NCBI GenBank assembly: GCA_012034595.1
Contig: JAAUPE010000033.1
Location: 1 to 56,214 of the forward strand
Length of the DNA stretch: 56,214 bases
From: Calothrix sp. CSU_2_0
Lineage (GTDB): Bacteria; Cyanobacteriota; Cyanobacteriia; Cyanobacteriales; Nostocaceae
Direction: 5' to 3'
Under the pieces are notes generated by a model. It did no database searches, was not told the origin of the DNA, and worked only from the letters and a program-made list of their open reading frames with translations. A program made the position numbers and the translations under genes. How positions within the stretch are numbered: the stretch's first letter is position 1; every line of letters begins with the position of its first letter. Below are positions 1 to 56,214 of the stretch, piece by piece.

Positions 1-143
1 CTGACTCCTCATATTCTGACTCCTATATTCTGACTCCTGATATTCTGACTCCTATATTCTGACTCCTATATTCTGACTCCTATATTCTGACTCCTATATT
101 CTGACTCCTATATTCTGACTCCTATATTCTGACTCCTATATTC
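1..143. repeat. 14-bp direct tandem repeat
   Basis: About ten head-to-tail copies of the unit CTGACTCCTATATT, the first ones with small variations, run from the window edge. The array may continue beyond position 1. Nothing suggests coding. It resembles the degenerate short tandem repeats common in spacers of filamentous cyanobacteria. Confidence 0.9.
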
Positions 144-433
144 TTCTTTAATCGTGACACGAGTTGTCCTGTTGTGCTTGGTTTAAATTTGGTTTAAATA
201 GATGTGGTAGTATAATTATCCGCGCATCTAATATATAGCAGTGGTTACGGTATCAAGACATTCTAGGTTATCTCGAAAGCGTACTGGTTCCGTTCACCAT
301 CTCTAGCGTCTATTTAGTTACAGAAAACATTATCGTCAGCAGATTTGGCAAGCTGCGATCGCAGTAGAGATTTCCCCAAAAGAAAATAATTAAAATTTCC
401 CATTGCCCATTTGCCCTTTTCCCCTCCCATATC

Positions 434-865
434 ATGTTTACCAATCCTCAACCCGATACCTCTGATAATAAATGGCGACATAAATTAGATAAATTTATTA
501 AGTCGCACCAACAAGAACTAGCAGCATTATCTTGGGCATTGTGGCAAGAAAACGGCAGCAGTCAAGGTACGATTGGTATCGACTTAGAGCCAACACCACA
601 TTTTGTCTATTGTCCCGATACTGCAATCGAGCAATTTAATGATAGAGTTGACAATCGACTTCAGGAACTTTTAGGGTTAATCAAACACTACAAACCCGAA
701 ATCGAAGTTTTAATGGTAGGGATTGGCAAAGACCAAGTTAAATTGATTTATTTTGAACCAAAACCCGAACCACCAGTTTGTTTTGAGCAATTAGGGAAAG
801 ATGTGGATATCCTATTAGACGAATTGGAAGCGAAATTATTAGCATCTGGCATAAATAACGACTAA
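434..865 (+). CDS. ccmS: CcmS-like beta-carboxysome assembly chaperone
   Basis: This is a 143-aa soluble protein with no signal peptide or membrane segment. The pattern of an N-terminal WRHKLDKFIKSHQQELAALSW segment, then IGIDLEPTPHFVYC near residues 48-61, then PPVCFEQLG near 113-121, matches my memory of the short cyanobacterial family annotated as CcmS. CcmS binds the shell protein CcmK1 and helps assemble carboxysomes. No ccm or rbc genes flank it here, so the call rests on sequence resemblance alone. The spacer at 146-433 holds a 51-codon frame (241-393) with one internal TAG, which may be a remnant. The ATG at 434 is the only sensible start. Confidence 0.6.
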   Translation: MFTNPQPDTSDNKWRHKLDKFIKSHQQELAALSWALWQENGSSQGTIGIDLEPTPHFVYCPDTAIEQFNDRVDNRLQELLGLIKHYKPEIEVLMVGIGKDQVKLIYFEPKPEPPVCFEQLGKDVDILLDELEAKLLASGINND

Positions 866-1001
866 CCCACGAAGTCGGGTTCCTTACCCCACGAAAAATC
901 CCCCACTCAGCACGACTAAAGCAGTAACCCGACTTCTAACCCCACGCAAAAACCCCAAATTCCCCAAAATAAAATCGCAGCATCAAGCATCTGGTAACAC
1001 G

Positions 1002-1070
1002 AGAAACCCGGTTTCTGTTGATGACGCTTCAAAGATAATCATACTTAGTTTTGAGAGAAACCCGGTTTCT
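1002..1070. repeat. Two copies of a 15-bp palindromic repeat
   Basis: The near-palindrome AGAAACCCGGTTTCT occurs at 1002-1016 and 1056-1070. It is a typical small dispersed repeat of cyanobacterial spacers. The spacer at 866-1148 also holds inverted copies of an AACCCGACTTC-like motif near 867 and 935. No gene is visible between the flanking coding regions. Confidence 0.7.
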
Positions 1071-1148
1071 TCATATTTCCCCCCGCAGACTTATCCTGTT
1101 ATAGTTTTTAATTCTTCACTTCTAACTTATTTTCTAACTTAATTATTT

Positions 1149-2213
1149 ATGCGTCCATACACAGCCATCTTAATCATACCTACAGGCATTGGTGCAGCGA
1201 TTGGTGGCTATGCTGGGGATGCATTACCTGTTGCCAAGGCAATGTCACAGGTTGTAGATAGACTGATTACCCACCCCAATGTGATGAATGGGGCAATGCT
1301 GTACTGGAATATTCCTAATGGCTTGTATGTGGAAGGGTATGGACTCGATCGCTTTGCTGCTGGGGAATGGGGTTTGCGTCCAGTTCATCAAAATAAAATT
1401 GGTTTGATTTTAGACCAGGGAATTGAACCAGAATTACGACTACGACAGTTGCAAGCTGTTGATGCAGCGAGAGCAACACTAGGATTATCGCTTACTGATT
1501 ATGTAATTACAGATGCAGCATTGAATGTGGAAATACGAACTGCAATATCCGGTGCGAGTTGGGGAACAATTGGAAATCCAGATAGTTTATTAAGGGCAGC
1601 AGATGTATTAATAAATCAAGCTGGGGCAAATGCGATCGCAGTTGTCGCTAAATTTCCGGAGGAGGTGGATGCCGTAGTCGATTATAATTATCGTATGGGT
1701 AAAGGTGTAGACCCAATTGCCGGAGCAGAAGCGGTAATTAGCCACTTAATAGTCCGAGAATTTCAAATACCTTGTGCCCATGCACCTGCTTTTTTGCCCC
1801 CACCATTAGATTCTAATTTATCCCCTCGTTCGGCAGCCGAAGAAATCGGTTATACTTTTCTACCAAGTGTGCTTGTTGGCTTGCATCGTGCCCCCCAATT
1901 TATTGTTACAGGTAGAAAAAACGCCTACCCGACAATGGATGATATTTGGGCAAATCAGGTTGATGCGTTGATTGTACCTGCTTCTTCGTGTGGTGGCAGT
2001 GCTATATTGAGTTTGAGTCAGCAGCAATGTGCGATCGTAACGGTAGAAGAAAATCAGACGCAGGTACAAGTTCCACCCCAGCCATTAGGGATAAAATCAT
2101 TACAGGTTAGTTCTTATCTTGAAGCAATTGGTGTTATCGCAGCTCATAAAGCAGGGATTAATCCATCTGTACTTCATCCAGGGATTACGTCTTTAAATTT
2201 ATTAAATCATTAA
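1149..2213 (+). CDS. DUF3326 domain-containing protein
   Basis: This 354-aa cytosolic protein begins with a hydrophobic, glycine-rich segment (ILIIPTGIGAAIGGYAGDA, residues 7-25) that is characteristic of DUF3326. This conserved family of unknown function is found in cyanobacteria and some other bacteria. Several Gly/Ala-rich stretches look like a nucleotide- or phosphate-binding alpha/beta fold, but no catalytic motif is recognised. The length is normal for the family. The gene stands alone, with 283 bp of repeat-bearing spacer upstream and about 100 bp of AACTCCTAATTCCC-type repeats downstream. Translation probably starts at the ATG at 1149, since no upstream in-frame alternative looks better. 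Confidence 0.75.
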   Translation: MRPYTAILIIPTGIGAAIGGYAGDALPVAKAMSQVVDRLITHPNVMNGAMLYWNIPNGLYVEGYGLDRFAAGEWGLRPVHQNKIGLILDQGIEPELRLRQLQAVDAARATLGLSLTDYVITDAALNVEIRTAISGASWGTIGNPDSLLRAADVLINQAGANAIAVVAKFPEEVDAVVDYNYRMGKGVDPIAGAEAVISHLIVREFQIPCAHAPAFLPPPLDSNLSPRSAAEEIGYTFLPSVLVGLHRAPQFIVTGRKNAYPTMDDIWANQVDALIVPASSCGGSAILSLSQQQCAIVTVEENQTQVQVPPQPLGIKSLQVSSYLEAIGVIAAHKAGINPSVLHPGITSLNLLNH

Positions 2214-2227
2214 TTTGCAAAAAATAC

Positions 2228-2305
2228 ATAACTCAAAACTCCTAATTCCCAACTCCTAATTCCTAACTCAAAACTCCTAATTCCCAACTCCTTACTCCTT
2301 ACTCT
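2228..2305. repeat. Degenerate heptamer/octamer tandem repeats
   Basis: The stretch consists of variants of AACTCCTAATTCCC and ACTCCTTACTCCTT repeated in tandem in the spacer before the CPBP protease gene. It is A+T-rich with no coding signal. It resembles the STRR-type spacer repeats elsewhere in the window. Confidence 0.6.
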
Positions 2306-2320
2306 TAACATTTAATCATC

Positions 2321-2905
2321 GTGGCGCAACAACAGCAAAACCAAGAACCAGAAATTCCTTATTTAACTCGCACGCAAGTGCTAGTAGCGATGGGAGTGAC
2401 AGCAATTATTTTATGGATAGTCGCGAAAATATGCTTGCAATTTGCCAATGTCCCACTCCTAAATTGGGGTTGGGATGAACAAGAATTTGTTGTCGGAATT
2501 ATTTTAGGATTATTAATTACTGCTTTAAGTAGTGTCGTCTATCGCTTTAATTCTACTTATCATCGTAGTGCTGATTATTATTTAGAAATTGTTTTAAAAC
2601 CTTTAGCATTACCCGATATAATTTGGTTGGGATTACTACCTGGATTAAGTGAAGAATTGTTATTTCGTGGTGTATTATTGCCTGCTTTAGGGGCAAATGA
2701 TTTTGCTGTCATCATTTCCAGTGTTTGCTTTGGCGTTTTACATTTGAGTGGTCCTCAACAATGGTCTTATGTTATTTGGGCTACAATTGTCGGGCTTGTA
2801 CTGGGATATAGTGCTATCATTAGCGGTAATTTATTAGTACCTATTGTGGCTCATATTGTGACTAATTTGGTTTCTAGTTATTTATGGAAAATGAAACAGT
2901 TGTAG
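2321..2905 (+). CDS. CPBP family intramembrane metalloprotease
   Basis: This 194-aa multi-pass membrane protein has hydrophobic segments near residues 21-45, 60-80, 104-120, 125-145 and 150-185. The CPBP/Abi signature is present: EELLFRGVLLP near residues 111-121 holds the conserved EExxxR, followed by a FGVLHL motif (residues 137-142) and a C-terminal HIVTNL motif. These supply the zinc-binding Glu/His residues. Family members cleave prenylated proteins or act in membrane proteostasis, but the substrate here is unknown. The start is GTG at 2321. The gene converges with the permease gene on the opposite strand, with about 20 bp between the stops. Confidence 0.85.
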   Translation: MAQQQQNQEPEIPYLTRTQVLVAMGVTAIILWIVAKICLQFANVPLLNWGWDEQEFVVGIILGLLITALSSVVYRFNSTYHRSADYYLEIVLKPLALPDIIWLGLLPGLSEELLFRGVLLPALGANDFAVIISSVCFGVLHLSGPQQWSYVIWATIVGLVLGYSAIISGNLLVPIVAHIVTNLVSSYLWKMKQL

Positions 2906-2926
2906 TCAAAAGTTTAGAGTTGAATT

Positions 2927-3730
2927 CTATTCTTTACTTCTTTTGTCCCAACATGAAAAAAGCAGCAACATCATCCGATCGAGAATAATGCCAACTCCAC
3001 CTAAATAGATGATTGCTAAAATAATTTCGCTGATATCAGAGTTATTGTAAGCATTAACAATAAAAAATCCCAATCCATCATCAGACAACAGCATTTCCGC
3101 AGCGACAACAGCCAACCAAGATAAACCTAAAGCAATTCGTAAACCTGTAAAAATATAAGGTAAAGTAGCAGGCAAAAGAATTTTATAAAATTTTTTCCAT
3201 AAAGGTAGTTTTATCATTCTACCCACATTGATATAATCTTGAGGAATCTGTTGTACTCCTAAAGCTGTATTTAAAATAATTGGCCAGATTGCAGTTATAA
3301 AAATTACAAATATTGCAGAAGGATTTGGTTTGAGAAAGATTGCCTGTGCGAGTGGCAACCACGCTAAAGGTGCTACGGGACGTAATAATTGGATAACTGG
3401 TTCGGCAGCTTGTTTGATAATTGGAATTAGGCTGATAATAAAACCAACTGGGATACCTACGAATGCAGCCAGAAAATAACCCATTGTTACACGTTTGAGG
3501 CTAGCTAAAATCAACCAAAATAAGCCTTTATTATTGTTACCTTTATAGAAAAATGGGTCAATAATTAATTCCCAAGTATCTCGAACAACTTGAATTGGAG
3601 AAGGTAATGAAGTGTCCGAACGCAAACTTAATAGATGCCAAATAATTACCAAAGTGAAAATTCCGAGAAACGAAGGTAATATTTGCTGTAATTGCCTTTG
3701 AATGGAGAGAGTTTTGATTTTTAAACTCAT
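2927..3730 (-). CDS. ABC transporter permease, NrtB/CmpB/CynB family
   Basis: This 267-aa inner-membrane permease has about six hydrophobic segments. The family loop motif near residues 196-210, FTGLRIALGLSWLAVV, is followed by EMLLSDDGLGFFI, typical of the NrtB/SsuC/TauC permeases. It lies directly downstream (83 bp) of an NrtA/CmpA-like binding-protein gene on the same strand, so the two very likely form one transporter for nitrate, bicarbonate or cyanate. The substrate cannot be decided from sequence by eye. No ATPase genes (nrtC/nrtD type) follow, and a CPBP protease gene converges from the other side. The locus is therefore incomplete or depends on an ATPase encoded elsewhere. Confidence 0.85.
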   Translation of the reverse strand: MSLKIKTLSIQRQLQQILPSFLGIFTLVIIWHLLSLRSDTSLPSPIQVVRDTWELIIDPFFYKGNNNKGLFWLILASLKRVTMGYFLAAFVGIPVGFIISLIPIIKQAAEPVIQLLRPVAPLAWLPLAQAIFLKPNPSAIFVIFITAIWPIILNTALGVQQIPQDYINVGRMIKLPLWKKFYKILLPATLPYIFTGLRIALGLSWLAVVAAEMLLSDDGLGFFIVNAYNNSDISEIILAIIYLGGVGIILDRMMLLLFSCWDKRSKE

Positions 3731-3813
3731 GCTGAATAACTATCCTTAACAAAAATGTTTTGAGATTGATATTTCTGACTTTTTGAATCAACCGAGAATA
3801 TTTCTTCGTAATT

Positions 3814-5117
3814 CTAATTGTTAATAATTGCTGCTTTTAAGTATTCCTGGGGATTTTCTGGGTCAAATTCCAAACCATTAAAAAACTTCTCAATTCCACG
3901 GGATGTACTAGTTGGGATTGCTTGTTCTTGACCAATTTTTTTAGCAACTTCTCGCCAAATATCTTCGCGATTTACCGCATCAATTAACGGTTTTGTGTCA
4001 AAATCTAGCGAACGATTCCCCCAGCGCATATCTTCATACAAAACCACAAATCATGACTTTTATATGGATAAGAAGCATTATTTTCCCAAAATTTGATGGC
4101 ATGGGGACTATTTTCTACAACTCTGCCATTCCCATAATCAAACTTACCTAGCAAACGCTGATCAATAACATCTTTTGGTACACCGATCCATTGTCGTTGG
4201 GAAACAATCTCGAATAACTCAGCTTTATTTTCGGGGCGATCGCACCAAATTTGTGCTTCCATGATTGCTGCTAAAATCGCTTGTGTGGCTTTTGGATATT
4301 TATCAACCCATTCCCCACGCATGACAAAAGCTTTTTCTGGATGATTATTCCACAATTCACCACTGGTAACAGCCGAATAACCAATTTTTTGGTTAATTAA
4401 ACGCTGATGCCAAGGATCGACGACGCAAAACCCTTCCATTGAACCACCTCGCATATTTGCAACCATTTGCGGTGGAGGAATTACAATCAAAGATGCATCT
4501 GTTTCTGGATCGATACCACCATTCGCTAACCACCAACGCATAAAAAAATCCCCCGTGACTCGACGAAAGGGAATGGCAAAGCGAATTGATTCACCAGATT
4601 TGGCTTTGGTTTGTAATGCGGGTTTGAGAGGGGAACTATCTAAACCCAAATTTAAATTTTTGTAAGTATTGGCAATGGAAATACCCTGACCATTGAGATT
4701 TAAACGTGCCAGGATATATATGGGTATTTTGCGGTTATAGCTAATCTCCCCGGTAGTAATCAAATAAGCCATTGGAAACAGCAAATGCGCTCCATCCAAT
4801 CCCTCATCAACAGAACCTAGCATCAATCTATCTCGTATCACTGCCCAAGATGGCTGTTTTTGTACTATGACATCTGGTACACCATGCTTGGCAAACATCC
4901 CTTTGGCTTTGGCAATAATTAGCGGGCAACAACTGACTACTGAGACAAAACCGAGAACGGCTTTGGTGGTTTCTGGTGTATCGTTGTAACCTGCATACAC
5001 TCCTGGATTTAACTCTGCAAGGGTCGAATTTCCAGAATTAAAATTCTGAGCTAGATGGTACGCTAAGGCACTTGCTGTAGTCGTAGCCAAAAATTTACGT
5101 CTGGAAAGCTTTGCCAT
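3814..5117 (-). pseudogene. NrtA/CmpA/CynA-type substrate-binding protein, frameshifted
   Basis: The first 370 codons from the ATG at 5117 encode a Tat-type signal (SRRKFLATT near residues 5-13) and a CmpA/NrtA-like solute-binding domain. After KSHDLWF the frame breaks. The rest of the protein (LYEDMRWG to the stop at 3814) continues in another frame. Adding one A to the AAAA run at 4040-4043 on the plus strand restores a continuous protein of about 430 aa, the usual family length. The GGGIDGGQWQMPMP signature I recall from NrtA/CmpA is replaced by a different EGLDGAHLLFPM segment, so nitrate is not a safe assignment and a cyanate or related substrate is possible. The break may be a sequencing error. 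Confidence 0.8.
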
Positions 5118-5235
5118 ACATGATATTTGAGATTTCGCGAGGAGAAATTGCTGAATTTACTTATTTCTATGCACTGTGGCTTAAAGAATAGTATTTAGTC
5201 AAGAGGTGGGAATCGGGTGATTTTAATTTTAGATC

Positions 5236-5266
5236 ATTCCCAATTCCCAATCCCCAATCCCCAATT
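5236..5266. repeat. STRR1-like heptamer repeat
   Basis: ATTCCCA and CCCCAAT units are repeated in tandem just beyond the 3' end of the metalloprotease gene. The heptamer matches the CCCCAAT class known as STRR1 in filamentous cyanobacteria. Confidence 0.7.
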
Positions 5267-8181
5267 TAATTTGATTGAATCCTCGCATCCAAAATTTTAT
5301 CAATCCTGTCTCGTGTTTCTAAAATATGCGCTTTGGTGTACTCATCATCTGAATTCACAGATTTTAACTTTTCATCAAGCTGCTTCAACTTATACCAAGC
5401 TATTGTGCGAGCATCTTCGGGAACACTACTAAAATCCTCCCCTTTACGTAGTACCATTCCCGTCAAAACATCTAAATAGCGTCTTTGTATCCCCCTCCGC
5501 AAACTAGATATTTTAATATCTCCGCGTTTAGGTTTAATTACTTCCGTCCAAATCCCCGACTGTAACGTGTCAAATAACTCAGGAATCGTCAGTGAATTCC
5601 CTGAGTCTGTTTTGAGTTCGATGTCCTTAATTCGAGATAGTCTATCCCCAGATAATAAATCGACCAACACAGAACTCTGAATAAACAACACCAAATCATG
5701 AATTGGATAATCCAAACGTCCAATTTGCGGATTACTACCCCAATGTCGCCATCTTGAAGGTGCTAATTTATTCAGGAGTTCGGGTGGAAAATTGAACGCA
5801 TCGTCAGCAAAAACATATTTCTGTAACGTTGCTAAAGCTTCCCGTTGCTTTTCCACAGCTACAGGTTCAAATGGTAAACGCCCATTGCGATCGCTACTGC
5901 GAACTCGGTAAAATGATTGTCCACCAATATATTTTGTGGCGAAGAAAATATTCTGGAAGTAATTCCCCAAAACTGTCCCGAATTGTTCCCCCACATCACT
6001 AATCCCGTCATCGTTGGTGGGATAGCGCTTATTGATTAAATCCCACAGTTGCCGAGAATTATCCAGTTGCCATTGGGAATAAGTGAGTACGTTACGACTA
6101 TTATCCCAAGCGTTAACCGTGGGATCGAGGTCAAACATATCTTCGTCGGTAGAATAGCTTAACTCTGGATTTGCTACCGATTCCTGGGCAATTTTTTCTA
6201 AAAAGGGCTTTTCGGCAGCAGTTGTTGCCACTTGTATCGGTGCATAACCGTATTTTATTGCCCAATCGTCGTATGGTCCCACCATACTCGGAAAATAATC
6301 ACCCTGCTTAATTCCTTTCGGGGCAATGTTGGGGGGAATATAATCCATTAGGGATGTTGTCAAACCACGTCTGCGGGTGATTTCGGTATTATTCATCTCC
6401 TCCGGTTTCAACATCGTACTGCCTCGGAAATTGTGCCGCAATCCCAAGGTATGTCCGACTTCATGGGCAATTATTAAGCGCAGATATTGATGAATATAGG
6501 TTTTAATTTGTTCGGGAGTTGCAGCAACCGTTGGTAACATCGTCATTGTCATCTTACCAACGGCAAATTGGTTTGCTGCTTCTATGCCGTAACAAAGGTC
6601 ATATTCCCCAGCAAGTCGCGAAATCTGAGCGATAAATCCGGTTTGATTTTGCTGTTGTTTACCTTTAGAAAAAACCTTAGCATCAAGTCCATTCGCACAT
6701 AGCAAGCGATTCTGCATTAATGCCGATATTGTTGTGCGATTTTGGGTTTGATTGGGCTGGACAATTTGCCGATAGTCGTTTTTCAGGGCGCGAACAAAGC
6801 TGGCATCAACCAGGATATCAGCATCTAGGATTTCTCCAGTGAGGGGATTTACCCGTGATGGTCCCATTGCAAAGAATCCATCGACGGTATTGATCCAGCG
6901 AATCGTATTGTAACGAATATCTGCGGGGTCCCATGCAGCTTTCTCAGGCATTTGCTGAACTTGGATTGCGTCTTTAAATCCAATCTTGGCAAATGCTTGG
7001 TTCCACATTAATACCCCTTCTTTAATCGCATCCCGATATTCAAACGGAACAGCATTATCAATCCAGAAAACTATGGGTTTTTTGGGGGGAGAAATTGCCG
7101 CATTCGGGTCTTTTTTCTCCAGATTCCAACGGTTAGTATACCTGACAAATGGGTCCCTACGCTCGTCGTTCGATAAATCTTGGTATGCGGTAATAAAATA
7201 ACCAACACGTTCGTCAGCCAAGCGAGGACGGTAATTATTATCTGCCAATTGTGAGAGGCTGTAGTGAATTCGTAAGGTAAAACCGCGATTATCTGCTAAA
7301 GCTTCAAAATTGGGTAAACCAGTTTCTTTGCTGCGTCCACTTCCTCCACCAATAACATTCATCACCGATTCAATCTCGATATTTTGGGGAAAGGTTTTGG
7401 CACTGCCAAAATACGAACCCTCAGCACCACTGGAAACCCCCAAACTTGCCGATAATCCGGCTAAATCAGTTAGTAATAAATCCCCTAAATCTATTAATAG
7501 GGTTTTGCGATCGCTATTAATACTCTTAATGGGAATATTATACAGAACCGAATCGCTAAAAGAACGGGCGAGCGATCGCGCTTGGGGGTCCCCATCACGA
7601 GTACGAAAATTTACATTCCTGACTACGAATTGCAAGTTATTATTTACCCGTTGAAAGTAAAATAAAAAGTCCTGTAACGGCATCCCACTATAAATACCAC
7701 CTTCCCCAATCCCCGATTCCAAGGTAGCTGTGGTCAAAAAGTTCTTATTTAGCTGTTCGGGTTTAATTTCCAAATAAATTTTATTCTTTTCTTTATTCCG
7801 GTATAAAGTAAACAAACCATCTAAACGTTGAGTATCTTTAGTCACCTCATCAAAAGGCTCTAAATCATCGCGTTTTGGCGGTTTGGTTTTTTCGTTAGGC
7901 TTTTTACTATCCTCTGGTTTCTTGGCAAGCTGCAAAAAGGGTTGCTGACTAGCTTTTTTGATATCTTCTACCACCCAGGCAAAATTTTCTGGTTGAACCT
8001 GTTGATTTTTGCCCAGCACCCAGACTTGCCCCGGTTTTAATGTCTTTTTAACCCCTTTATCTTTCCCAACAGCAGCAACAACGGTTTTGGCGACAGCTTT
8101 CCCAGCAGAAAGTGCCATCGTATTGGAAACACCCAAAACCAAACCATGCAACAAAACAATATAACAAGTTAACCGCTTCAT
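5266..8181 (-). CDS. Secreted zinc-dependent metalloprotease (DUF5117/DUF4953 type)
   Basis: This large exported protein of about 971 aa contains a clear metzincin-like site, HEVGHTLGLRHNF (HExxHxxGxxH), roughly two thirds along. The overall architecture is that of DUF5117-DUF4953 metalloproteases: an N-terminal beta-rich domain, a catalytic domain and an alpha-helical C-terminal domain. An open frame begins at 8238. I prefer the ATG at 8181, because AAGGA lies about 9 nt upstream and the protein then starts with a proper signal peptide (MKRLTCYIVLLHGLVLG). A Lys/Pro-rich linker (KPEDSKKPNEKTKPPK) follows the mature N-terminus. It probably acts in the periplasm or outside the cell. The substrate is unknown. 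It is transcribed towards the NrtA-like gene. Confidence 0.85.
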   Translation of the reverse strand: MKRLTCYIVLLHGLVLGVSNTMALSAGKAVAKTVVAAVGKDKGVKKTLKPGQVWVLGKNQQVQPENFAWVVEDIKKASQQPFLQLAKKPEDSKKPNEKTKPPKRDDLEPFDEVTKDTQRLDGLFTLYRNKEKNKIYLEIKPEQLNKNFLTTATLESGIGEGGIYSGMPLQDFLFYFQRVNNNLQFVVRNVNFRTRDGDPQARSLARSFSDSVLYNIPIKSINSDRKTLLIDLGDLLLTDLAGLSASLGVSSGAEGSYFGSAKTFPQNIEIESVMNVIGGGSGRSKETGLPNFEALADNRGFTLRIHYSLSQLADNNYRPRLADERVGYFITAYQDLSNDERRDPFVRYTNRWNLEKKDPNAAISPPKKPIVFWIDNAVPFEYRDAIKEGVLMWNQAFAKIGFKDAIQVQQMPEKAAWDPADIRYNTIRWINTVDGFFAMGPSRVNPLTGEILDADILVDASFVRALKNDYRQIVQPNQTQNRTTISALMQNRLLCANGLDAKVFSKGKQQQNQTGFIAQISRLAGEYDLCYGIEAANQFAVGKMTMTMLPTVAATPEQIKTYIHQYLRLIIAHEVGHTLGLRHNFRGSTMLKPEEMNNTEITRRRGLTTSLMDYIPPNIAPKGIKQGDYFPSMVGPYDDWAIKYGYAPIQVATTAAEKPFLEKIAQESVANPELSYSTDEDMFDLDPTVNAWDNSRNVLTYSQWQLDNSRQLWDLINKRYPTNDDGISDVGEQFGTVLGNYFQNIFFATKYIGGQSFYRVRSSDRNGRLPFEPVAVEKQREALATLQKYVFADDAFNFPPELLNKLAPSRWRHWGSNPQIGRLDYPIHDLVLFIQSSVLVDLLSGDRLSRIKDIELKTDSGNSLTIPELFDTLQSGIWTEVIKPKRGDIKISSLRRGIQRRYLDVLTGMVLRKGEDFSSVPEDARTIAWYKLKQLDEKLKSVNSDDEYTKAHILETRDRIDKILDARIQSN

Positions 8182-8238
8182 TCCCATCCATCCTTGGCAA
8201 TCAAAACCCCACTTAATGACGAGTATCGGCAAGTCCAA

Positions 8239-8570
8239 ACAACTTTCCCAACTCGACTATCCAACCTCACCTGAAAGATGCTTTTAACTGCCCGATATCA
8301 AGCAATTAAAAATTCAGGTGCTTTTTGCACTGTTTTACTGTAGTATTTTTGCAAACAATCATACGGGTATATGGCTCAATCGAGGATACTTCCATAAATA
8401 AATGCCCCTGTCAGTAGCAAACAGTACCTAATAATGTTCGTATACAACTAACCTTCAGATGAAACATAAAATAGTATAAACAAATCTATTAGAGAATTTG
8501 TTTTCGGTGACAAATCAAGTATTTTTTTATCACATATTTTATTTTGACAAAAAATAAAACACCAATCTGC
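8239..8570. other. Spacer between divergent genes
   Basis: This A+T-rich spacer lies between the metalloprotease gene (minus) and the pentapeptide locus (plus), so it should hold both promoters. No clear operator, repeat or RNA structure was recognised. A purine-rich SD-like GGAGGGG sits at its end (8571-8577). Confidence 0.4.
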
Positions 8571-8584
8571 GGAGGGGAACACTA

Positions 8585-8803
8585 ATTGAACTATTAACAC
8601 AAAATACAGCAATAAATACCACAACTTCTAAGTTTGATAAAAAACTGGTAGTGCGATCGCTAATTCAAGTAATATACAAGCACAAAAATACACTCAATAC
8701 CTTGGATATCTATGAACCAAAAGAAAAAAAGCAAATCGCAAAAGACAAAATAAATATCCAGTCAACTTTAAAGCAATCAATTCCATCTGTAGTAACAACA
8801 TAA
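8585..8803 (+). CDS. Possible small protein upstream of the pentapeptide gene
   Basis: An open frame of about 72 codons begins after a strong SD-like GGAGGGG (8571-8577) and ends with TAA at 8801-8803, ten bases before the GTG of the next gene. No ATG, GTG or TTG lies at the proper distance. An ATT at 8585 is 9 nt after GGAGG, and the only conventional in-frame start is GTG at 8651 (about 50 aa). Codon composition looks coding (KFDKKLVVRSLIQVIYKHK and a Lys-rich middle), and the spacing suggests an operon with the downstream gene. I do not recognise the protein. Confidence 0.3.
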   Translation: MELLTQNTAINTTTSKFDKKLVVRSLIQVIYKHKNTLNTLDIYEPKEKKQIAKDKINIQSTLKQSIPSVVTT

Positions 8804-8813
8804 ATTAGTATCA

Positions 8814-9329
8814 GTGGATACAGAAATGTCAGATTTATCCCAAGTCTGGAAGCGTTTAAGAACTTATATGCGGGATTCCTGGTTGCCAGAAAACTCCCAC
8901 CAAGCGCAAATGGCGAATAAAGTATTATTAACCTTAAGAAAAGATGTTAAAAAACAAAAACAAATAGATGAATCATCAGACAAAAATTTACAGCGACAAT
9001 TAATTGACGAAAAACTTCACACGATAATTCAAGAATGGGCGCAAGTAGATAATAAATTAAATTGGCTAATCAGTAATACAGATTTCCATACAGAAATTTA
9101 CAATTTACTAGGAGAAGAATCGCTCAAAGTCGAAATTCTCCAAGCGCTAATGGGAAAGCTCATCAATAGTCCCCAATTTCTTCCAATTCAACTGTTTCAA
9201 CGTCTCGAAAATTTTTATAGTCGTTGGTGTCAAGGAGAATTTATAGATGCACCTGCCAATGAGAATTTTCCCCAAAAAAACTCCTACAAATTCAATCCAG
9301 TCATACTCACCTGGGATTACGTCAAGTAG
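8814..9329 (+). CDS. N-terminal part of pentapeptide-repeat protein (frame 1)
   Basis: This 171-aa frame begins with GTG at 8814. It encodes an alpha-helical region rich in Trp, Leu and Gln without a recognised enzyme motif. At codons near 9272-9281 it reads Q-K-N through the heptamer A AAA AAC, then continues into an unrelated tail ending at 9329. Shifting -1 at that heptamer gives KKLLQIQSSHTHLGLRQVDIYTGLN, which joins in frame to the pentapeptide ORF. LGLRQVDIYTGLNVMILL is a segment I associate with intact cyanobacterial homologues. The two ORFs are therefore one gene, broken either by a missing A or by programmed slippage. Confidence 0.65.
   Translation: MDTEMSDLSQVWKRLRTYMRDSWLPENSHQAQMANKVLLTLRKDVKKQKQIDESSDKNLQRQLIDEKLHTIIQEWAQVDNKLNWLISNTDFHTEIYNLLGEESLKVEILQALMGKLINSPQFLPIQLFQRLENFYSRWCQGEFIDAPANENFPQKNSYKFNPVILTWDYVK
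9274..9281 (+). other. A AAA AAC slippery site / frameshift position
   Basis: Seven A residues followed by C sit in the phase required for -1 ribosomal frameshifting (codons CAA AAA AAC). A -1 slip leads directly into the downstream pentapeptide frame. A lost A in an A8 run would look identical. Confidence 0.6.
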
Positions 9330-9352
9330 ACATATATACTGGGCTAAATGTA

Positions 9353-10540
9353 ATGATTTTACTTTTAGCTTTGCATCATTACGCACAACAAAGCGAAGAA
9401 CTTAAACAAAAAATAATATTTTATCCTTCTGGTCAACCCGATACCGAAAACTTCTTCACGTCCCAACTATTGCGGGTTATTCACTACAGCGATGCCATCG
9501 AAATTGGTAACTTCAGTAACATTGTTGGCGAATTTCTTCACAACGGTAATTTTAGCGGTGCTTACCTTGGAGATGCCCACCTTACAGGAGTGAACTTTAG
9601 TAATGCCCACCTCACAGGTACTTATTTGGGGGATGCCAACCTGGCAGGGGCAAACCTAAGTAATGCCAACCTCAGCGCTGCTAACTTAGGAGATGCTAAC
9701 CTGAGCGGTGCAAACCTTAATGGTGCTATCCTCAGACGTGCTGACCTCAGTAGTATTAATTTTAGTGGTAGCAATCTCAGTCATGCTGACCTCAGTCATG
9801 CCGACCTCAGTCATGCTAACCTCAGCAGTTGCAACCTGACGGGGGCAAATCTGACGGGGGCAAACCTGACGGGGGCAAACCTTCGAGATGCTGACGTTAG
9901 TAATGCCATACTTAAGCAAGGCATCTGCTTTGGTGCAAATCTTAGTGGTGCTAATATGAGTCGGGCAAACCTTTGTCATACCGACTTTTGCCGTGCCGAT
10001 ATTAGTGGTGTAAATCTCGAAAATGCTAACCTTACAGGTGCAAATCTCAGCGACTCGATACTTTTTAGCGCCAACCTCAATAATGCCATCTTACAAGCAG
10101 CTGACCTCAGCTATGCCAAATTAAGCGGAGCCAAACTCCACGATGCCAACTTGCAAGGTGCAATCCTCTTGGGTGCAGATTTGAGTGGGGTAAATCTCAG
10201 CAATGTTATTTTAAATGAAGCTGACTTGAGCGGTGTCACCCTTAGTGAAGCTGACCTTCAAGGTGCAGACTTGAGCGAAGCGATTTTATTAGGAACTGAC
10301 CTGAGTTTTGCGAATCTAAACAGCGCTAATCTTAGTGGTAGCAACTTGACAGGAGCAATTCTTAGTGGTGCGGATTTGAGTTATACCAATTTTAGTTATG
10401 CAATTCTCTTAGGTGCAGATGTGAGTGATGCCAACCTCGACAAGATGACTTGGAATGAAAGTCAAGCTTGGGGAGAAGTACGAGGGTTGGAAAGTGCGAT
10501 GAATATACCGATCGCATTACGACAGAAGTTGGGATTTTGA
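9353..10540 (+). CDS. Pentapeptide repeat-containing protein (frame 2)
   Basis: This 395-aa ORF starts at an internal ATG (M of LNVMILLLALHHYAQ). The coding frame is open further upstream to the A7 run at 9274, so the true product probably includes the preceding 171-aa region. After a short alpha/beta segment (residues 1-65), roughly sixty A(D/N)LxG-type pentapeptides form a right-handed quadrilateral beta-helix up to about residue 370. The C-terminal tail contains a WNESQAWGE motif. Such proteins are abundant in cyanobacteria, with mostly unknown roles. DNA within the repeat region is itself repetitive (GGTGCTAACCT-like units). Confidence 0.85.
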   Translation: MILLLALHHYAQQSEELKQKIIFYPSGQPDTENFFTSQLLRVIHYSDAIEIGNFSNIVGEFLHNGNFSGAYLGDAHLTGVNFSNAHLTGTYLGDANLAGANLSNANLSAANLGDANLSGANLNGAILRRADLSSINFSGSNLSHADLSHADLSHANLSSCNLTGANLTGANLTGANLRDADVSNAILKQGICFGANLSGANMSRANLCHTDFCRADISGVNLENANLTGANLSDSILFSANLNNAILQAADLSYAKLSGAKLHDANLQGAILLGADLSGVNLSNVILNEADLSGVTLSEADLQGADLSEAILLGTDLSFANLNSANLSGSNLTGAILSGADLSYTNFSYAILLGADVSDANLDKMTWNESQAWGEVRGLESAMNIPIALRQKLGF

Positions 10541-10543
10541 CAC

Positions 10544-10567
10544 TCCCCATGCGTAGAACGCAGGGGA
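10544..10567. terminator. Hairpin between convergent genes
   Basis: TCCCC(A)TGCG pairs with CGCAGGGGA around a TAGAA loop, giving a 9-bp GC-rich stem with one bulge. It lies in the 31-bp gap between two convergent genes. There is only a weak T-rich tail (ATTCTTTA) on the plus strand. It may act as a bidirectional terminator. It also resembles end hairpins of IS200/IS605-type debris. Confidence 0.5.
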
Positions 10568-10571
10568 TTCT

Positions 10572-11012
10572 TTAGTAATTAACCATCTTTGCTTGCTGAG
10601 TCCACTGCTGAACAATATCAACAGCAGGACACAAATCCCGTCGCTGCATAGTTGCCACATGTAACCGTAAAACTTGCTTGTGCAAACGGTGCGTGGGAAT
10701 TTGGGCTAATTGCATTACCGAACCAACTCCAGCATGAAGTAATAATCCACAATATTGAGTTCCAACGCTGGGAACTCTAGCTAAATCCGCTAGCGCAACC
10801 CATTTATTGATATATTTAGAATTAATTTGTAATTGATTTGCTAATTCAATTCTCGATTGTGGTGTTTTTCCTTTAACAATTAGTTGACTCGTTGTGGAAA
10901 TTCCGCAATTTTGCAATAGTAACTTTTCTTCTTCGTTTAAACCGGGCAACTCTTTTATCGACCAATCACAAGATGAAATAGGTTTCACCCTGGCTTGTTT
11001 TTGAGAATACAT
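10572..11012 (-). CDS. DUF4332 domain-containing protein
   Basis: This 146-aa soluble protein carries paired helix-hairpin-helix-like elements. LPGLNEEEKLLLQNCGISTTSQL (residues 23-45) and the VPSVGTQYCGLLLHAGVGSVMQLA block (residues 80-103) fit the DUF4332 pattern. The domain resembles the non-specific DNA-binding HhH regions of polymerases and radA-like proteins, so nucleic-acid binding is plausible but unproven. The length is normal for the single-domain cyanobacterial members. The gene is divergent from the Rieske oxygenase gene, with about 110 bp between the starts. Confidence 0.8.
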   Translation of the reverse strand: MYSQKQARVKPISSCDWSIKELPGLNEEEKLLLQNCGISTTSQLIVKGKTPQSRIELANQLQINSKYINKWVALADLARVPSVGTQYCGLLLHAGVGSVMQLAQIPTHRLHKQVLRLHVATMQRRDLCPAVDIVQQWTQQAKMVNY

Positions 11013-11124
11013 TATAAAAAACTCGAATATAAGCTCTTTTTACTATTGTGGCAAGTAAATAGCTGATTGCAATTTGGTAATTTTGATAATAAGAGTAAGT
11101 CAAAGTAGATATCACATCACACAA

Positions 11125-12456
11125 ATGCAAACTAAATTTAACTTTTTTCAACACTGGTATCCAGTTACGCCAATTGAAGATTTAGACCCCAAAAAACCCA
11201 CTCCCGTAACCATTTTAGGTATCCGACTTGTAATTTGGAAACCCAAATCATCTGATACATACCAAGTATTTTTAGACCAATGTCCGCATCGTTTAGCACC
11301 ACTAAGTGAAGGAAGAATTGATGAAAAAACTGGTGATTTAATGTGTAGCTATCACGGTTGGCGATTCGATTCCCAGGGAGTTTGTACCCAGATTCCCCAA
11401 GCGGAAAACCCGGAAATCCTTAGTAAAAATAAAGACAATTTTTGTGTTACTAGCTTACCAATTAGACAAGCAAGTGATTTACTTTGGGTATGGCTTGATA
11501 CTAATTCTAGAGAACTCGCAGACAATACCACATTACCTTTATCGCCCAATATTGATGCTGGCAAAGGCTTTGTTTGGTCTTCAATAGTGCGTGATTTAGA
11601 ATACGACTGGCAAACACTAGTAGAAAATGTTGCCGACCCCAGCCACGTACCTTTTGCCCATCACGGAGTACAGGGAAATCGGGACAAAGCTGTACCTGTG
11701 CAGATCAAAATCTCCCAATCTACACCAAATTTAATTGAGGCAACAATTGAAAAAGGTTTGAAAAGTACAATTACCTTTGAACCTCCTTGTCGTTTAGAAT
11801 ATGCGATCGCATTTGGGAATTCTGGCAAACAGATGGGATTAGTCACCTACTGTATTCCCATCAGTCCCGGTAAATCGCGGATTATTGCCCAGTTCCCACG
11901 CAACTTTGCCAAAACTCTACACCGCTTTACTCCTCGCTGGTGGAACCACATTACAGAGCGTAACTTAATTCTTGATGGTGATATGGTGCTTCTTCAACAG
12001 CAAGAATATTTGTTACAAAAACAACAAGCTTTAGGTAGTTGGAAAACAGCCTATAAAATGCCGACGGGTGCAGACCGTTTGGTGATTGAATTTCGTCAAT
12101 GGTTTGATAAATATTCTCAAGGAAAATTACCTTGGGATGAAGTAGGAATTAATGCTTTAGGATACGCAAAAATTAATCCAAACCGCAAACAGGTTTTAAA
12201 TCGTTATGAGCAACATACCCAACATTGTAGTAGTTGTCGTGGTGCATTAAAAAATATTCAAACCTGGCAACTATTCCTTTTGGCATATTTTGCAATCATA
12301 GTTCCAATTGTTGCCGTGCTGCCCGATACATTAAGAAGCAAAATCGGCATTCCCTTAATAATTTCAGCACTGTTAGGCTTAGGAATTTACGCAATTTTAA
12401 AGCTGTGGTTAGAGCCAAAATTTTACTTTATTGATTATATTCACGCAGAAAAATGA
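11125..12456 (+). CDS. Rieske [2Fe-2S] oxygenase of the pheophorbide a oxygenase/Lls1 family
   Basis: The 443-aa protein has an N-terminal Rieske domain with CPHRLAPL (residues 53-60) and CSYHGWRF (residues 74-81). These provide the two Cys and two His ligands of the [2Fe-2S] cluster. A mononuclear iron motif, NVADPSHVPFAHHG, follows near residues 171-184. A PaO-type C-terminal region includes a CSSC motif (CxxC) and two hydrophobic helices that anchor it in the thylakoid or plasma membrane. Plant relatives cleave pheophorbide a or act in chloroplast envelope oxidation. The cyanobacterial substrate is uncertain. I chose the ATG at 11125 because homologues start with the FNFFQHWYPV segment. 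The open frame upstream to 11074 has no family resemblance. Confidence 0.85.
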   Translation: MQTKFNFFQHWYPVTPIEDLDPKKPTPVTILGIRLVIWKPKSSDTYQVFLDQCPHRLAPLSEGRIDEKTGDLMCSYHGWRFDSQGVCTQIPQAENPEILSKNKDNFCVTSLPIRQASDLLWVWLDTNSRELADNTTLPLSPNIDAGKGFVWSSIVRDLEYDWQTLVENVADPSHVPFAHHGVQGNRDKAVPVQIKISQSTPNLIEATIEKGLKSTITFEPPCRLEYAIAFGNSGKQMGLVTYCIPISPGKSRIIAQFPRNFAKTLHRFTPRWWNHITERNLILDGDMVLLQQQEYLLQKQQALGSWKTAYKMPTGADRLVIEFRQWFDKYSQGKLPWDEVGINALGYAKINPNRKQVLNRYEQHTQHCSSCRGALKNIQTWQLFLLAYFAIIVPIVAVLPDTLRSKIGIPLIISALLGLGIYAILKLWLEPKFYFIDYIHAEK

Positions 12457-12563
12457 GTTTTTTTCGCGTTATTTACTGGAAATTTTACCTTTCACCTTTT
12501 CTCTTTTGCCTCTACCCTAGAAAGGTGTTATCAACCTTTATTATAGAGAAGTAGAGAAAATCA

Positions 12564-12830
12564 ATGTTGCCAAAAAACTTGAAGATTTCCCTATTCACAA
12601 GCAAACTACTCGCAGCTTTCGCATTTGCGAGCGTTTCGATAATTCTCGCAAGCTGCACTTCCACACCTGAAGTTCCCAAAACCGAGACACAAGAACAAGC
12701 ACAACCCAACCCCTACAAAAATCAATCAGAACAACAACCAGTTCAAACAAACAACGATAAAGATGATAGAGATGACGACGATGATAAAGATGACGACGAC
12801 AAAGACAACGACAAAGATGATAAAGATTAA
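12564..12830 (+). CDS. Asp-rich small lipoprotein
   Basis: This 88-aa protein has an N-terminal signal of about 30 residues ending in the lipobox LASC (Cys31). A short Pro/Gln-rich linker follows. The C-terminal tail of 24 residues is made only of Asp, Lys, Asn and Arg in DKDD-like repeats (12752-12827). The DNA there is a GAY/AAR tandem repeat that could expand or contract. It is probably membrane-anchored, with the acidic tail exposed to the periplasm or surface. Binding of Ca2+ or other cations is a guess from composition only. A hairpin with a T-rich tail follows at 12871. Confidence 0.7.
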   Translation: MLPKNLKISLFTSKLLAAFAFASVSIILASCTSTPEVPKTETQEQAQPNPYKNQSEQQPVQTNNDKDDRDDDDDKDDDDKDNDKDDKD

Positions 12831-12870
12831 TTAAATCATCCATTTAAACCCATTATTATCGTCGTCGTAG

Positions 12871-12891
12871 AGACGTTCCGGTGGAACGTCT
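12871..12891 (+). terminator. Hairpin terminator after the Asp-rich lipoprotein gene
   Basis: AGACGTTCC and GGAACGTCT form a perfect 9-bp stem with a GGT loop, followed by TCCTTTATT. The stem sequence also occurs as a dispersed cyanobacterial repeat, so either role is possible. Confidence 0.55.
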
Positions 12892-12895
12892 TCCT

Positions 12896-12952
12896 TTATT
12901 GATTTATTGATTTATTGATTTATTTATTTATTTCTTTCTTTCTTTCTTTATT
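12896..12952. repeat. Simple tandem repeats TTTATTGA / TTTA / TTTC
   Basis: Three TTTATTGA-like units pass into (TTTA)n and then (TTTC)n. This is low-complexity spacer upstream of the aminopeptidase gene. Confidence 0.8.
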
Positions 12953-13024
12953 CCCCAAATTCCCCACATATCCAACACATCACACCTAACATATAAATAA
13001 AACCTATAAAATTCTAATTTTCCC

Positions 13025-14401
13025 ATGGCATCATCCCTAATCGAAACCCTACATCAACGTCGTCAAAAACTCTCAACCCTAATCGACTTTCCCGCAATTC
13101 TCTGGGCAGGAAACTCCATTCCCCGCAACTTCCCTGCCAATAAATTCCCCCACCGTACCAGCAGTCATTTCCTCTACTTTGCCGGATTACCCCTAGCAAA
13201 TGCCGCTATCCATCTCCAAGCAGGTAAACTCCAACTCTTCATCGACGAACCCACAGCAAACAGCGCATTGTGGCATGGAGAAACACCCAAACGTGATGAA
13301 ATAGCCGCACAAATCGGTGCAGACGCAGCTTATCCAATGTCAGAACTAGCCTCAAAAATCCCAGATGCAGGTACAGTTGCCGTCCAAGATGCAGCCACAT
13401 GGACACAACAAACCCAGCTATTCAACCGGATGGTTTTACCGCAAATTCCACCCCAAGGGATAGATTTAGAATTAGCAAAGGCAATAGTCAAATTACGTCT
13501 GATTCATGACGAAGGTGCATTAGCTGAACTACGAAAAGCTGCTACTGTCAGCGTCGCAGCACATAAAGCCGGAATGGCAGCAGTCAGCAAATGCAAAACC
13601 GAAGCTGAAGTTCGGGCAGCAATGGAAAGCGTCATTATTGCCCATGACATGAAAACTTCCTACAACAGCATTGTCACCGTTCATGGTGAAGTTCTGCACA
13701 ACGAGCATTACCATCATCCCCTTCAACCCGGAGATTTACTGCTTGCTGATGTTGGTGCGGAAACTCCCACGGGTTGGGCAGGTGATATTACTCGCACATT
13801 CCCAACTTCAGGAAAATTTTCATCTACCCAAAGAGATATTTATGATGTAGTTTTAGCAGCACACGACGCATGTATCGCAGCGATGCATCCCGGAGTTGAA
13901 TATGCTGATATTCACCTTTTAGCTTGTCAAGTAATTGCTGAAGGATTAGTAGATTTAGGAATTTTGCAGGGGAAACCAGAAGAAATAGTCGAAAAAGACA
14001 TTCATGCACTATTTTTTCCCCACGGAATCGGACATTTACTTGGTTTAGACGTGCATGATATGGAAGACTTAGGGGATTTAGCGGGATATGAAGAAGGAAG
14101 AGACAGAAGTCAAAGATTTGGTTTGGGTTACTTACGATTAAATCGCACCTTGCGTCCAGGAATGTTAGTCACCATTGAACCCGGATTTTATCAAGTACCA
14201 GCAATTTTAAATTCAGCGCGATTCTCTAAAGGAGTATCGCATTACCAACATTTAATCAACTGGGAACGTTTGCAGCAATTTGCCGATGTTCGAGGAATCC
14301 GCATCGAAGATGATGTATTGGTGACAGAAACAGGTGCAGATATTTTAACAAAAGAATTACCCACCGCAGCAAATGCGATCGAAGAACTAATTACTCACTA
14401 A
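13025..14401 (+). CDS. pepP: Aminopeptidase P (Xaa-Pro aminopeptidase), M24 family
   Basis: This cytosolic protein of 458 aa removes an N-terminal residue preceding proline. An N-terminal AMP_N domain (residues about 5-135) is followed by the pita-bread catalytic domain. The dinuclear metal ligands are visible: Asp in LLADVGAETPTGW, Asp in GDITRTFP, His in FFPHGIGHLLGLDVHD, Glu in VTIEPGFY and Glu in GIRIEDDVLVT. The length matches the long bacterial form. The ATG at 13025 is close to a C+T-rich leader. The gene appears monocistronic, with a 300-bp spacer to ffh. Confidence 0.92.
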   Translation: MASSLIETLHQRRQKLSTLIDFPAILWAGNSIPRNFPANKFPHRTSSHFLYFAGLPLANAAIHLQAGKLQLFIDEPTANSALWHGETPKRDEIAAQIGADAAYPMSELASKIPDAGTVAVQDAATWTQQTQLFNRMVLPQIPPQGIDLELAKAIVKLRLIHDEGALAELRKAATVSVAAHKAGMAAVSKCKTEAEVRAAMESVIIAHDMKTSYNSIVTVHGEVLHNEHYHHPLQPGDLLLADVGAETPTGWAGDITRTFPTSGKFSSTQRDIYDVVLAAHDACIAAMHPGVEYADIHLLACQVIAEGLVDLGILQGKPEEIVEKDIHALFFPHGIGHLLGLDVHDMEDLGDLAGYEEGRDRSQRFGLGYLRLNRTLRPGMLVTIEPGFYQVPAILNSARFSKGVSHYQHLINWERLQQFADVRGIRIEDDVLVTETGADILTKELPTAANAIEELITH

Positions 14402-14711
14402 ATATTCGCGACTTCTTTAACCCGCAAAAATATATAAATTCGTTGATTGATAACTAAATGTTCTAATTACAATCTGAAAAATCAAAAAAATAGTATGTAA
14501 AGGTCTAGAATTGATAAATTTTATCCAAGCTTTTAAAATTAGGCATGATTTACCAAACATCGGTAAAGATTTATAGCTGGAAACCGTTGTTGATTTGCCG
14601 TTAGTGAAAAATAGTCTTATCGCTACCAGTTACAGTCGGCGAGAAAACTATGTAAGCTGTAAAAAGCGCCTTGTCTGTCTTGAAACTGCCATTCCTACCT
14701 GTAACCAAATC
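14402..14711. other. Spacer upstream of ffh
   Basis: This A+T-rich spacer between pepP and ffh contains no recognised repeat or RNA structure. A 39-codon in-frame upstream extension of ffh (from 14595) lies within it but shows no family similarity. The promoter of ffh is expected here. Confidence 0.4.
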
Positions 14712-16190
14712 ATGTTTGACGCACTATCCGACCGTTTAGAATCCGCCTGGAAAAAACTCCGGGGGCAAGATAAAATCTCCCAATCGAATATTCAAGATGC
14801 TTTGCGCGAAGTGCGCCGCGCCCTTTTAGAAGCTGACGTAAACCTTCAGGTTGTCAAAGATTTTATTACCGAAGTTGAAGCAAAAGCACAAGGAGCCGAA
14901 GTTATTTCCGGCATCCGACCCGACCAACAGTTTATTAAAATTGTTTACGACGAACTGTTAGAAGTCATGGGGGAAGAAAATGTCCCCCTCGCAGAAGCAA
15001 CCGCAGCCCCGACAATTGTGTTGATGGCAGGATTGCAAGGTACTGGTAAAACCACAGCCACAGCCAAGTTAGCCTTGCACCTACGCAAAATCAACCGCTC
15101 CTGCATGATGGTCGCAACCGACGTATACCGTCCAGCTGCGATCGACCAATTAAAAACCCTGGGCAAACAAATCGAAGTCCCAGTGTTCGAGATGGGAAGC
15201 GATGCCGATCCAGTAGAAATTGCCCGACAAGGTATTGAACGAGCCAAAGCAGAAGGTATTGATACCATAATTATCGATACTGCGGGTCGCTTGCAAATCG
15301 ATCGCGACATGATGGGAGAACTCGCCCGTATCAAAGAAACCGTTCAACCCCATGAAATACTTTTAGTAGTGGATGCGATGACGGGGCAAGAGGCAGCGAA
15401 TTTGACCCGTACTTTCCACGAACAAATTGGCATTACCGGGGCAATCCTCACCAAAATGGATGGTGATAGCCGAGGTGGTGCAGCCCTTTCCGTCAGGCGA
15501 ATTTCTGGTCAGCCGATTAAATTTATTGGTGTGGGGGAAAAAGTCGAGGCTCTACAACCATTTTATCCCGATCGCATGGCATCGCGAATTTTGGGTATGG
15601 GTGATGTCTTGACGCTGGTCGAAAAAGCACAGGAAGAAATCGACATCGCTGACGCTGAGAAAATGCAGGAGAAAATCCTCTCAGCCAAGTTTGATTTTAC
15701 CGACTTCCTCAAGCAAATGCGGCTGTTGAAAAATATGGGTTCTTTGGGAGGGATTATGAAGATGATCCCAGGGATGAATAAGCTTACCGACGACCAACTC
15801 AAACAAGGCGAAACCCAGTTAAAACGCTGCGAAGCAATGATTAATTCGATGACACAGCAGGAACGTCGCGATCCTGATTTACTCGCAAGTTCACCAAGTC
15901 GCAGAAAGCGCGTCGCATCGGGTTCGGGCTACAAAGAGCCTGATGTCAGTAAATTGGTCAGCGATTTTCAACGGATGCGTACCATGATGCAACAAATGAC
16001 CCAGGGAGGCGGTTTTCCAGGGATGCCTGGGGGTTCCGGAGGAGGAATGTTTGGTGGTGGAGGTGGTGGTAACTTATTTGGTGGTGGCAACCGTCCAGCG
16101 CCGGGATGGCGGGGTTATAATGACGGCGTTAGTGGCGGTAAGAAAAAGCCGAAGAAGGATAAAAAGAAAAAAGGGTTTGGTAATTTGTAG
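14712..16190 (+). CDS. ffh: Signal recognition particle protein Ffh
   Basis: The 492-aa SRP54 GTPase binds 4.5S RNA and the signal peptides of nascent membrane proteins. The N domain (MFDALSDRLESAWKKLRGQD) is followed by the G domain with P-loop GLQGTGKTT (near residues 105-113), DTAGR (near 190) and TKMDGD (near 248). The methionine-rich M domain follows, with LLKNMGSLGGIMKMIPGM and a QMRTMMQQM-like segment. The Gly-rich stretch and Lys-rich C-terminus (KKKPKKDKKKKG) are usual in cyanobacterial Ffh. The start is the ATG at 14712, since homologues begin MFDAL. The longer frame from 14595 is not supported. Confidence 0.96.
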   Translation: MFDALSDRLESAWKKLRGQDKISQSNIQDALREVRRALLEADVNLQVVKDFITEVEAKAQGAEVISGIRPDQQFIKIVYDELLEVMGEENVPLAEATAAPTIVLMAGLQGTGKTTATAKLALHLRKINRSCMMVATDVYRPAAIDQLKTLGKQIEVPVFEMGSDADPVEIARQGIERAKAEGIDTIIIDTAGRLQIDRDMMGELARIKETVQPHEILLVVDAMTGQEAANLTRTFHEQIGITGAILTKMDGDSRGGAALSVRRISGQPIKFIGVGEKVEALQPFYPDRMASRILGMGDVLTLVEKAQEEIDIADAEKMQEKILSAKFDFTDFLKQMRLLKNMGSLGGIMKMIPGMNKLTDDQLKQGETQLKRCEAMINSMTQQERRDPDLLASSPSRRKRVASGSGYKEPDVSKLVSDFQRMRTMMQQMTQGGGFPGMPGGSGGGMFGGGGGGNLFGGGNRPAPGWRGYNDGVSGGKKKPKKDKKKKGFGNL

Positions 16191-16271
16191 TTAGGAGTTA
16201 GGAGTTAGGAGTTAAGTAATAAATATGTTTTTCCCTAATGTCCAATGCCCAATCCCCAATCCCCAATGTCC
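16189..16271. repeat. Tandem TTAGGAG and CCCCAAT repeats
   Basis: TTAGGAG units are repeated at 16189-16215. STRR1-like CCCCAAT/GCCCAAT units lie at 16237-16271, in the spacer between ffh and rpsP. Confidence 0.75.
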
Positions 16272-16356
16272 ATTTAGTAAATTAAAGTGCTAAAATTGGC
16301 ATTTAAGTATTAAGCTGTAAAATTCAGCATCAATTTAGGACAATAATCTCTTAGCT

Positions 16357-16617
16357 ATGATTAAACTGCGCTTGAAGCGATTTGGCAAAAAGCGGGAAGC
16401 AAGTTACCGAATTATCGCGATTAACAGCCTCTCTCGTCGCGATGGTCTTCCCCTGGAAGAATTGGGTTTTTACAACCCCAGAACTAAAGAAGTAAAGTTG
16501 AATGAAGCCGGAATTACCAAGCGATTACAGCAAGGCGCTCAACCCACAACTACTGTGCGTCGAATTTTAGAGAAAGCTAACGTCTTAGAAAAAGTAAGTG
16601 CAAAACCCGCATCATAA
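16357..16617 (+). CDS. rpsP: 30S ribosomal protein S16
   Basis: This 86-aa protein starts [19 protein letters not shown] and continues with [17 protein letters not shown], the standard S16 signature. It belongs to the body of the small ribosomal subunit and binds 16S rRNA during early assembly. The gene is followed after one base by the KH-domain gene, so the two form an operon. The rpsP-khpA order is widespread in bacteria. Confidence 0.97.
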
Positions 16618-16618
16618 G

Positions 16619-17044
16619 GTGGCGATTAATTCTTTTACATCCAATCCTGACTACACTGGTTTAGTCAGGTTTCTTATCCAGCCGTTTTTAGAATCTCCCG
16701 AATCCCTTAGCATTGATTGCGAAATGTGTCAAGACCGAAATCGGGCTTGGATTCGTATTGCTTTTGAGAGTGGAGACAAAGGAAAAGTCTTTGGTCGTGG
16801 CGGACGTAATATTCAGGCGATTCGTACTTGCGTATCAGCGGCTGCTCAGTTAGTTGGACAGTCTGTATATTTGGATATCTATGGTAGTAATGGTGGTCGT
16901 GATGGGCTGTCTTTTGAGGAAGATGGCGAAGAGCGATTACCGCCGCCCAGGGCTAGGGATAGGCAAGTTAACGGAGATAATGGGGGTAATGGGGGTAATG
17001 GGAATCGCCCGATTTTTGTTAAACCTCGTATCCGCCAAGCTTAA
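16619..17044 (+). CDS. khpA: KH-domain RNA-binding protein KhpA-like
   Basis: This 141-aa protein contains a single type II KH domain with the GRGG loop (GKVFGRGGRNIQAIRT, near residues 60-75), which contacts single-stranded RNA. The family (KhpA/YlqC) binds small RNAs and mRNAs and is commonly encoded right after rpsP, as here. I chose GTG at 16619, one base after the rpsP stop; the longer frame from 16598 overlaps rpsP. The C-terminus has a short Asn-Gly repeat (DNGGNGGNGN) encoded by GGTAATGGG units, longer than the compact family core. Confidence 0.88.
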   Translation: MAINSFTSNPDYTGLVRFLIQPFLESPESLSIDCEMCQDRNRAWIRIAFESGDKGKVFGRGGRNIQAIRTCVSAAAQLVGQSVYLDIYGSNGGRDGLSFEEDGEERLPPPRARDRQVNGDNGGNGGNGNRPIFVKPRIRQA

Positions 17045-17195
17045 GTTCTAGTTTCACTTGGTTTTAGTTTCGCCTGAAATTGAGAGGTGGAAAGCTGGTT
17101 TTTTCAGGAAAGTCTAGGTGCTTTTCTAACTATAGTAACCTTTGCCATCATATTTACTGTTGGTGATGGTCATTCAATTAATTTGAGTGAACTTT

Positions 17196-17206
17196 TAAGG
17201 AGGTGA
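17196..17206 (+). promoter_or_regulatory. Strong ribosome binding site of rpsU
   Basis: TAAGGAGGTGA is complementary to the anti-SD of 16S rRNA. It stands 9 nt before a GTG, which fixes the start of the short S21 gene. Confidence 0.85.
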
Positions 17207-17215
17207 ATTTAGAAA

Positions 17216-17392
17216 GTGGCTGAAGTCCGTTTGGGTGAGAATGAAACAATTGACTCGGCAATCAGACGTTTTAAGAAAAAAATTCAGAAAGCCGGAATTT
17301 TATCGGAAGTCAAACGTCGGGAACGATACGAAAAACCCAGTCTGCGTCGCAAGCGCAAAGCGGAAGCCGCACGCAAAGGTGGTCGTTTGTAG
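17216..17392 (+). CDS. rpsU: 30S ribosomal protein S21
   Basis: This 58-aa basic protein is encoded from GTG at 17216 to TAG at 17390-17392. It begins [20 protein letters not shown] and ends with an Arg/Lys-rich tail ([15 protein letters not shown]), matching bacterial S21 in length and sequence. S21 sits on the platform of the small subunit and aids initiation. The gene has a strong Shine-Dalgarno and its own terminator, so it is probably transcribed independently of the khpA gene 171 bp upstream. Confidence 0.95.
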
Positions 17393-17477
17393 TTGGTAAA
17401 GAAAAATGCTAAACAGAACAGTTCACCATTGCTATTTTTTAATTAAGGTTTGAAAGCTTTATTGCTCAAACACCAAC

Positions 17478-17517
17478 AAAGTAGAGGCGTACAATCAATA
17501 TTACGTCTCTACTTTTA
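17478..17517 (+). terminator. Rho-independent terminator of rpsU
   Basis: AAAGTAGAGGCGTA pairs with TACGTCTCTACTTT around an ATCAATAT-type loop, with one wobble. A T-rich tract (TTTTAATTATTTTT) follows. Confidence 0.8.
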
Positions 17518-17577
17518 ATTATTTTTACTTTTATGTTGAATTTGCTAACTTGCTTTGTAGGAGTATCTTAATTACCT

Positions 17578-17721
17578 ATGGCAGGTGCTTTAACCATTAA
17601 ACAGACCAATATTGAAAGCGCGATCGCGATCGCAAGTAAACTCGAAGGAAATCTCAAACTCCGATCCCGTCACACTGGTGCTAATCTAAGTACAATTGGA
17701 CGGGCAGGGATGCTCATATGA
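17578..17721 (+). CDS. Small protein of unknown function (47 aa)
   Basis: A short open frame from ATG at 17578 to TGA at 17719-17721 is preceded by TAGGAG at a workable distance (about 14 nt). The product begins MAGALTIKQTNIESAIAIA and contains a HIP1-derived Ala-Ile repeat. It has no signal peptide or membrane helix. I do not recognise it. It could be a real small protein or the truncated start of a longer gene. It is followed after 68 bp by the HutX-like gene on the same strand. Confidence 0.35.
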   Translation: MAGALTIKQTNIESAIAIASKLEGNLKLRSRHTGANLSTIGRAGMLI

Positions 17722-17789
17722 TAAGACTTTCAGGTTTTATTTCAGTTTTAAAAAGAAACGAATGGCAAATGCTCAAGGGTAAATAACAA

Positions 17790-18197
17790 ATGACTAAGAA
17801 TTTAAAAGATTTTTTTGAAGCTTGCGAAAGCTTAAAAACACTACGCATCATCGTAACGAGTAGCGCTGCGGTGTTAGAAGCAAGGGGAAAAATCGAAAAG
17901 TTATTTTATGCTGAGTTACCGAAAGGTAAGTATGCGAATCTGCACACTGAAGGATTTGAATTTCACTTTAATATGGACAAAATTACACAAGTGAAATTTG
18001 AGACAGGTGAGGCAAAACGAGGAAATTTTAAAACTTATGCAATCCGTTTTTTAGATGAGAAGCCAGAGGTAGCTTTGAGCTTGTTTTTACAATGGGGCAA
18101 ACCTGGGGAATATGAACCCGGACAAGTCGAAGCATGGGAAGCATTACGTGCAGAATATGGAGAAGTTTGGGAACCCGTTCCTTTGGTGACTCTTTAG
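17790..18197 (+). CDS. Hypothetical protein, possibly HemS/HutX-like haem-handling fold
   Basis: This 135-aa soluble protein has the segment order of a half-HemS or HutX/ChuX domain. A GFEFHFNMDKITQVKF strand pair (residues about 54-69) is followed by AIRFLDEKPEVALSLFL (residues 84-100) and a C-terminal helix ending in WEALRAEYGE. Such domains bind or carry haem in the cytosol. The resemblance is only a pattern seen by eye. Its nearest neighbours, convergent on the other strand, are a V4R-like gene and a protoglobin gene, which gives some contextual support for haem handling. Confidence 0.35.
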   Translation: MTKNLKDFFEACESLKTLRIIVTSSAAVLEARGKIEKLFYAELPKGKYANLHTEGFEFHFNMDKITQVKFETGEAKRGNFKTYAIRFLDEKPEVALSLFLQWGKPGEYEPGQVEAWEALRAEYGEVWEPVPLVTL

Positions 18198-18230
18198 ATT
18201 AGAGAGTGGGAAATGGGAATTTTCAATTAA

Positions 18231-18257
18231 TTACCCATTACCCATTACCCATTACCT
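18231..18257. repeat. CCCATTA tandem heptamers
   Basis: About four copies of (A)CCCATT(A) lie between two convergent genes. A GGGCGAACGACCGTTCTCCCC dispersed repeat follows near 18310. Confidence 0.8.
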
Positions 18258-18377
18258 AATTTTGATTAATCATTAATCATCAGACATCTCTGAAAATAAA
18301 ATAAAATAAGGGCGAACGACCGTTCTCCCCTACTAAGGTTTTTGGGTAAAATATAATTCATTTGCGGAGAATATCTA

Positions 18378-18860
18378 CTAACCCTTCCCAAACTCATTAA
18401 ATTCAAACACGTCATGGCTGCCACCACGCAGTACAGACTCGGTATGTTTACCTTGGAAGCGTTTGCCCAATGTTTGCTCTAGAGTTCCCCACACAGCACC
18501 AAGGGTAAAGGTGCATTTGCGTTCCGAACCTTGAGGTTCACCTGCCGAACATAAAGTTTCGCTGGTGTAAACTTTGATGACATTACCTTCATCGACTATT
18601 TTCTCAACAGTACATAGACAAGTTCCATCCTTTCCCAAAGCATGGCAGAGTTTTGATGCCAAATCATCAAGAGATATTGAGGAATTGACTAAACCCAGTT
18701 GTTGTGCAAGCTGTTTTCCCCGACTTCTACCTGCCGTAGTCAGCGCGATCGCAGTTGCTTTGTCACCCAATGCATCTTCCATTCCTGCGATCGCAGCTTT
18801 AAAACAAATGATGCTACTAAAATCTCCCAAAATCGGACGTAACATTAGCTCTAACCCCAA
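18378..18860 (-). CDS. V4R/hydrocarbon-binding-like protein
   Basis: This 160-aa soluble protein has six cysteines (residues 19, 72, 81, 83, 104, 116). The N-terminal part, MLRPILGDFSSIICFKA, and a central ligand-pocket-like region fit the small cyanobacterial proteins annotated as hydrocarbon-binding/V4R domain. The C-terminal cysteines normally seen in metal-binding V4R domains are not in the usual positions (GGSHDVFEF instead of a G-x-C-F ending), so the assignment is tentative. It lies 43 bp downstream of the protoglobin gene on the same strand, probably in one transcript, and may be its ligand-binding or signalling partner. Confidence 0.5.
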   Translation of the reverse strand: MGLELMLRPILGDFSSIICFKAAIAGMEDALGDKATAIALTTAGRSRGKQLAQQLGLVNSSISLDDLASKLCHALGKDGTCLCTVEKIVDEGNVIKVYTSETLCSAGEPQGSERKCTFTLGAVWGTLEQTLGKRFQGKHTESVLRGGSHDVFEFNEFGKG

Positions 18861-18903
18861 TATTATCTAGTGATTTTTGTGATGTTAGATTCAGAACTAT
18901 CTG

Positions 18904-19458
18904 TTACATAGTTTTTGCACCAGTGGCAATTAAACGTCGGAATAACGCTTCAGACCATCCAGTTTCTTGCAGTACAGCAGCTGAGGATACTTCAATGTAG
19001 GCTTGTTCGATAAAAGCTAAATCAATCATGCAAATTCGTCCCAGGGCATCTTTAAGCTCTTCGCTCTTACCGTCATTTTTCAAACGCTTACCCACCTCAT
19101 GAACTACCGTAGCCATTGCGGGAACAACGTGCTGTGGTCCAATACCAATACGTACATGAACTAAACCAATTTTCCAACGACGATTTGCGTATGCATCACT
19201 CCAGTTGTCCATACCTGTGAACATTTCATGAAACCACTCAACAAAGGTTTCTCGTAAACGATGAGTGCGTTCATTTCCATCATTGAGAATTCGACTCATT
19301 TCCTCATCACGTCCAAGATAAGCATAGAAGTGGTCTGCCATATCTGGTGCAGCTTGTAAACCCCAATCAGCTTGCGATTTTAGCAAAGCTTTATCTTCAT
19401 CTGTAAAACCAGCACGCTTTATCAGGGTAGACAAAAATGTATGTGGTTCTAAAGCCAT
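18904..19458 (-). CDS. Protoglobin-domain haem protein
   Basis: This 184-aa single-domain globin is of the protoglobin/globin-coupled-sensor type. ADHFYAYLGRDEEMSRIL (residues 41-58) and FVEWFHEMF (residues 72-80) are typical. The proximal haem ligand is His101 in GLVHVRIGIG. Protoglobins bind O2, CO or NO. Free-standing ones lack an output domain, so a partner protein is expected. The flanking genes on the same strand are a V4R-like protein downstream and roadblock/LC7, GTPase and PATAN proteins upstream, which suggests a gas- or redox-sensing input to a GTPase switch. This link is inferred from order only. Confidence 0.85.
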   Translation of the reverse strand: MALEPHTFLSTLIKRAGFTDEDKALLKSQADWGLQAAPDMADHFYAYLGRDEEMSRILNDGNERTHRLRETFVEWFHEMFTGMDNWSDAYANRRWKIGLVHVRIGIGPQHVVPAMATVVHEVGKRLKNDGKSEELKDALGRICMIDLAFIEQAYIEVSSAAVLQETGWSEALFRRLIATGAKTM

Positions 19459-19553
19459 ACTAATTCCTAAATGTTAACGAAAGTAAGTTTTTGATGGTGA
19501 TGTTGGCAACTTTTAATCAACCAACATTCCGTAAATTCATCAATTTGCAACTA

Positions 19554-19680
19554 ATACCGATTCCAAAAATATTTGCAACACATACATGTCCAGAGACGGG
19601 ATATAGCCTTACAAAGCGAAGAACTATAAAGAAAGAGTCTCGACAAAAATCATCTGTCGCATTCTTTTTTTAATTGGTAT
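19554..19680. mobile_element. MITE-like element, copy A
   Basis: This 127-bp non-coding stretch begins ATACCGATTCC and ends AATTGGTAT, giving imperfect terminal inverted repeats flanked by TA/AT-rich sequence. It shares an ATCTGTCGCA motif near its right end and the same termini with the element at 30919-31067. It lies upstream of the protoglobin gene and could carry its promoter. Confidence 0.5.
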
Positions 19681-19826
19681 AATCTTGTACTCAGTTTATA
19701 ATTAATCGTGACGAATGACTTACTCAAATTCGAGATGGAATCAAGTGAAATATCAAATGCTAATTCACTGAAACTCTGCAATCCAAAAATCTGAGTAGGG
19801 ATTATTTGCGGCTATTTCAGTTTTGG

Positions 19827-20486
19827 CTACCCCAACAAAGGGGCTAGTTTTGCAACCGCTCGCTTAACTTCCAAAAACAAAATACCTTGTTTTACACCTG
19901 CACCAGCAAGTACGAGTAGTACTGCATCACTACCGCAACTAACGAGTACACCGTAACCCTTTTCACCTTCAACAACGATACGTTCTACTACCCCCCGTAC
20001 TAATTCACGTCCAATACGTTCCCCTAGCGAAAGCATTGATGCAGACATTGCAGCAGTTCGTTCTTCGTCCATTCCCCCAGGAAGTACGGATGCTAGAGCC
20101 AAACCATCGGGAGTCACCAAAGCAGCACCTTGTACATCAGAAGCTCCAGTCACGAAGCTTTGTAGTTCTTCTTGCAGCATCGAAATGTTAATCATCTTTT
20201 TTCCTTGTGAAATTATTGGTAAGGGTTTGTCTACAGAAGATGTGGTTGTCGATAATGTTGAAGGAGAAGAAGAATTCTCAGTTGTGATATTCGGTAGAAG
20301 TGGTCTATCGGCGATCGCGAATGTCGTATTATCTGACTCTATTGGTATTAATGAGGTTGATTCTACGGCTATTGGTTCTTCGACTATTGATTCTTCAACT
20401 TCTGACAACTCCGGTATATTTGCTGACTCGGAAGTTTTTTTTTGAAATCCTCCCGTAATTAGCTTGATAATTTTGCCCAGAGGCAT
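19827..20486 (-). CDS. Roadblock/LC7 domain protein
   Basis: The 219-aa protein has a low-complexity, Ser/Thr/Glu-rich N-terminal region (residues 1-95) and a C-terminal roadblock/LC7 domain. The domain starts INISMLQEELQSFVTGASDV and includes GAALVTPDGLALASVLPGG and GYGVLVSCGSDAVLLVLAG. Roadblock proteins (MglB type) act as GTPase-activating or scaffold partners of small Ras-like GTPases, and such a GTPase is encoded 200 bp upstream on the same strand. The GTPase pairing is therefore likely. The disordered N-terminal extension is absent from compact MglB proteins and may be a docking segment. Confidence 0.85.
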   Translation of the reverse strand: MPLGKIIKLITGGFQKKTSESANIPELSEVEESIVEEPIAVESTSLIPIESDNTTFAIADRPLLPNITTENSSSPSTLSTTTSSVDKPLPIISQGKKMINISMLQEELQSFVTGASDVQGAALVTPDGLALASVLPGGMDEERTAAMSASMLSLGERIGRELVRGVVERIVVEGEKGYGVLVSCGSDAVLLVLAGAGVKQGILFLEVKRAVAKLAPLLG

Positions 20487-20686
20487 GGCTACCTGATTAC
20501 CTATTAATTTTAGGTGTTTTTCATTACTCTCATTTTGACAGTTTTTTTTGATGGCTAGATAAAACTTAAGCTGAATAAGGTAAAGATTGGAATAAGAAAG
20601 AATTATTTTTGTGTTATGTGTAACATTTTGCTGATTGGGAATAACAAATTGTTCTTATTTTTTAGAATCTACTTTTTTCCTCTCTA

Positions 20687-21220
20687 CTATGTGATTGGGG
20701 TAAATTGTTCAACAAGGGTAATTAATCCTTCTCGAACCGATTCTGGTTGAGTTGGGTTAATGTTAATTATTAGGGGATGAGTTTCTTGGTTATCTAAACC
20801 CAATCCAAGTGCGATATCTTCTACTTCCCATGCATCTGGGTAATCGGTGTGTGTTAAACCGATTAAGTAGGGAATGGTGACTCTTTGATTGAGAAAATAG
20901 AGCATTTTACGACTTTGACGTAGTTGTTCGGGACGATGTGCGTTGACAAGTAAGATGTAAGCATTGGCTTTTTGGATGAGAATATCCCACATAAAGTCAA
21001 ATCTGGGTTGTCCAGGTGTTCCATATAGGTGTAATGATTGATTTTTGCCAATTGTTAACCTGCCAAAATCTAGCGCGACTGTTGTGCTGCTTTTGATATC
21101 TGCTACTTCGTCGGTTGCACGTTTATCTGTGTCAACAACTTCGATTTCGCTAATTGTGCGAATTAAGCTGGTTTTACCTGCACCAATAGTTCCCGTGATA
21201 ATAATTCGTAGGATTTCCAT
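20687..21220 (-). CDS. Small Ras-like GTPase (MglA/Rab-like ATP/GTP-binding protein)
   Basis: The 177-aa protein has a P-loop GTIGAGKTS (residues 10-18), a switch-II-like G3 motif YGTPGQ (residues 64-69) and a G4-like LTHTDYPDA that deviates from NKxD/TKxD. It fits the prokaryotic small GTPases that pair with roadblock proteins to control polarity, motility or development. Its ATG overlaps the stop of the upstream PATAN gene by one base (TAATG), so the two are translationally coupled. The roadblock gene follows after 200 bp. The deviant G4 motif leaves nucleotide specificity open. Confidence 0.85.
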   Translation of the reverse strand: MEILRIIITGTIGAGKTSLIRTISEIEVVDTDKRATDEVADIKSSTTVALDFGRLTIGKNQSLHLYGTPGQPRFDFMWDILIQKANAYILLVNAHRPEQLRQSRKMLYFLNQRVTIPYLIGLTHTDYPDAWEVEDIALGLGLDNQETHPLIININPTQPESVREGLITLVEQFTPIT

Positions 21221-22080
21221 TAGGTTTTACTCCTCAAAAATCCAACCAAATTTTGTAAAAATGCATTGCTGATTTTCAGCGATCGCGATTGTTGAGTTTT
21301 TCTGGCTGTTAAACTGGCATTGATGGAATAGTCGTTGAGCAGTGATGATGGTGGGATGAATGGAACTTCTTCGACTAAACAAGCCAGCATTAAGCGAAAT
21401 GCGACTTGTTGAATTATGGCTACTGGTTGGTTGAGTTGAGATGCGATCGCATTTAATGTTGCGCTACCATTGGCAAATTCCCACACTTGCCATTCCAGAG
21501 GATGTAAATGCACCTGCGGTTGCCCTTGAGTGATGCTTTCGATGGCAGAATTCTTATCTGGTAAAGCATCTGCCAATGCTGCCCAATTTTTTAATACCCG
21601 CAATGTCATCAAAGTAACTTCTATTGCTCGCAAACTCAACCCCGTCATCTCGTTTGCTGGTAATTCGGCTTTGCTATCAAGTTTGAATACACCCTTTTGG
21701 ATTTCAAATAACTGTCGTACTTGCTGCAATTGGCTGGCAAACAGCAAATTTAATTGCTCTGCACTCAATATCCCTTGGGTTTTCAAATGCAAACCAAGCG
21801 GTATGTCCACCCTTGCTGACTCACATAGACTTTTAATTGTTTGCTCTTTTACTAAACCTCGTTGGTAAATTTTTTCCAGCAATCCTTGATTGTTTAATTT
21901 ATTTGCAGTCGCGACTACACATCCTTGCCGAAACCAAATATAGTAATACTGCGACTTCGATCCGAGAATTTTGATATTTGGCAATGTACAAACAGTCAAA
22001 CATCCCGATTTTCTACCGCGATCGATCAACTGAAATAATTCAGCTAAGGAAAAATCTGTAAAAGAACTAGATAATGTCAT
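21220..22080 (-). CDS. PATAN/DUF4388 domain protein
   Basis: The 286-aa protein has an N-terminal PATAN (DUF4388) domain: SSSFTDFSLAELFQLIDRG, the typical SGCLTV strand, then YYIWFRQGCVVAT (residues about 5-55). A helical middle region and a winged-helix-like C-terminal part (LEWQVWEFANGSATLNAIA, near 195-213) follow. PATAN domains occur in PatA-type response regulators and Myxococcus/cyanobacterial signalling proteins, where they mediate protein interactions. It is the first gene of the cluster and is coupled to the GTPase gene by a one-base overlap, so it probably regulates or localises the GTPase. Confidence 0.8.
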   Translation of the reverse strand: MTLSSSFTDFSLAELFQLIDRGRKSGCLTVCTLPNIKILGSKSQYYYIWFRQGCVVATANKLNNQGLLEKIYQRGLVKEQTIKSLCESARVDIPLGLHLKTQGILSAEQLNLLFASQLQQVRQLFEIQKGVFKLDSKAELPANEMTGLSLRAIEVTLMTLRVLKNWAALADALPDKNSAIESITQGQPQVHLHPLEWQVWEFANGSATLNAIASQLNQPVAIIQQVAFRLMLACLVEEVPFIPPSSLLNDYSINASLTARKTQQSRSLKISNAFLQNLVGFLRSKT

Positions 22081-22779
22081 TACTTCTGCTCAAATATGGA
22101 TAAATATCGAAAATATATATACAAATGCCGCGCTTGTTACTCGTAAATCACAGTAGATGCAATGATTTAACTATTGACGCAGAAGAATTGCGATATGCCG
22201 TTATGCATTAAGCTCTTGCGATAGCGTAGCGACTCCTCCGGAGTATCGCTGTAAAGCGAATACCTTGCACCATCGAGAAGTCTCACTTATCCCCTAATTA
22301 TTTAGTGTCGTTCAGCATCAAGATGTCTACCATCTACAAGTTAAATTTAGTCCTCTGATGGGTTAGGCATTTGCGATCGTATATTTACTTACGCCACAAG
22401 ATGTTAGTCTCCTCACTAGAAGAATAATATACACAGCAATTATTAAAATAAGTAATTACACCAATTCATAAAACTAATGATTGATTTTATCTGTTCTTCT
22501 ACGTATTAATCCTGATTTAAGTGGTAAAAATACGATTAATTCATGCATTGCTTTCTAAGTATAAAGTGTAATTCAAGTAACTCTTATTTGCTTATTTGTA
22601 TGGTGATACTGCTCAATAGTGCGATGCAGAAAACAATGAATCAAAAACTGCATGTTTATATTGAAAATCGTAATGTATAAGTTAATTTTTGTAAAATTAA
22701 GGTAATATAACTTTTTATTCAATGAGTTATCCATCAAATAAAAATTTACATTTCGTAATAATATTCTGAAATCTTTACT
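22081..22779. other. Spacer between divergent genes with a dispersed repeat
   Basis: This A+T-rich spacer lies between the PATAN gene (minus) and the DUF6816 gene (plus), so both promoters should be here. A dispersed palindromic repeat stands at about 22213-22262, including GCGATAGCGTAGCGACTCC and CGGAGTATCGCT. No ORF of note was found. Confidence 0.5.
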
Positions 22780-23637
22780 ATGAGAGTGATTCGGGGTTTT
22801 TGTTTAAGTTTTTGTGTAATAGTTATGCTGCTGTTGTCGAATGGTGACGCAAATGCAGGTGAACTAGCGGAAAGATTGGCAAATTTTTCGCAATGGGAAA
22901 AATTAACGGATGTTAAACCAGCAACAGGAGATTTGGTTTACCCTAATTGGATGGCAGGTAAGTGGGTGGTAAAAAGTACTTTGGTTGATTTAGCTGCACC
23001 TTTAGCACCGGATATTATTACACCTGGTTTTGAGGGAAATCGTCAATATTTAAATCAACCGATGGATTTTAAGGTTAAATTTGTCGCTGAAAATAGGTAC
23101 GATCCAAGTTTCAATCCAAGCTCGAAATTAATCCCTCGTACTATTAATCAAACATTGAATCAATCACCTGCAATTGTCGCAGATAGAGCGTACAACGGTT
23201 TGAGTTTAGCAAGAGCTTATTTAGGAGATGAAGCGGTTTTATCTGTAAAAGTAGACCCAGAATCACCAAATCGCCAAATTACATTATTGCGGGGAGATAA
23301 GCAATTAGTCTCGATTGTCACTGCAAGGGGAATCGAAACTACTGATGATGGAAGATATCTGACTACGGAAGTATTTCAGCAATTATTTCAAGATGGGAAA
23401 AAACAGACTAATCCTTATTTTAATAATGTGGAATCGACTACTGCTTATCGTCTATTAAGCTCCCAGAATCCGGCTAAAAATTTAAATAACCAAAATCCAA
23501 TTATCGAAGCTGACCAAGTGACAGCAGTTTACCTTTCTCCACAAGACCCTAATTATTTTAAAGCTGGTTCGCGACCAGTGGCTTTATATCGCTATAAGTT
23601 AGAGTTTCGCTATAGTCGTAATGTAAATAAAAATTAA
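22780..23637 (+). CDS. Secreted DUF6816-like protein
   Basis: This 285-aa exported protein has a signal peptide of about 27 residues (FCVIVMLLLSNGDANA). The mature part starts with ELAERLANFSQWEKL. The segment DLVYPNWMAGKWVVKSTLVDL (residues 50-70) is the hallmark I associate with DUF6816, a family shared by cyanobacteria and plastid lumen proteins. The remainder is beta-rich and reminiscent of a lipocalin-like barrel. It probably resides in the periplasm or thylakoid lumen. Function is unknown. The gene is monocistronic and its neighbours give no hint of its role. Confidence 0.6.
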   Translation: MRVIRGFCLSFCVIVMLLLSNGDANAGELAERLANFSQWEKLTDVKPATGDLVYPNWMAGKWVVKSTLVDLAAPLAPDIITPGFEGNRQYLNQPMDFKVKFVAENRYDPSFNPSSKLIPRTINQTLNQSPAIVADRAYNGLSLARAYLGDEAVLSVKVDPESPNRQITLLRGDKQLVSIVTARGIETTDDGRYLTTEVFQQLFQDGKKQTNPYFNNVESTTAYRLLSSQNPAKNLNNQNPIIEADQVTAVYLSPQDPNYFKAGSRPVALYRYKLEFRYSRNVNKN

Positions 23638-23820
23638 AACAAGAAAAATAGTTATTTAAATTAGGACATTTTATGGTATTATATATTTTATAATTAAGTT
23701 TTGTTATAATCGGATAGTTGTGCTTTTAAAAATTTGACAACCACTCCATTATGATAAATTCAAGATTTATCATCCCACATTTTGTCCCATATATATCATT
23801 TCTTAAAAATACTTCATATT

Positions 23821-23840
23821 TGACAAAATATATTTTGTCA
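23821..23840. promoter_or_regulatory. Perfect 20-bp palindrome
   Basis: TGACAAAATATATTTTGTCA is its own reverse complement. It lies between the 3' ends of two convergent regions and has no T-tract on either side. It could be an operator-like or cruciform-forming site, or a terminator stem of low stability. Confidence 0.4.
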
Positions 23841-23855
23841 GCCTAGTTTAAACCT

Positions 23856-24113
23856 CTAACGCTTTTTTAAAGTTGGGATAATCTTTGGATTGAGCGACAT
23901 CACAGATAAAACTTGATAACCTTCACCTTGACTTACGCAAGCACCATTAAAATCGAGCGGACAATTAACCTGACTAGAAGATGGACGAGTACCCGCAAAA
24001 TAGATAGCTGTTATCTTTACTTGTTGATTGTGCAAAGCTTGTAGTTGAGTATAAGAAACCTGTTCGGATGGACGTAGGACTAAGCGATTTTCATCAAGAT
24101 TTTGGAGGTATAT
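23856..24113 (-). pseudogene. Unrecognised 3' gene remnant
   Basis: An open frame of about 85 codons on the minus strand, without an ATG or GTG start, reads as a plausible protein C-terminus (YTQLQALHNQQVKITAIYF and NCPLDFNGACVSQGEGYQ) and ends in a normal stop at 23856. It overlaps the end of the restriction enzyme gene in another frame. It is probably the tail of a gene truncated by a deletion that also altered the last residues of the nuclease. Family not recognised. Confidence 0.4.
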
Positions 24114-24648
24114 CTATATTTGAAACCCCACGTTGTTCCAAATCCCAAATAAATTGCTCAAAGAATGAAACACCAGATGACATAGCATTTACAAGCTGTT
24201 TCACTGGCACAATTTCTACTCCTGCGTCAATATGTCCTAAATTCTTGAAAATAGTCATTTTGGCACAGACGTTGTACACCATAAACGAATACTTACCAAA
24301 CTGAACCTCAACACCAAGCTTTTCTTTGACAAAATCCATATCTCGGAAAGAACCATCCATTTTTACACTTGTTTGATACCCAGGTGTATAGAATTGTGTT
24401 GGATAATCGCAACGAACACGTCTATTTACCCAACCACGTGTCCCAAATCCAGTTTTGAACGCTTTATTAAGGGATGGTGGACTGTACAACATCTGGTAAC
24501 TACGTCTAGCTTCCTTACTTTCTTTAGTTTTGTGTTGTCTTGCATCAACATTACCAATTACTTCGTATATCTCAGATAATAAATGGGGATAGTACTGCTG
24601 TATGTACTCCTTACCTCCATTAAAAGAGTATTCACCAGCGATAATCAT
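24094..24648 (-). CDS. Type II restriction endonuclease, BglII/BstYI family
   Basis: From the ATG at 24648 the protein has 184 aa. MIIAGEYSFNGGKEYI at the start, VDARQHKTKESKEARR (residues 34-49) and YSPPSLNKAF (residues 55-64) match what I recall of BstYI/BglII-like enzymes. The catalytic D...ExQ core is visible as DFVKEKLGVEVQFGKYSF (Asp105, Glu114, Gln116). MSSGVSFFEQ follows, as expected. The family cuts AGATCT or RGATCY, and the exact site here is not decidable. The final residues after NIDIP look altered, as if the last strand was lost. The start lies 2 nt after the stop of the preceding small gene. No intact methyltransferase gene is adjacent. Confidence 0.75.
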   Translation of the reverse strand: MIIAGEYSFNGGKEYIQQYYPHLLSEIYEVIGNVDARQHKTKESKEARRSYQMLYSPPSLNKAFKTGFGTRGWVNRRVRCDYPTQFYTPGYQTSVKMDGSFRDMDFVKEKLGVEVQFGKYSFMVYNVCAKMTIFKNLGHIDAGVEIVPVKQLVNAMSSGVSFFEQFIWDLEQRGVSNIDIPPKS

Positions 24649-24650
24649 GA

Positions 24651-25013
24651 CTAAGTATTTCCCTCGAATAAATCTTGATTCTTCCACTCTTCTGGTAATT
24701 GTGCCACACGTTCACGTCCTGTTGGTTTGTGAACTTCTTTACCCATAGCACGTAGTTTTAATTCACCACGATGTAAATGCGAAAACTCATGCAAAACAGC
24801 AACATAACTACCTCGATGCTGTTGTAACCAGTCAGCTTCCAATTTATAACCCATATCGCGAAGCGCGATGTCTTGCGACAAGCCCCTTCGGGTCTACGCA
24901 ACACAGCTATAATTAAACAGATTACAGCGACGACTTGTTTTTACCTCTGCTAAGGCTTGAATCAGTAGTGGTGGTTGGGGATTATGCATACTGATACTTA
25001 TACTTTCATTCAT
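24651..25013 (-). pseudogene. Small gene interrupted by a repeat, coupled to the restriction enzyme
   Basis: A frame starts with ATG at 25013 (MNESISISMHNPQPPLLIQA) and runs about 39 codons to a TAG. It then resumes in the same frame and ends at 24651 with a tail containing LHEFSHLHRGELKLRAMGK and VAQLPEEWKNQDLFEG. The TAG lies in a dispersed repeat (about 24849-24894) that seems to have been inserted. The stop is 2 nt from the nuclease ATG, indicating an operon. The tail could be the end of the partner DNA methyltransferase with its middle deleted, but this is a guess from position. Alternatively it is a small control protein. Confidence 0.4.
24849..24894. repeat. Dispersed palindromic repeat inserted in a coding frame
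   Basis: The stretch TCGCGAAGCGCGATG to GGGTCTACGC resembles the GCGTAGAC/GCGAAGCGC repeat units scattered in Nostocales genomes. On the minus strand it adds an in-frame TAG to the small gene upstream of the restriction enzyme. Confidence 0.55.
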
Positions 25014-25171
25014 GCTGTCTCAACACTCGTATCGAAGCTTTCCTTTCAATAATCTCTTAAAAAAGATAAATCTATGATTAACTTGCTGTGAAAGTTCAGT
25101 AAAATCACTTAAAAAGAATCGTTTGTGTTAATCTGCAATGAATCGATGCAAACCCTATCAATGCTGAGAAA

Positions 25172-26161
25172 ATGCCTAGTTATTTGCAATCGCTGCTACT
25201 GGCAGTAACAACTATTTACCATGCGATCGCTTGTTGGTTGGAGGATAAAAACCCACCTCCAGGACAATTAATTGATATGGGGGATTACAAATTACATTTA
25301 TATGAGAAACATTCATATAGCCAAAGTAAAGGTAGTCCAACGGTCATTTTAGAACATAGTTTGGGTGGAATTGAAGGGTATTTTCTCATCGATGAATTAG
25401 CAAAAATTGGACGGGTTTGTATATACGATCGCGCTGGGTTTGGTTGGAGTGATATTAGTCCCCATTCCCGTACTAGTGAGAATATGGTGATAGAACTGGA
25501 TCGACTTTTGCAAAAAGCGGGTATCGAACCACCTTATATTCTGGTTGGAGATTCATTTGGTACTTACAATGCACGTTTGTATGCACGTCGTTTCCCTCAG
25601 AAAGTTGTGGGGATGGTACTTACTGATGGTTTGCATGAATCTGGAATGTTAAAAATGTCTTTTGGTTTGCAAGTTTTGAAATACTTTTTTGCTTCTGGAT
25701 TTGTAATGTCGGTATTTGGGTCAATTTTAGGGATTATTCGTATTTTCAAAATGCTGGGAATATTTGAATTACTCAAACCTGAATTACGTAAATTTCCCCG
25801 ACATACACGTCAGTATGTAATCCGTTCTTTCTGTCGTCCTAAACACTGGTTAACAATGGCACAGGAAATTTTGAATTTGGATACAAGTAGTAAGCAAGTG
25901 ATTGTAGCGAACAATTTTGGTGAATTACCAATTGTGAATATTCAGGCAAATAGCTTTTTTAAACCTGCGTTTTGGACTAATTTTATCCCTTTGCAAAGTG
26001 CGAATCAATTACGAGAGACGATGCATGAGGAATTAATGCAGCTATCAACCAATTGTACACAGATTCAAGCTCATAATAGCGGTCATTTTGTCTGGATTGA
26101 TGAGCCGGAAATAATGGTGACTGCTGTGAGAATAATTTTAGAGAAAGTTGAAACAATGTAA
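25172..26161 (+). CDS. Alpha/beta hydrolase
   Basis: The 329-aa protein has an alpha/beta-hydrolase fold. The oxyanion segment LEHSLGG (residues about 64-70) is followed by the nucleophile elbow GDSFG near residue 130, then DGLHESG. The catalytic His lies in NSGHFVWIDEP near the C-terminus. The N-terminal hydrophobic stretch (YLQSLLLAVTTIYHAIACWL) may anchor it to the membrane. The substrate is unknown; esterase or lipase-type activity on a small ester is the family default. A Uma2 nuclease gene follows after 26 bp on the same strand, probably co-transcribed by chance of spacing rather than function. Confidence 0.8.
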   Translation: MPSYLQSLLLAVTTIYHAIACWLEDKNPPPGQLIDMGDYKLHLYEKHSYSQSKGSPTVILEHSLGGIEGYFLIDELAKIGRVCIYDRAGFGWSDISPHSRTSENMVIELDRLLQKAGIEPPYILVGDSFGTYNARLYARRFPQKVVGMVLTDGLHESGMLKMSFGLQVLKYFFASGFVMSVFGSILGIIRIFKMLGIFELLKPELRKFPRHTRQYVIRSFCRPKHWLTMAQEILNLDTSSKQVIVANNFGELPIVNIQANSFFKPAFWTNFIPLQSANQLRETMHEELMQLSTNCTQIQAHNSGHFVWIDEPEIMVTAVRIILEKVETM

Positions 26162-26187
26162 TATTGGAGTTAGGCAAAAACGAAGCT

Positions 26188-26745
26188 ATGGGTGATTCGA
26201 TTGTGAAAACACTAGCAAAATGGTCTATTGATGAATATCATCGCATGATTCAAGCCGGAGTTTTGTGCGATCGCAATGTTGAGTTGCTAGAGGGTGAAAT
26301 AATTGAAATGAGTCCAGAAACTCCAATCCATTACAATACAGCAAAACGCGGTAGTAAATATCTAGAAGAATTACTTGCAAACCAAGCTGAAGTTCGTTTC
26401 AATGGACCAATTACCCTCGCAAATTCCGAACCTGAACCTGATATTGCGATAGTCAGATTACCGGATTCTACTTATAATAACCGTCATCCCAAACCTGAAG
26501 ATATTTTCTGGTTAATAGAAGTAGCAAATACAAGCTTAAAAAAAGACTTGGAGCTTAAAGCTTCCATTTATGCAGATGCTCAAATACAAGAATATTGGAT
26601 TTTAGATTTATCTGCACAACAAATAATTGTTTTACGAAATCCTCAAGACAAACAATATACTCAAGAACAAATAATTCAAGCAGGAATAATTACACCCCTT
26701 GCATTCCCAAATATCCAAGTTTCAGTACAAATACTTTTAAATTGA
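26188..26745 (+). CDS. Uma2 family endonuclease (DUF820)
   Basis: The 185-aa protein is a PD-(D/E)XK-fold nuclease of the Uma2 family, hugely expanded in cyanobacteria. Visible signatures are the conserved N-terminal WSIDEYHRMIQAGVL, ELLEGEIIEMSPETPIH, PEPDIAIVR (active-site Asp) and WLIEVANTSLKKDLELKASIYA with the E-x-A/K half of the site, ending in EYWILDL. The start is the ATG at 26188; a further in-frame extension to 26164 is less likely. The family role is unclear, and transposon- or defence-related functions have been proposed. Confidence 0.9.
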   Translation: MGDSIVKTLAKWSIDEYHRMIQAGVLCDRNVELLEGEIIEMSPETPIHYNTAKRGSKYLEELLANQAEVRFNGPITLANSEPEPDIAIVRLPDSTYNNRHPKPEDIFWLIEVANTSLKKDLELKASIYADAQIQEYWILDLSAQQIIVLRNPQDKQYTQEQIIQAGIITPLAFPNIQVSVQILLN

Positions 26746-27467
26746 GTAGAGGTAAATAACAAACCCGCAAAATACAACTTTAAACTGATTATTGATTGTG
26801 CAATACTCCGACCCTGCGGTAAGAGTATCGCAACGGAGTCACTATACGCGGGGAGCAAAATCTCATCACTCGAATATTCTCGCTCATCCAAGTAGATATC
26901 GACCAAATCATTTGTAGAGTTGTTCAAAGGGAAACTTTCCCCCAATAGTAGTGAGAAAAACAACCAAAAAATTTGGAATTCAATATTTTAACTTGAAGAG
27001 ATTATAATTTTGTTCAGTGGCAAAAAAAATTAAGCTACCCCAAATCACCCACACATTAAGGTTAGTAAAATGTTACCACTTTTTTGCTATTGTCAAAGAC
27101 TGTAATTGCGTTAAATAACTGAGAATTAATTTTATTAGAATAATATAACTTCATATAAAAAGTGATTTTTATGTATTTAAGTTACAGAAATTACGTATAG
27201 TAATAAACAAAAAGTGATATAGCTAACCCCAGAAATAAAATAATTACTTGATATTACCAATTGACTATAGTTAAAAGATTTGCGGTTGAGAAATTGTGCA
27301 AGCGATCAGACGAGATTTTGGACGCAAAAAAAATAGGCATCGACCGAATTTAATTCTGCCTTGCCCGAAATCCTTACTTTTTCATAACCACTTGACTACT
27401 GCATACTACATCCTGTAGCATGTAAAATCTTAGAAGCTCAAACCTTCATAGGTTAATAGTGTGCATC
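26746..27467. other. Spacer with a dispersed repeat
   Basis: This is about 720 bp without a convincing gene. A dispersed palindromic repeat lies near 26803-26845 (ACTCCGACCCTGCGG and CGCAACGGAGTCAC). A 41-codon frame with a GTG start at 27296-27418 has a basic product but no good RBS and may be chance. The promoter of the ABC exporter should lie in its last part. Confidence 0.5.
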
Positions 27468-29288
27468 ATGGCACAGTTTAAAGACATCATCCATTATTTC
27501 CGTCCGTACTGGAAATTGAGTATTTTTAGTATTGGGGCAGCTTGTGTTTACGAATTAATTGATTTAGTTGTACCATATGCGATTGGGCAGATTTTGAATA
27601 TCCTGTCCAATCAACCATTAGATAGACCACTGGCAGGATTTATTTCCACATTTGCCGATATCACTAATTCACCAATCGATAAACCTCTATCATTGGGAAT
27701 ATTACTAGGAATAATTTTCCTTGTGACAGTGGTTCGCGCACCAACACAACCCTGGTTAACAGTGTGGTTTCACTGGGATATTGCCCTGAAATCGAGAAGA
27801 GATAAAACCGAAAGTGCGATCGCAAAAATTCTCACTTTACCTTTGGAATATTATGATGAAAATAATCCCGGTAGAATTGCTGGAAGGGTAGCAAGAGGAT
27901 TAGCGAATCACACTTGGACTTATCCGGAAATTGCTGGACAAATGATTCCTAAATTAGTGCGAGTTTTGGGAATTTTTGTTTTTATTTTGTTTGTTGAATG
28001 GCGAATTGCAGTTTTATATCTAATTTCCTTTATTGTAATTTTAGGCTTGACGCTCAAAAATTTGCGTCAGTTAATTTTGCATGAAGAACGGTTAGATAAA
28101 TATATGGAAGATACGGAAAGTCGGACTTCCGAAATTATCAGCAATATCAAAACAGTCAAGGCATTTGCCACCGAATCAGCAGAATTAAAACGGCAAGAAA
28201 CTCGCTTAAAGCGGGAATTTATTGTGATTGACAATCGCATTCACAGAGGATATACAAAACTCAGCACAATTCAGCGCACAATGATTCAACTTTGTGTGTT
28301 TGTGGTGTTTGGTTTTACCTTAGCAGCAACAATAAACGGGAGAATATCATTAGGTCACTTTATTATGACCTATACCCTTGCGAGTATGGCTTATGCTGAG
28401 TTAGAACCTATCAGTAACCTGGCAGAAATATTTGCCCGTCGAATTAGTTCGATGTTACGGTTTCACGAATTTCTGCAAACACCATCGGGAATTGATTCTC
28501 AGGGACTTTTGGAAGTACGAGAAACAGCAAAAAAACCATACAAATTTACAGGTAAAGTCGAATTTTCCGGCTTGAGTTTCGGTTACGAAGAAAATCGTCC
28601 CGTTTTACACGATATTAACCTCTTGATTAAACCATATGAAACCGTCGCCTTTGTCGGACGTTCCGGTTCTGGTAAATCGACATTGGTGAAATTATTATTG
28701 CGGTATTTTGAACCCAATCAAGGTAAAATCCTGATTGATGGTGAAGATATCCGCAACTTAGATGTGGGAAATTATCGTCGTCGTTTGGCTATAGTTCACC
28801 AAGAAGTAGACGTATTCAACGGAACCGTACTCGATAATCTGCGGTATGGAAAAGCAGATGCGACATTTGCCGAAGTCGAAGAAGCTAGTCGTATATCCCG
28901 TTTGGATGAAGTGATAAGAATCCTTCCCAATGGGTATTATACCGTCGTTGGGGAACGGGGAGTGAGACTTTCGGGAGGACAAAGACAGCGTTTAGGTATT
29001 GCCCGTGCTTTGCTAGTCGAACCCGATGTTTTAGTATTCGACGAAGCTACATCCAGCTTAGATTATGAATCCGAAAGAGCGATTCAACTAGCTATGCGAT
29101 CGCTCCAAGGAACCCGTACCACCATAGTAATTGCTCACCGTTTGAGTACGGTTCGGGAAGCTGATAAAATAGTAGTCTTGGATCGAGGACGTATTGTCGA
29201 AGTTGGTAGTCACGAAGAGTTATTACGTCACGGTGGAATTTATCACAGATTACATGCATTACAAGAAACTGGAGCATTATTGAGTTAG
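27468..29288 (+). CDS. ABC exporter, fused permease and ATPase
   Basis: This half-transporter of about 606 aa has an N-terminal transmembrane domain of six helices (residues 1-320) and a C-terminal nucleotide-binding domain. The Walker A is GRSGSGKST (near 400), the Q-loop follows at VHQEVDVF, the signature is LSGGQRQRLGIARALL, the Walker B is DVLVFDEATSSLD and the H-loop is IAHRLST. It functions as a dimer exporting lipids, peptides or drugs (MsbA-like). The substrate is not predictable. The ATG at 27468 is favoured over the GTG at 27459. It appears to be a single-gene unit. Confidence 0.9.
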   Translation: MAQFKDIIHYFRPYWKLSIFSIGAACVYELIDLVVPYAIGQILNILSNQPLDRPLAGFISTFADITNSPIDKPLSLGILLGIIFLVTVVRAPTQPWLTVWFHWDIALKSRRDKTESAIAKILTLPLEYYDENNPGRIAGRVARGLANHTWTYPEIAGQMIPKLVRVLGIFVFILFVEWRIAVLYLISFIVILGLTLKNLRQLILHEERLDKYMEDTESRTSEIISNIKTVKAFATESAELKRQETRLKREFIVIDNRIHRGYTKLSTIQRTMIQLCVFVVFGFTLAATINGRISLGHFIMTYTLASMAYAELEPISNLAEIFARRISSMLRFHEFLQTPSGIDSQGLLEVRETAKKPYKFTGKVEFSGLSFGYEENRPVLHDINLLIKPYETVAFVGRSGSGKSTLVKLLLRYFEPNQGKILIDGEDIRNLDVGNYRRRLAIVHQEVDVFNGTVLDNLRYGKADATFAEVEEASRISRLDEVIRILPNGYYTVVGERGVRLSGGQRQRLGIARALLVEPDVLVFDEATSSLDYESERAIQLAMRSLQGTRTTIVIAHRLSTVREADKIVVLDRGRIVEVGSHEELLRHGGIYHRLHALQETGALLS

Positions 29289-29439
29289 TCACTCAAATTA
29301 TTCTTCATTTCATTAGGATAGCGACGGAAATGTTTCTTTTTAAATAGATTACCCACAAATTATCGTAGGGGCGGGGTTTTCCCGCCCTTCTTAGATAATA
29401 TAGTGATAAATAGTGGAATATTTTATTTTTTGGAAGTTT

Positions 29440-29985
29440 TTAAAAAGGACTTGATAGAATACCCAAAATCTTATTAATATCTCGGAGATAATATTCAGTC
29501 AAATCGATACTAACAACTTGATTTTCTAGTTTGAGAAATCGCCAGTTAGTACCAGTTGTGACTGCACCATAAATACTCACAATATTCTGATTTTGGCGTT
29601 CATTAAATATTTGTGCTGCAACCATTTCGGCAATACATTGACCTAATCCAGCATTAATGTTCTCCTTTTTAGCTTCTACGACTAAAATCACAGGTGCAGT
29701 TATGATTAAAACTTCAGGTGAATGGCTAATAATAAAATCGCAAATACCATTCAAACCACGTTCGTTATCAACTGTAAAATCGACACCTGAAAATAGATTT
29801 ATTTCCTCTTGAAACTGCTTTCTTAAATCGATTAAAATAGGGGCAATAATCATTTCCGAACGTGCTTTTTCACTATTACTAGCAGTTGCGATCGGAACAT
29901 TATAAGTAAGAGTTTCATTTAATAAAGAACTGCAATCTCGTTCGGGTATACTTGCAAATATATTGGCTATGTTGTGGCAGTTGCT
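29440..29985 (-). pseudogene. Putative PD-(D/E)XK nuclease-like protein, 5'-truncated
   Basis: The minus-strand frame ending at 29440 encodes a conserved cyanobacterial protein. [31 protein letters not shown] resembles a D...ExK nuclease core. [32 protein letters not shown] and KILGILSS follow. An internal ATG at 29853 gives 137 aa, but recognisable coding continues upstream without a start ([20 protein letters not shown] and [11 protein letters not shown]) to about 29985. There it meets the start of a methyltransferase gene in another frame. The N-terminal 30 or so residues of the family are therefore missing, and the gene was probably damaged by a deletion. Confidence 0.6.
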
Positions 29986-30094
29986 TAAGTAAATAACTAT
30001 GATAGCGACTATTGTGATTCCAAGTTTTTTCTTCTAAGAGCGCAATTCGATCGAAATCATTCTGAATTTTTTGAATTAGTTCTGATTTCATCAT
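29915..30094 (-). pseudogene. N-terminal fragment of a class I SAM methyltransferase
   Basis: ATG at 30094 opens a 59-codon frame. Its first 43 residues ([19 protein letters not shown] and [13 protein letters not shown]) match the N-terminus I recall for cyanobacterial type 11 methyltransferases. The expected SAM-binding VLEIGCGTG does not follow. Instead the sequence runs into the nuclease gene in a different frame and stops at 29915. This is a clean deletion junction near 29985. Confidence 0.6.
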
Positions 30095-30171
30095 AAATTA
30101 TAGCTTGCTTGCAAGTTATGCAACTTAATCCCAAAGTGATGGTATACGATGTAAATATGTTTCCCATATTT

Positions 30172-30722
30172 TTATTTTAAATCTAATAATCCTTCTTCCT
30201 TCAACTTGGGATTAAAGCGAATTTCTGTTTGTAATCCCCGTGCTTCTAAGCCTTTCAAAATATCAGCTTCTACTCTCCTCGCAACATTCTTCATAATTTT
30301 AATTTGTGCAACCTCATCACGGGCAGGATGACGATAATTCGTCTCTTCTTCTGCCGTCATTAACACTTTTACATCAATTGCTTGTGTCCATTTATCTTTA
30401 TTCTCTCCATTTCCCCCAGGAATAGTCCCATTCTCTGTCAACCATTCCTGAATCCAAGCTTTTTCGATATTTTCTAAAATAGTTCGACTAGGACTTCAAT
30501 CGTTTGAACTTTGACAAAATAGCAATATTCCGGTTGTCTAACTAAATGCTGTTTTAAACTTAAATAAACATCCCGTGAATATCCCACAAACTGCAATTTC
30601 TTCTCTCCATCAAAAATTGCATATACCCCAATCTTCCCTTGAAAAGCCTCTGGTAATTGACCACTTTCATCAATGAAAGGTATATATTCTATACTTGCTA
30701 ACAAATTATTATCTACTGTCAT
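30172..30722 (-). pseudogene. GIY-YIG-superfamily cyanobacterial protein, frameshifted
   Basis: The first frame (ATG at 30722) encodes the GIY-YIG-like part: GKIGVYAIFDGEKKLQFVGYSRDVYLSLKQHL. It ends early after VKVQTIE. The remainder (AIDVKVLMTAEEE, NVARRVEADILKGLEARG, RFNPKLKEEGLLDLK) continues in another frame to 30172. Adding one G to the GG at 30491-30492 (plus strand) restores EVPSRTILENIEKAWIQEW and gives one protein of about 180 aa, which I believe is the family length. The family is conserved in cyanobacteria and resembles UvrC-type endonuclease folds, with function unknown. The break may be a sequencing error. Confidence 0.7.
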
Positions 30723-31199
30723 AAACCGATTTTAAAAGATTGATTAGAGATTCTCAAATTAAATTCAGAAGTCAGGAGTCAGAATTAATTATGTCGGAAA
30801 AAGCGGATTTAGCTTGCAAACCCCAGAATATCCCCCACTAGTTGATTTTGAATTCTAACTGCCGATTCCTTCTTCAATTATGAATTTTACAACTGTTTCC
30901 AGCAGAGACAGCAAGCTTATACCATTTTGGATTTTAGATTTTGCGGAAAATGAGCGGTGTCGGTTTCCGTCCCGCTCAATTTTCCAAGACAGATTTTGGA
31001 TTGTGAAATATATACTGCATAAGCTTTTCGCGACTCCATCTGTCGCAATTATTGTTCAAATTGGTATTATTTGCATTAAGAATTTTAAAGTATTTTTTAA
31101 ATAAAATTTAGTTTCCCAATAAAAATCCGGCTCCATTCAAGAAACCGGATTAATTGTAAGTTATTTAAATCAGACTTTAAGTCAAACTTACCGCATTAA
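30723..31199. other. Spacer containing a MITE-like element
   Basis: This spacer between the GIY-YIG gene and bcsA holds the element at 30919-31067. Next to it is a segment with an inverted repeat near 31130 (AATCCGGCTCC and GAAACCGGATT) that may end the bcsA transcript. No gene was recognised. Confidence 0.5.
30919..31067. mobile_element. MITE-like element, copy B
   Basis: This 149-bp non-coding element begins ATACCATTTTGG and ends AATTGGTAT. Its centre forms a long hairpin: GGAAAATGAGCGG pairs with CCGCTCAATTTTCC, with one bulged A. Its termini and the CATCTGTCGCA motif are shared with copy A at 19554-19680. No transposase is encoded, so it would need one in trans. Confidence 0.55.
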
Positions 31200-33806
31200 T
31201 TACAAAGTTTGTAACAATTGCTTGACTTTTGGTGTTTGTTGTCCCTTGAATTTGTCCGGGAAATTCAATTCAATTGCAATTCTACCGCTAGCATCCTCTT
31301 GAACCGAGATAATTTCCGCCACAAATTTACTAGGAGTTTGACTATTAACTTCCTGACTCAACAGCAAACCAACCAACGGTTTGGCATTTCGCATATTATG
31401 TAAATCCTGTTCTCCTAACTGCTTACCCGAAGCAACAGCACGTTTGCCATCCAATTCCAAACGTATACCAGTAACACCAAGCTCAGTTGCCACACCAGGA
31501 AAGAAATCACCATCCCAGTACAATTGACCGTATGCTTGTACCTGCTTGCGTACCTTCTTGCGAGGAACCTGTTTAACATCGCGGAGCGATCGCGTTAAGC
31601 TGGTGGCAAGGAAACCCAACGATGCGATCGGTTGGTCTGAGTACTCACGGTTTTGAGAGTACCATTCGTTCACATCGGAGTAAATTACCAGGGTTAACTC
31701 GTCTTTTTGTTGCTGGTTGAGATTTACAAAATCGATCGCCAAATGAGTCTCGGTTTCGCTGACTGGTGATAAGCGAATCACCCTGCCTAAAAGTGAAGCA
31801 CGGGCAGAAGAATCACCAAGAATTTCAATTTGAACTTCATCAGGTAAATTCGGCCAGGATTCTAAGGAAACTAATGCTCCAGTTTCCGAAATATTGACAG
31901 TTTCCCCCATGATGGTTTGGTCGTTGCTGGAAATAATCACGGGTAGGTGACGTTGTAATCTGTGGGCAGTACGGATTTGGGGCTGTTCAAACCCCACCAA
32001 TAATGCCGATGAAAGCAAAATCAAGTTAAAACCCGACCACATTGTATTTACCAACACCGCTTGCCAGTCTTCTGGACGTAACAGCAACCAGTAAGGAACC
32101 GCAAGTAAAGAAGCAATCACCAAAGAACTGACAATCACTAACCCCCGCATCGATCGCCAATCAAAGGTACGTTTGGCAATGTTTGCTCCCTTATCGGTAA
32201 CATTAAACGAACCCAGTTTGGGGTTAATCAAAGCTAGCAATGTCACCCATCCCGCTTGGAACGACATCACAAATTCAAAAATTTCGTTCCAGAAGGAGAA
32301 ACGAACATGTTTGTAAATAATGTAATTACAAAACAACGATAGTAAAATGTGGGGTAAAGCGTAAGCTAGGGTTTCCACACCCAAACCCTGAACCGAGTTG
32401 ATACCGAATAGTAGGAATAAAGTGGGAGCGATCGCATAAACCAATCGCGGATATCCATACAAAAAGTGCGATGTTGCACTCATATAACAAATTCTCTGCG
32501 CCAAATTGAGTTTCAACCTGGGGTTAAACATAGGATTCTCAATCCGCAAAATTTGCGCCATTCCCCTTGCCCAACGTACCTGTTGACCAACATAGGAAGA
32601 GAAAGTATCAGGTGCTAACCCTGCCACCATAATTTTGTCGTAATAAACCGACTTGTAACCTTTTGAGTGCAACCGCAAAGCTGTATGGCAATCCTCTGTC
32701 ACAGTTTCCACAGCAATTCCCCCAACTTCCAGAGCATGGGTTTTGCGAATTACAGCAGCCGAACCGCAGAAAAAAGCCGCATTCCAGAAATCATTTCCTT
32801 TTTGCAACACCTTATAGAATAATTCGTTACCAACAGGAATCCGACCATCTGTAACCAAGTTGCGCTCGAATGGATCGGGGTTATAAAACCAGTGGGGAGT
32901 CTGGACAAAAGAAACCTTTTGGTCGTTGAAGAAACCAATGGTGTGCATGAGAAATTGGCGGGATGGGATGTGGTCACAGTCGAGAATCATCACCAAATCG
33001 CCGCTAGTTTTGTGAAATGCGGTATTGATGTTACCAGCTTTGGCATGTTCGTTGTTATCCCGCGTCATGTGAATACAACCGAGTTCTTCACACATCCGTC
33101 GTAGCTCTTCGCGACGACCACGAAACTTCTCGTAATTGGGGTTGTCGGGTTTATAGCGTTCCGGACGACCATCATCGAGAACATAAACCGTTTTCTTCCC
33201 AGGTGCATATTCGCAAGCCAAAGCTGCTAATGCGGTTTTGCGAACAATCTCCACATCTTCGTTAAAGGTGGGAATATAGATATCCACCGAATACCATTGC
33301 TCTTGGGGAATGGTTGCCAAGTTAATGGGTTGACGTTCCTTGATTTTGAGCGTTTGGAAATATGCCAATACCAAGGTCAAAATCGCGTATAGTTCGGCTG
33401 CAAATAGTAAACTACAGGCGAATCCATTAATAAAAGTATCAAAGTTGAGGGTGTAACTAACTCGGTAATATAAATACCGTAGGGTTGTCACCAAACTCAA
33501 CCACACCATAAATAGGTGATAGTATTGACCAATTTCCGGCGAAGACTCTTGTTCTTCAGCCTTCACAAGTACCTGACCGAGTACTATAAAAAAGACCGCG
33601 ATCGCACCTTGCTGCCATACTTCTAGAGGGGTGATAATCAGGGGAATTGAAAGCAATAAAAACAGCAATACTAGCCATTTAAATTGTTTCACACCGACCC
33701 GTTCGAGGGCACTATCAAAAAATCGCGGTGTCAGGTCTGTAAGCAGCCTGCCGAGCTTGTTACGTGGGCGTTGTCCGGGGGGGGTTCTGAATGAGGAAGA
33801 AGACAT
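31200..33806 (-). CDS. bcsA: Cellulose synthase catalytic subunit (UDP-forming) with PilZ domain
   Basis: This 868-aa inner-membrane glycosyltransferase of family 2 polymerises UDP-glucose into beta-1,4-glucan and extrudes it. Transmembrane helices flank a cytosolic GT domain. The catalytic signatures are DDGRPERYKPD (near 211), DCDHIPS (276), TEDCHTALRLHSKGY (370) and QQVRW (408-412). A PilZ domain follows, with RTAHR (RxxxR) and NISETG (D/NxSxxG), so activity is probably controlled by cyclic di-GMP. It is the last gene of the cellulose cluster, separated from bcsB by a 509-bp gap that may carry its own promoter. The length is normal. Confidence 0.95.
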   Translation of the reverse strand: MSSSSFRTPPGQRPRNKLGRLLTDLTPRFFDSALERVGVKQFKWLVLLFLLLSIPLIITPLEVWQQGAIAVFFIVLGQVLVKAEEQESSPEIGQYYHLFMVWLSLVTTLRYLYYRVSYTLNFDTFINGFACSLLFAAELYAILTLVLAYFQTLKIKERQPINLATIPQEQWYSVDIYIPTFNEDVEIVRKTALAALACEYAPGKKTVYVLDDGRPERYKPDNPNYEKFRGRREELRRMCEELGCIHMTRDNNEHAKAGNINTAFHKTSGDLVMILDCDHIPSRQFLMHTIGFFNDQKVSFVQTPHWFYNPDPFERNLVTDGRIPVGNELFYKVLQKGNDFWNAAFFCGSAAVIRKTHALEVGGIAVETVTEDCHTALRLHSKGYKSVYYDKIMVAGLAPDTFSSYVGQQVRWARGMAQILRIENPMFNPRLKLNLAQRICYMSATSHFLYGYPRLVYAIAPTLFLLFGINSVQGLGVETLAYALPHILLSLFCNYIIYKHVRFSFWNEIFEFVMSFQAGWVTLLALINPKLGSFNVTDKGANIAKRTFDWRSMRGLVIVSSLVIASLLAVPYWLLLRPEDWQAVLVNTMWSGFNLILLSSALLVGFEQPQIRTAHRLQRHLPVIISSNDQTIMGETVNISETGALVSLESWPNLPDEVQIEILGDSSARASLLGRVIRLSPVSETETHLAIDFVNLNQQQKDELTLVIYSDVNEWYSQNREYSDQPIASLGFLATSLTRSLRDVKQVPRKKVRKQVQAYGQLYWDGDFFPGVATELGVTGIRLELDGKRAVASGKQLGEQDLHNMRNAKPLVGLLLSQEVNSQTPSKFVAEIISVQEDASGRIAIELNFPDKFKGQQTPKVKQLLQTL

Positions 33807-34315
33807 TTTGGATTTTAGATTTTAGATTCTGGATTTTGATATTTTGTTTTTAGAGATGCGATAAATTAAACATAAGATATCGCGTCTAACTCATCGCATC
33901 TGAATTAATTTTGTCTAATTAATCCCATTTAGTCACTGTGTTGATTACGTTCGGAATTTTGATTTGAAAGTTACTGATTTGATTTATTCCATGTTTTGAG
34001 TAATCTTGCTAAGAGATGAAAGTAGCTAAAAATATCTAATTTTGCTTTTGGCTCCAATCATCTAAATTAACTCAACTTCAAGTGTTTTCCCTGATTTAAA
34101 TTGTGAGTAAAGGCAATAATTTTTGGTTGATTCCCTAACATTTTGTCTCAGTAAAATGCTGTGTTTAGATAAAAATTCAAAATCCTAAGCATAATCCCAA
34201 TTCCAATCCAGTTAGGGTGTAGATGCAATCTCAAATCAGTAAAGAATCAGCAATTAATTAGTAATTAACTACTAATTAAAAAGACTAAAAATCAAATCAT
34301 CCAGAAGCAATTCAT
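33807..34315. other. Gap inside the cellulose cluster, upstream of bcsA
   Basis: This long A+T-rich stretch lies between bcsB and bcsA, both on the minus strand. A 9-bp inverted repeat (AGATGCGAT at 33854-33862, ATCGCATCT at 33893-33901) stands close to the bcsA start and could be an operator or leader hairpin. TTAGATTTTAGATT repeats lie at 33811-33828. No c-di-GMP riboswitch consensus was recognised. Confidence 0.45.
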
Positions 34316-36744
34316 TTACTTCCTTTCGCCTGTAGATAGACGTTTCAGATATATTTGGACAATGCCATACAGTAACAGCGAGACACCGACAATTCCCAAA
34401 GGCAACAACAACCAATTATCTTGAATTAACCGCGAAAGCTTACTGAGTAAGCTTGTTTCCTCCACCCGACTAACGCGAGGGGCACTTTGGGAGAAAGTTA
34501 ATTGGTATGCATCTGGGTCATAAAGGGGAGGATTTTTTTTGTCACTACTAATCAGTACCGTGTCCTGCTTAAGTTGGAAAAACCAAGGGTCTTGGTTGAG
34601 AACTTGGCGAACCTTTTCCAAACCAATCTCAGTTTGAGCCGTCAACGCCAAAACAACGCGATCGCTATTCCAAGGCGAAACCACCTGCTTAATCATCCCT
34701 TGGCTATCCTGGGGAGTTTGCACATTACCTTCAGCCGATGTCCGGGAAAACGCCTGAGCTAAATTAATGCCCGGTGACTTATTCAAAGCATCCGGTAAAG
34801 GAAATTGACTAACTACACCAATCGCCACCAAATTGTCTTCTTTGCGAACAGCCTCTGGTAAACTATCTGCTGTATAAACATCAAGTTTGACCGCATCGGC
34901 TTGGCTCAAACGACCCAAACGCTCGCTCAACTCCAACATCGTCAAAATATCCGTTACCGATGGGTTCTTGGACATAACAACAGCCGTCCGAGATAAATCC
35001 TGGGGTGCTGCAAAAGGATAACCAAACTTCAGCAAATTTAAATCGGGTAACTGTACCGAAGTTTCCCGCTTCAAATCGAAACTAGTATCCGAATGCACCG
35101 TACCCGTTAGCTGTTGGTCGGGAGGTTGAACGCATCGTTGTTTATCAAAGGCTTCCCGCGCATTCATGCGGAAAAAGACTTGTAGTTTGGAATCCGGCTT
35201 CACCAAATTTGCAGGCAAATCCACTTTCAAGGATTTACGCGATTCCCCCGACTCATTCGTAAGTCTGGCTCCACCAATGAAATTACCATCCAAAAATACT
35301 TGCACAGCAGATGTACGCGGGTTAATCTGCGGACCGTAGCTGTAAATCAAATTCATCGAACTGCCACGCAGAAACTTATCATCAGGTAAAGCGCGGAAAT
35401 CGATTTCGACTGCTGGCGCACCCGCACCGCGTACGGTGACATCGTTGAATGCTTCGCCGTTAACCGAGGTTTTTAGCTCCTTGAGTTGGAAAGTGTTGCG
35501 ATCGGGTAAATATCGAGGCCATTGTCGGATACCGGGGGTAATTGAATCTTTGGGGTCAGCATATACAACTTGACCAGTACCCATTTTGCGGAAATCGGGT
35601 TGCGCCAAAAATTTAGCAGCCTTCTCCACACCCTTAGCACCATTACCCGTAACAATCAGGATGGGTATACCATTTCTGCATCTTTATCTTTTTTGAGAAG
35701 AGAAAGAATTAGTACCCCTCGGTCTTCGGGAACTGGATTATTACTGCCATCAAGAATTCGACCACCGCTAATCTTCAAGGGCAAATCTTTTAAACTTGCC
35801 AGTTCTGGTTGTTCGCCAGGAGTACCGATGATAACTAAGCGCTCATCACTGGCAACGCTGGCTGCACTTGTCACCATTCGGGTTTCGATGGGGCGGAAAT
35901 CTGCCGAACGACCTAATGCAGCTTGGAATCTGCCCGCAGCAGTCAACCAAGATTCGCTAATTTGTTTGGGTTGCAAATAAGCAAGTTTGCTAGGTTCTAA
36001 ACCTAAATTGTCAAAGACTGGATAAGGATAGCGACTAAAGTTGAGTGCTAGGGGTTGGTTTTGATACTTAAAGGTAATCTTGGAATCGGGTAAAATCTCA
36101 GTCCACAAGTCGGGGCTGTTGGGGTCACTACATTCAGGGTGATTATTCTGTTGGGCAACTATTGTGAGTTCGTTGTAATCCTGAATCAGATTCTGGGGAA
36201 TATTTACCAGTAATTGACCGACTTGTGACTGTTTGCGGTTGAGTGGTGAACTGCCAACACTGGTACCATTTACCAACACCGTCAGGTTCGAGCGACTTGC
36301 ATATAGCGACGGCGAATGTTGGAAGCGAATTAAAGCTTGGACATTTCCCCCCGTTTGCTTATCGATTTTCCAACCACGGGGACGGGTAAAACCCAGACGA
36401 GCTTCGGAATAAATACCCCGCAATCGCATTCTGTTGCCGACAATGGGGCTACGATTGAATTCCAAGTTATGGGTATTGAGGCTTTTGGCATTAGCTGCTG
36501 CTTCTTCTGTGGTGTTGGTGGTTGTGGCTGTTTCTTCGCTTGTCGCACCAGTTTCAGTTTTCTTGGTCGGTGTGGTCGCTTGGGCTAATAGTAAATTACC
36601 TGGTTGAGAATTTGCTCCCTTCGCGGAGGAAGTCAAAGTCGCGATCGCCCACGCATTGGAAAATGAATTAGGGAAGAGTAAAAAGCAGAAAGTGAGAACA
36701 AACGCTTTTTTGCTGATTTGGGAAAGAAGAAACAATTGTTTCAT
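34316..36744 (-). pseudogene. bcsB: Cellulose synthase regulatory subunit BcsB, frameshifted
   Basis: The first frame (ATG at 36744, 362 codons) encodes a signal peptide and the first carbohydrate-binding part (RLRGIYSEARLGFTRPRGW). The second frame carries the rest to 34316, including FLDGNFIGGARLTNESG and a C-terminal transmembrane helix (LLPLGIVGVSLLLYGIVQI) that anchors it beside BcsA. Adding one base to the TTT at 35673-35675 (plus strand) joins them as KDKDAENGIPILIVTGNGAKG, giving about 808 aa, the normal BcsB size. BcsB is the periplasmic partner that guides the glucan. If the break is real, cellulose synthesis should be lost; a base-calling error is at least as likely. Confidence 0.85.
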
Positions 36745-36910
36745 GAGGTTGCTAGATAGTAGGTAGATAATAGATTGGCTAGATATTCAAGTGTTAATTT
36801 TTTGCTGGCTCTTAGTTATAATTACTGGTTGGAAATTTGTTCTTTTTATAACTCAAAATTTAGTATTATTCTCGATTCGCTTTTCAACCAATCAAAAATA
36901 AGGTTTGTAT

Positions 36911-38206
36911 TCAATTTGCTTGTAACAATTGTCTTGGTAAAACCGCAGGATCGATCAATCCTAACCAAGCTAGATTCTGAGTATAATATGCCGAGTGGTC
37001 ATCCCAAATACCTTGTTTGTATTGGGGTAATAATTTTTGCTCTAAAATCTCTTGACCCAGTTTGGGTGCGATTAAGCGCCAAGCAGCATAAACCATTGCG
37101 TATTGTGATGTTGCTTCATAATCAACCAATTGCTTCCCCTGTAAATCGATGCGTGCTGGTAAACGCTTTTGTTCGCGCCATATTTTCTCTAGGTGTTTGG
37201 TGGAAGTTTGCAGATAGCGTTTTGCTGGGGGTGAGTTGAACCAAGTTGCATCTAAAGCAACTCGCCACCACACCCGATAGGCATCAAAGCTATACAAACT
37301 GGGAATTGGACTCGAAGCTGGCAAGATTTGGTACTGCCCGGTTTTGATATCCAAGGCTACCCAATCACTTGGTAAACCAACGCTGGAAAGTTGGGTTGAC
37401 TTTTCCAGAACTTGGTAGCTAGTTTCTACTAAACCCAACCAATCCCTTTGCCGATCGACTTGAGCAAAGATGCGAAACCCATAGGTTGCCAAATAGGAGG
37501 GATTGAGATGGAGGGTTGATGAATTGGGGATGAATGCGCTACTTGGACCAGGTAGCAAATATCTTTTACCACCAAAGCCAATTGCGGTTGAACTATCCCA
37601 CAAATCCTTGAGCTTGGTACGAGCCAACTCCAGATATTCGGGACGATGCCAACGTCTTGAGGCAAAAATCAAAGCGGTAATCGCATCAATATCGCCATCG
37701 CTGGCAAAATTATTGTCGATCGCTCCCCAAGTTCCATCGCTGCGTTTACCCCATTTCCAAGCCCACAAGCTATCGAGGTATTTACCATTTTCCTGCCGCC
37801 GGAGATTTTTCTCGCCCCAATCAAGAGTCCGCGCAAAAGTATCGGCATCATCAATGATTACGGCTCGCAACATGGCGTAGGCTTGACCTTCACTAGTGGA
37901 GCGATCGCTCGCTTCATAGTCGATCACTCTGCCATCATTTTGAATAAATCTCTGACGGTAACTATCCCAACTTTGCGCGAGTAACTCCCGGTTGGGTGTT
38001 GCGGGAGGTAAGGCGGCTAAGAAAGTTGCTGGATTACTAGGATTGCTAGTAGGTGGTTGGACGCGATGCTCCGCTTTGCGATCGCCCTTAATTTTGACAG
38101 ATGGCGTTTGTTGCTTGACGAGTGAGTAACCAGAGAAACAAGCACAAAGACCAATGGGAATGGCAATCGCCGCTATTTTTGGCAGGTGCCGGATTCTAAG
38201 GTTCAT
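36911..38206 (-). CDS. bcsZ: Glycoside hydrolase family 8 (BcsZ-like endoglucanase)
   Basis: This exported GH8 protein has about 431 aa. After the N-terminal hydrophobic signal (IAAIAIPIGLCACFSGYSLV; its C-A-C may act as a lipobox) the catalytic features are ASDRSTSEGQAYAMLRAV with the general acid Glu, and ASDGDIDAITALIFA with the conserved Asp residues. YLDSLWAWKWG and SFDAYRVWWRVALDA add further family motifs. BcsZ trims cellulose in the periplasm and is required for ordered export. Its place between the TPR gene and bcsB supports this. An in-frame extension reaches 38308, but the ATG at 38206 puts the signal peptide at the N-terminus. Confidence 0.9.
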   Translation of the reverse strand: MNLRIRHLPKIAAIAIPIGLCACFSGYSLVKQQTPSVKIKGDRKAEHRVQPPTSNPSNPATFLAALPPATPNRELLAQSWDSYRQRFIQNDGRVIDYEASDRSTSEGQAYAMLRAVIIDDADTFARTLDWGEKNLRRQENGKYLDSLWAWKWGKRSDGTWGAIDNNFASDGDIDAITALIFASRRWHRPEYLELARTKLKDLWDSSTAIGFGGKRYLLPGPSSAFIPNSSTLHLNPSYLATYGFRIFAQVDRQRDWLGLVETSYQVLEKSTQLSSVGLPSDWVALDIKTGQYQILPASSPIPSLYSFDAYRVWWRVALDATWFNSPPAKRYLQTSTKHLEKIWREQKRLPARIDLQGKQLVDYEATSQYAMVYAAWRLIAPKLGQEILEQKLLPQYKQGIWDDHSAYYTQNLAWLGLIDPAVLPRQLLQAN

Positions 38207-38328
38207 GGGTATTTTGGAAAATTGAAAAGAGTGAATTTCTGCCCTTTGCTTTACTATTATTCCCTTTTCACCCCTGGCAATTAACTTAGATTGGCGATTT
38301 CCCCTCAAGAAATAGCTTTATGCAATCC

Positions 38329-40704
38329 CTATTTACCGGGTCTTCTTTGATAATCTTCCCAAGGTGGTTGAAATCCCCGTCGCTGCAAAAATTCTTCTTG
38401 AATTTGCTGCATTCTCCGTGATAATTCAGCATCGCTAGAACCTTGACGCATTTGTTCGACTTGTAAATCTTCCATTTGCCCCAGGGCTGCCAATGGTTTA
38501 TCTAAAATCGCCGTCAAATCGGCAACAGCCCGACGTGCTTCTTTATCTTCTGGTTTCTGCTCGATTACCCTTGCATAAACATTCTCGGCGACATCAAACC
38601 GTTGCTGCTCGAATCGAATTCCCCCCAATGCCGCTAAAGCTGTCAAATTATCGGGTTGCTGCGCCAAAATATTTTCGTAAATTTTCCCGGCAAGACTCAA
38701 ATCTCCGGCGGCTCTAGCTAGCTGTGCTTGTAAGTCGGCAGAATTCGCATTTTGCGGCAACCTTGCCATTAACTGCCTCACCCTAGCACGAGCTTGGGCA
38801 GGATTCCGTTGGGCGATCGCTTCCACAACCCGCAGTTGCATGGGGATGTTACTAGGGTCAAGCTCTGCTAAGTAGCTATATAGGGTTTCCCGTTCTGGAT
38901 ACAGGGGCAGGGTTTCCACCAAGCCATACAATTCCGGTGGTGTATTCGTTGCAGGTTGGGTTGCTAGCCAGTTTTCTAAAGTCGCTTTTGCTTCGGCTTC
39001 GGAAATCCGTTTTGCCTGATAAGCGATCGTAGTCCGTCCCAACTGCAAATTTAAACTCTGCGGATTACGTTGGAAAAGCTGGTCGTAAACAACCAACGCA
39101 TCTTCATAACGCTTTTGCTGTCGCAACAATCCCGCAAAACCCTGTAAAGATGCATCCATAATATCGGCGCGATCCGGCTTGCTTTTAATCAAAGCCTGGT
39201 ATCTTCTGGCACTAGCATCAAGATTACCTTCGCGGCGTTCGATTTCTGCCGCCAATAATTGGTGCGCCAAATCCCGACTACCCATTGGAGTTGCAGTATA
39301 CCCAGCTAGGGCTTGTCTGGCACTAACCATATCCCCAAGCTGCAAATAAATCTGTGCGACTCGGAAATATAGCATTGGTACATCTACTCGCCCTTGTAGC
39401 AGACTTTGATACACGGGTAAAAATTCTGGGTCTGGGGTACTAATTTCTGCGAGGGCAAACCCTAACTGTTGCTGCTGTAATGGGTCAGAGGGTAATGGCT
39501 GAAGTGCCGCATTCAAACGCTGACGGACATCGCTACGGGAGAGTAAACCCAATTTATTCTCCAACGCTAACTGCCGCACCAACAAACTTTTATCGTTCGG
39601 TTGCTGTGCCACTAGTTGACGATAGAGTTGCAGTGCTGTTTGTTCGCCATTGGGCAAACCAGTAAAGACATCGGCGACTTCCTTCACTAATGAAGTGGAA
39701 GGATTGGGATTACTCGCTAAAGCTTGACGGTAGAGGGTTGCCACTTGTTGCGACAATGCGGGATTGGTCGATCGCTTGCGAATATCATTTAAGGAACGAG
39801 CCAGAGGTAAAACCGCATCTGGTCTACCTTGCAATGGCTGTAATGTTGCCACAGCCCTGTCTGGCTGTTGATTGGCGAGATAAGCCACCGCCAATTCCTT
39901 CCGGGTTTCGATGGCGGTGCGATCGAGACTTCGCGATCGCTGTAATTGGGCTTCCAATACCCTCACCGAACCTGCGGCATCGCCGTTTTCCCGCAATGCC
40001 TTCCCATAAGCAACTGCTGCATCTCCAACAATCGGTTTACCAGTTCCTTGGTAGCGGTTGAATAATCTCACTGCCGTGGTAGCATCACCCGCATAAGTAT
40101 ATGCCTGTGCCGCGTTGAGAATGGTTTCCGGTGTGGGATTACTTGCCAACACCAAACGGTAATCGGCAACAGCTTCAGCCTGACGACCTTGGTAGAAAAA
40201 CAGTAAAGCTCGGAGGTTTCTTGCTTCCAAATCGTTGGGACTCTGTTGGAGCAAACTTGTCAGCGCTCGAATTCCTCCCGGTTGCCATTGTGGTTTGTAT
40301 GTACCCAACAAACCCACTGTTTTCAATGCCAGTTGGTTATTCGGGTCTTGGGCTATTACCTGCTGGTAAGCATTCCAAGCCTCATCAATCCGTCCAGCCC
40401 GTTTGTAGCCAATTGCTAATCCCAACTTGGCTTGTAACGATTGAGGATTCTTTCTCAGTTCTTGTTTAAATGCCGCGATCGCATCATTTACCCAACCTTT
40501 TTTGAGTAAATTAAACCCCCTTTGGACTGCGGAACTGGACTTTTGAGCAGCTGCTGGAGTAATTAAACTTGGCGATACGCTGACAACAAAAGTAAACAGA
40601 CATAAGTAAAAAGGAAAAAGAGAAAGAGGTCTAGTGGCTGTATTCACCACCCTGTTTCCCTGGTTTCGACGCAAAATTCTTTTGCCTCTTTGCTTCGGAC
40701 TCAT
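38329..40704 (-). CDS. TPR-repeat protein, BcsC-like periplasmic scaffold
   Basis: The 791-aa protein has a signal sequence (LSLFPFYLCLFTFVVSVSPS, residues about 28-47) followed by tetratricopeptide repeats along nearly its whole length. Examples are FKQELRKNPQSLQAKLGLAIGYKRAGRIDEA and YENILAQQPDNLTALAALGGIRF. In the Escherichia coli system BcsC combines TPRs with an outer-membrane barrel in one chain. Here the barrel is a separate gene just upstream, overlapping by ATGA, so translation is coupled. The protein lacks a barrel domain. It probably scaffolds export across the periplasm and may bind BcsZ. Confidence 0.85.
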   Translation of the reverse strand: MSPKQRGKRILRRNQGNRVVNTATRPLSLFPFYLCLFTFVVSVSPSLITPAAAQKSSSAVQRGFNLLKKGWVNDAIAAFKQELRKNPQSLQAKLGLAIGYKRAGRIDEAWNAYQQVIAQDPNNQLALKTVGLLGTYKPQWQPGGIRALTSLLQQSPNDLEARNLRALLFFYQGRQAEAVADYRLVLASNPTPETILNAAQAYTYAGDATTAVRLFNRYQGTGKPIVGDAAVAYGKALRENGDAAGSVRVLEAQLQRSRSLDRTAIETRKELAVAYLANQQPDRAVATLQPLQGRPDAVLPLARSLNDIRKRSTNPALSQQVATLYRQALASNPNPSTSLVKEVADVFTGLPNGEQTALQLYRQLVAQQPNDKSLLVRQLALENKLGLLSRSDVRQRLNAALQPLPSDPLQQQQLGFALAEISTPDPEFLPVYQSLLQGRVDVPMLYFRVAQIYLQLGDMVSARQALAGYTATPMGSRDLAHQLLAAEIERREGNLDASARRYQALIKSKPDRADIMDASLQGFAGLLRQQKRYEDALVVYDQLFQRNPQSLNLQLGRTTIAYQAKRISEAEAKATLENWLATQPATNTPPELYGLVETLPLYPERETLYSYLAELDPSNIPMQLRVVEAIAQRNPAQARARVRQLMARLPQNANSADLQAQLARAAGDLSLAGKIYENILAQQPDNLTALAALGGIRFEQQRFDVAENVYARVIEQKPEDKEARRAVADLTAILDKPLAALGQMEDLQVEQMRQGSSDAELSRRMQQIQEEFLQRRGFQPPWEDYQRRPGK

Positions 40705-42827
40705 CTAGCAATTCTCCCCCTTGGGGTAACATCAAACTCTGATTTCACCCTGATACCTAAAACAGTTTCCTCGAAACTATCTCTTCCTTGTACGGAAAAA
40801 CCAAGTCTTAGATTATCAAGTAATGGAAAATCATAGTACGCTTCCACCACATCTGGACGATAACTGGTACGACGCAAACTATCATTTGTTAAAGCTTGTC
40901 CGTAAGCTAACCCGAATCGGTCATCTTTGGTAAATAAATCTACTAGTGTCGCGCCTAATACGTAGGTATCAGCACCCTTGCCTAAGTCACGGTTTTCATA
41001 GCGACCAAAACGACCGAATAGACCCAATTTCAAATTCGGCACAAACACTTCCGCGTTCAAACCGTATGCTTCTTCGCGGTCTTCTTTGAGAATCCCAAAG
41101 GTATTATTTCCTCTGGCGATGCTAAAAGCTTCGGCAAAGGTATCGCGGTTGCCTCCATCGCGGGCAGTGGAATAAGTTCCCCGGACGATCGCATTACCAA
41201 AACGCACCCCAAGTTCACCAGCAAAGCCATCTAGGGAAAAATTACTCAAGCGATCGCTTGAAGAGAATATTGCGGCTTTGGCATCTAGGTTATCAGTAAC
41301 GCTCCAATTGACCAGTAAACCAGGACGGGAAGATATTCCTGTGGCTGATAAAGCTGGGTTGGTTTGGAATACGGGATTGAAAAAATGACTGGCTCCATCT
41401 TTGGCGAAACTATTGCGGTCAAAGTACGATGTCAAATCCATTTGACCAATGACGAATCGTAAATTGGGCAAGCTTCCTAGTGAAGTTGCAAAATACAATT
41501 CGTTAATATTTAAACCTTCATTCCGCGAATCATCGAAACTACTCCCATTACTGACCAAATCCAAGGTTGCTCCAAACAAAACTTGGGGAGTTAATGGATA
41601 AGTTCCGGTCAACCTTGCCCTTGCAGATGTTTCCTCTTGAGTCACATATACGCCTTGTAGCCTCAAGGATGGTTCCGATAAAGCCGTACTCTTGAGTAGG
41701 GGTGCGGAACGCTGGGAGGTGTTTGTGCGGTTGTTTGTGAAGGATTGGGGTGGAATTTGGGGGTCATTTGGGGATGGTAGAGTTCCACCTTGGGAATTGA
41801 GAATCTGGTTGAATGTTGGTGGTGTTGATTCAGCTACCGATGACTGCGTTCCTAAGGGAGCATTGAGAATTTGATTAAATGTGGGTGGATTGCTGTTAGT
41901 GCCCTCGCTATATCGCTTTTCTGCTGGTGTATTCAGAATTCTTTCAAATGCTGAGGATGTGGTAACGCTATTCGGTGATGTTTGCCCGAATTGGTTGTTT
42001 CCAGGTTGTTGAGCGTTGAGTAATTGATTGAAAGTGGGAATTTGACTTGCAACTACACCTGGTTGTGTTGCCGTTGGTGAATTGAGTAGTTGATTGAATG
42101 TTGGTGTGGAATTTACACTCAACTGCGGCTGTGGGGTTTCACCGACTAGGGGTGGCAGGGGGGCAACGGAAGTTGGAGAATTATTCAATAATTGATTAAA
42201 GGTTGGTGCTGCCCCTGGTGCGGTAAATTCCTGTGTAGTCGGCGTTGCTTGAGCGTTGAGTTGTCCTCGATTTGGTGTCAAGGAATTGCCATTGACTTGC
42301 GACAACAAGCCAAACCCCGCATCCGAAGTATCTCCACCGATCGCTGTTGCGGATGAATTAATCCTGTTTTGCGGAGATGCTGTAAATGTGGCTGTAGTTC
42401 CTAATGACCGACTGGGTTGAGATGTAGCTTTTTTCCCTTGTCTTTCCTGATAAATAAATGAATTTTCTAACTGATTAATATTTTGACTTGATGACAATTC
42501 TGGCTTCACAGTCGAACTTGATGAAGCAAAACTATTACTAGCTGTAGATACTTGATTAGAGAGCGATTCCCCTGGTGGTGGAACTGCTGGTAAACCTAAA
42601 GTAGCTTGATTAGTTGCTGTTGGTAACTTGGGTACGGGTAAGAGTTCCGCATTATCAAACTGGGAATTATCAGCTTGCTGGTTGGAAAAATTTACCTGTG
42701 CAAAGCTTGGTTGAGTCGCTGCTGCTAGTACCCAGAAAATGGAGGTGGAAGCAGCAGACAACAGATAAAGCTTGTGGAAATGTCTGGGAAAAGAACGATT
42801 GTGGCAATCAAAAATTTTGGGCTTCAT
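40701..42827 (-). CDS. Outer-membrane beta-barrel protein with TFNQLLN repeats, BcsC-like exporter
   Basis: The 708-aa protein has a signal sequence (YLLSAASTSIFWVLAAATQPSFA). A long Ser/Pro/Gln-rich disordered region (residues 45-375) follows, with five copies of the short motif TFNQ(L/I)LN and one degenerate AFERILN (residues 209-344). A C-terminal beta-barrel of about 320 residues has alternating strands such as SLRLQGVYVTQEETSARARLTGTY and LRLGFSVQGRDSF. It is the first gene of the cluster and overlaps the TPR gene by 4 bp. The most likely role is the outer-membrane pore for cellulose. The repeated motif may bind the TPR or GH8 partners. It is not a typical BcsC, so this is inferred from context. 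Confidence 0.7.
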   Translation of the reverse strand: MKPKIFDCHNRSFPRHFHKLYLLSAASTSIFWVLAAATQPSFAQVNFSNQQADNSQFDNAELLPVPKLPTATNQATLGLPAVPPPGESLSNQVSTASNSFASSSSTVKPELSSSQNINQLENSFIYQERQGKKATSQPSRSLGTTATFTASPQNRINSSATAIGGDTSDAGFGLLSQVNGNSLTPNRGQLNAQATPTTQEFTAPGAAPTFNQLLNNSPTSVAPLPPLVGETPQPQLSVNSTPTFNQLLNSPTATQPGVVASQIPTFNQLLNAQQPGNNQFGQTSPNSVTTSSAFERILNTPAEKRYSEGTNSNPPTFNQILNAPLGTQSSVAESTPPTFNQILNSQGGTLPSPNDPQIPPQSFTNNRTNTSQRSAPLLKSTALSEPSLRLQGVYVTQEETSARARLTGTYPLTPQVLFGATLDLVSNGSSFDDSRNEGLNINELYFATSLGSLPNLRFVIGQMDLTSYFDRNSFAKDGASHFFNPVFQTNPALSATGISSRPGLLVNWSVTDNLDAKAAIFSSSDRLSNFSLDGFAGELGVRFGNAIVRGTYSTARDGGNRDTFAEAFSIARGNNTFGILKEDREEAYGLNAEVFVPNLKLGLFGRFGRYENRDLGKGADTYVLGATLVDLFTKDDRFGLAYGQALTNDSLRRTSYRPDVVEAYYDFPLLDNLRLGFSVQGRDSFEETVLGIRVKSEFDVTPRGRIAR
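41796..42203 (-). repeat. Coding repeat region, TFNQ(L/I)LN motif
   Basis: Six units within the barrel gene have the pattern P-T-F-N-Q-(L/I)-L-N followed by variable Ser/Pro/Gly/Gln linkers of 15-27 residues. The fourth is degenerate (SAFERILN). Such evenly spaced short motifs in a disordered region suggest linear binding sites. Confidence 0.75.
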
Positions 42828-43111
42828 TAGCCGACTTCACAGTTATATAAGTTTTTAGTTGGTAGATGTCGCCACTTTAGCAAATAATGAAAGTATATTC
42901 GAGGACAGTTTACAGATTTTCTTACAGAGAATCAACTATTTTGCAAATAAAAGCGACTTGTCTGATTTGGATATAATCTTATACATCCACAAGAGTAAAA
43001 CTTTTGATTTATACCGCCATTTTTTCATAAATCAGCCACAATAGAGTCTAAATATTTGTCTATTTTGCCTTCTAAGCAATCATTTTTATGGTCTATCTAT
43101 ATCACAAACCC

Positions 43112-43909
43112 ATGGTCGAAAACTTTCAGAAATTCTCTACAAAGACTGTGCTTACTGCGATTTTTCTAGTGTCATTGGCTACAAACTATGGTTGCACTCA
43201 AAAGCCAGAAAATGAAGTCAGTTTAGAGATTAAAAACGTACAATCCACAGGTAGCAACGGACAGTACAAGGTAGCTGGTAGCACTAACCTACCTAAAGCC
43301 AGTCGAATTGCGATCGCGGCAGTACGCTATCTCCATCCAGCAGATAAGGAGCAAAGTATTGACTCAGATACCGATTTAAACGTCAATCGTTCAATTCTCG
43401 ATCGCCAGATTGTTCGGGTTAATGAAAAAGGAGAATGGGAAGCCAATCTAAATATTTGGCAAGTTGCCCCCAGTGGTAGCTACCAAGAAGTTTGGCAAAG
43501 CAATCAATTGCAAACCACACTTACCCCTGAAAGCGATGTGACTTTCACAGCTACCTTCGATTCAGGAAGTCAAGCTGATATTGCAGAAAAGCCGAGTGAA
43601 AAATCCAGCGAAAAGCCTAACGAGCAGAAATTACAAGAATCTCAGCCAGAAATTCAAGTACTTGAAGGTAAATCACTGCGCTTTACCAATCAAGGTGAAA
43701 AATATGTGCAAGCCAGTTTGTCTCAATCTGTTCCATTACCCATAGCGAAAACCACACCACCGCAACAGCAAGCAGAAGATATTAATGGTGGATGGGGAGA
43801 CAGATACATCATTAAACCGGAAGCGATCGCATCTGGAACTGTTCCACCTCCACCCACAAAGTCCAGACAAACCACCGCACCTCTTTCAGCTTTGGAGATG
43901 TTACGCTAA
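43112..43909 (+). CDS. Putative lipoprotein of unknown function
   Basis: From the ATG at 43112 the protein has 265 aa with a lipoprotein signal ending in NYGC. The mature part begins with a beta-sandwich-like domain (EVSLEIKNVQSTGSNGQYKVAGSTNLP, up to about residue 145). A repetitive Lys/Ser/Glu linker (AEKPSEKSSEKPNEQK) follows, and a Pro-rich tail ends with APLSALEMLR. It is not recognised as a named family. It is divergent from the cellulose cluster (284-bp spacer), so a shared control region is possible. A longer frame from 43088 puts eight extra residues before the signal and is less likely. Confidence 0.6.
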   Translation: MVENFQKFSTKTVLTAIFLVSLATNYGCTQKPENEVSLEIKNVQSTGSNGQYKVAGSTNLPKASRIAIAAVRYLHPADKEQSIDSDTDLNVNRSILDRQIVRVNEKGEWEANLNIWQVAPSGSYQEVWQSNQLQTTLTPESDVTFTATFDSGSQADIAEKPSEKSSEKPNEQKLQESQPEIQVLEGKSLRFTNQGEKYVQASLSQSVPLPIAKTTPPQQQAEDINGGWGDRYIIKPEAIASGTVPPPPTKSRQTTAPLSALEMLR

Positions 43910-43930
43910 GGGAACAATCCTAAAATTGAC

Positions 43931-44082
43931 GGGTAGGTTTTTTTGAATCTCAACAATAGTTGAGAAGATTCTCAATTATTTAACGGGGTTTGGTCGTTTG
44001 AGAATTTGAGCGTGGGCTGAAACGGTCAAAAAATCACCAAATACGAAATACCTACCCCTGAAAGGATGGGGTTGCCCCATCC
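43931..44082. repeat. Spacer with inverted repeats between convergent genes
   Basis: GGGTAGG (43931-43937) is mirrored by CCTACCC (44051-44057). A compact hairpin GGATGGGG-TTG-CCCCATCC follows at 44064-44082, just past the end of the phosphatase gene. It could terminate transcripts from both sides, although neither flank has a clear T-tract. Confidence 0.45.
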
Positions 44083-44088
44083 CTACGC

Positions 44089-46137
44089 TCATTTAAAACG
44101 CGGACAAATTCGTTGCACCGTTTGCGGAAGCTGACGGCACATTTGATTGAAATTTCGGGGATTATAACGTGACCAAATAAATAATCCTAAACTAGCGCTT
44201 CCCAACAACAATAGTAATAACCCAACAAGTAAAGCCAGAGGTTTGCGCTGTTTCTGTTTTTTACCTATTGCTGATACCGGGGTAGCTGCTGGAACAGGTG
44301 CTTCATCTGGAAGTTCTAAATCTAAATCGAGTAAAGCTTGGGAACTATCCGCAAGCTCCGCTCCATCCCCTGAATCCCCAATAATTTCCCCATCAGGTTC
44401 GATTTCACCCTCAAAAATTCCTAGTGGTGATTCTTCGCTGGGAGGAGTAGCAATAATATATTCTGGCGAAACCCGACAATAGGTCATAACTACAGAAATA
44501 TTATCGTGACCGTTGGTTTGATTTGCCAAACGGATCCAAGCATACAGCCCATCTTCCAACGTCATTTGCCCGTTTAATACAGGTACAGCAAAATCTTGCC
44601 AACTTCTTTCGACTAAATTGTTGTCGCTCAAACCATCCGAACACAACAACAACACTCCATCTTCATCAATAATCAATCGCTGAACGGCGATATGTAAGCT
44701 TTCACCTTCTTTAGTTCCCAAGGCTTGCGTCAGAGCTGTGGCATCAGGACGCTCAATTGCTCTACGATACATACTACGGAGCGATCGCACTTCCCTTCCT
44801 AATACATCATCATCTACAGTCAATCGCTGGCAGCTATCACGGGTTATCCAGTAAACCCGACTGTCGCCAATACTAGCAATATATAATTCGTGGGAATTTT
44901 CCGCATCCCACCCCATTGTCGATCGCACTGCTTGGGGAACTTGTATCCCCATCACCAAGGTTGTACCCATGCGTTGAGTACCTTCGCGATTCTGCTGATT
45001 ATTCGCGTTACAAATCAAGTTATTTACAACCCGTAAGCTCGCTTCAATTTGCTGTTGTAACAATTCAGGGGGAACGGGTTCAGACTGTTGGGAAACTTCC
45101 GTCAGCAAAGCCCGAATTTGTAACTTCATCGATTGCACAGCGAGTTGACTTGCTACCTCACCACCTTCATGCCCCCCAATCCCATCACAAACAATCGATA
45201 CCCGTGGCAATAAAGGGTCTTCGATGGAATCTTCATTGGTGGGAAAGCAAGAGTCTTCGTTTTGTTGAGGTTCGATGCCAATATCCGTTGCACCTGCAAC
45301 TTTCAAAGCTAGGGGAAATTCGGCTGCTGCTGAAAGTAATAAAAGATTAAGTTGTTGACTGATTTCCGCGAATTGTGCCGTACCTTGTAAAATCGGACTC
45401 AGAATATTTTGCAACTGTTCGCTAATTGATGGGTGTGCTGTTGTCACTAAAGGTTGCCAAGATTCACCCAATCTCTGTAGGGAAGTTATGGGGGTGTGAA
45501 TGCGAGATGTTGCCATCAATTCTAATAACCGCACACACCAACCTTGTACCCGTAGGTTATTGGGTAAAAACAAACTGGCTTCCACATCCAAATCTGATAA
45601 TAGCTGCCAAAGTTGGAGAATTTGCCATAGCCAGTAAACTTGACGCACGGGAGTCGCTTGTTCCCACATTTCCATGATTGATGGGTAAAGTTTGCCGTTT
45701 TCATCAATGGGGGCATTTTCTAGCAAAATAGCTTTGCTTGCGGCTTCCCAGGGTGAATCAACAAAACCATACACTTGGGGAAGATGGGATACAGCCGAAG
45801 GTAGTGGTGATGATTGCTGCGATAAAGGCAACTTAACACTAGGAACATATCGCATTCCATATAACCGCAGATAAGGAATAATTTCCCCAGGTAATTCATC
45901 TTTTGTTTCCGGCATTTCCCCCGGTTTTTTATCCAACCAAATTTGTGGTGCAATTACCTCATAGCGATCGCCTATTATTTGTCCTATAGGTATCTTCGAC
46001 AAATTCTCACCGATTGCCCAAACATACCGATACACAATTGGAGTCTGGCAATTTGCACAAACTCGACTCCCGACAAAATTAATTGGGTGGGAACAGGTAG
46101 GATTAATGCAATGGATTATCCGCTCAGTAGTAATCAT
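44089..46137 (-). CDS. PP2C-family Ser/Thr protein phosphatase with zinc ribbon and C-terminal membrane helix
   Basis: The 682-aa protein starts with a zinc ribbon (CINPTCSHP...CANCQ, residues 10-32). A middle region (residues 35-265) follows with GDRYEVIAPQIWLDKKPGE, which resembles a degenerate kinase-like scaffold. The PP2C domain has VCDGIGGHEGGEVASQLAVQSM, ASIGDSRVYWI, LLLCSDGLSDNNLVE and GHDNISVVMT, holding the metal-binding Asp residues. A single transmembrane helix (LALLVGLLLLLLGSASLGLFIW) lies near the C-terminus. The catalytic Asp set appears intact. It should dephosphorylate Ser/Thr targets of Hanks-type kinases. Confidence 0.85.
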   Translation of the reverse strand: MITTERIIHCINPTCSHPINFVGSRVCANCQTPIVYRYVWAIGENLSKIPIGQIIGDRYEVIAPQIWLDKKPGEMPETKDELPGEIIPYLRLYGMRYVPSVKLPLSQQSSPLPSAVSHLPQVYGFVDSPWEAASKAILLENAPIDENGKLYPSIMEMWEQATPVRQVYWLWQILQLWQLLSDLDVEASLFLPNNLRVQGWCVRLLELMATSRIHTPITSLQRLGESWQPLVTTAHPSISEQLQNILSPILQGTAQFAEISQQLNLLLLSAAAEFPLALKVAGATDIGIEPQQNEDSCFPTNEDSIEDPLLPRVSIVCDGIGGHEGGEVASQLAVQSMKLQIRALLTEVSQQSEPVPPELLQQQIEASLRVVNNLICNANNQQNREGTQRMGTTLVMGIQVPQAVRSTMGWDAENSHELYIASIGDSRVYWITRDSCQRLTVDDDVLGREVRSLRSMYRRAIERPDATALTQALGTKEGESLHIAVQRLIIDEDGVLLLCSDGLSDNNLVERSWQDFAVPVLNGQMTLEDGLYAWIRLANQTNGHDNISVVMTYCRVSPEYIIATPPSEESPLGIFEGEIEPDGEIIGDSGDGAELADSSQALLDLDLELPDEAPVPAATPVSAIGKKQKQRKPLALLVGLLLLLLGSASLGLFIWSRYNPRNFNQMCRQLPQTVQRICPRFK

Positions 46138-46385
46138 ACAATTTTTATTTTTTTGACAATGATATACGTAGATTTGTGATTCAACTAGCTGCCAAAAATA
46201 GGAATTTTATGATAAATTTGAGTTATAGACTCGTGTATTTCTATTTCTTAAATACTACTTTTTAATTAAGTATTATTACTGAGAAAATTTTTCAGGAAAC
46301 AGCTAATGTATGAGTGTATCTAAGCATAGAAATGTATTTTCGGGAATGTAGTGTCTAGGACGGCATTATATCGAGTGCAGTGTCA

Positions 46386-46814
46386 ATGAGTGCAATGTCA
46401 ATTTGGCTAATCATCGGAACCGGGTTGTGTTTGACTGAACTAATTTTTCCGACTGCGTTTGTGTCATTGATGATGGGATTGAGCGCTTTTGTGGTAGCGC
46501 TACTGTCGGGAGTAATCGGAACACTTTGGTTGCAGGTGGTGGTTTGGTTGGTTATTTCGGTGCTGTTAATTTTTATTTCGCAGCGCTTGCTACCAAAACC
46601 ACGACGAAGAACAAAATTTCAAGATGCGGTGATTGGAGAAACAATCAGCGAAATTCCCCCTGGAAAAGCTGGAAGAGTTTTATACGAAGGAAATTCTTGG
46701 CGGGCAAGATGTGACGATGACAAGTTGTACATCCAAGCTCGCGAACCTGTTTACATAGTTCGACGCGAAGGTACAACGCTGATTGTGATGCCGCAGAATG
46801 TTTTAAATGGGTAA
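46386..46814 (+). CDS. NfeD family membrane protein
   Basis: This protein of about 142 aa has three or four N-terminal hydrophobic helices (IWLIIGTGLCLTELIFPTAF onwards) and a C-terminal OB-fold (VIGETISEIPPGKAGRVLYEG and WRARCDDDKL). NfeD proteins assist SPFH/stomatin proteins in membrane microdomains. The next gene, 147 bp downstream on the same strand, encodes exactly such a protein, so they work as a pair. Alternative starts lie at GTG 46380 and ATG 46395. The spacer between the two genes holds STRR1-like ATTGGGG repeats. Confidence 0.9.
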   Translation: MSAMSIWLIIGTGLCLTELIFPTAFVSLMMGLSAFVVALLSGVIGTLWLQVVVWLVISVLLIFISQRLLPKPRRRTKFQDAVIGETISEIPPGKAGRVLYEGNSWRARCDDDKLYIQAREPVYIVRREGTTLIVMPQNVLNG

Positions 46815-46852
46815 TTGGGGATTGGGAATTGGGGATTGGACATTGGGAATTT
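46813..46852. repeat. STRR1-like heptamers
   Basis: Degenerate ATTGGGG/ATTGGGA units lie in tandem between the NfeD and SPFH genes. Confidence 0.75.
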
Positions 46853-46961
46853 AACTTTTGCTCCTTTCTATTTTCGGCTTTCTAGTTTTCTCCCTATTCC
46901 CTTTTCTTCCTCATTCCTCTTTCTCTTTCTTCCTTTTCTTTTTAAATTTGGAGATTAATTA

Positions 46962-47942
46962 ATGGAAGGCTTCTACTTTCTGATCTCATTAATATTTGGT
47001 GGTTCTGTTTTGGCTAGTTCGGTTAAAGTCATAAATCAAGGTGATGAAGCCTTGGTGGAAAGATTGGGAAGTTATAACAAAAAGCTCGAACCTGGCTTGA
47101 ATATGATTTTTCCCTTTGTGGATAACATTGTTTACAAACAAACGATTCGCGAGAAGGTTTTAGATATTCCTCCACAACAATGTATTACCCGCGATAACGT
47201 TGGGATTACTGCTGATGCGGTGGTTTATTGGCGAATTGTCGATATGGAGAAGGCTTATTATAAAGTCGAAAATCTTCAGTCAGCGATGGTGAATTTGGTT
47301 CTCACACAAATTCGCTCGGAAATGGGACTATTGGAACTCGACCAAACATTTACAGCTCGCTCCGAAATTAATGAAACATTATTACACGACTTAGATATAG
47401 CAACTGACCCTTGGGGTGTGAAAGTAACGCGGGTTGAATTGCGCGATATTATTCCTTCGCAAGCAGTACGGGAGTCGATGGAATTACAAATGTCAGCCGA
47501 ACGTCGTAAGCGTGCTTCGATTTTAACTTCCGAAGGCGATCGCGAAGCGGCTGTAAATTCTGCCCGTGGTAAAGCTGATGCTCAAATTTTAGATGCGGAA
47601 GCACGACAAAAATCCGTGGTTTTAGCTGCTGAAGCCGAACAGAAAGCAATTGTATTGAAAGCCCAAGCTGAACGACAACAGCAAGTTCTCAAAGCTCAAG
47701 CAATTGCCGAATCAGCCGAAATTATTTCCCAAAAAATCAAAAATGACCCAACGACGAAACAATCTTTAGAAGTCTTGTTAGCACTGGGTTATCTTGATAT
47801 GGCTTCCGTAATTGGTAAAAGTGACAGTAGCAAAGTCATGTTTATGGACCCCCGTACAATTCCCGCTACTCTGGAAGGAATACGTGCGATCGCAGGAGAT
47901 ACATCAACTGCAAATGGCATCGTACCCAAGAATTTGGGATAG
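46962..47942 (+). CDS. SPFH/Band 7 (stomatin/paraslipin-like) protein
   Basis: The 326-aa protein has an N-terminal membrane anchor ([19 protein letters not shown]) and a band 7 domain ([25 protein letters not shown] onwards). A coiled-coil flotillin-like region ([27 protein letters not shown]) leads to the conserved [26 protein letters not shown]. It forms oligomeric rings in the membrane and may modulate FtsH-type proteases. It pairs with the upstream NfeD gene. Not to be confused with HflK/HflC, which have other lengths and partners. Confidence 0.9.
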
Positions 47943-48052
47943 TAAAAATTCAATATAAACAGCAGGATTCCCCTTCCTCAGAGGAATGAAGCACGAGCGA
48001 CAGCAATGTGCGGAATGCAGCAGGGAGGGGAGAAATGCGAGTGAGTAAGAGT

Positions 48053-48105
48053 CCCACCGCTTTGTAAGACCGACAAGCGAAGCTCTCGGAAAACAAAGCG
48101 GTGGG
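48053..48105 (+). other. Left-end hairpin of the TnpB element
   Basis: CCCACCGCTTTGT (48053-48065) pairs perfectly with ACAAAGCGGTGGG (48093-48105) around a 27-nt loop. Stable hairpins at the ends are typical recognition structures of IS200/IS605 transposases. Confidence 0.7.
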
Positions 48106-48188
48106 CGAGGAGCGAACAAATACCATGTTTGTACCTTGCTACCTTTATCTTCACACGATACAATGAATATCAACAACTCGTGAAGAAT

Positions 48189-49499
48189 ATGCAAGTCATC
48201 ACTGCCAAGCTAAAATTAAACCCCACAGCAGAGCAAAAAGAAGCTCTGCGTGGGGTTTCTTTGGCTTATAGAGATGCCTTGAATTATGCTTCGCAGGTCG
48301 CTTTCGATCTGAATAAAACCAGTAGTGGCAATAAGTTACAAAAGGCTGTCTACAACGAGTTACGCGCTCGGTTTGGACTTGGAGCGCAAATGGCTTGTAA
48401 TGTCCCCAGGCAAGTATCTGCAACTTACAAAGGACTCTGGACTAAGGTTAAACAGAATGTCGCAGCAATTAAAGCTGGATATACCAAGAAGCGTTACAAG
48501 GGACTAGATAAAGCCCCTAAGTACGTTTCTCGTACTGTCACCTTAAACTACCAACGAGACTACTCATTTAAAACCGAACAACGAGTTAGCATTAACACGC
48601 TAAACGGTCGAGTAGTCGTATCCTACGAAGGATATAACAAGCATCTCCAGCTAATAGTAAGTTGTGCGAGGATTGGTGCGGCTAAAATTGTCTATCAGCG
48701 TTCCTCTAAAACTTACTACTTGATGGTGAGCTTAGAGATTGAAACCCCAATTATCGAGCCGACCAATATTACTAGAATCTCTGGTGTAGATGTCGGACAA
48801 AGATATTTGGCAGTCGAAGTAGACTTACAAAATAAGGCTAAATTCTACTCTGGCTCGGCTGCTAGACATAAAGCTAATCGCTATAACAAAGCACGTAAAA
48901 CCCTTCAGCGCAAAGGCACTCGTTCGGCAAAGCGAAGACTAATTGCTTTGTCGGGTAGAGAGAGACGGTTTATCGCTGATACTAACCACCAAATCGCCAA
49001 GCAAATTGCTAAACCTAATAGCTTGATTGGATTGGAAGATATAACCGGAATACGGGAAAGAACTAAGTCTAAATCGGGCAAGAAGGTCAGTAAGAAACAG
49101 CGAAAAGCCAATCGAAACAAAGCTAAATGGTCGTTTGCCGAATTGCATGGCTATATTGACTATAAGGCTAATTTAGTTGGTTCGTTAGCAACTAAAGTAC
49201 CCGCTCACTATACTTCGCAAAGTTGTGTGAGGTGTGGGCATACGAGTAAAGCTAATAGACCCAATAAAGGTTTATTGTTTCGTTGTGAATGTTGCGGTTT
49301 TGAACTGCATTCTGATTTGATTGGTGCGCGAAATATTGCATTAAGAACGTTGCTCGTCCGACAAGATTGGATGAGTACGGGTGCCTTGTCAGTGCGCCCT
49401 CATGGAACGAAGGATGAAACTAAAGCCGAAATCCTCCAAAGGTTCTCGGAATTGCGGTGGACTTCAGTTCCAAGCCCCACCCTCGCGGATGAGTGCTAA
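48189..49499 (+). CDS. tnpB: RNA-guided nuclease TnpB
   Basis: The 436-aa protein has all TnpB signatures. The N-terminal region begins MQVITAKLKLNPTAEQKEAL. The RuvC residues are Asp201 (GVDVGQRY), Glu283 (LIGLEDITGI) and Asp376 (HSDLIGARNIA). A zinc finger has Cys346, Cys349, Cys366 and Cys369 (CVRCGH and CECCG). The catalytic triad is intact, so it is probably an active RNA-guided DNA nuclease of the type ancestral to Cas12. I chose the ATG at 48189; the open frame upstream to 48129 is not conserved. Its 3' end overlaps the right-end hairpin, where the guide omega-RNA should be produced. Confidence 0.93.
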   Translation: MQVITAKLKLNPTAEQKEALRGVSLAYRDALNYASQVAFDLNKTSSGNKLQKAVYNELRARFGLGAQMACNVPRQVSATYKGLWTKVKQNVAAIKAGYTKKRYKGLDKAPKYVSRTVTLNYQRDYSFKTEQRVSINTLNGRVVVSYEGYNKHLQLIVSCARIGAAKIVYQRSSKTYYLMVSLEIETPIIEPTNITRISGVDVGQRYLAVEVDLQNKAKFYSGSAARHKANRYNKARKTLQRKGTRSAKRRLIALSGRERRFIADTNHQIAKQIAKPNSLIGLEDITGIRERTKSKSGKKVSKKQRKANRNKAKWSFAELHGYIDYKANLVGSLATKVPAHYTSQSCVRCGHTSKANRPNKGLLFRCECCGFELHSDLIGARNIALRTLLVRQDWMSTGALSVRPHGTKDETKAEILQRFSELRWTSVPSPTLADEC

Positions 49500-49530
49500 C
49501 GCACGAAGTCGCAGGGTGGGGTAATGACAA
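49400..49530 (+). ncRNA. Putative omega-RNA (reRNA) at the TnpB right end
   Basis: TnpB guides derive from the 3' end of the gene and the element boundary. Here CCCCACCCT (49475-49483) pairs with AGGGTGGGG (49513-49521), extended by GCG/CGC past one bulge and overlapping the tnpB stop. The guide would be the sequence just after the element end. Extent is a guess. Confidence 0.35.
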
Positions 49531-49544
49531 TCTTATAAAAATAG

Positions 49545-49573
49545 AACCATACTGCAAACGGTATGGTTTTTTT
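49545..49573 (+). terminator. Rho-independent terminator after tnpB
   Basis: AACCATAC and GTATGGTT form an 8-bp stem around TGCAAACG, followed by TTTTTAA. It may end the tnpB or omega-RNA transcript. Confidence 0.75.
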
Positions 49574-49631
49574 AATTGGATGGAATACAAATTAGGGCAA
49601 ACGGTTGTTTGCCCCTACAGTATTATCGATC

Positions 49632-49719
49632 GCGGAACGGTTAATTTTCCTTGGTTTGGGAATTTACTACTATTCCGTTTGCGGAATGGTTAATTTTTTT
49701 CGGGTTTGGGAATTTACTA
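49632..49719. repeat. Two-copy imperfect direct repeat
   Basis: A unit of about 38 bp beginning GCGGAACGGTTAATTTT and ending TTTGGGAATTTACTA occurs at 49632-49669 and 49681-49719 with a few changes. It is non-coding, between the TnpB element and xthA. Confidence 0.75.
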
Positions 49720-49757
49720 GGATTATTGGGGGAAAAGTAAAGACTTCGAGTTAAAAA

Positions 49758-50543
49758 TTAAAATTCGACAATTACTGGTGTGTGATCGCTGGGTTTTACT
49801 AATTTTCTGGGTTCGATATCAATGACGCAACTTACTGCCTTTTTATATAATTCAGATGTTAAATAATGATGATCGATGCGCCAACCTCGATTTCGAGAAA
49901 ATCCCATTGTCCGATAATCCCACCAGCTAAAGTGTCCCCCTTCCTCCGTAAATTTGCGGAATGCATCGGCAAAGCCTAATTCCAGCAATTCTTTAAGTGC
50001 CTGACGTTCGGCATCGGAAGACATAATATGATTTTTGATACTGCTAACTTTTTCATAAATATCTTTGTCTTCAAGGGCAATATTAAAATCACCACACATG
50101 CAAATATTCGGTGTTGTAGATAGTAAAGTTTGGAGATATTTTTGCAGCAGCTTTAACCAACCAAGTTTATATTTATACTTCTCACTATCAACCTCAGAAC
50201 CATTCGGTACATAAAGATTCAGGATTCTCACCCCATCAATCACACCTGTAATTATCCGCTTTTGTTCATCCCATTCCGGTTCAATGTCGGCTAATATACT
50301 CGCGAAACCTGTAGTTACTTGTTCGAGTGGCTTTTGACTCAGCAAAGCAACCCCATTATAGGATTTTTGCCCATATATATAGATGTGATAGCCTAACGCT
50401 GCCAACTCAGTGCGGGGAAAATCTGCATCAACTACCTTAGTTTCCTGCAAGCAAAGCACATCCACAGGATTTTGTTGCAACCAATTTGTTACATGCTCTA
50501 AGCGCGATCGCACTGAGTTTACATTCCAAGAAGCTACTTTCAT
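49758..50543 (-). CDS. xthA: Exodeoxyribonuclease III
   Basis: The 261-aa EEP-superfamily nuclease acts in base excision repair on abasic sites and 3' ends. Signatures are MKVASWNVNSVRSRL at the start, LCLQETKV with the metal-binding Glu, CGDFNIALEDKDIY, GFADAFR and the C-terminal PSDHTPVIVEF with the catalytic Asp-His. RGWRIDHHYLT is also typical. The length is normal. The 5' spacer (50544-51025) is shared with the divergent glycosyltransferase gene. Confidence 0.94.
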   Translation of the reverse strand: MKVASWNVNSVRSRLEHVTNWLQQNPVDVLCLQETKVVDADFPRTELAALGYHIYIYGQKSYNGVALLSQKPLEQVTTGFASILADIEPEWDEQKRIITGVIDGVRILNLYVPNGSEVDSEKYKYKLGWLKLLQKYLQTLLSTTPNICMCGDFNIALEDKDIYEKVSSIKNHIMSSDAERQALKELLELGFADAFRKFTEEGGHFSWWDYRTMGFSRNRGWRIDHHYLTSELYKKAVSCVIDIEPRKLVKPSDHTPVIVEF

Positions 50544-51025
50544 GGTTTTGGTACGTGGTTTTTAATGCGATACGCTTCACTTGTCACAACTTTGATTTAT
50601 CATTAATTCCTCGATCGCACAAGCCCCCTTCCCGTAGCGTGTCCGTAAGCAAATTCTCTCCGAATTTATCCGTGGTGGAATCAATCCAAAATCTTAAGAA
50701 ATTGTTATCTAAAAATCAAATTCAATATATTTCGCTAGAGAATAAAGAAGGTTTCCTATGATCCCCAGGATAGATGAAGCTAAATAAATGTTGAGTGTAA
50801 TCTAATGGATGTTGTTACCTGATGACAAATACTGGTTAGCTAGTTTTAGTTGCTGTCAATTTGTCAAGTGCGGTTAACCAGAATATTCTTATTTTGATAA
50901 CCGACTAAATTGATGTAAACTTCGAGTAAATGAGTATATTTACTCTGTCAACTAAATTCTGTTTAATTCTGATGTAAATCGGAAGATACAGGGCTTTTCA
51001 CCTGCTGAACCAAAAAAAACAAGTT
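50544..51025. other. Spacer between divergent genes
   Basis: This is an A+T-rich spacer between xthA and the glycosyltransferase gene. A dispersed repeat fragment (CCCTTCCCGTAGCGTGTCC) lies near 50623-50645. No gene was recognised; promoters of both flanking genes are expected. Confidence 0.4.
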
Positions 51026-52092
51026 ATGAAAATCGCTCAAGTCGCCCCCTTATGGGAACGAGTTCCACCCCCAACTTATGGAGGAATCGAACTGGTAGTG
51101 AGTCACTTAGCCGATGAATTAGTACGTCGAGGTCACGAAGTTACTTTATTCGCGTCTGGAGATTCGCAAACACTCGCAAAGCTCGAAGCTGTTTGTCCCC
51201 GTGCATTGCGTTTAGACCCTGATTTTAGGGAATATTCGGTGTACGAAACCCTCGAACTCAGCCAAGTGTACCAGCGTGCTGCGGAATTCGATATTATTCA
51301 CTCCCATGTAGGGGTTACGGCATTAGCTTTGGCTAACTTTGTACCAACACCAACAGTACATACTTTGCACGGTAGCTTTAACAGTGAAAACCGGAATGTA
51401 TACAGTCACCATCACAAACAACATTTTATTAGTATCAGTAACGCCCAGCGTCAGGTAGACCTGAACTACATTGATACAGTTTACAACGGCATTAACCCCG
51501 ATAGTTACCAATTTTTTGCTCAACCTCAAAACCCAGCTTATTTAGCATTTTTAGGTAGATTTTCGCCAGAGAAAGGACCGCACCATGCGATCGCGATCGC
51601 GAAAAAACAGGTTGGCGATTGAAAATGGCAGGGAAAGTTGATGCAGTTGATGCAGAGTTCTTTGAACGGGAAATCGCACCACACATAGACGGCAAGCAAA
51701 TCGAGTTTCTCGGTGAAATTAATAATTTCCAAAAAGCGGAACTTCTAGGAAATGCAGCGATCGCACTCTTTCCAATCACTTGGCAAGAACCATTCGGCTT
51801 GGTCATGATTGAAGCAATGGCAGCTGGTACGCCAGTAATTGCGATGAGTATGGGTGCTGTTCCAGAGGTTATTGCCCACGGTAAAACAGGTTTTGTTTGT
51901 CAAAGCTATGAGGAAATGGCTGCTATGATTCCTCGTGCATTAGAACTTAGTCGTCGTCAATGTCGCCAGCATGTAGAAGATAATTTTAGCGTTGCCCAGA
52001 TGGTAAATGGGTACGAGCAAGTTTACCAGAAGATGATTCAACAGCGAATTAGTCAGAATGGTCATCTTCATGCTGCCAAAATCAAATTGTAA
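51026..52092 (+). pseudogene. Glycosyltransferase family 4, frameshifted
   Basis: The first frame (ATG at 51026, 198 codons) encodes the N-terminal Rossmann half: MKIAQVAPLWERVPPPTYGG, IIHSHVG, LHGSFNSEN and LGRFSPEKGPHHAIAIA. The second frame (to 52092) has the C-terminal half with FPITWQEPFGLVMIEAMAAGTPVIA, the GT4 E-x7-E motif, then GAVPEVIAHGKTGFV. Adding one A to the A6 run at 51602-51607 restores KKTGWRLKMAGKVDAVDAEFF and gives a normal protein of about 355 aa. It would transfer a sugar from a nucleotide donor; the acceptor is unknown. A base-calling error is likely. Confidence 0.85.
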
Positions 52093-52224
52093 TTAACAGC
52101 TTGATTAAGGGGTTTTAGCGTGCTTAATTGGGGCATGTAGAGAAGCTGGTACATCTTTATTCCCTTTTTACAGGGAAGACGGATCGATCTAGAACAGAAA
52201 CACACACACAAAGAGGACAATGGT

Positions 52225-52413
52225 ATGAGTATGAGAGCCAGTAGTTGCCCTTGTTGCGGTAGTTCTACGTTATTACGTCATGTTCGTCAGGGTCAGATTT
52301 ATTGGTTTTGTCAATCCTGCCGTCAAGAAGTTTCATTGTTAACTGTTAATCGGGTTGCTGGAGTCGCAACGATGACTACAGGTATGATTCCTCAATCAAC
52401 AGTTAAAGCTTAA
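52225..52413 (+). CDS. Small zinc-ribbon protein
   Basis: This 62-aa protein has two CxxC pairs, CPCC (residues 8-11) and CQSC (residues 29-32), spaced as in a zinc ribbon. An aromatic WFCQSCRQEVSLL segment follows. No enzymatic domain is present. An AGAGGACA SD-like element precedes the ATG. It may bind nucleic acid or protein, but nothing in the neighbourhood defines its role. The size and Cys spacing argue for a genuine gene. Confidence 0.65.
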   Translation: MSMRASSCPCCGSSTLLRHVRQGQIYWFCQSCRQEVSLLTVNRVAGVATMTTGMIPQSTVKA

Positions 52414-52702
52414 TTTTGATATAACCCTCTTACTGACCGATCTGCGATAAGTTCCCGACTTCTAAAAACTTCAGACTAATCTAAATTTAAAAAGTTCCCT
52501 TGCTCTGCCTGATAAAATTAGGTGGAGCTAATTTATATATTTGGGGATTGGGGATTGGTATTACACTTATCCCAAATATTGTAAGGGCGAACGGCCGTAC
52601 TCCGAGACGGAGAAGCAAGCTACGCCCCTACCTGGGGGATTGGGATAATTTGAAGGCAAAATTCCGAACTCCTAACTTTTCTTAACAATAGAGGTTTTTA
52701 AT

Positions 52703-53731
52703 TTGCTGGCGGCTGTACTTTACGATCGCGAAAATTTATGTCTCGAACAGGTACCAGACCCGATTCCGCAAGTGGGTGAGGTGGTGATTCGTATTGGGGC
52801 AGCTACGACTTGTGGGACTGATTTGAAGGTATGGCGACGGGGGGGACATGCGAAAATGCTCAAACCGCCGACTTTATTTGGACATGAGGCTGCTGGGGAA
52901 ATTGTTGCGCTTGGGGAAGGTGTGACTAAGTGGAAAATAGGCGATCGCGTTGTGGCAAATAATTCTGCGCCATGCATGAAATGCTACTTTTGTCAACGCG
53001 AGGAATATTCGCTTTGCCCAAATTTAACTTGGAATAATGGGACTTTTGCGGAGTATTTGCAGATTCCCGCACCGATTGTTGAGCATAATTTATTGTCGCT
53101 TCCTGATGCTTTGGCTGACGAATTGGCGGCAATGACCGAACCTTTGGCTTGTGTGTTGCATGGGGTAGCACGTTCTGGTGTTAAACCTGGGGATAGGGTG
53201 GTTTTGTTGGGTGATGGTGCGATTGGGTTGATGTTTGTGGCTAAGTTAGCGCTCGATCGCAATGTGGAAGTATTTGTTTTTGGTGGTTGCGATCGCAGGT
53301 TGGAAATAGCGCGTCAATTTGGTGCGAGTCAGACTTTTAATTATCGGCAAGTTCCAGATATACCCAGTACAGTCAAGGAATTAACTGATGGATTGGGTGC
53401 GGATATTGCGATCGAGGCAACTGGTATACCCAGCGCTTGGGAAACTGCGATTAATTGCGTTCGTCCTGGTGCTACGGTAAATTTATTTGGTGGCTGTCCT
53501 AAAAATACGGCAATTAATTTAAGTACTGAGCAATTGCATTACAGCGAACTGACGTTAAAAGGTGTTTTTCACAACACGCCATATTTTGTCCGTCAAGCAT
53601 TACAACTCATTGCTAGCCGCCAAATACCTTTTGAATTATTGATAAGCGAACATCGACCCTTGGCAGATTTAGAGAAAGTATTCGTAGATATGCGGGAACG
53701 ACGAGTTATTAAAGTTGCCATTAATCCGTAA
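52703..53731 (+). CDS. Zinc-dependent alcohol dehydrogenase family protein (MDR)
   Basis: The 342-aa protein has the catalytic zinc site CGTDLK and GHEAAGEIVALGEGV. The structural-zinc loop is CMKCYFCQREEYSLC (four Cys), and the Rossmann fold carries GDGAIGLM. It oxidises or reduces an alcohol, sugar alcohol or aldehyde with NAD(P); the threonine/sorbitol dehydrogenase-like branch is plausible. The start is TTG at 52703, preceded by AGAGG at a proper distance; no ATG is available upstream. A STRR-type repeat and a dispersed repeat lie in the spacer before it. It appears monocistronic. Confidence 0.88.
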   Translation: MLAAVLYDRENLCLEQVPDPIPQVGEVVIRIGAATTCGTDLKVWRRGGHAKMLKPPTLFGHEAAGEIVALGEGVTKWKIGDRVVANNSAPCMKCYFCQREEYSLCPNLTWNNGTFAEYLQIPAPIVEHNLLSLPDALADELAAMTEPLACVLHGVARSGVKPGDRVVLLGDGAIGLMFVAKLALDRNVEVFVFGGCDRRLEIARQFGASQTFNYRQVPDIPSTVKELTDGLGADIAIEATGIPSAWETAINCVRPGATVNLFGGCPKNTAINLSTEQLHYSELTLKGVFHNTPYFVRQALQLIASRQIPFELLISEHRPLADLEKVFVDMRERRVIKVAINP

Positions 53732-54154
53732 GGATAAGCGAGAATAAGTCAGAAGATAATATTAAGTTTTGATGTGAAACTGTAATTTTTGTACCATTTT
53801 CTGGCATTCTGATTGTACCCATTAACTCAAAAAACTAATCTTACTAATTGATTTCGTTCGGGAAGTATCATAAGTTAACTGAATTTTTACATATTTAATT
53901 TAGTTGTTTAATTTAGTTGTTTAATTTAAATATTTAATTATGTATGCCGAAATAATTACTTAACTGATATCTTGCACCTGGGTACAAAACTAGGTTTCTT
54001 CAGAATAACTAATCATCAAAACCTAAGTTTTTAGGTCTTGTTGAAAATGATGAAAGATGTAAGTTAATTAGTTATTGATTTTTTAGTAAAGAATTTCACG
54101 AAATAATTTCCATTTAATTCTGTAAAGATTAAGTACTCGCAAAATTATTAAATT
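53732..54154. other. Spacer without a recognised gene
   Basis: This A+T-rich spacer contains TTTAATTTAGTTG repeats near 53896-53930. A small hairpin, ACCTAA-GTTT-TTAGGT, lies near 54020-54035. No ORF of note was found; the promoter of the J-domain gene is expected near its end. Confidence 0.45.
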
Positions 54155-55222
54155 ATGCCTCGTACAAAAACCCCACCAACCAAGCGCACTACCGCTACAA
54201 CCCTCGCACCTTCAGAACTACATTTGCGTATCGAAGGACTTGCAATCGAACACGAAAAACTCCTCAAACAAATTAAGAAAAAGCGCAATGAATTAAATAA
54301 TTTTATTGAGCAAATGCGTGTAACTGCCACAGAAATATTTGGACGTGCGACACCAAATTATCAGAAAATAGCCCTTCTCGACCAAGAAATTCATACTTTG
54401 TTTAAAGAAATTTTGGAAAAGAAGAAGTTGGGTAAGCAGAGTAAGAAGAAAATCGAAGAGATTTATCGTAGTTTACAATATGCTGGAATTATTAGTCGGA
54501 AACCCTTTGACATATTTGAAGATGAAGATTTAGCAGAAGATTTTGAAGACTTAGAAAGGGATTTGGAAGAAGAATTTGATTCAAAGCGATCGCAACAAAG
54601 TAATTATTATCATCGACCAGATTCGGAAGCTGAATCTCCTTCCGCAACAAAAAGCGAATCTTCTAAAAAAATACGCCATATATTTCTCCGATTAGCGGAG
54701 ATTTTTCATCCAGATAGAGCCAAAGATGTTGAGACTCAAAAGCGTCACACTGAGATAATGCAGGAAATTAATAAAGCTTATCAAGAGGGTGATTTAGCGA
54801 GGCTTTTGGAAATTGAACAACAGCATGAAGTTGGAGAGGAGATTGATAGTAATAGTGAAGATGATTTGAGTCGTAAATGTTCTCGTTTAGAGCAGAATAA
54901 TAAAATATTGAAGACTCAATATGAAAGCTTGAAAAAGGAGCTTAGAGAAGTTAAAAAGACTCCCGAAGGTGAGATGCTTGCCGATTGTAAGAAAGCTAAA
55001 AAGCACGGAGTCAATCCAGTTGACGAAATTTTGGGTCAATTAGAATCGCAAATTGAAGTTATTTCTGGGATACGAGATTATGTTAAAGATTTTCAAGAGC
55101 AAAAATTGACAATCAAAGAATTTCTCGAAGGACCAGATATATTGCGTAGTTTGCAACGGGATATGATGGAGGAGTTATTGGAAGAGATGTTGGAAGATTT
55201 GGGTGGTGTAATTAGGTTTTAA
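54155..55222 (+). CDS. Coiled-coil protein with a central J-like domain
   Basis: This 355-aa soluble protein has an N-terminal coiled coil (LRIEGLAIEHEKLLKQIKKK, residues 24-60). An acidic stretch (FEDEDLAEDFEDLERDLEEEFD) follows. A J-like segment at residues 172-220 has the HPD motif in LAEIFHPDRAKDVETQKRHTEIMQEINKAYQEGDL. A second coiled coil and a helical C-terminus (MMEELLEEMLEDLGG) complete it. J domains stimulate Hsp70 ATPase. Here the domain sits in the middle of the chain, without the Gly/Phe or zinc-finger parts of DnaJ. It is not recognised beyond this. A possible role is as an adaptor that recruits DnaK to a specific complex. Confidence 0.65.
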   Translation: MPRTKTPPTKRTTATTLAPSELHLRIEGLAIEHEKLLKQIKKKRNELNNFIEQMRVTATEIFGRATPNYQKIALLDQEIHTLFKEILEKKKLGKQSKKKIEEIYRSLQYAGIISRKPFDIFEDEDLAEDFEDLERDLEEEFDSKRSQQSNYYHRPDSEAESPSATKSESSKKIRHIFLRLAEIFHPDRAKDVETQKRHTEIMQEINKAYQEGDLARLLEIEQQHEVGEEIDSNSEDDLSRKCSRLEQNNKILKTQYESLKKELREVKKTPEGEMLADCKKAKKHGVNPVDEILGQLESQIEVISGIRDYVKDFQEQKLTIKEFLEGPDILRSLQRDMMEELLEEMLEDLGGVIRF

Positions 55223-55418
55223 TGGAATAAATTCTATTGTACCGCCATAGACACGTAGTGGCTTCTCGTAGAGTAGTACGCCAAGACGCAGAGAAGAAGA
55301 AGAAGAAGAAGAAGGAGTTTTATATTTTTACTGGTTAGATGCATTGAATTTCTGTAAAAAAGGGAAAACTAAGACTACCCTCATCTGGGGTATCACTGTA
55401 TGAGTCATAGCCAGGAAA

Positions 55419-56003
55419 ATGCTAAAAAAATCTTTACTGTTCTTTTTACCTTTTGCTTTCTTACTTTTCCCAAATCAAGCTAGCGCACTGCCAGGACAAT
55501 CGACGGAGGAAGTGGGTTCCTGGATTAAAACCCATCCGACGCTTAAACCGAGTAGTGGGGAACGTTTCTATATCCAAAAAAGTGACACAGCAGCGCAACG
55601 CTTCACCTTTCAAGCGTCTGTATTACCTCCTGGTACTGTTGGATTCACCAAAGACCGTAGTAACATTCGTACTGAGCGATTAGCGATGTATGATGCAATT
55701 AACGGGATGAGTTTTAACCGTTTGCAGGAATCGCTGCGAATAATTTATGGTCTAGATGTATACCAAGATTTTCAAAATGCTCAGTTAATTTATGATTATC
55801 CCAACCAAAGCGCAATTAATTCTGCCAGATTAGCCAAAACCCCTATCCGTGAAGCATTGCGGGGACAATTAAAAGTAGGCGATCGCTATGCATATTGGAT
55901 GGAAATTGCTAAGGGAAAAGGTGGTAAAGCTTATACAGGTCAAATGACCGTATTATTAAAAAGCGATTTGAATAAATTAGAAGCTGAATTACGAAATAGG
56001 TAA
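55419..56003 (+). CDS. Secreted protein of unknown function
   Basis: The 194-aa protein has a clear signal peptide ([18 protein letters not shown], cleavage near residue 23). The mature protein starts [21 protein letters not shown] and is rich in short strands and helices. It is conserved in style with cyanobacterial secreted proteins but matches no family I can name. It probably acts in the periplasm or outside the cell. It stands alone, followed by a long heptamer array. Confidence 0.6.
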
Positions 56004-56007
56004 ATTT

Positions 56008-56081
56008 GGGGATTGGGCATTGGGCATTGGGCATTGGGGATTGGGGATTGGGCATTGGGGATTGGGCATTGGGGATTGGGT
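56008..56081. repeat. STRR1 heptamer array
   Basis: About ten near-perfect copies of (G/C)ATTGGG run without interruption just after the secreted-protein gene. This is the longest STRR1-type array in the window. Confidence 0.9.
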
Positions 56082-56214
56082 AATTTAAATTACAATGTTC
56101 TTTTTGTACTATTCTCTATTCTCCATCCCCTATTCCCATCCCCATCCCCATCCCCTACTTACCTTAATTAACATTTTGCCAAACACCGGAAAAACTACTT
56201 TCACAGGCTGTCCC

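What the first reader, a model, noticed from the sequence alone, without database searches (positions are those of the whole stretch)
17790..22080. Protoglobin-V4R-roadblock-GTPase-PATAN cluster: possible gas-responsive GTPase switch
Five minus-strand genes encode a PATAN protein, a small GTPase (overlapping start and stop), a roadblock/LC7 partner, a free protoglobin with proximal His101 and a V4R-like ligand-binding protein. Roadblock-GTPase pairs control polarity and motility in other bacteria. Attaching a haem gas sensor and a V4R-like small-ligand sensor would couple O2, NO or redox state to that switch. A possibly haem-handling protein faces the cluster. I know of no described system with this composition.
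Basis: partly seen in the sequence, partly recalled or inferred. Interest (0 to 1): 0.75.

Follow-up and report, generated by a model that had tools for sequence, protein, structure and literature searches.

The report
Gas-sensor-coupled Ras-like GTPase operon in cyanobacteria
Many cyanobacteria carry a compact gene set that places likely gas-, redox- or ligand-binding proteins (a globin, a V4R protein, or in relatives a hemerythrin) next to a bacterial Ras-like switch and its partners, which suggests an undescribed way of passing a gas or redox signal to a GTPase switch.

Summary
Minus-strand genes at 18378-22080 encode PATAN, an MglA-type small GTPase, a roadblock protein, a protoglobin-family globin and a V4R protein; a ChuX/HutX-like gene faces them. 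Each of the five has one match in its own genome. The grouping is not chance: in 290 genomes of the class, 108 of 128 GTPase places (42 of 45 genera) have a globin, V4R or bacteriohemerythrin gene within 6 kb. Arrangements vary widely (33 kinds in 95 runs) while proximity and strand are kept. Globin and V4R sit mainly beside the roadblock gene, hemerythrin beside PATAN; V4R and hemerythrin share none of the 128 cassettes. V4R identity, below threshold by sequence, is confirmed by predicted fold. The globin orthologue Tlr1989 of Thermosynechococcus has a solved structure (8h17); its locus reads globin-roadblock-GTPase-PATAN-hemerythrin, probably tlr1989-tlr1993. The GTPase/roadblock/PATAN association was already in print; I found no report joining these sensors to it. 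Best reading: a sensor-gated GTPase switch acting through PATAN, possibly on type IV pili. Binding, ligands and output are untested. New variant of a known kind.

The parts
21220..22080 (-). PATAN (DUF4388) protein, 286 aa, no REC domain match; C-terminal winged-helix-like region (about 168-242), disordered 251-267, terminal helix 272-285; probable effector
   Evidence: PF14332 E 2.4e-22 and in 31 of 31 aligned members; AF2 model pLDDT 89.6; fold comparison
20687..21220 (-). Small GTPase, 177 aa, MglA-type with GTPGQ G3 motif; start codon overlaps the PATAN stop by one base
   Evidence: PF03029 E 4.3e-11, 29 of 29 aligned members; invariant T46, T47 and G67-T68-P69-G70-Q71; 1 match in own genome
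19827..20486 (-). Roadblock/LC7 protein, 219 aa, roadblock domain about residues 98-219 after a 97-residue N-terminal extension
   Evidence: PF03259 E 1.3e-16; 1 match in own genome; nearest solved chains 7f8m, 9jue and CvnB5 3leq
18904..19458 (-). Single-domain protoglobin-family globin, 184 aa, proximal His101, Tyr45; orthologue of Tlr1989 (PDB 8h17)
   Evidence: PF11563 E 1.1e-21; profile hit to 8h17_A E 3e-99; His101 and Tyr45 in 142 of 142 homologues; 68% identical to Tlr1989
18378..18845 (-). V4R-fold protein, 155 aa, invariant Cys99 and nearly invariant Cys14
17790..18197 (+). ChuX/HutX-like protein, 135 aa, convergent neighbour; membership in the system doubtful
   Evidence: PF06228 E 1.2e-9; family found in 21 of 141 loci compared

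Best explanation
A sensor-gated small-GTPase switch. The core is an MglA-type GTPase (groups 2-5 by motif, probably group 5), a roadblock dimer that controls its nucleotide state or acts as its scaffold, and a PATAN protein as effector. Gas, redox or small-ligand sensors plug into this core: the haem globin and the V4R protein dock on the roadblock protein (inferred from gene adjacency, from extra sensors in loci with two roadblock genes, and from the published globin-roadblock fusion), and bacteriohemerythrin is the alternative input in other lineages, placed mostly beside PATAN. Ligand state of the sensor changes the roadblock-GTPase interaction; the GTPase in its active form changes what PATAN binds, most plausibly type IV pilus motor parts, so that motility or pilus activity follows O2, NO or redox. 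Shown: gene content, families, predicted folds, conserved clustering. Inferred: binding, ligands, direction of signal, output.
For: Class-wide clustering: 108 of 128 GTPase places have at least one sensor gene within 6 kb, in 42 of 45 genera (a rough chance figure is 0.2% per gene copy). Genomes with globin also have the GTPase in 68 of 70, V4R in 67 of 73, hemerythrin in 44 of 46, against 24, 25 and 16 expected (not corrected for relatedness). Thirty-three arrangements (order and content together, some cut by contig ends) in 95 runs, so closeness is kept while arrangement changes. Globin beside roadblock in 52 of 70 cases (23 of 30 genera), V4R beside roadblock in 35 of 42 (16 of 19 genera), hemerythrin beside PATAN in 23 of 28 (7 of 8 genera) (among genes with any core neighbour within 1.5 kb). 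A globin only 28% identical sits in the same kind of cassette in L154. V4R occurs with the same core without globin: of 20 places, 12 with roadblock, GTPase and PATAN, 14 with roadblock. Hemerythrin likewise in 8 of 20 places lacking globin and V4R. Invariant haem-ligand His. Globin fused to roadblock in Methylacidiphilum (PMC4476040, passages). PATAN response regulators are linked to type IV pili; PixE is reported to interact with PilB1 (PMC7690835, passages and a reference title).
Against: No interaction, ligand or phenotype data. Globin also occurs alone: 8 intact globin ORFs of the class sample have no roadblock gene within 5 kb, five of them second copies. V4R has no GTPase within 6 kb in 32 of 88 places and hemerythrin in 20 of 46, though contig ends contribute. 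20 of 128 GTPase places have no recognised sensor. Hemerythrin lacks one expected iron ligand (Asn79 in 36 of 36 ORFs), so O2 binding there is uncertain. The V4R/hemerythrin exclusion holds per cassette but not per genus: four genera have both, in different cassettes. Class counts are not independent: genera g49 and g99 supply many rows. Gaps up to 368 bp leave co-transcription open; promoter-like sites equal shuffles (15 against 15.7) and terminator-like sites are slightly above (7 against 3.9, sd 2.1).
Confidence: 0.62

Rival explanations
1. The globin, V4R and hemerythrin are not inputs but outputs or housekeeping: NO/O2 detoxifying or storage proteins that share a regulon and therefore a location with an unrelated GTPase-PATAN motility module.
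For: Globins and hemerythrins often detoxify NO or bind O2 (established knowledge); copies of all three away from the GTPase exist; hemerythrin sits mostly beside PATAN rather than the roadblock gene.
Against: Three unrelated protein families attach to one GTPase cassette, V4R and hemerythrin sharing none of 128 cassettes; adjacency is mainly to the roadblock gene for globin and V4R. Among the 18 recurring neighbour families whose sequences I looked at I recognised no reductase (by eye).
Confidence: 0.2
2. A TRAPP-like assembly: the V4R protein (Bet3/TRAPPC3 fold) flanks the roadblock dimer and together they are a ligand-gated exchange factor for the GTPase, with the globin as a second regulatory subunit.
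Against: The closest folds are the phenol-sensor V4R domains, not TRAPPC3; 75 of 128 GTPase places have no V4R within 6 kb; exchange activity unknown; fold sharing shows no function.
Confidence: 0.15
3. PATAN here is a transcription factor: the winged-helix C-terminus binds DNA and the cassette is a gas-responsive gene regulator, not a motility control.
Confidence: 0.15

Closest known systems
MglA groups 2-5 with coupled MglB, some near PATAN genes (Wuichet and Sogaard-Andersen 2014, PMC4316618; Makarova 2006 as cited there)
   Same: GTPGQ G3 motif, Thr in place of the group 1 Arg in G2, coupled roadblock gene, PATAN neighbour; the paper lists group 5 members in cyanobacteria.
   Different: That paper's main text has no mention of globin (0 hits); in the passages I saw it does not describe V4R or hemerythrin partners. 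Its supplementary tables were not seen.
Actinobacterial conservon (CvnA-D)
   Same: Roadblock plus group 2 GTPase in one locus with a sensor; roadblock profile matches CvnB5 (3leq) at E 3.7e-15.
   Different: Sensor there is a membrane histidine kinase (PMC4316618, passages); no kinase lies in the window cassette; inputs here are free haem, V4R or diiron proteins.
HGbRL of Methylacidiphilum (PMC4476040, passages)
   Same: A globin domain joined to a roadblock/LC7 domain.
   Different: One fused protein with a flavohaemoglobin-like globin, said to be unique to that genus; here separate genes, protoglobin family, with GTPase and PATAN.
Tlr1989 globin (PDB 8h17) and globin-coupled sensors
   Same: Orthologous globin (profile E 3e-99); sensor globins 2w31, 5ohe and HemAT 1or4 follow in the list.
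   Different: I found no paper naming tlr1989 in the held library, so what is published on it was not seen.
Synechocystis PixD-PixE (PMC7690835, passages)
   Same: A sensor controls a PATAN protein linked to PilB1.
   Different: PixE is a PATAN response regulator controlled by a BLUF photoreceptor; here PATAN has no REC match and a GTPase is encoded beside it.
TRAPP core (longin dimer, TRAPPC3/Bet3, Rab)
   Same: V4R-superfamily fold plus roadblock/longin-type protein plus small GTPase.
   Different: Eukaryotic exchange factor; here the nearest folds are ligand-binding V4R domains and exchange activity is untested.

Membership tests
MglA family, groups 2-5 | G3 motif GTPGQ | tested here: met
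   Invariant G67-T68-P69-G70-Q71 in 29 of 29 aligned; definition from PMC4316618 (passages)
MglA family, groups 2-5 | Thr instead of the group 1 Arg beside the G2 Thr | tested here: met
   T46 and T47 invariant in 29 of 29 aligned
MglA family, groups 2-5 | Coupled to a roadblock (MglB-type) gene, length under 240 aa | tested here: met
MglA family, group 5 | Placement in the group 5 clade of the tree | not tested
   No tree with published members was made; group 5 is named because the paper lists cyanobacteria there
MglA group 1 (motility MglA/MglB) | TVPGQ G3 and intrinsic Arg finger | tested here: not met
   GTPGQ and Thr instead
Conservon | Membrane histidine kinase CvnA in the locus | tested here: not met
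   No kinase among the genes of 17790-22080; a histidine kinase lies near some relatives
Conservon | CvnC gene (DUF742, name recalled) | tested here: inconclusive
   No DUF742 match in the window proteins; one PATAN relative of 31 matches it at E 0.1
Protoglobin/sensor-globin family (PF11563) | Profile match over the curated cut-off | tested here: met
   77.9 bits against 25
Protoglobin/sensor-globin family (PF11563) | Proximal F8 His | tested here: met
   His101 in 142 of 142, invariant also in A2 with the 28% homologue. That it is the proximal His rests on the family's conservation and recall
Protoglobin/sensor-globin family (PF11563) | Haem and gas binding | not testable with these tools
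   Needs purified protein
V4R domain | Pfam PF02830 over gathering score | tested here: not met
   No match in window protein; 7 of 35 members weak, best 18.8 bits against 31
V4R domain | V4R/TRAPPC3 fold | tested here: met
   [not shown]
V4R domain | Cys-based metal site | tested here: inconclusive
   Cys99 invariant, Cys14 nearly invariant in 35; site geometry not examined
PATAN | DUF4388 match | tested here: met
   31 of 31
TRAPP | Guanine nucleotide exchange activity of the roadblock/longin-V4R assembly | not testable with these tools
   Needs biochemistry
O2-binding hemerythrin (relatives, not the window) | Complete set of iron ligands | tested here: not met
   PF01814 over cut-off in the two scanned but one expected ligand His is Asn79 in 36 of 36 ORFs; ligand positions are recalled

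The most novel reading that the evidence does not exclude
Cyanobacteria have a modular, exchangeable-sensor GTPase system in which haem globin, diiron hemerythrin and V4R proteins compete for or share one roadblock-GTPase-PATAN core, the V4R-roadblock part working as a bacterial, ligand-gated analogue of the TRAPP exchange factor. It would be a Ras-like switch read out directly by gas sensors, a kind I found no description of.
Probability: 0.22. Interest if true: 0.88.

Novelty: new variant of a known kind. Interest (0 to 1): 0.7.

Why it matters
What signals feed bacterial MglA groups 2-5 outside the conservon appears largely open (my reading of PMC4316618, passages, and recall). Here the gene neighbourhood names three candidate inputs, all able in principle to sense gases, redox or small ligands, and one candidate effector, and it does so in Thermosynechococcus, a transformable and motile laboratory thermophile (recalled) with a solved globin structure (8h17). 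It would link gas or redox sensing to a Ras-like switch in oxygen-producing organisms, and would give a bacterial case of the V4R plus roadblock plus GTPase set known from TRAPP.

Tried and rejected

Counts and dropped rows: searches use typed rows: 78 of 81 globin, 88 of 90 V4R and 128 of 136 GTPase rows (fragments and weak rows dropped). For hemerythrin one search used the 46 rows at E 4.7e-38 or better plus three weaker rows that I knew to sit in cassettes; repeat the count without these three.
Full report

IT IS NOT CHANCE. In the own genome each of the five queries has a single match at E <= 0.001. In 290 genomes of the class (72 with a globin match, 81 places) I fetched all 80 globin places outside the window. 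Of 79 globin ORFs found there, 69 have the roadblock gene within 5 kb, 66 the GTPase, 60 PATAN, 21 V4R and 18 a bacteriohemerythrin, each time with a copy on the same strand. The ten without roadblock are L139, L144, L146, L165, L178 (second copies), L167, L171, L172, a fragment (L156) and a contig end (L189). Among 95 runs of three or more core genes on one strand in loci L111-L230 and the window there are 33 different arrangements, counting order and content together and including runs cut by contig ends; the commonest are globin-roadblock-GTPase-PATAN (18) and the same followed by hemerythrin (17). Most of the eighty named loci show the same picture, in Nostocales, Nodosilinea, Leptolyngbya, Symploca and Coleofasciculus among others; a few, such as L054 and L081, show the globin alone. 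Part of the named set and of the class set are the same organisms, so they are not summed.

INTERCHANGEABLE SENSORS. Starting from the GTPase instead, 108 of 128 strong places, in 42 of 45 genera, carry at least one of globin, V4R or hemerythrin within 6 kb: globin only 29, V4R only 33, globin plus V4R 20, globin plus hemerythrin 18, hemerythrin only 8, none 20. V4R and hemerythrin share none of the 128 cassettes (Fisher P 1.5e-7, inflated by relatedness), but four genera have both in different cassettes. Of 25 genomes that hold both families anywhere, V4R alone is in a cassette in 10, hemerythrin alone in 7, both in separate cassettes in 3 and neither in 5. Twenty V4R places away from globin: 12 have roadblock, GTPase and PATAN, two more roadblock only, six none of them. 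Twenty GTPase places without globin or V4R: 8 have hemerythrin. Among sensor genes with any core neighbour within 1.5 kb, globin is beside roadblock in 52 of 70 (23 of 30 genera), V4R in 35 of 42 (16 of 19), and hemerythrin is beside PATAN in 23 of 28 (7 of 8) (these loci were mostly chosen for holding globin or V4R). Six of the nine loci with two roadblock genes also have two or more sensors.

A LABORATORY STRAIN HAS IT. L121 encodes a globin 100% identical over 184 residues to the Tlr1989 chain, followed by roadblock, GTPase, PATAN and hemerythrin on one strand. PMC4919030 lists tlr1993 as a cyanobacterial O2-binding hemerythrin (passages), so the cluster is tlr1989-tlr1993 if numbering is consecutive (inference).

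HOW IT PROBABLY WORKS. Sensor state alters the roadblock-GTPase pair, and the GTPase alters PATAN. Supports from print: a globin-roadblock fusion in Methylacidiphilum (PMC4476040, passages); PATAN regulators linked to the pilus motor (PMC7690835, passages); V4R-superfamily subunits flanking a longin dimer in TRAPP (PMC10933270, passages). Direct binding, ligand identity, direction and output are inferred. Rivals are co-regulated detoxification, a TRAPP-like exchange factor and a transcriptional output.

WHAT IS KNOWN. PATAN near MglA groups 1 and 5, and MglB near PATAN, were reported (PMC4316618, passages, citing Makarova 2006). I found no paper joining globin, V4R or hemerythrin to this module in the listings of searches; several of these listings were capped, the library lacks most subscription journals, and no paper behind 8h17 was found there. 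Hence: new variant of a known kind, interest 0.70.

Noticed in passing
window 24094-24687 (-): BglII-type restriction endonuclease family protein (PF09195 E 5.2e-16) a few kb upstream of the cluster.
   Followed up: no
L095:11163-11594, L121:11444-11854 and 34 other ORFs: The cassette hemerythrin has Asn79 instead of an expected His iron ligand and an invariant Cys73 in 36 of 36 ORFs.
   Followed up: partly
L218:8659-9132 and L222:2063-2632: An unassigned protein (157 aa in L218, 189 in L222) follows PATAN in a genus (g30) whose cassette has no known sensor; weak NitrOD5 match (E 0.015). Possible fourth sensor.
   Followed up: no
L154:9002-9502: Protoglobin 28% identical to the window globin sits in the same kind of cassette; whether it is a diverged orthologue or a replacement is open.
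   Followed up: partly
L155 (G256:C17:3106343-3106498): A globin remnant (52 residues matched, with a stop) lies beside an intact V4R-roadblock-GTPase-PATAN run, as if the globin was lost while the V4R cassette stayed.
   Followed up: no
[not shown]
   Followed up: partly
window 19677 and 22379: GTAN8TAC (NtcA-like) sites in the roadblock-globin gap and upstream of PATAN; not clearly enriched over shuffles in relatives.
   Followed up: partly
L062, L073, L091, L092, L099, L102, L107, L108, L110, L162: A family of large proteins, NB-ARC/TPR by Pfam in the one scanned (L102), lies on the same strand beside cassettes (11 ORFs in 10 loci).
   Followed up: no
L034, L036, L039, L040 and others: In many Nostocales loci a ChuX/HutX-like gene converges on the cassette and a PhoH-like (by eye), a KH and an S16 gene follow.
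   Followed up: no
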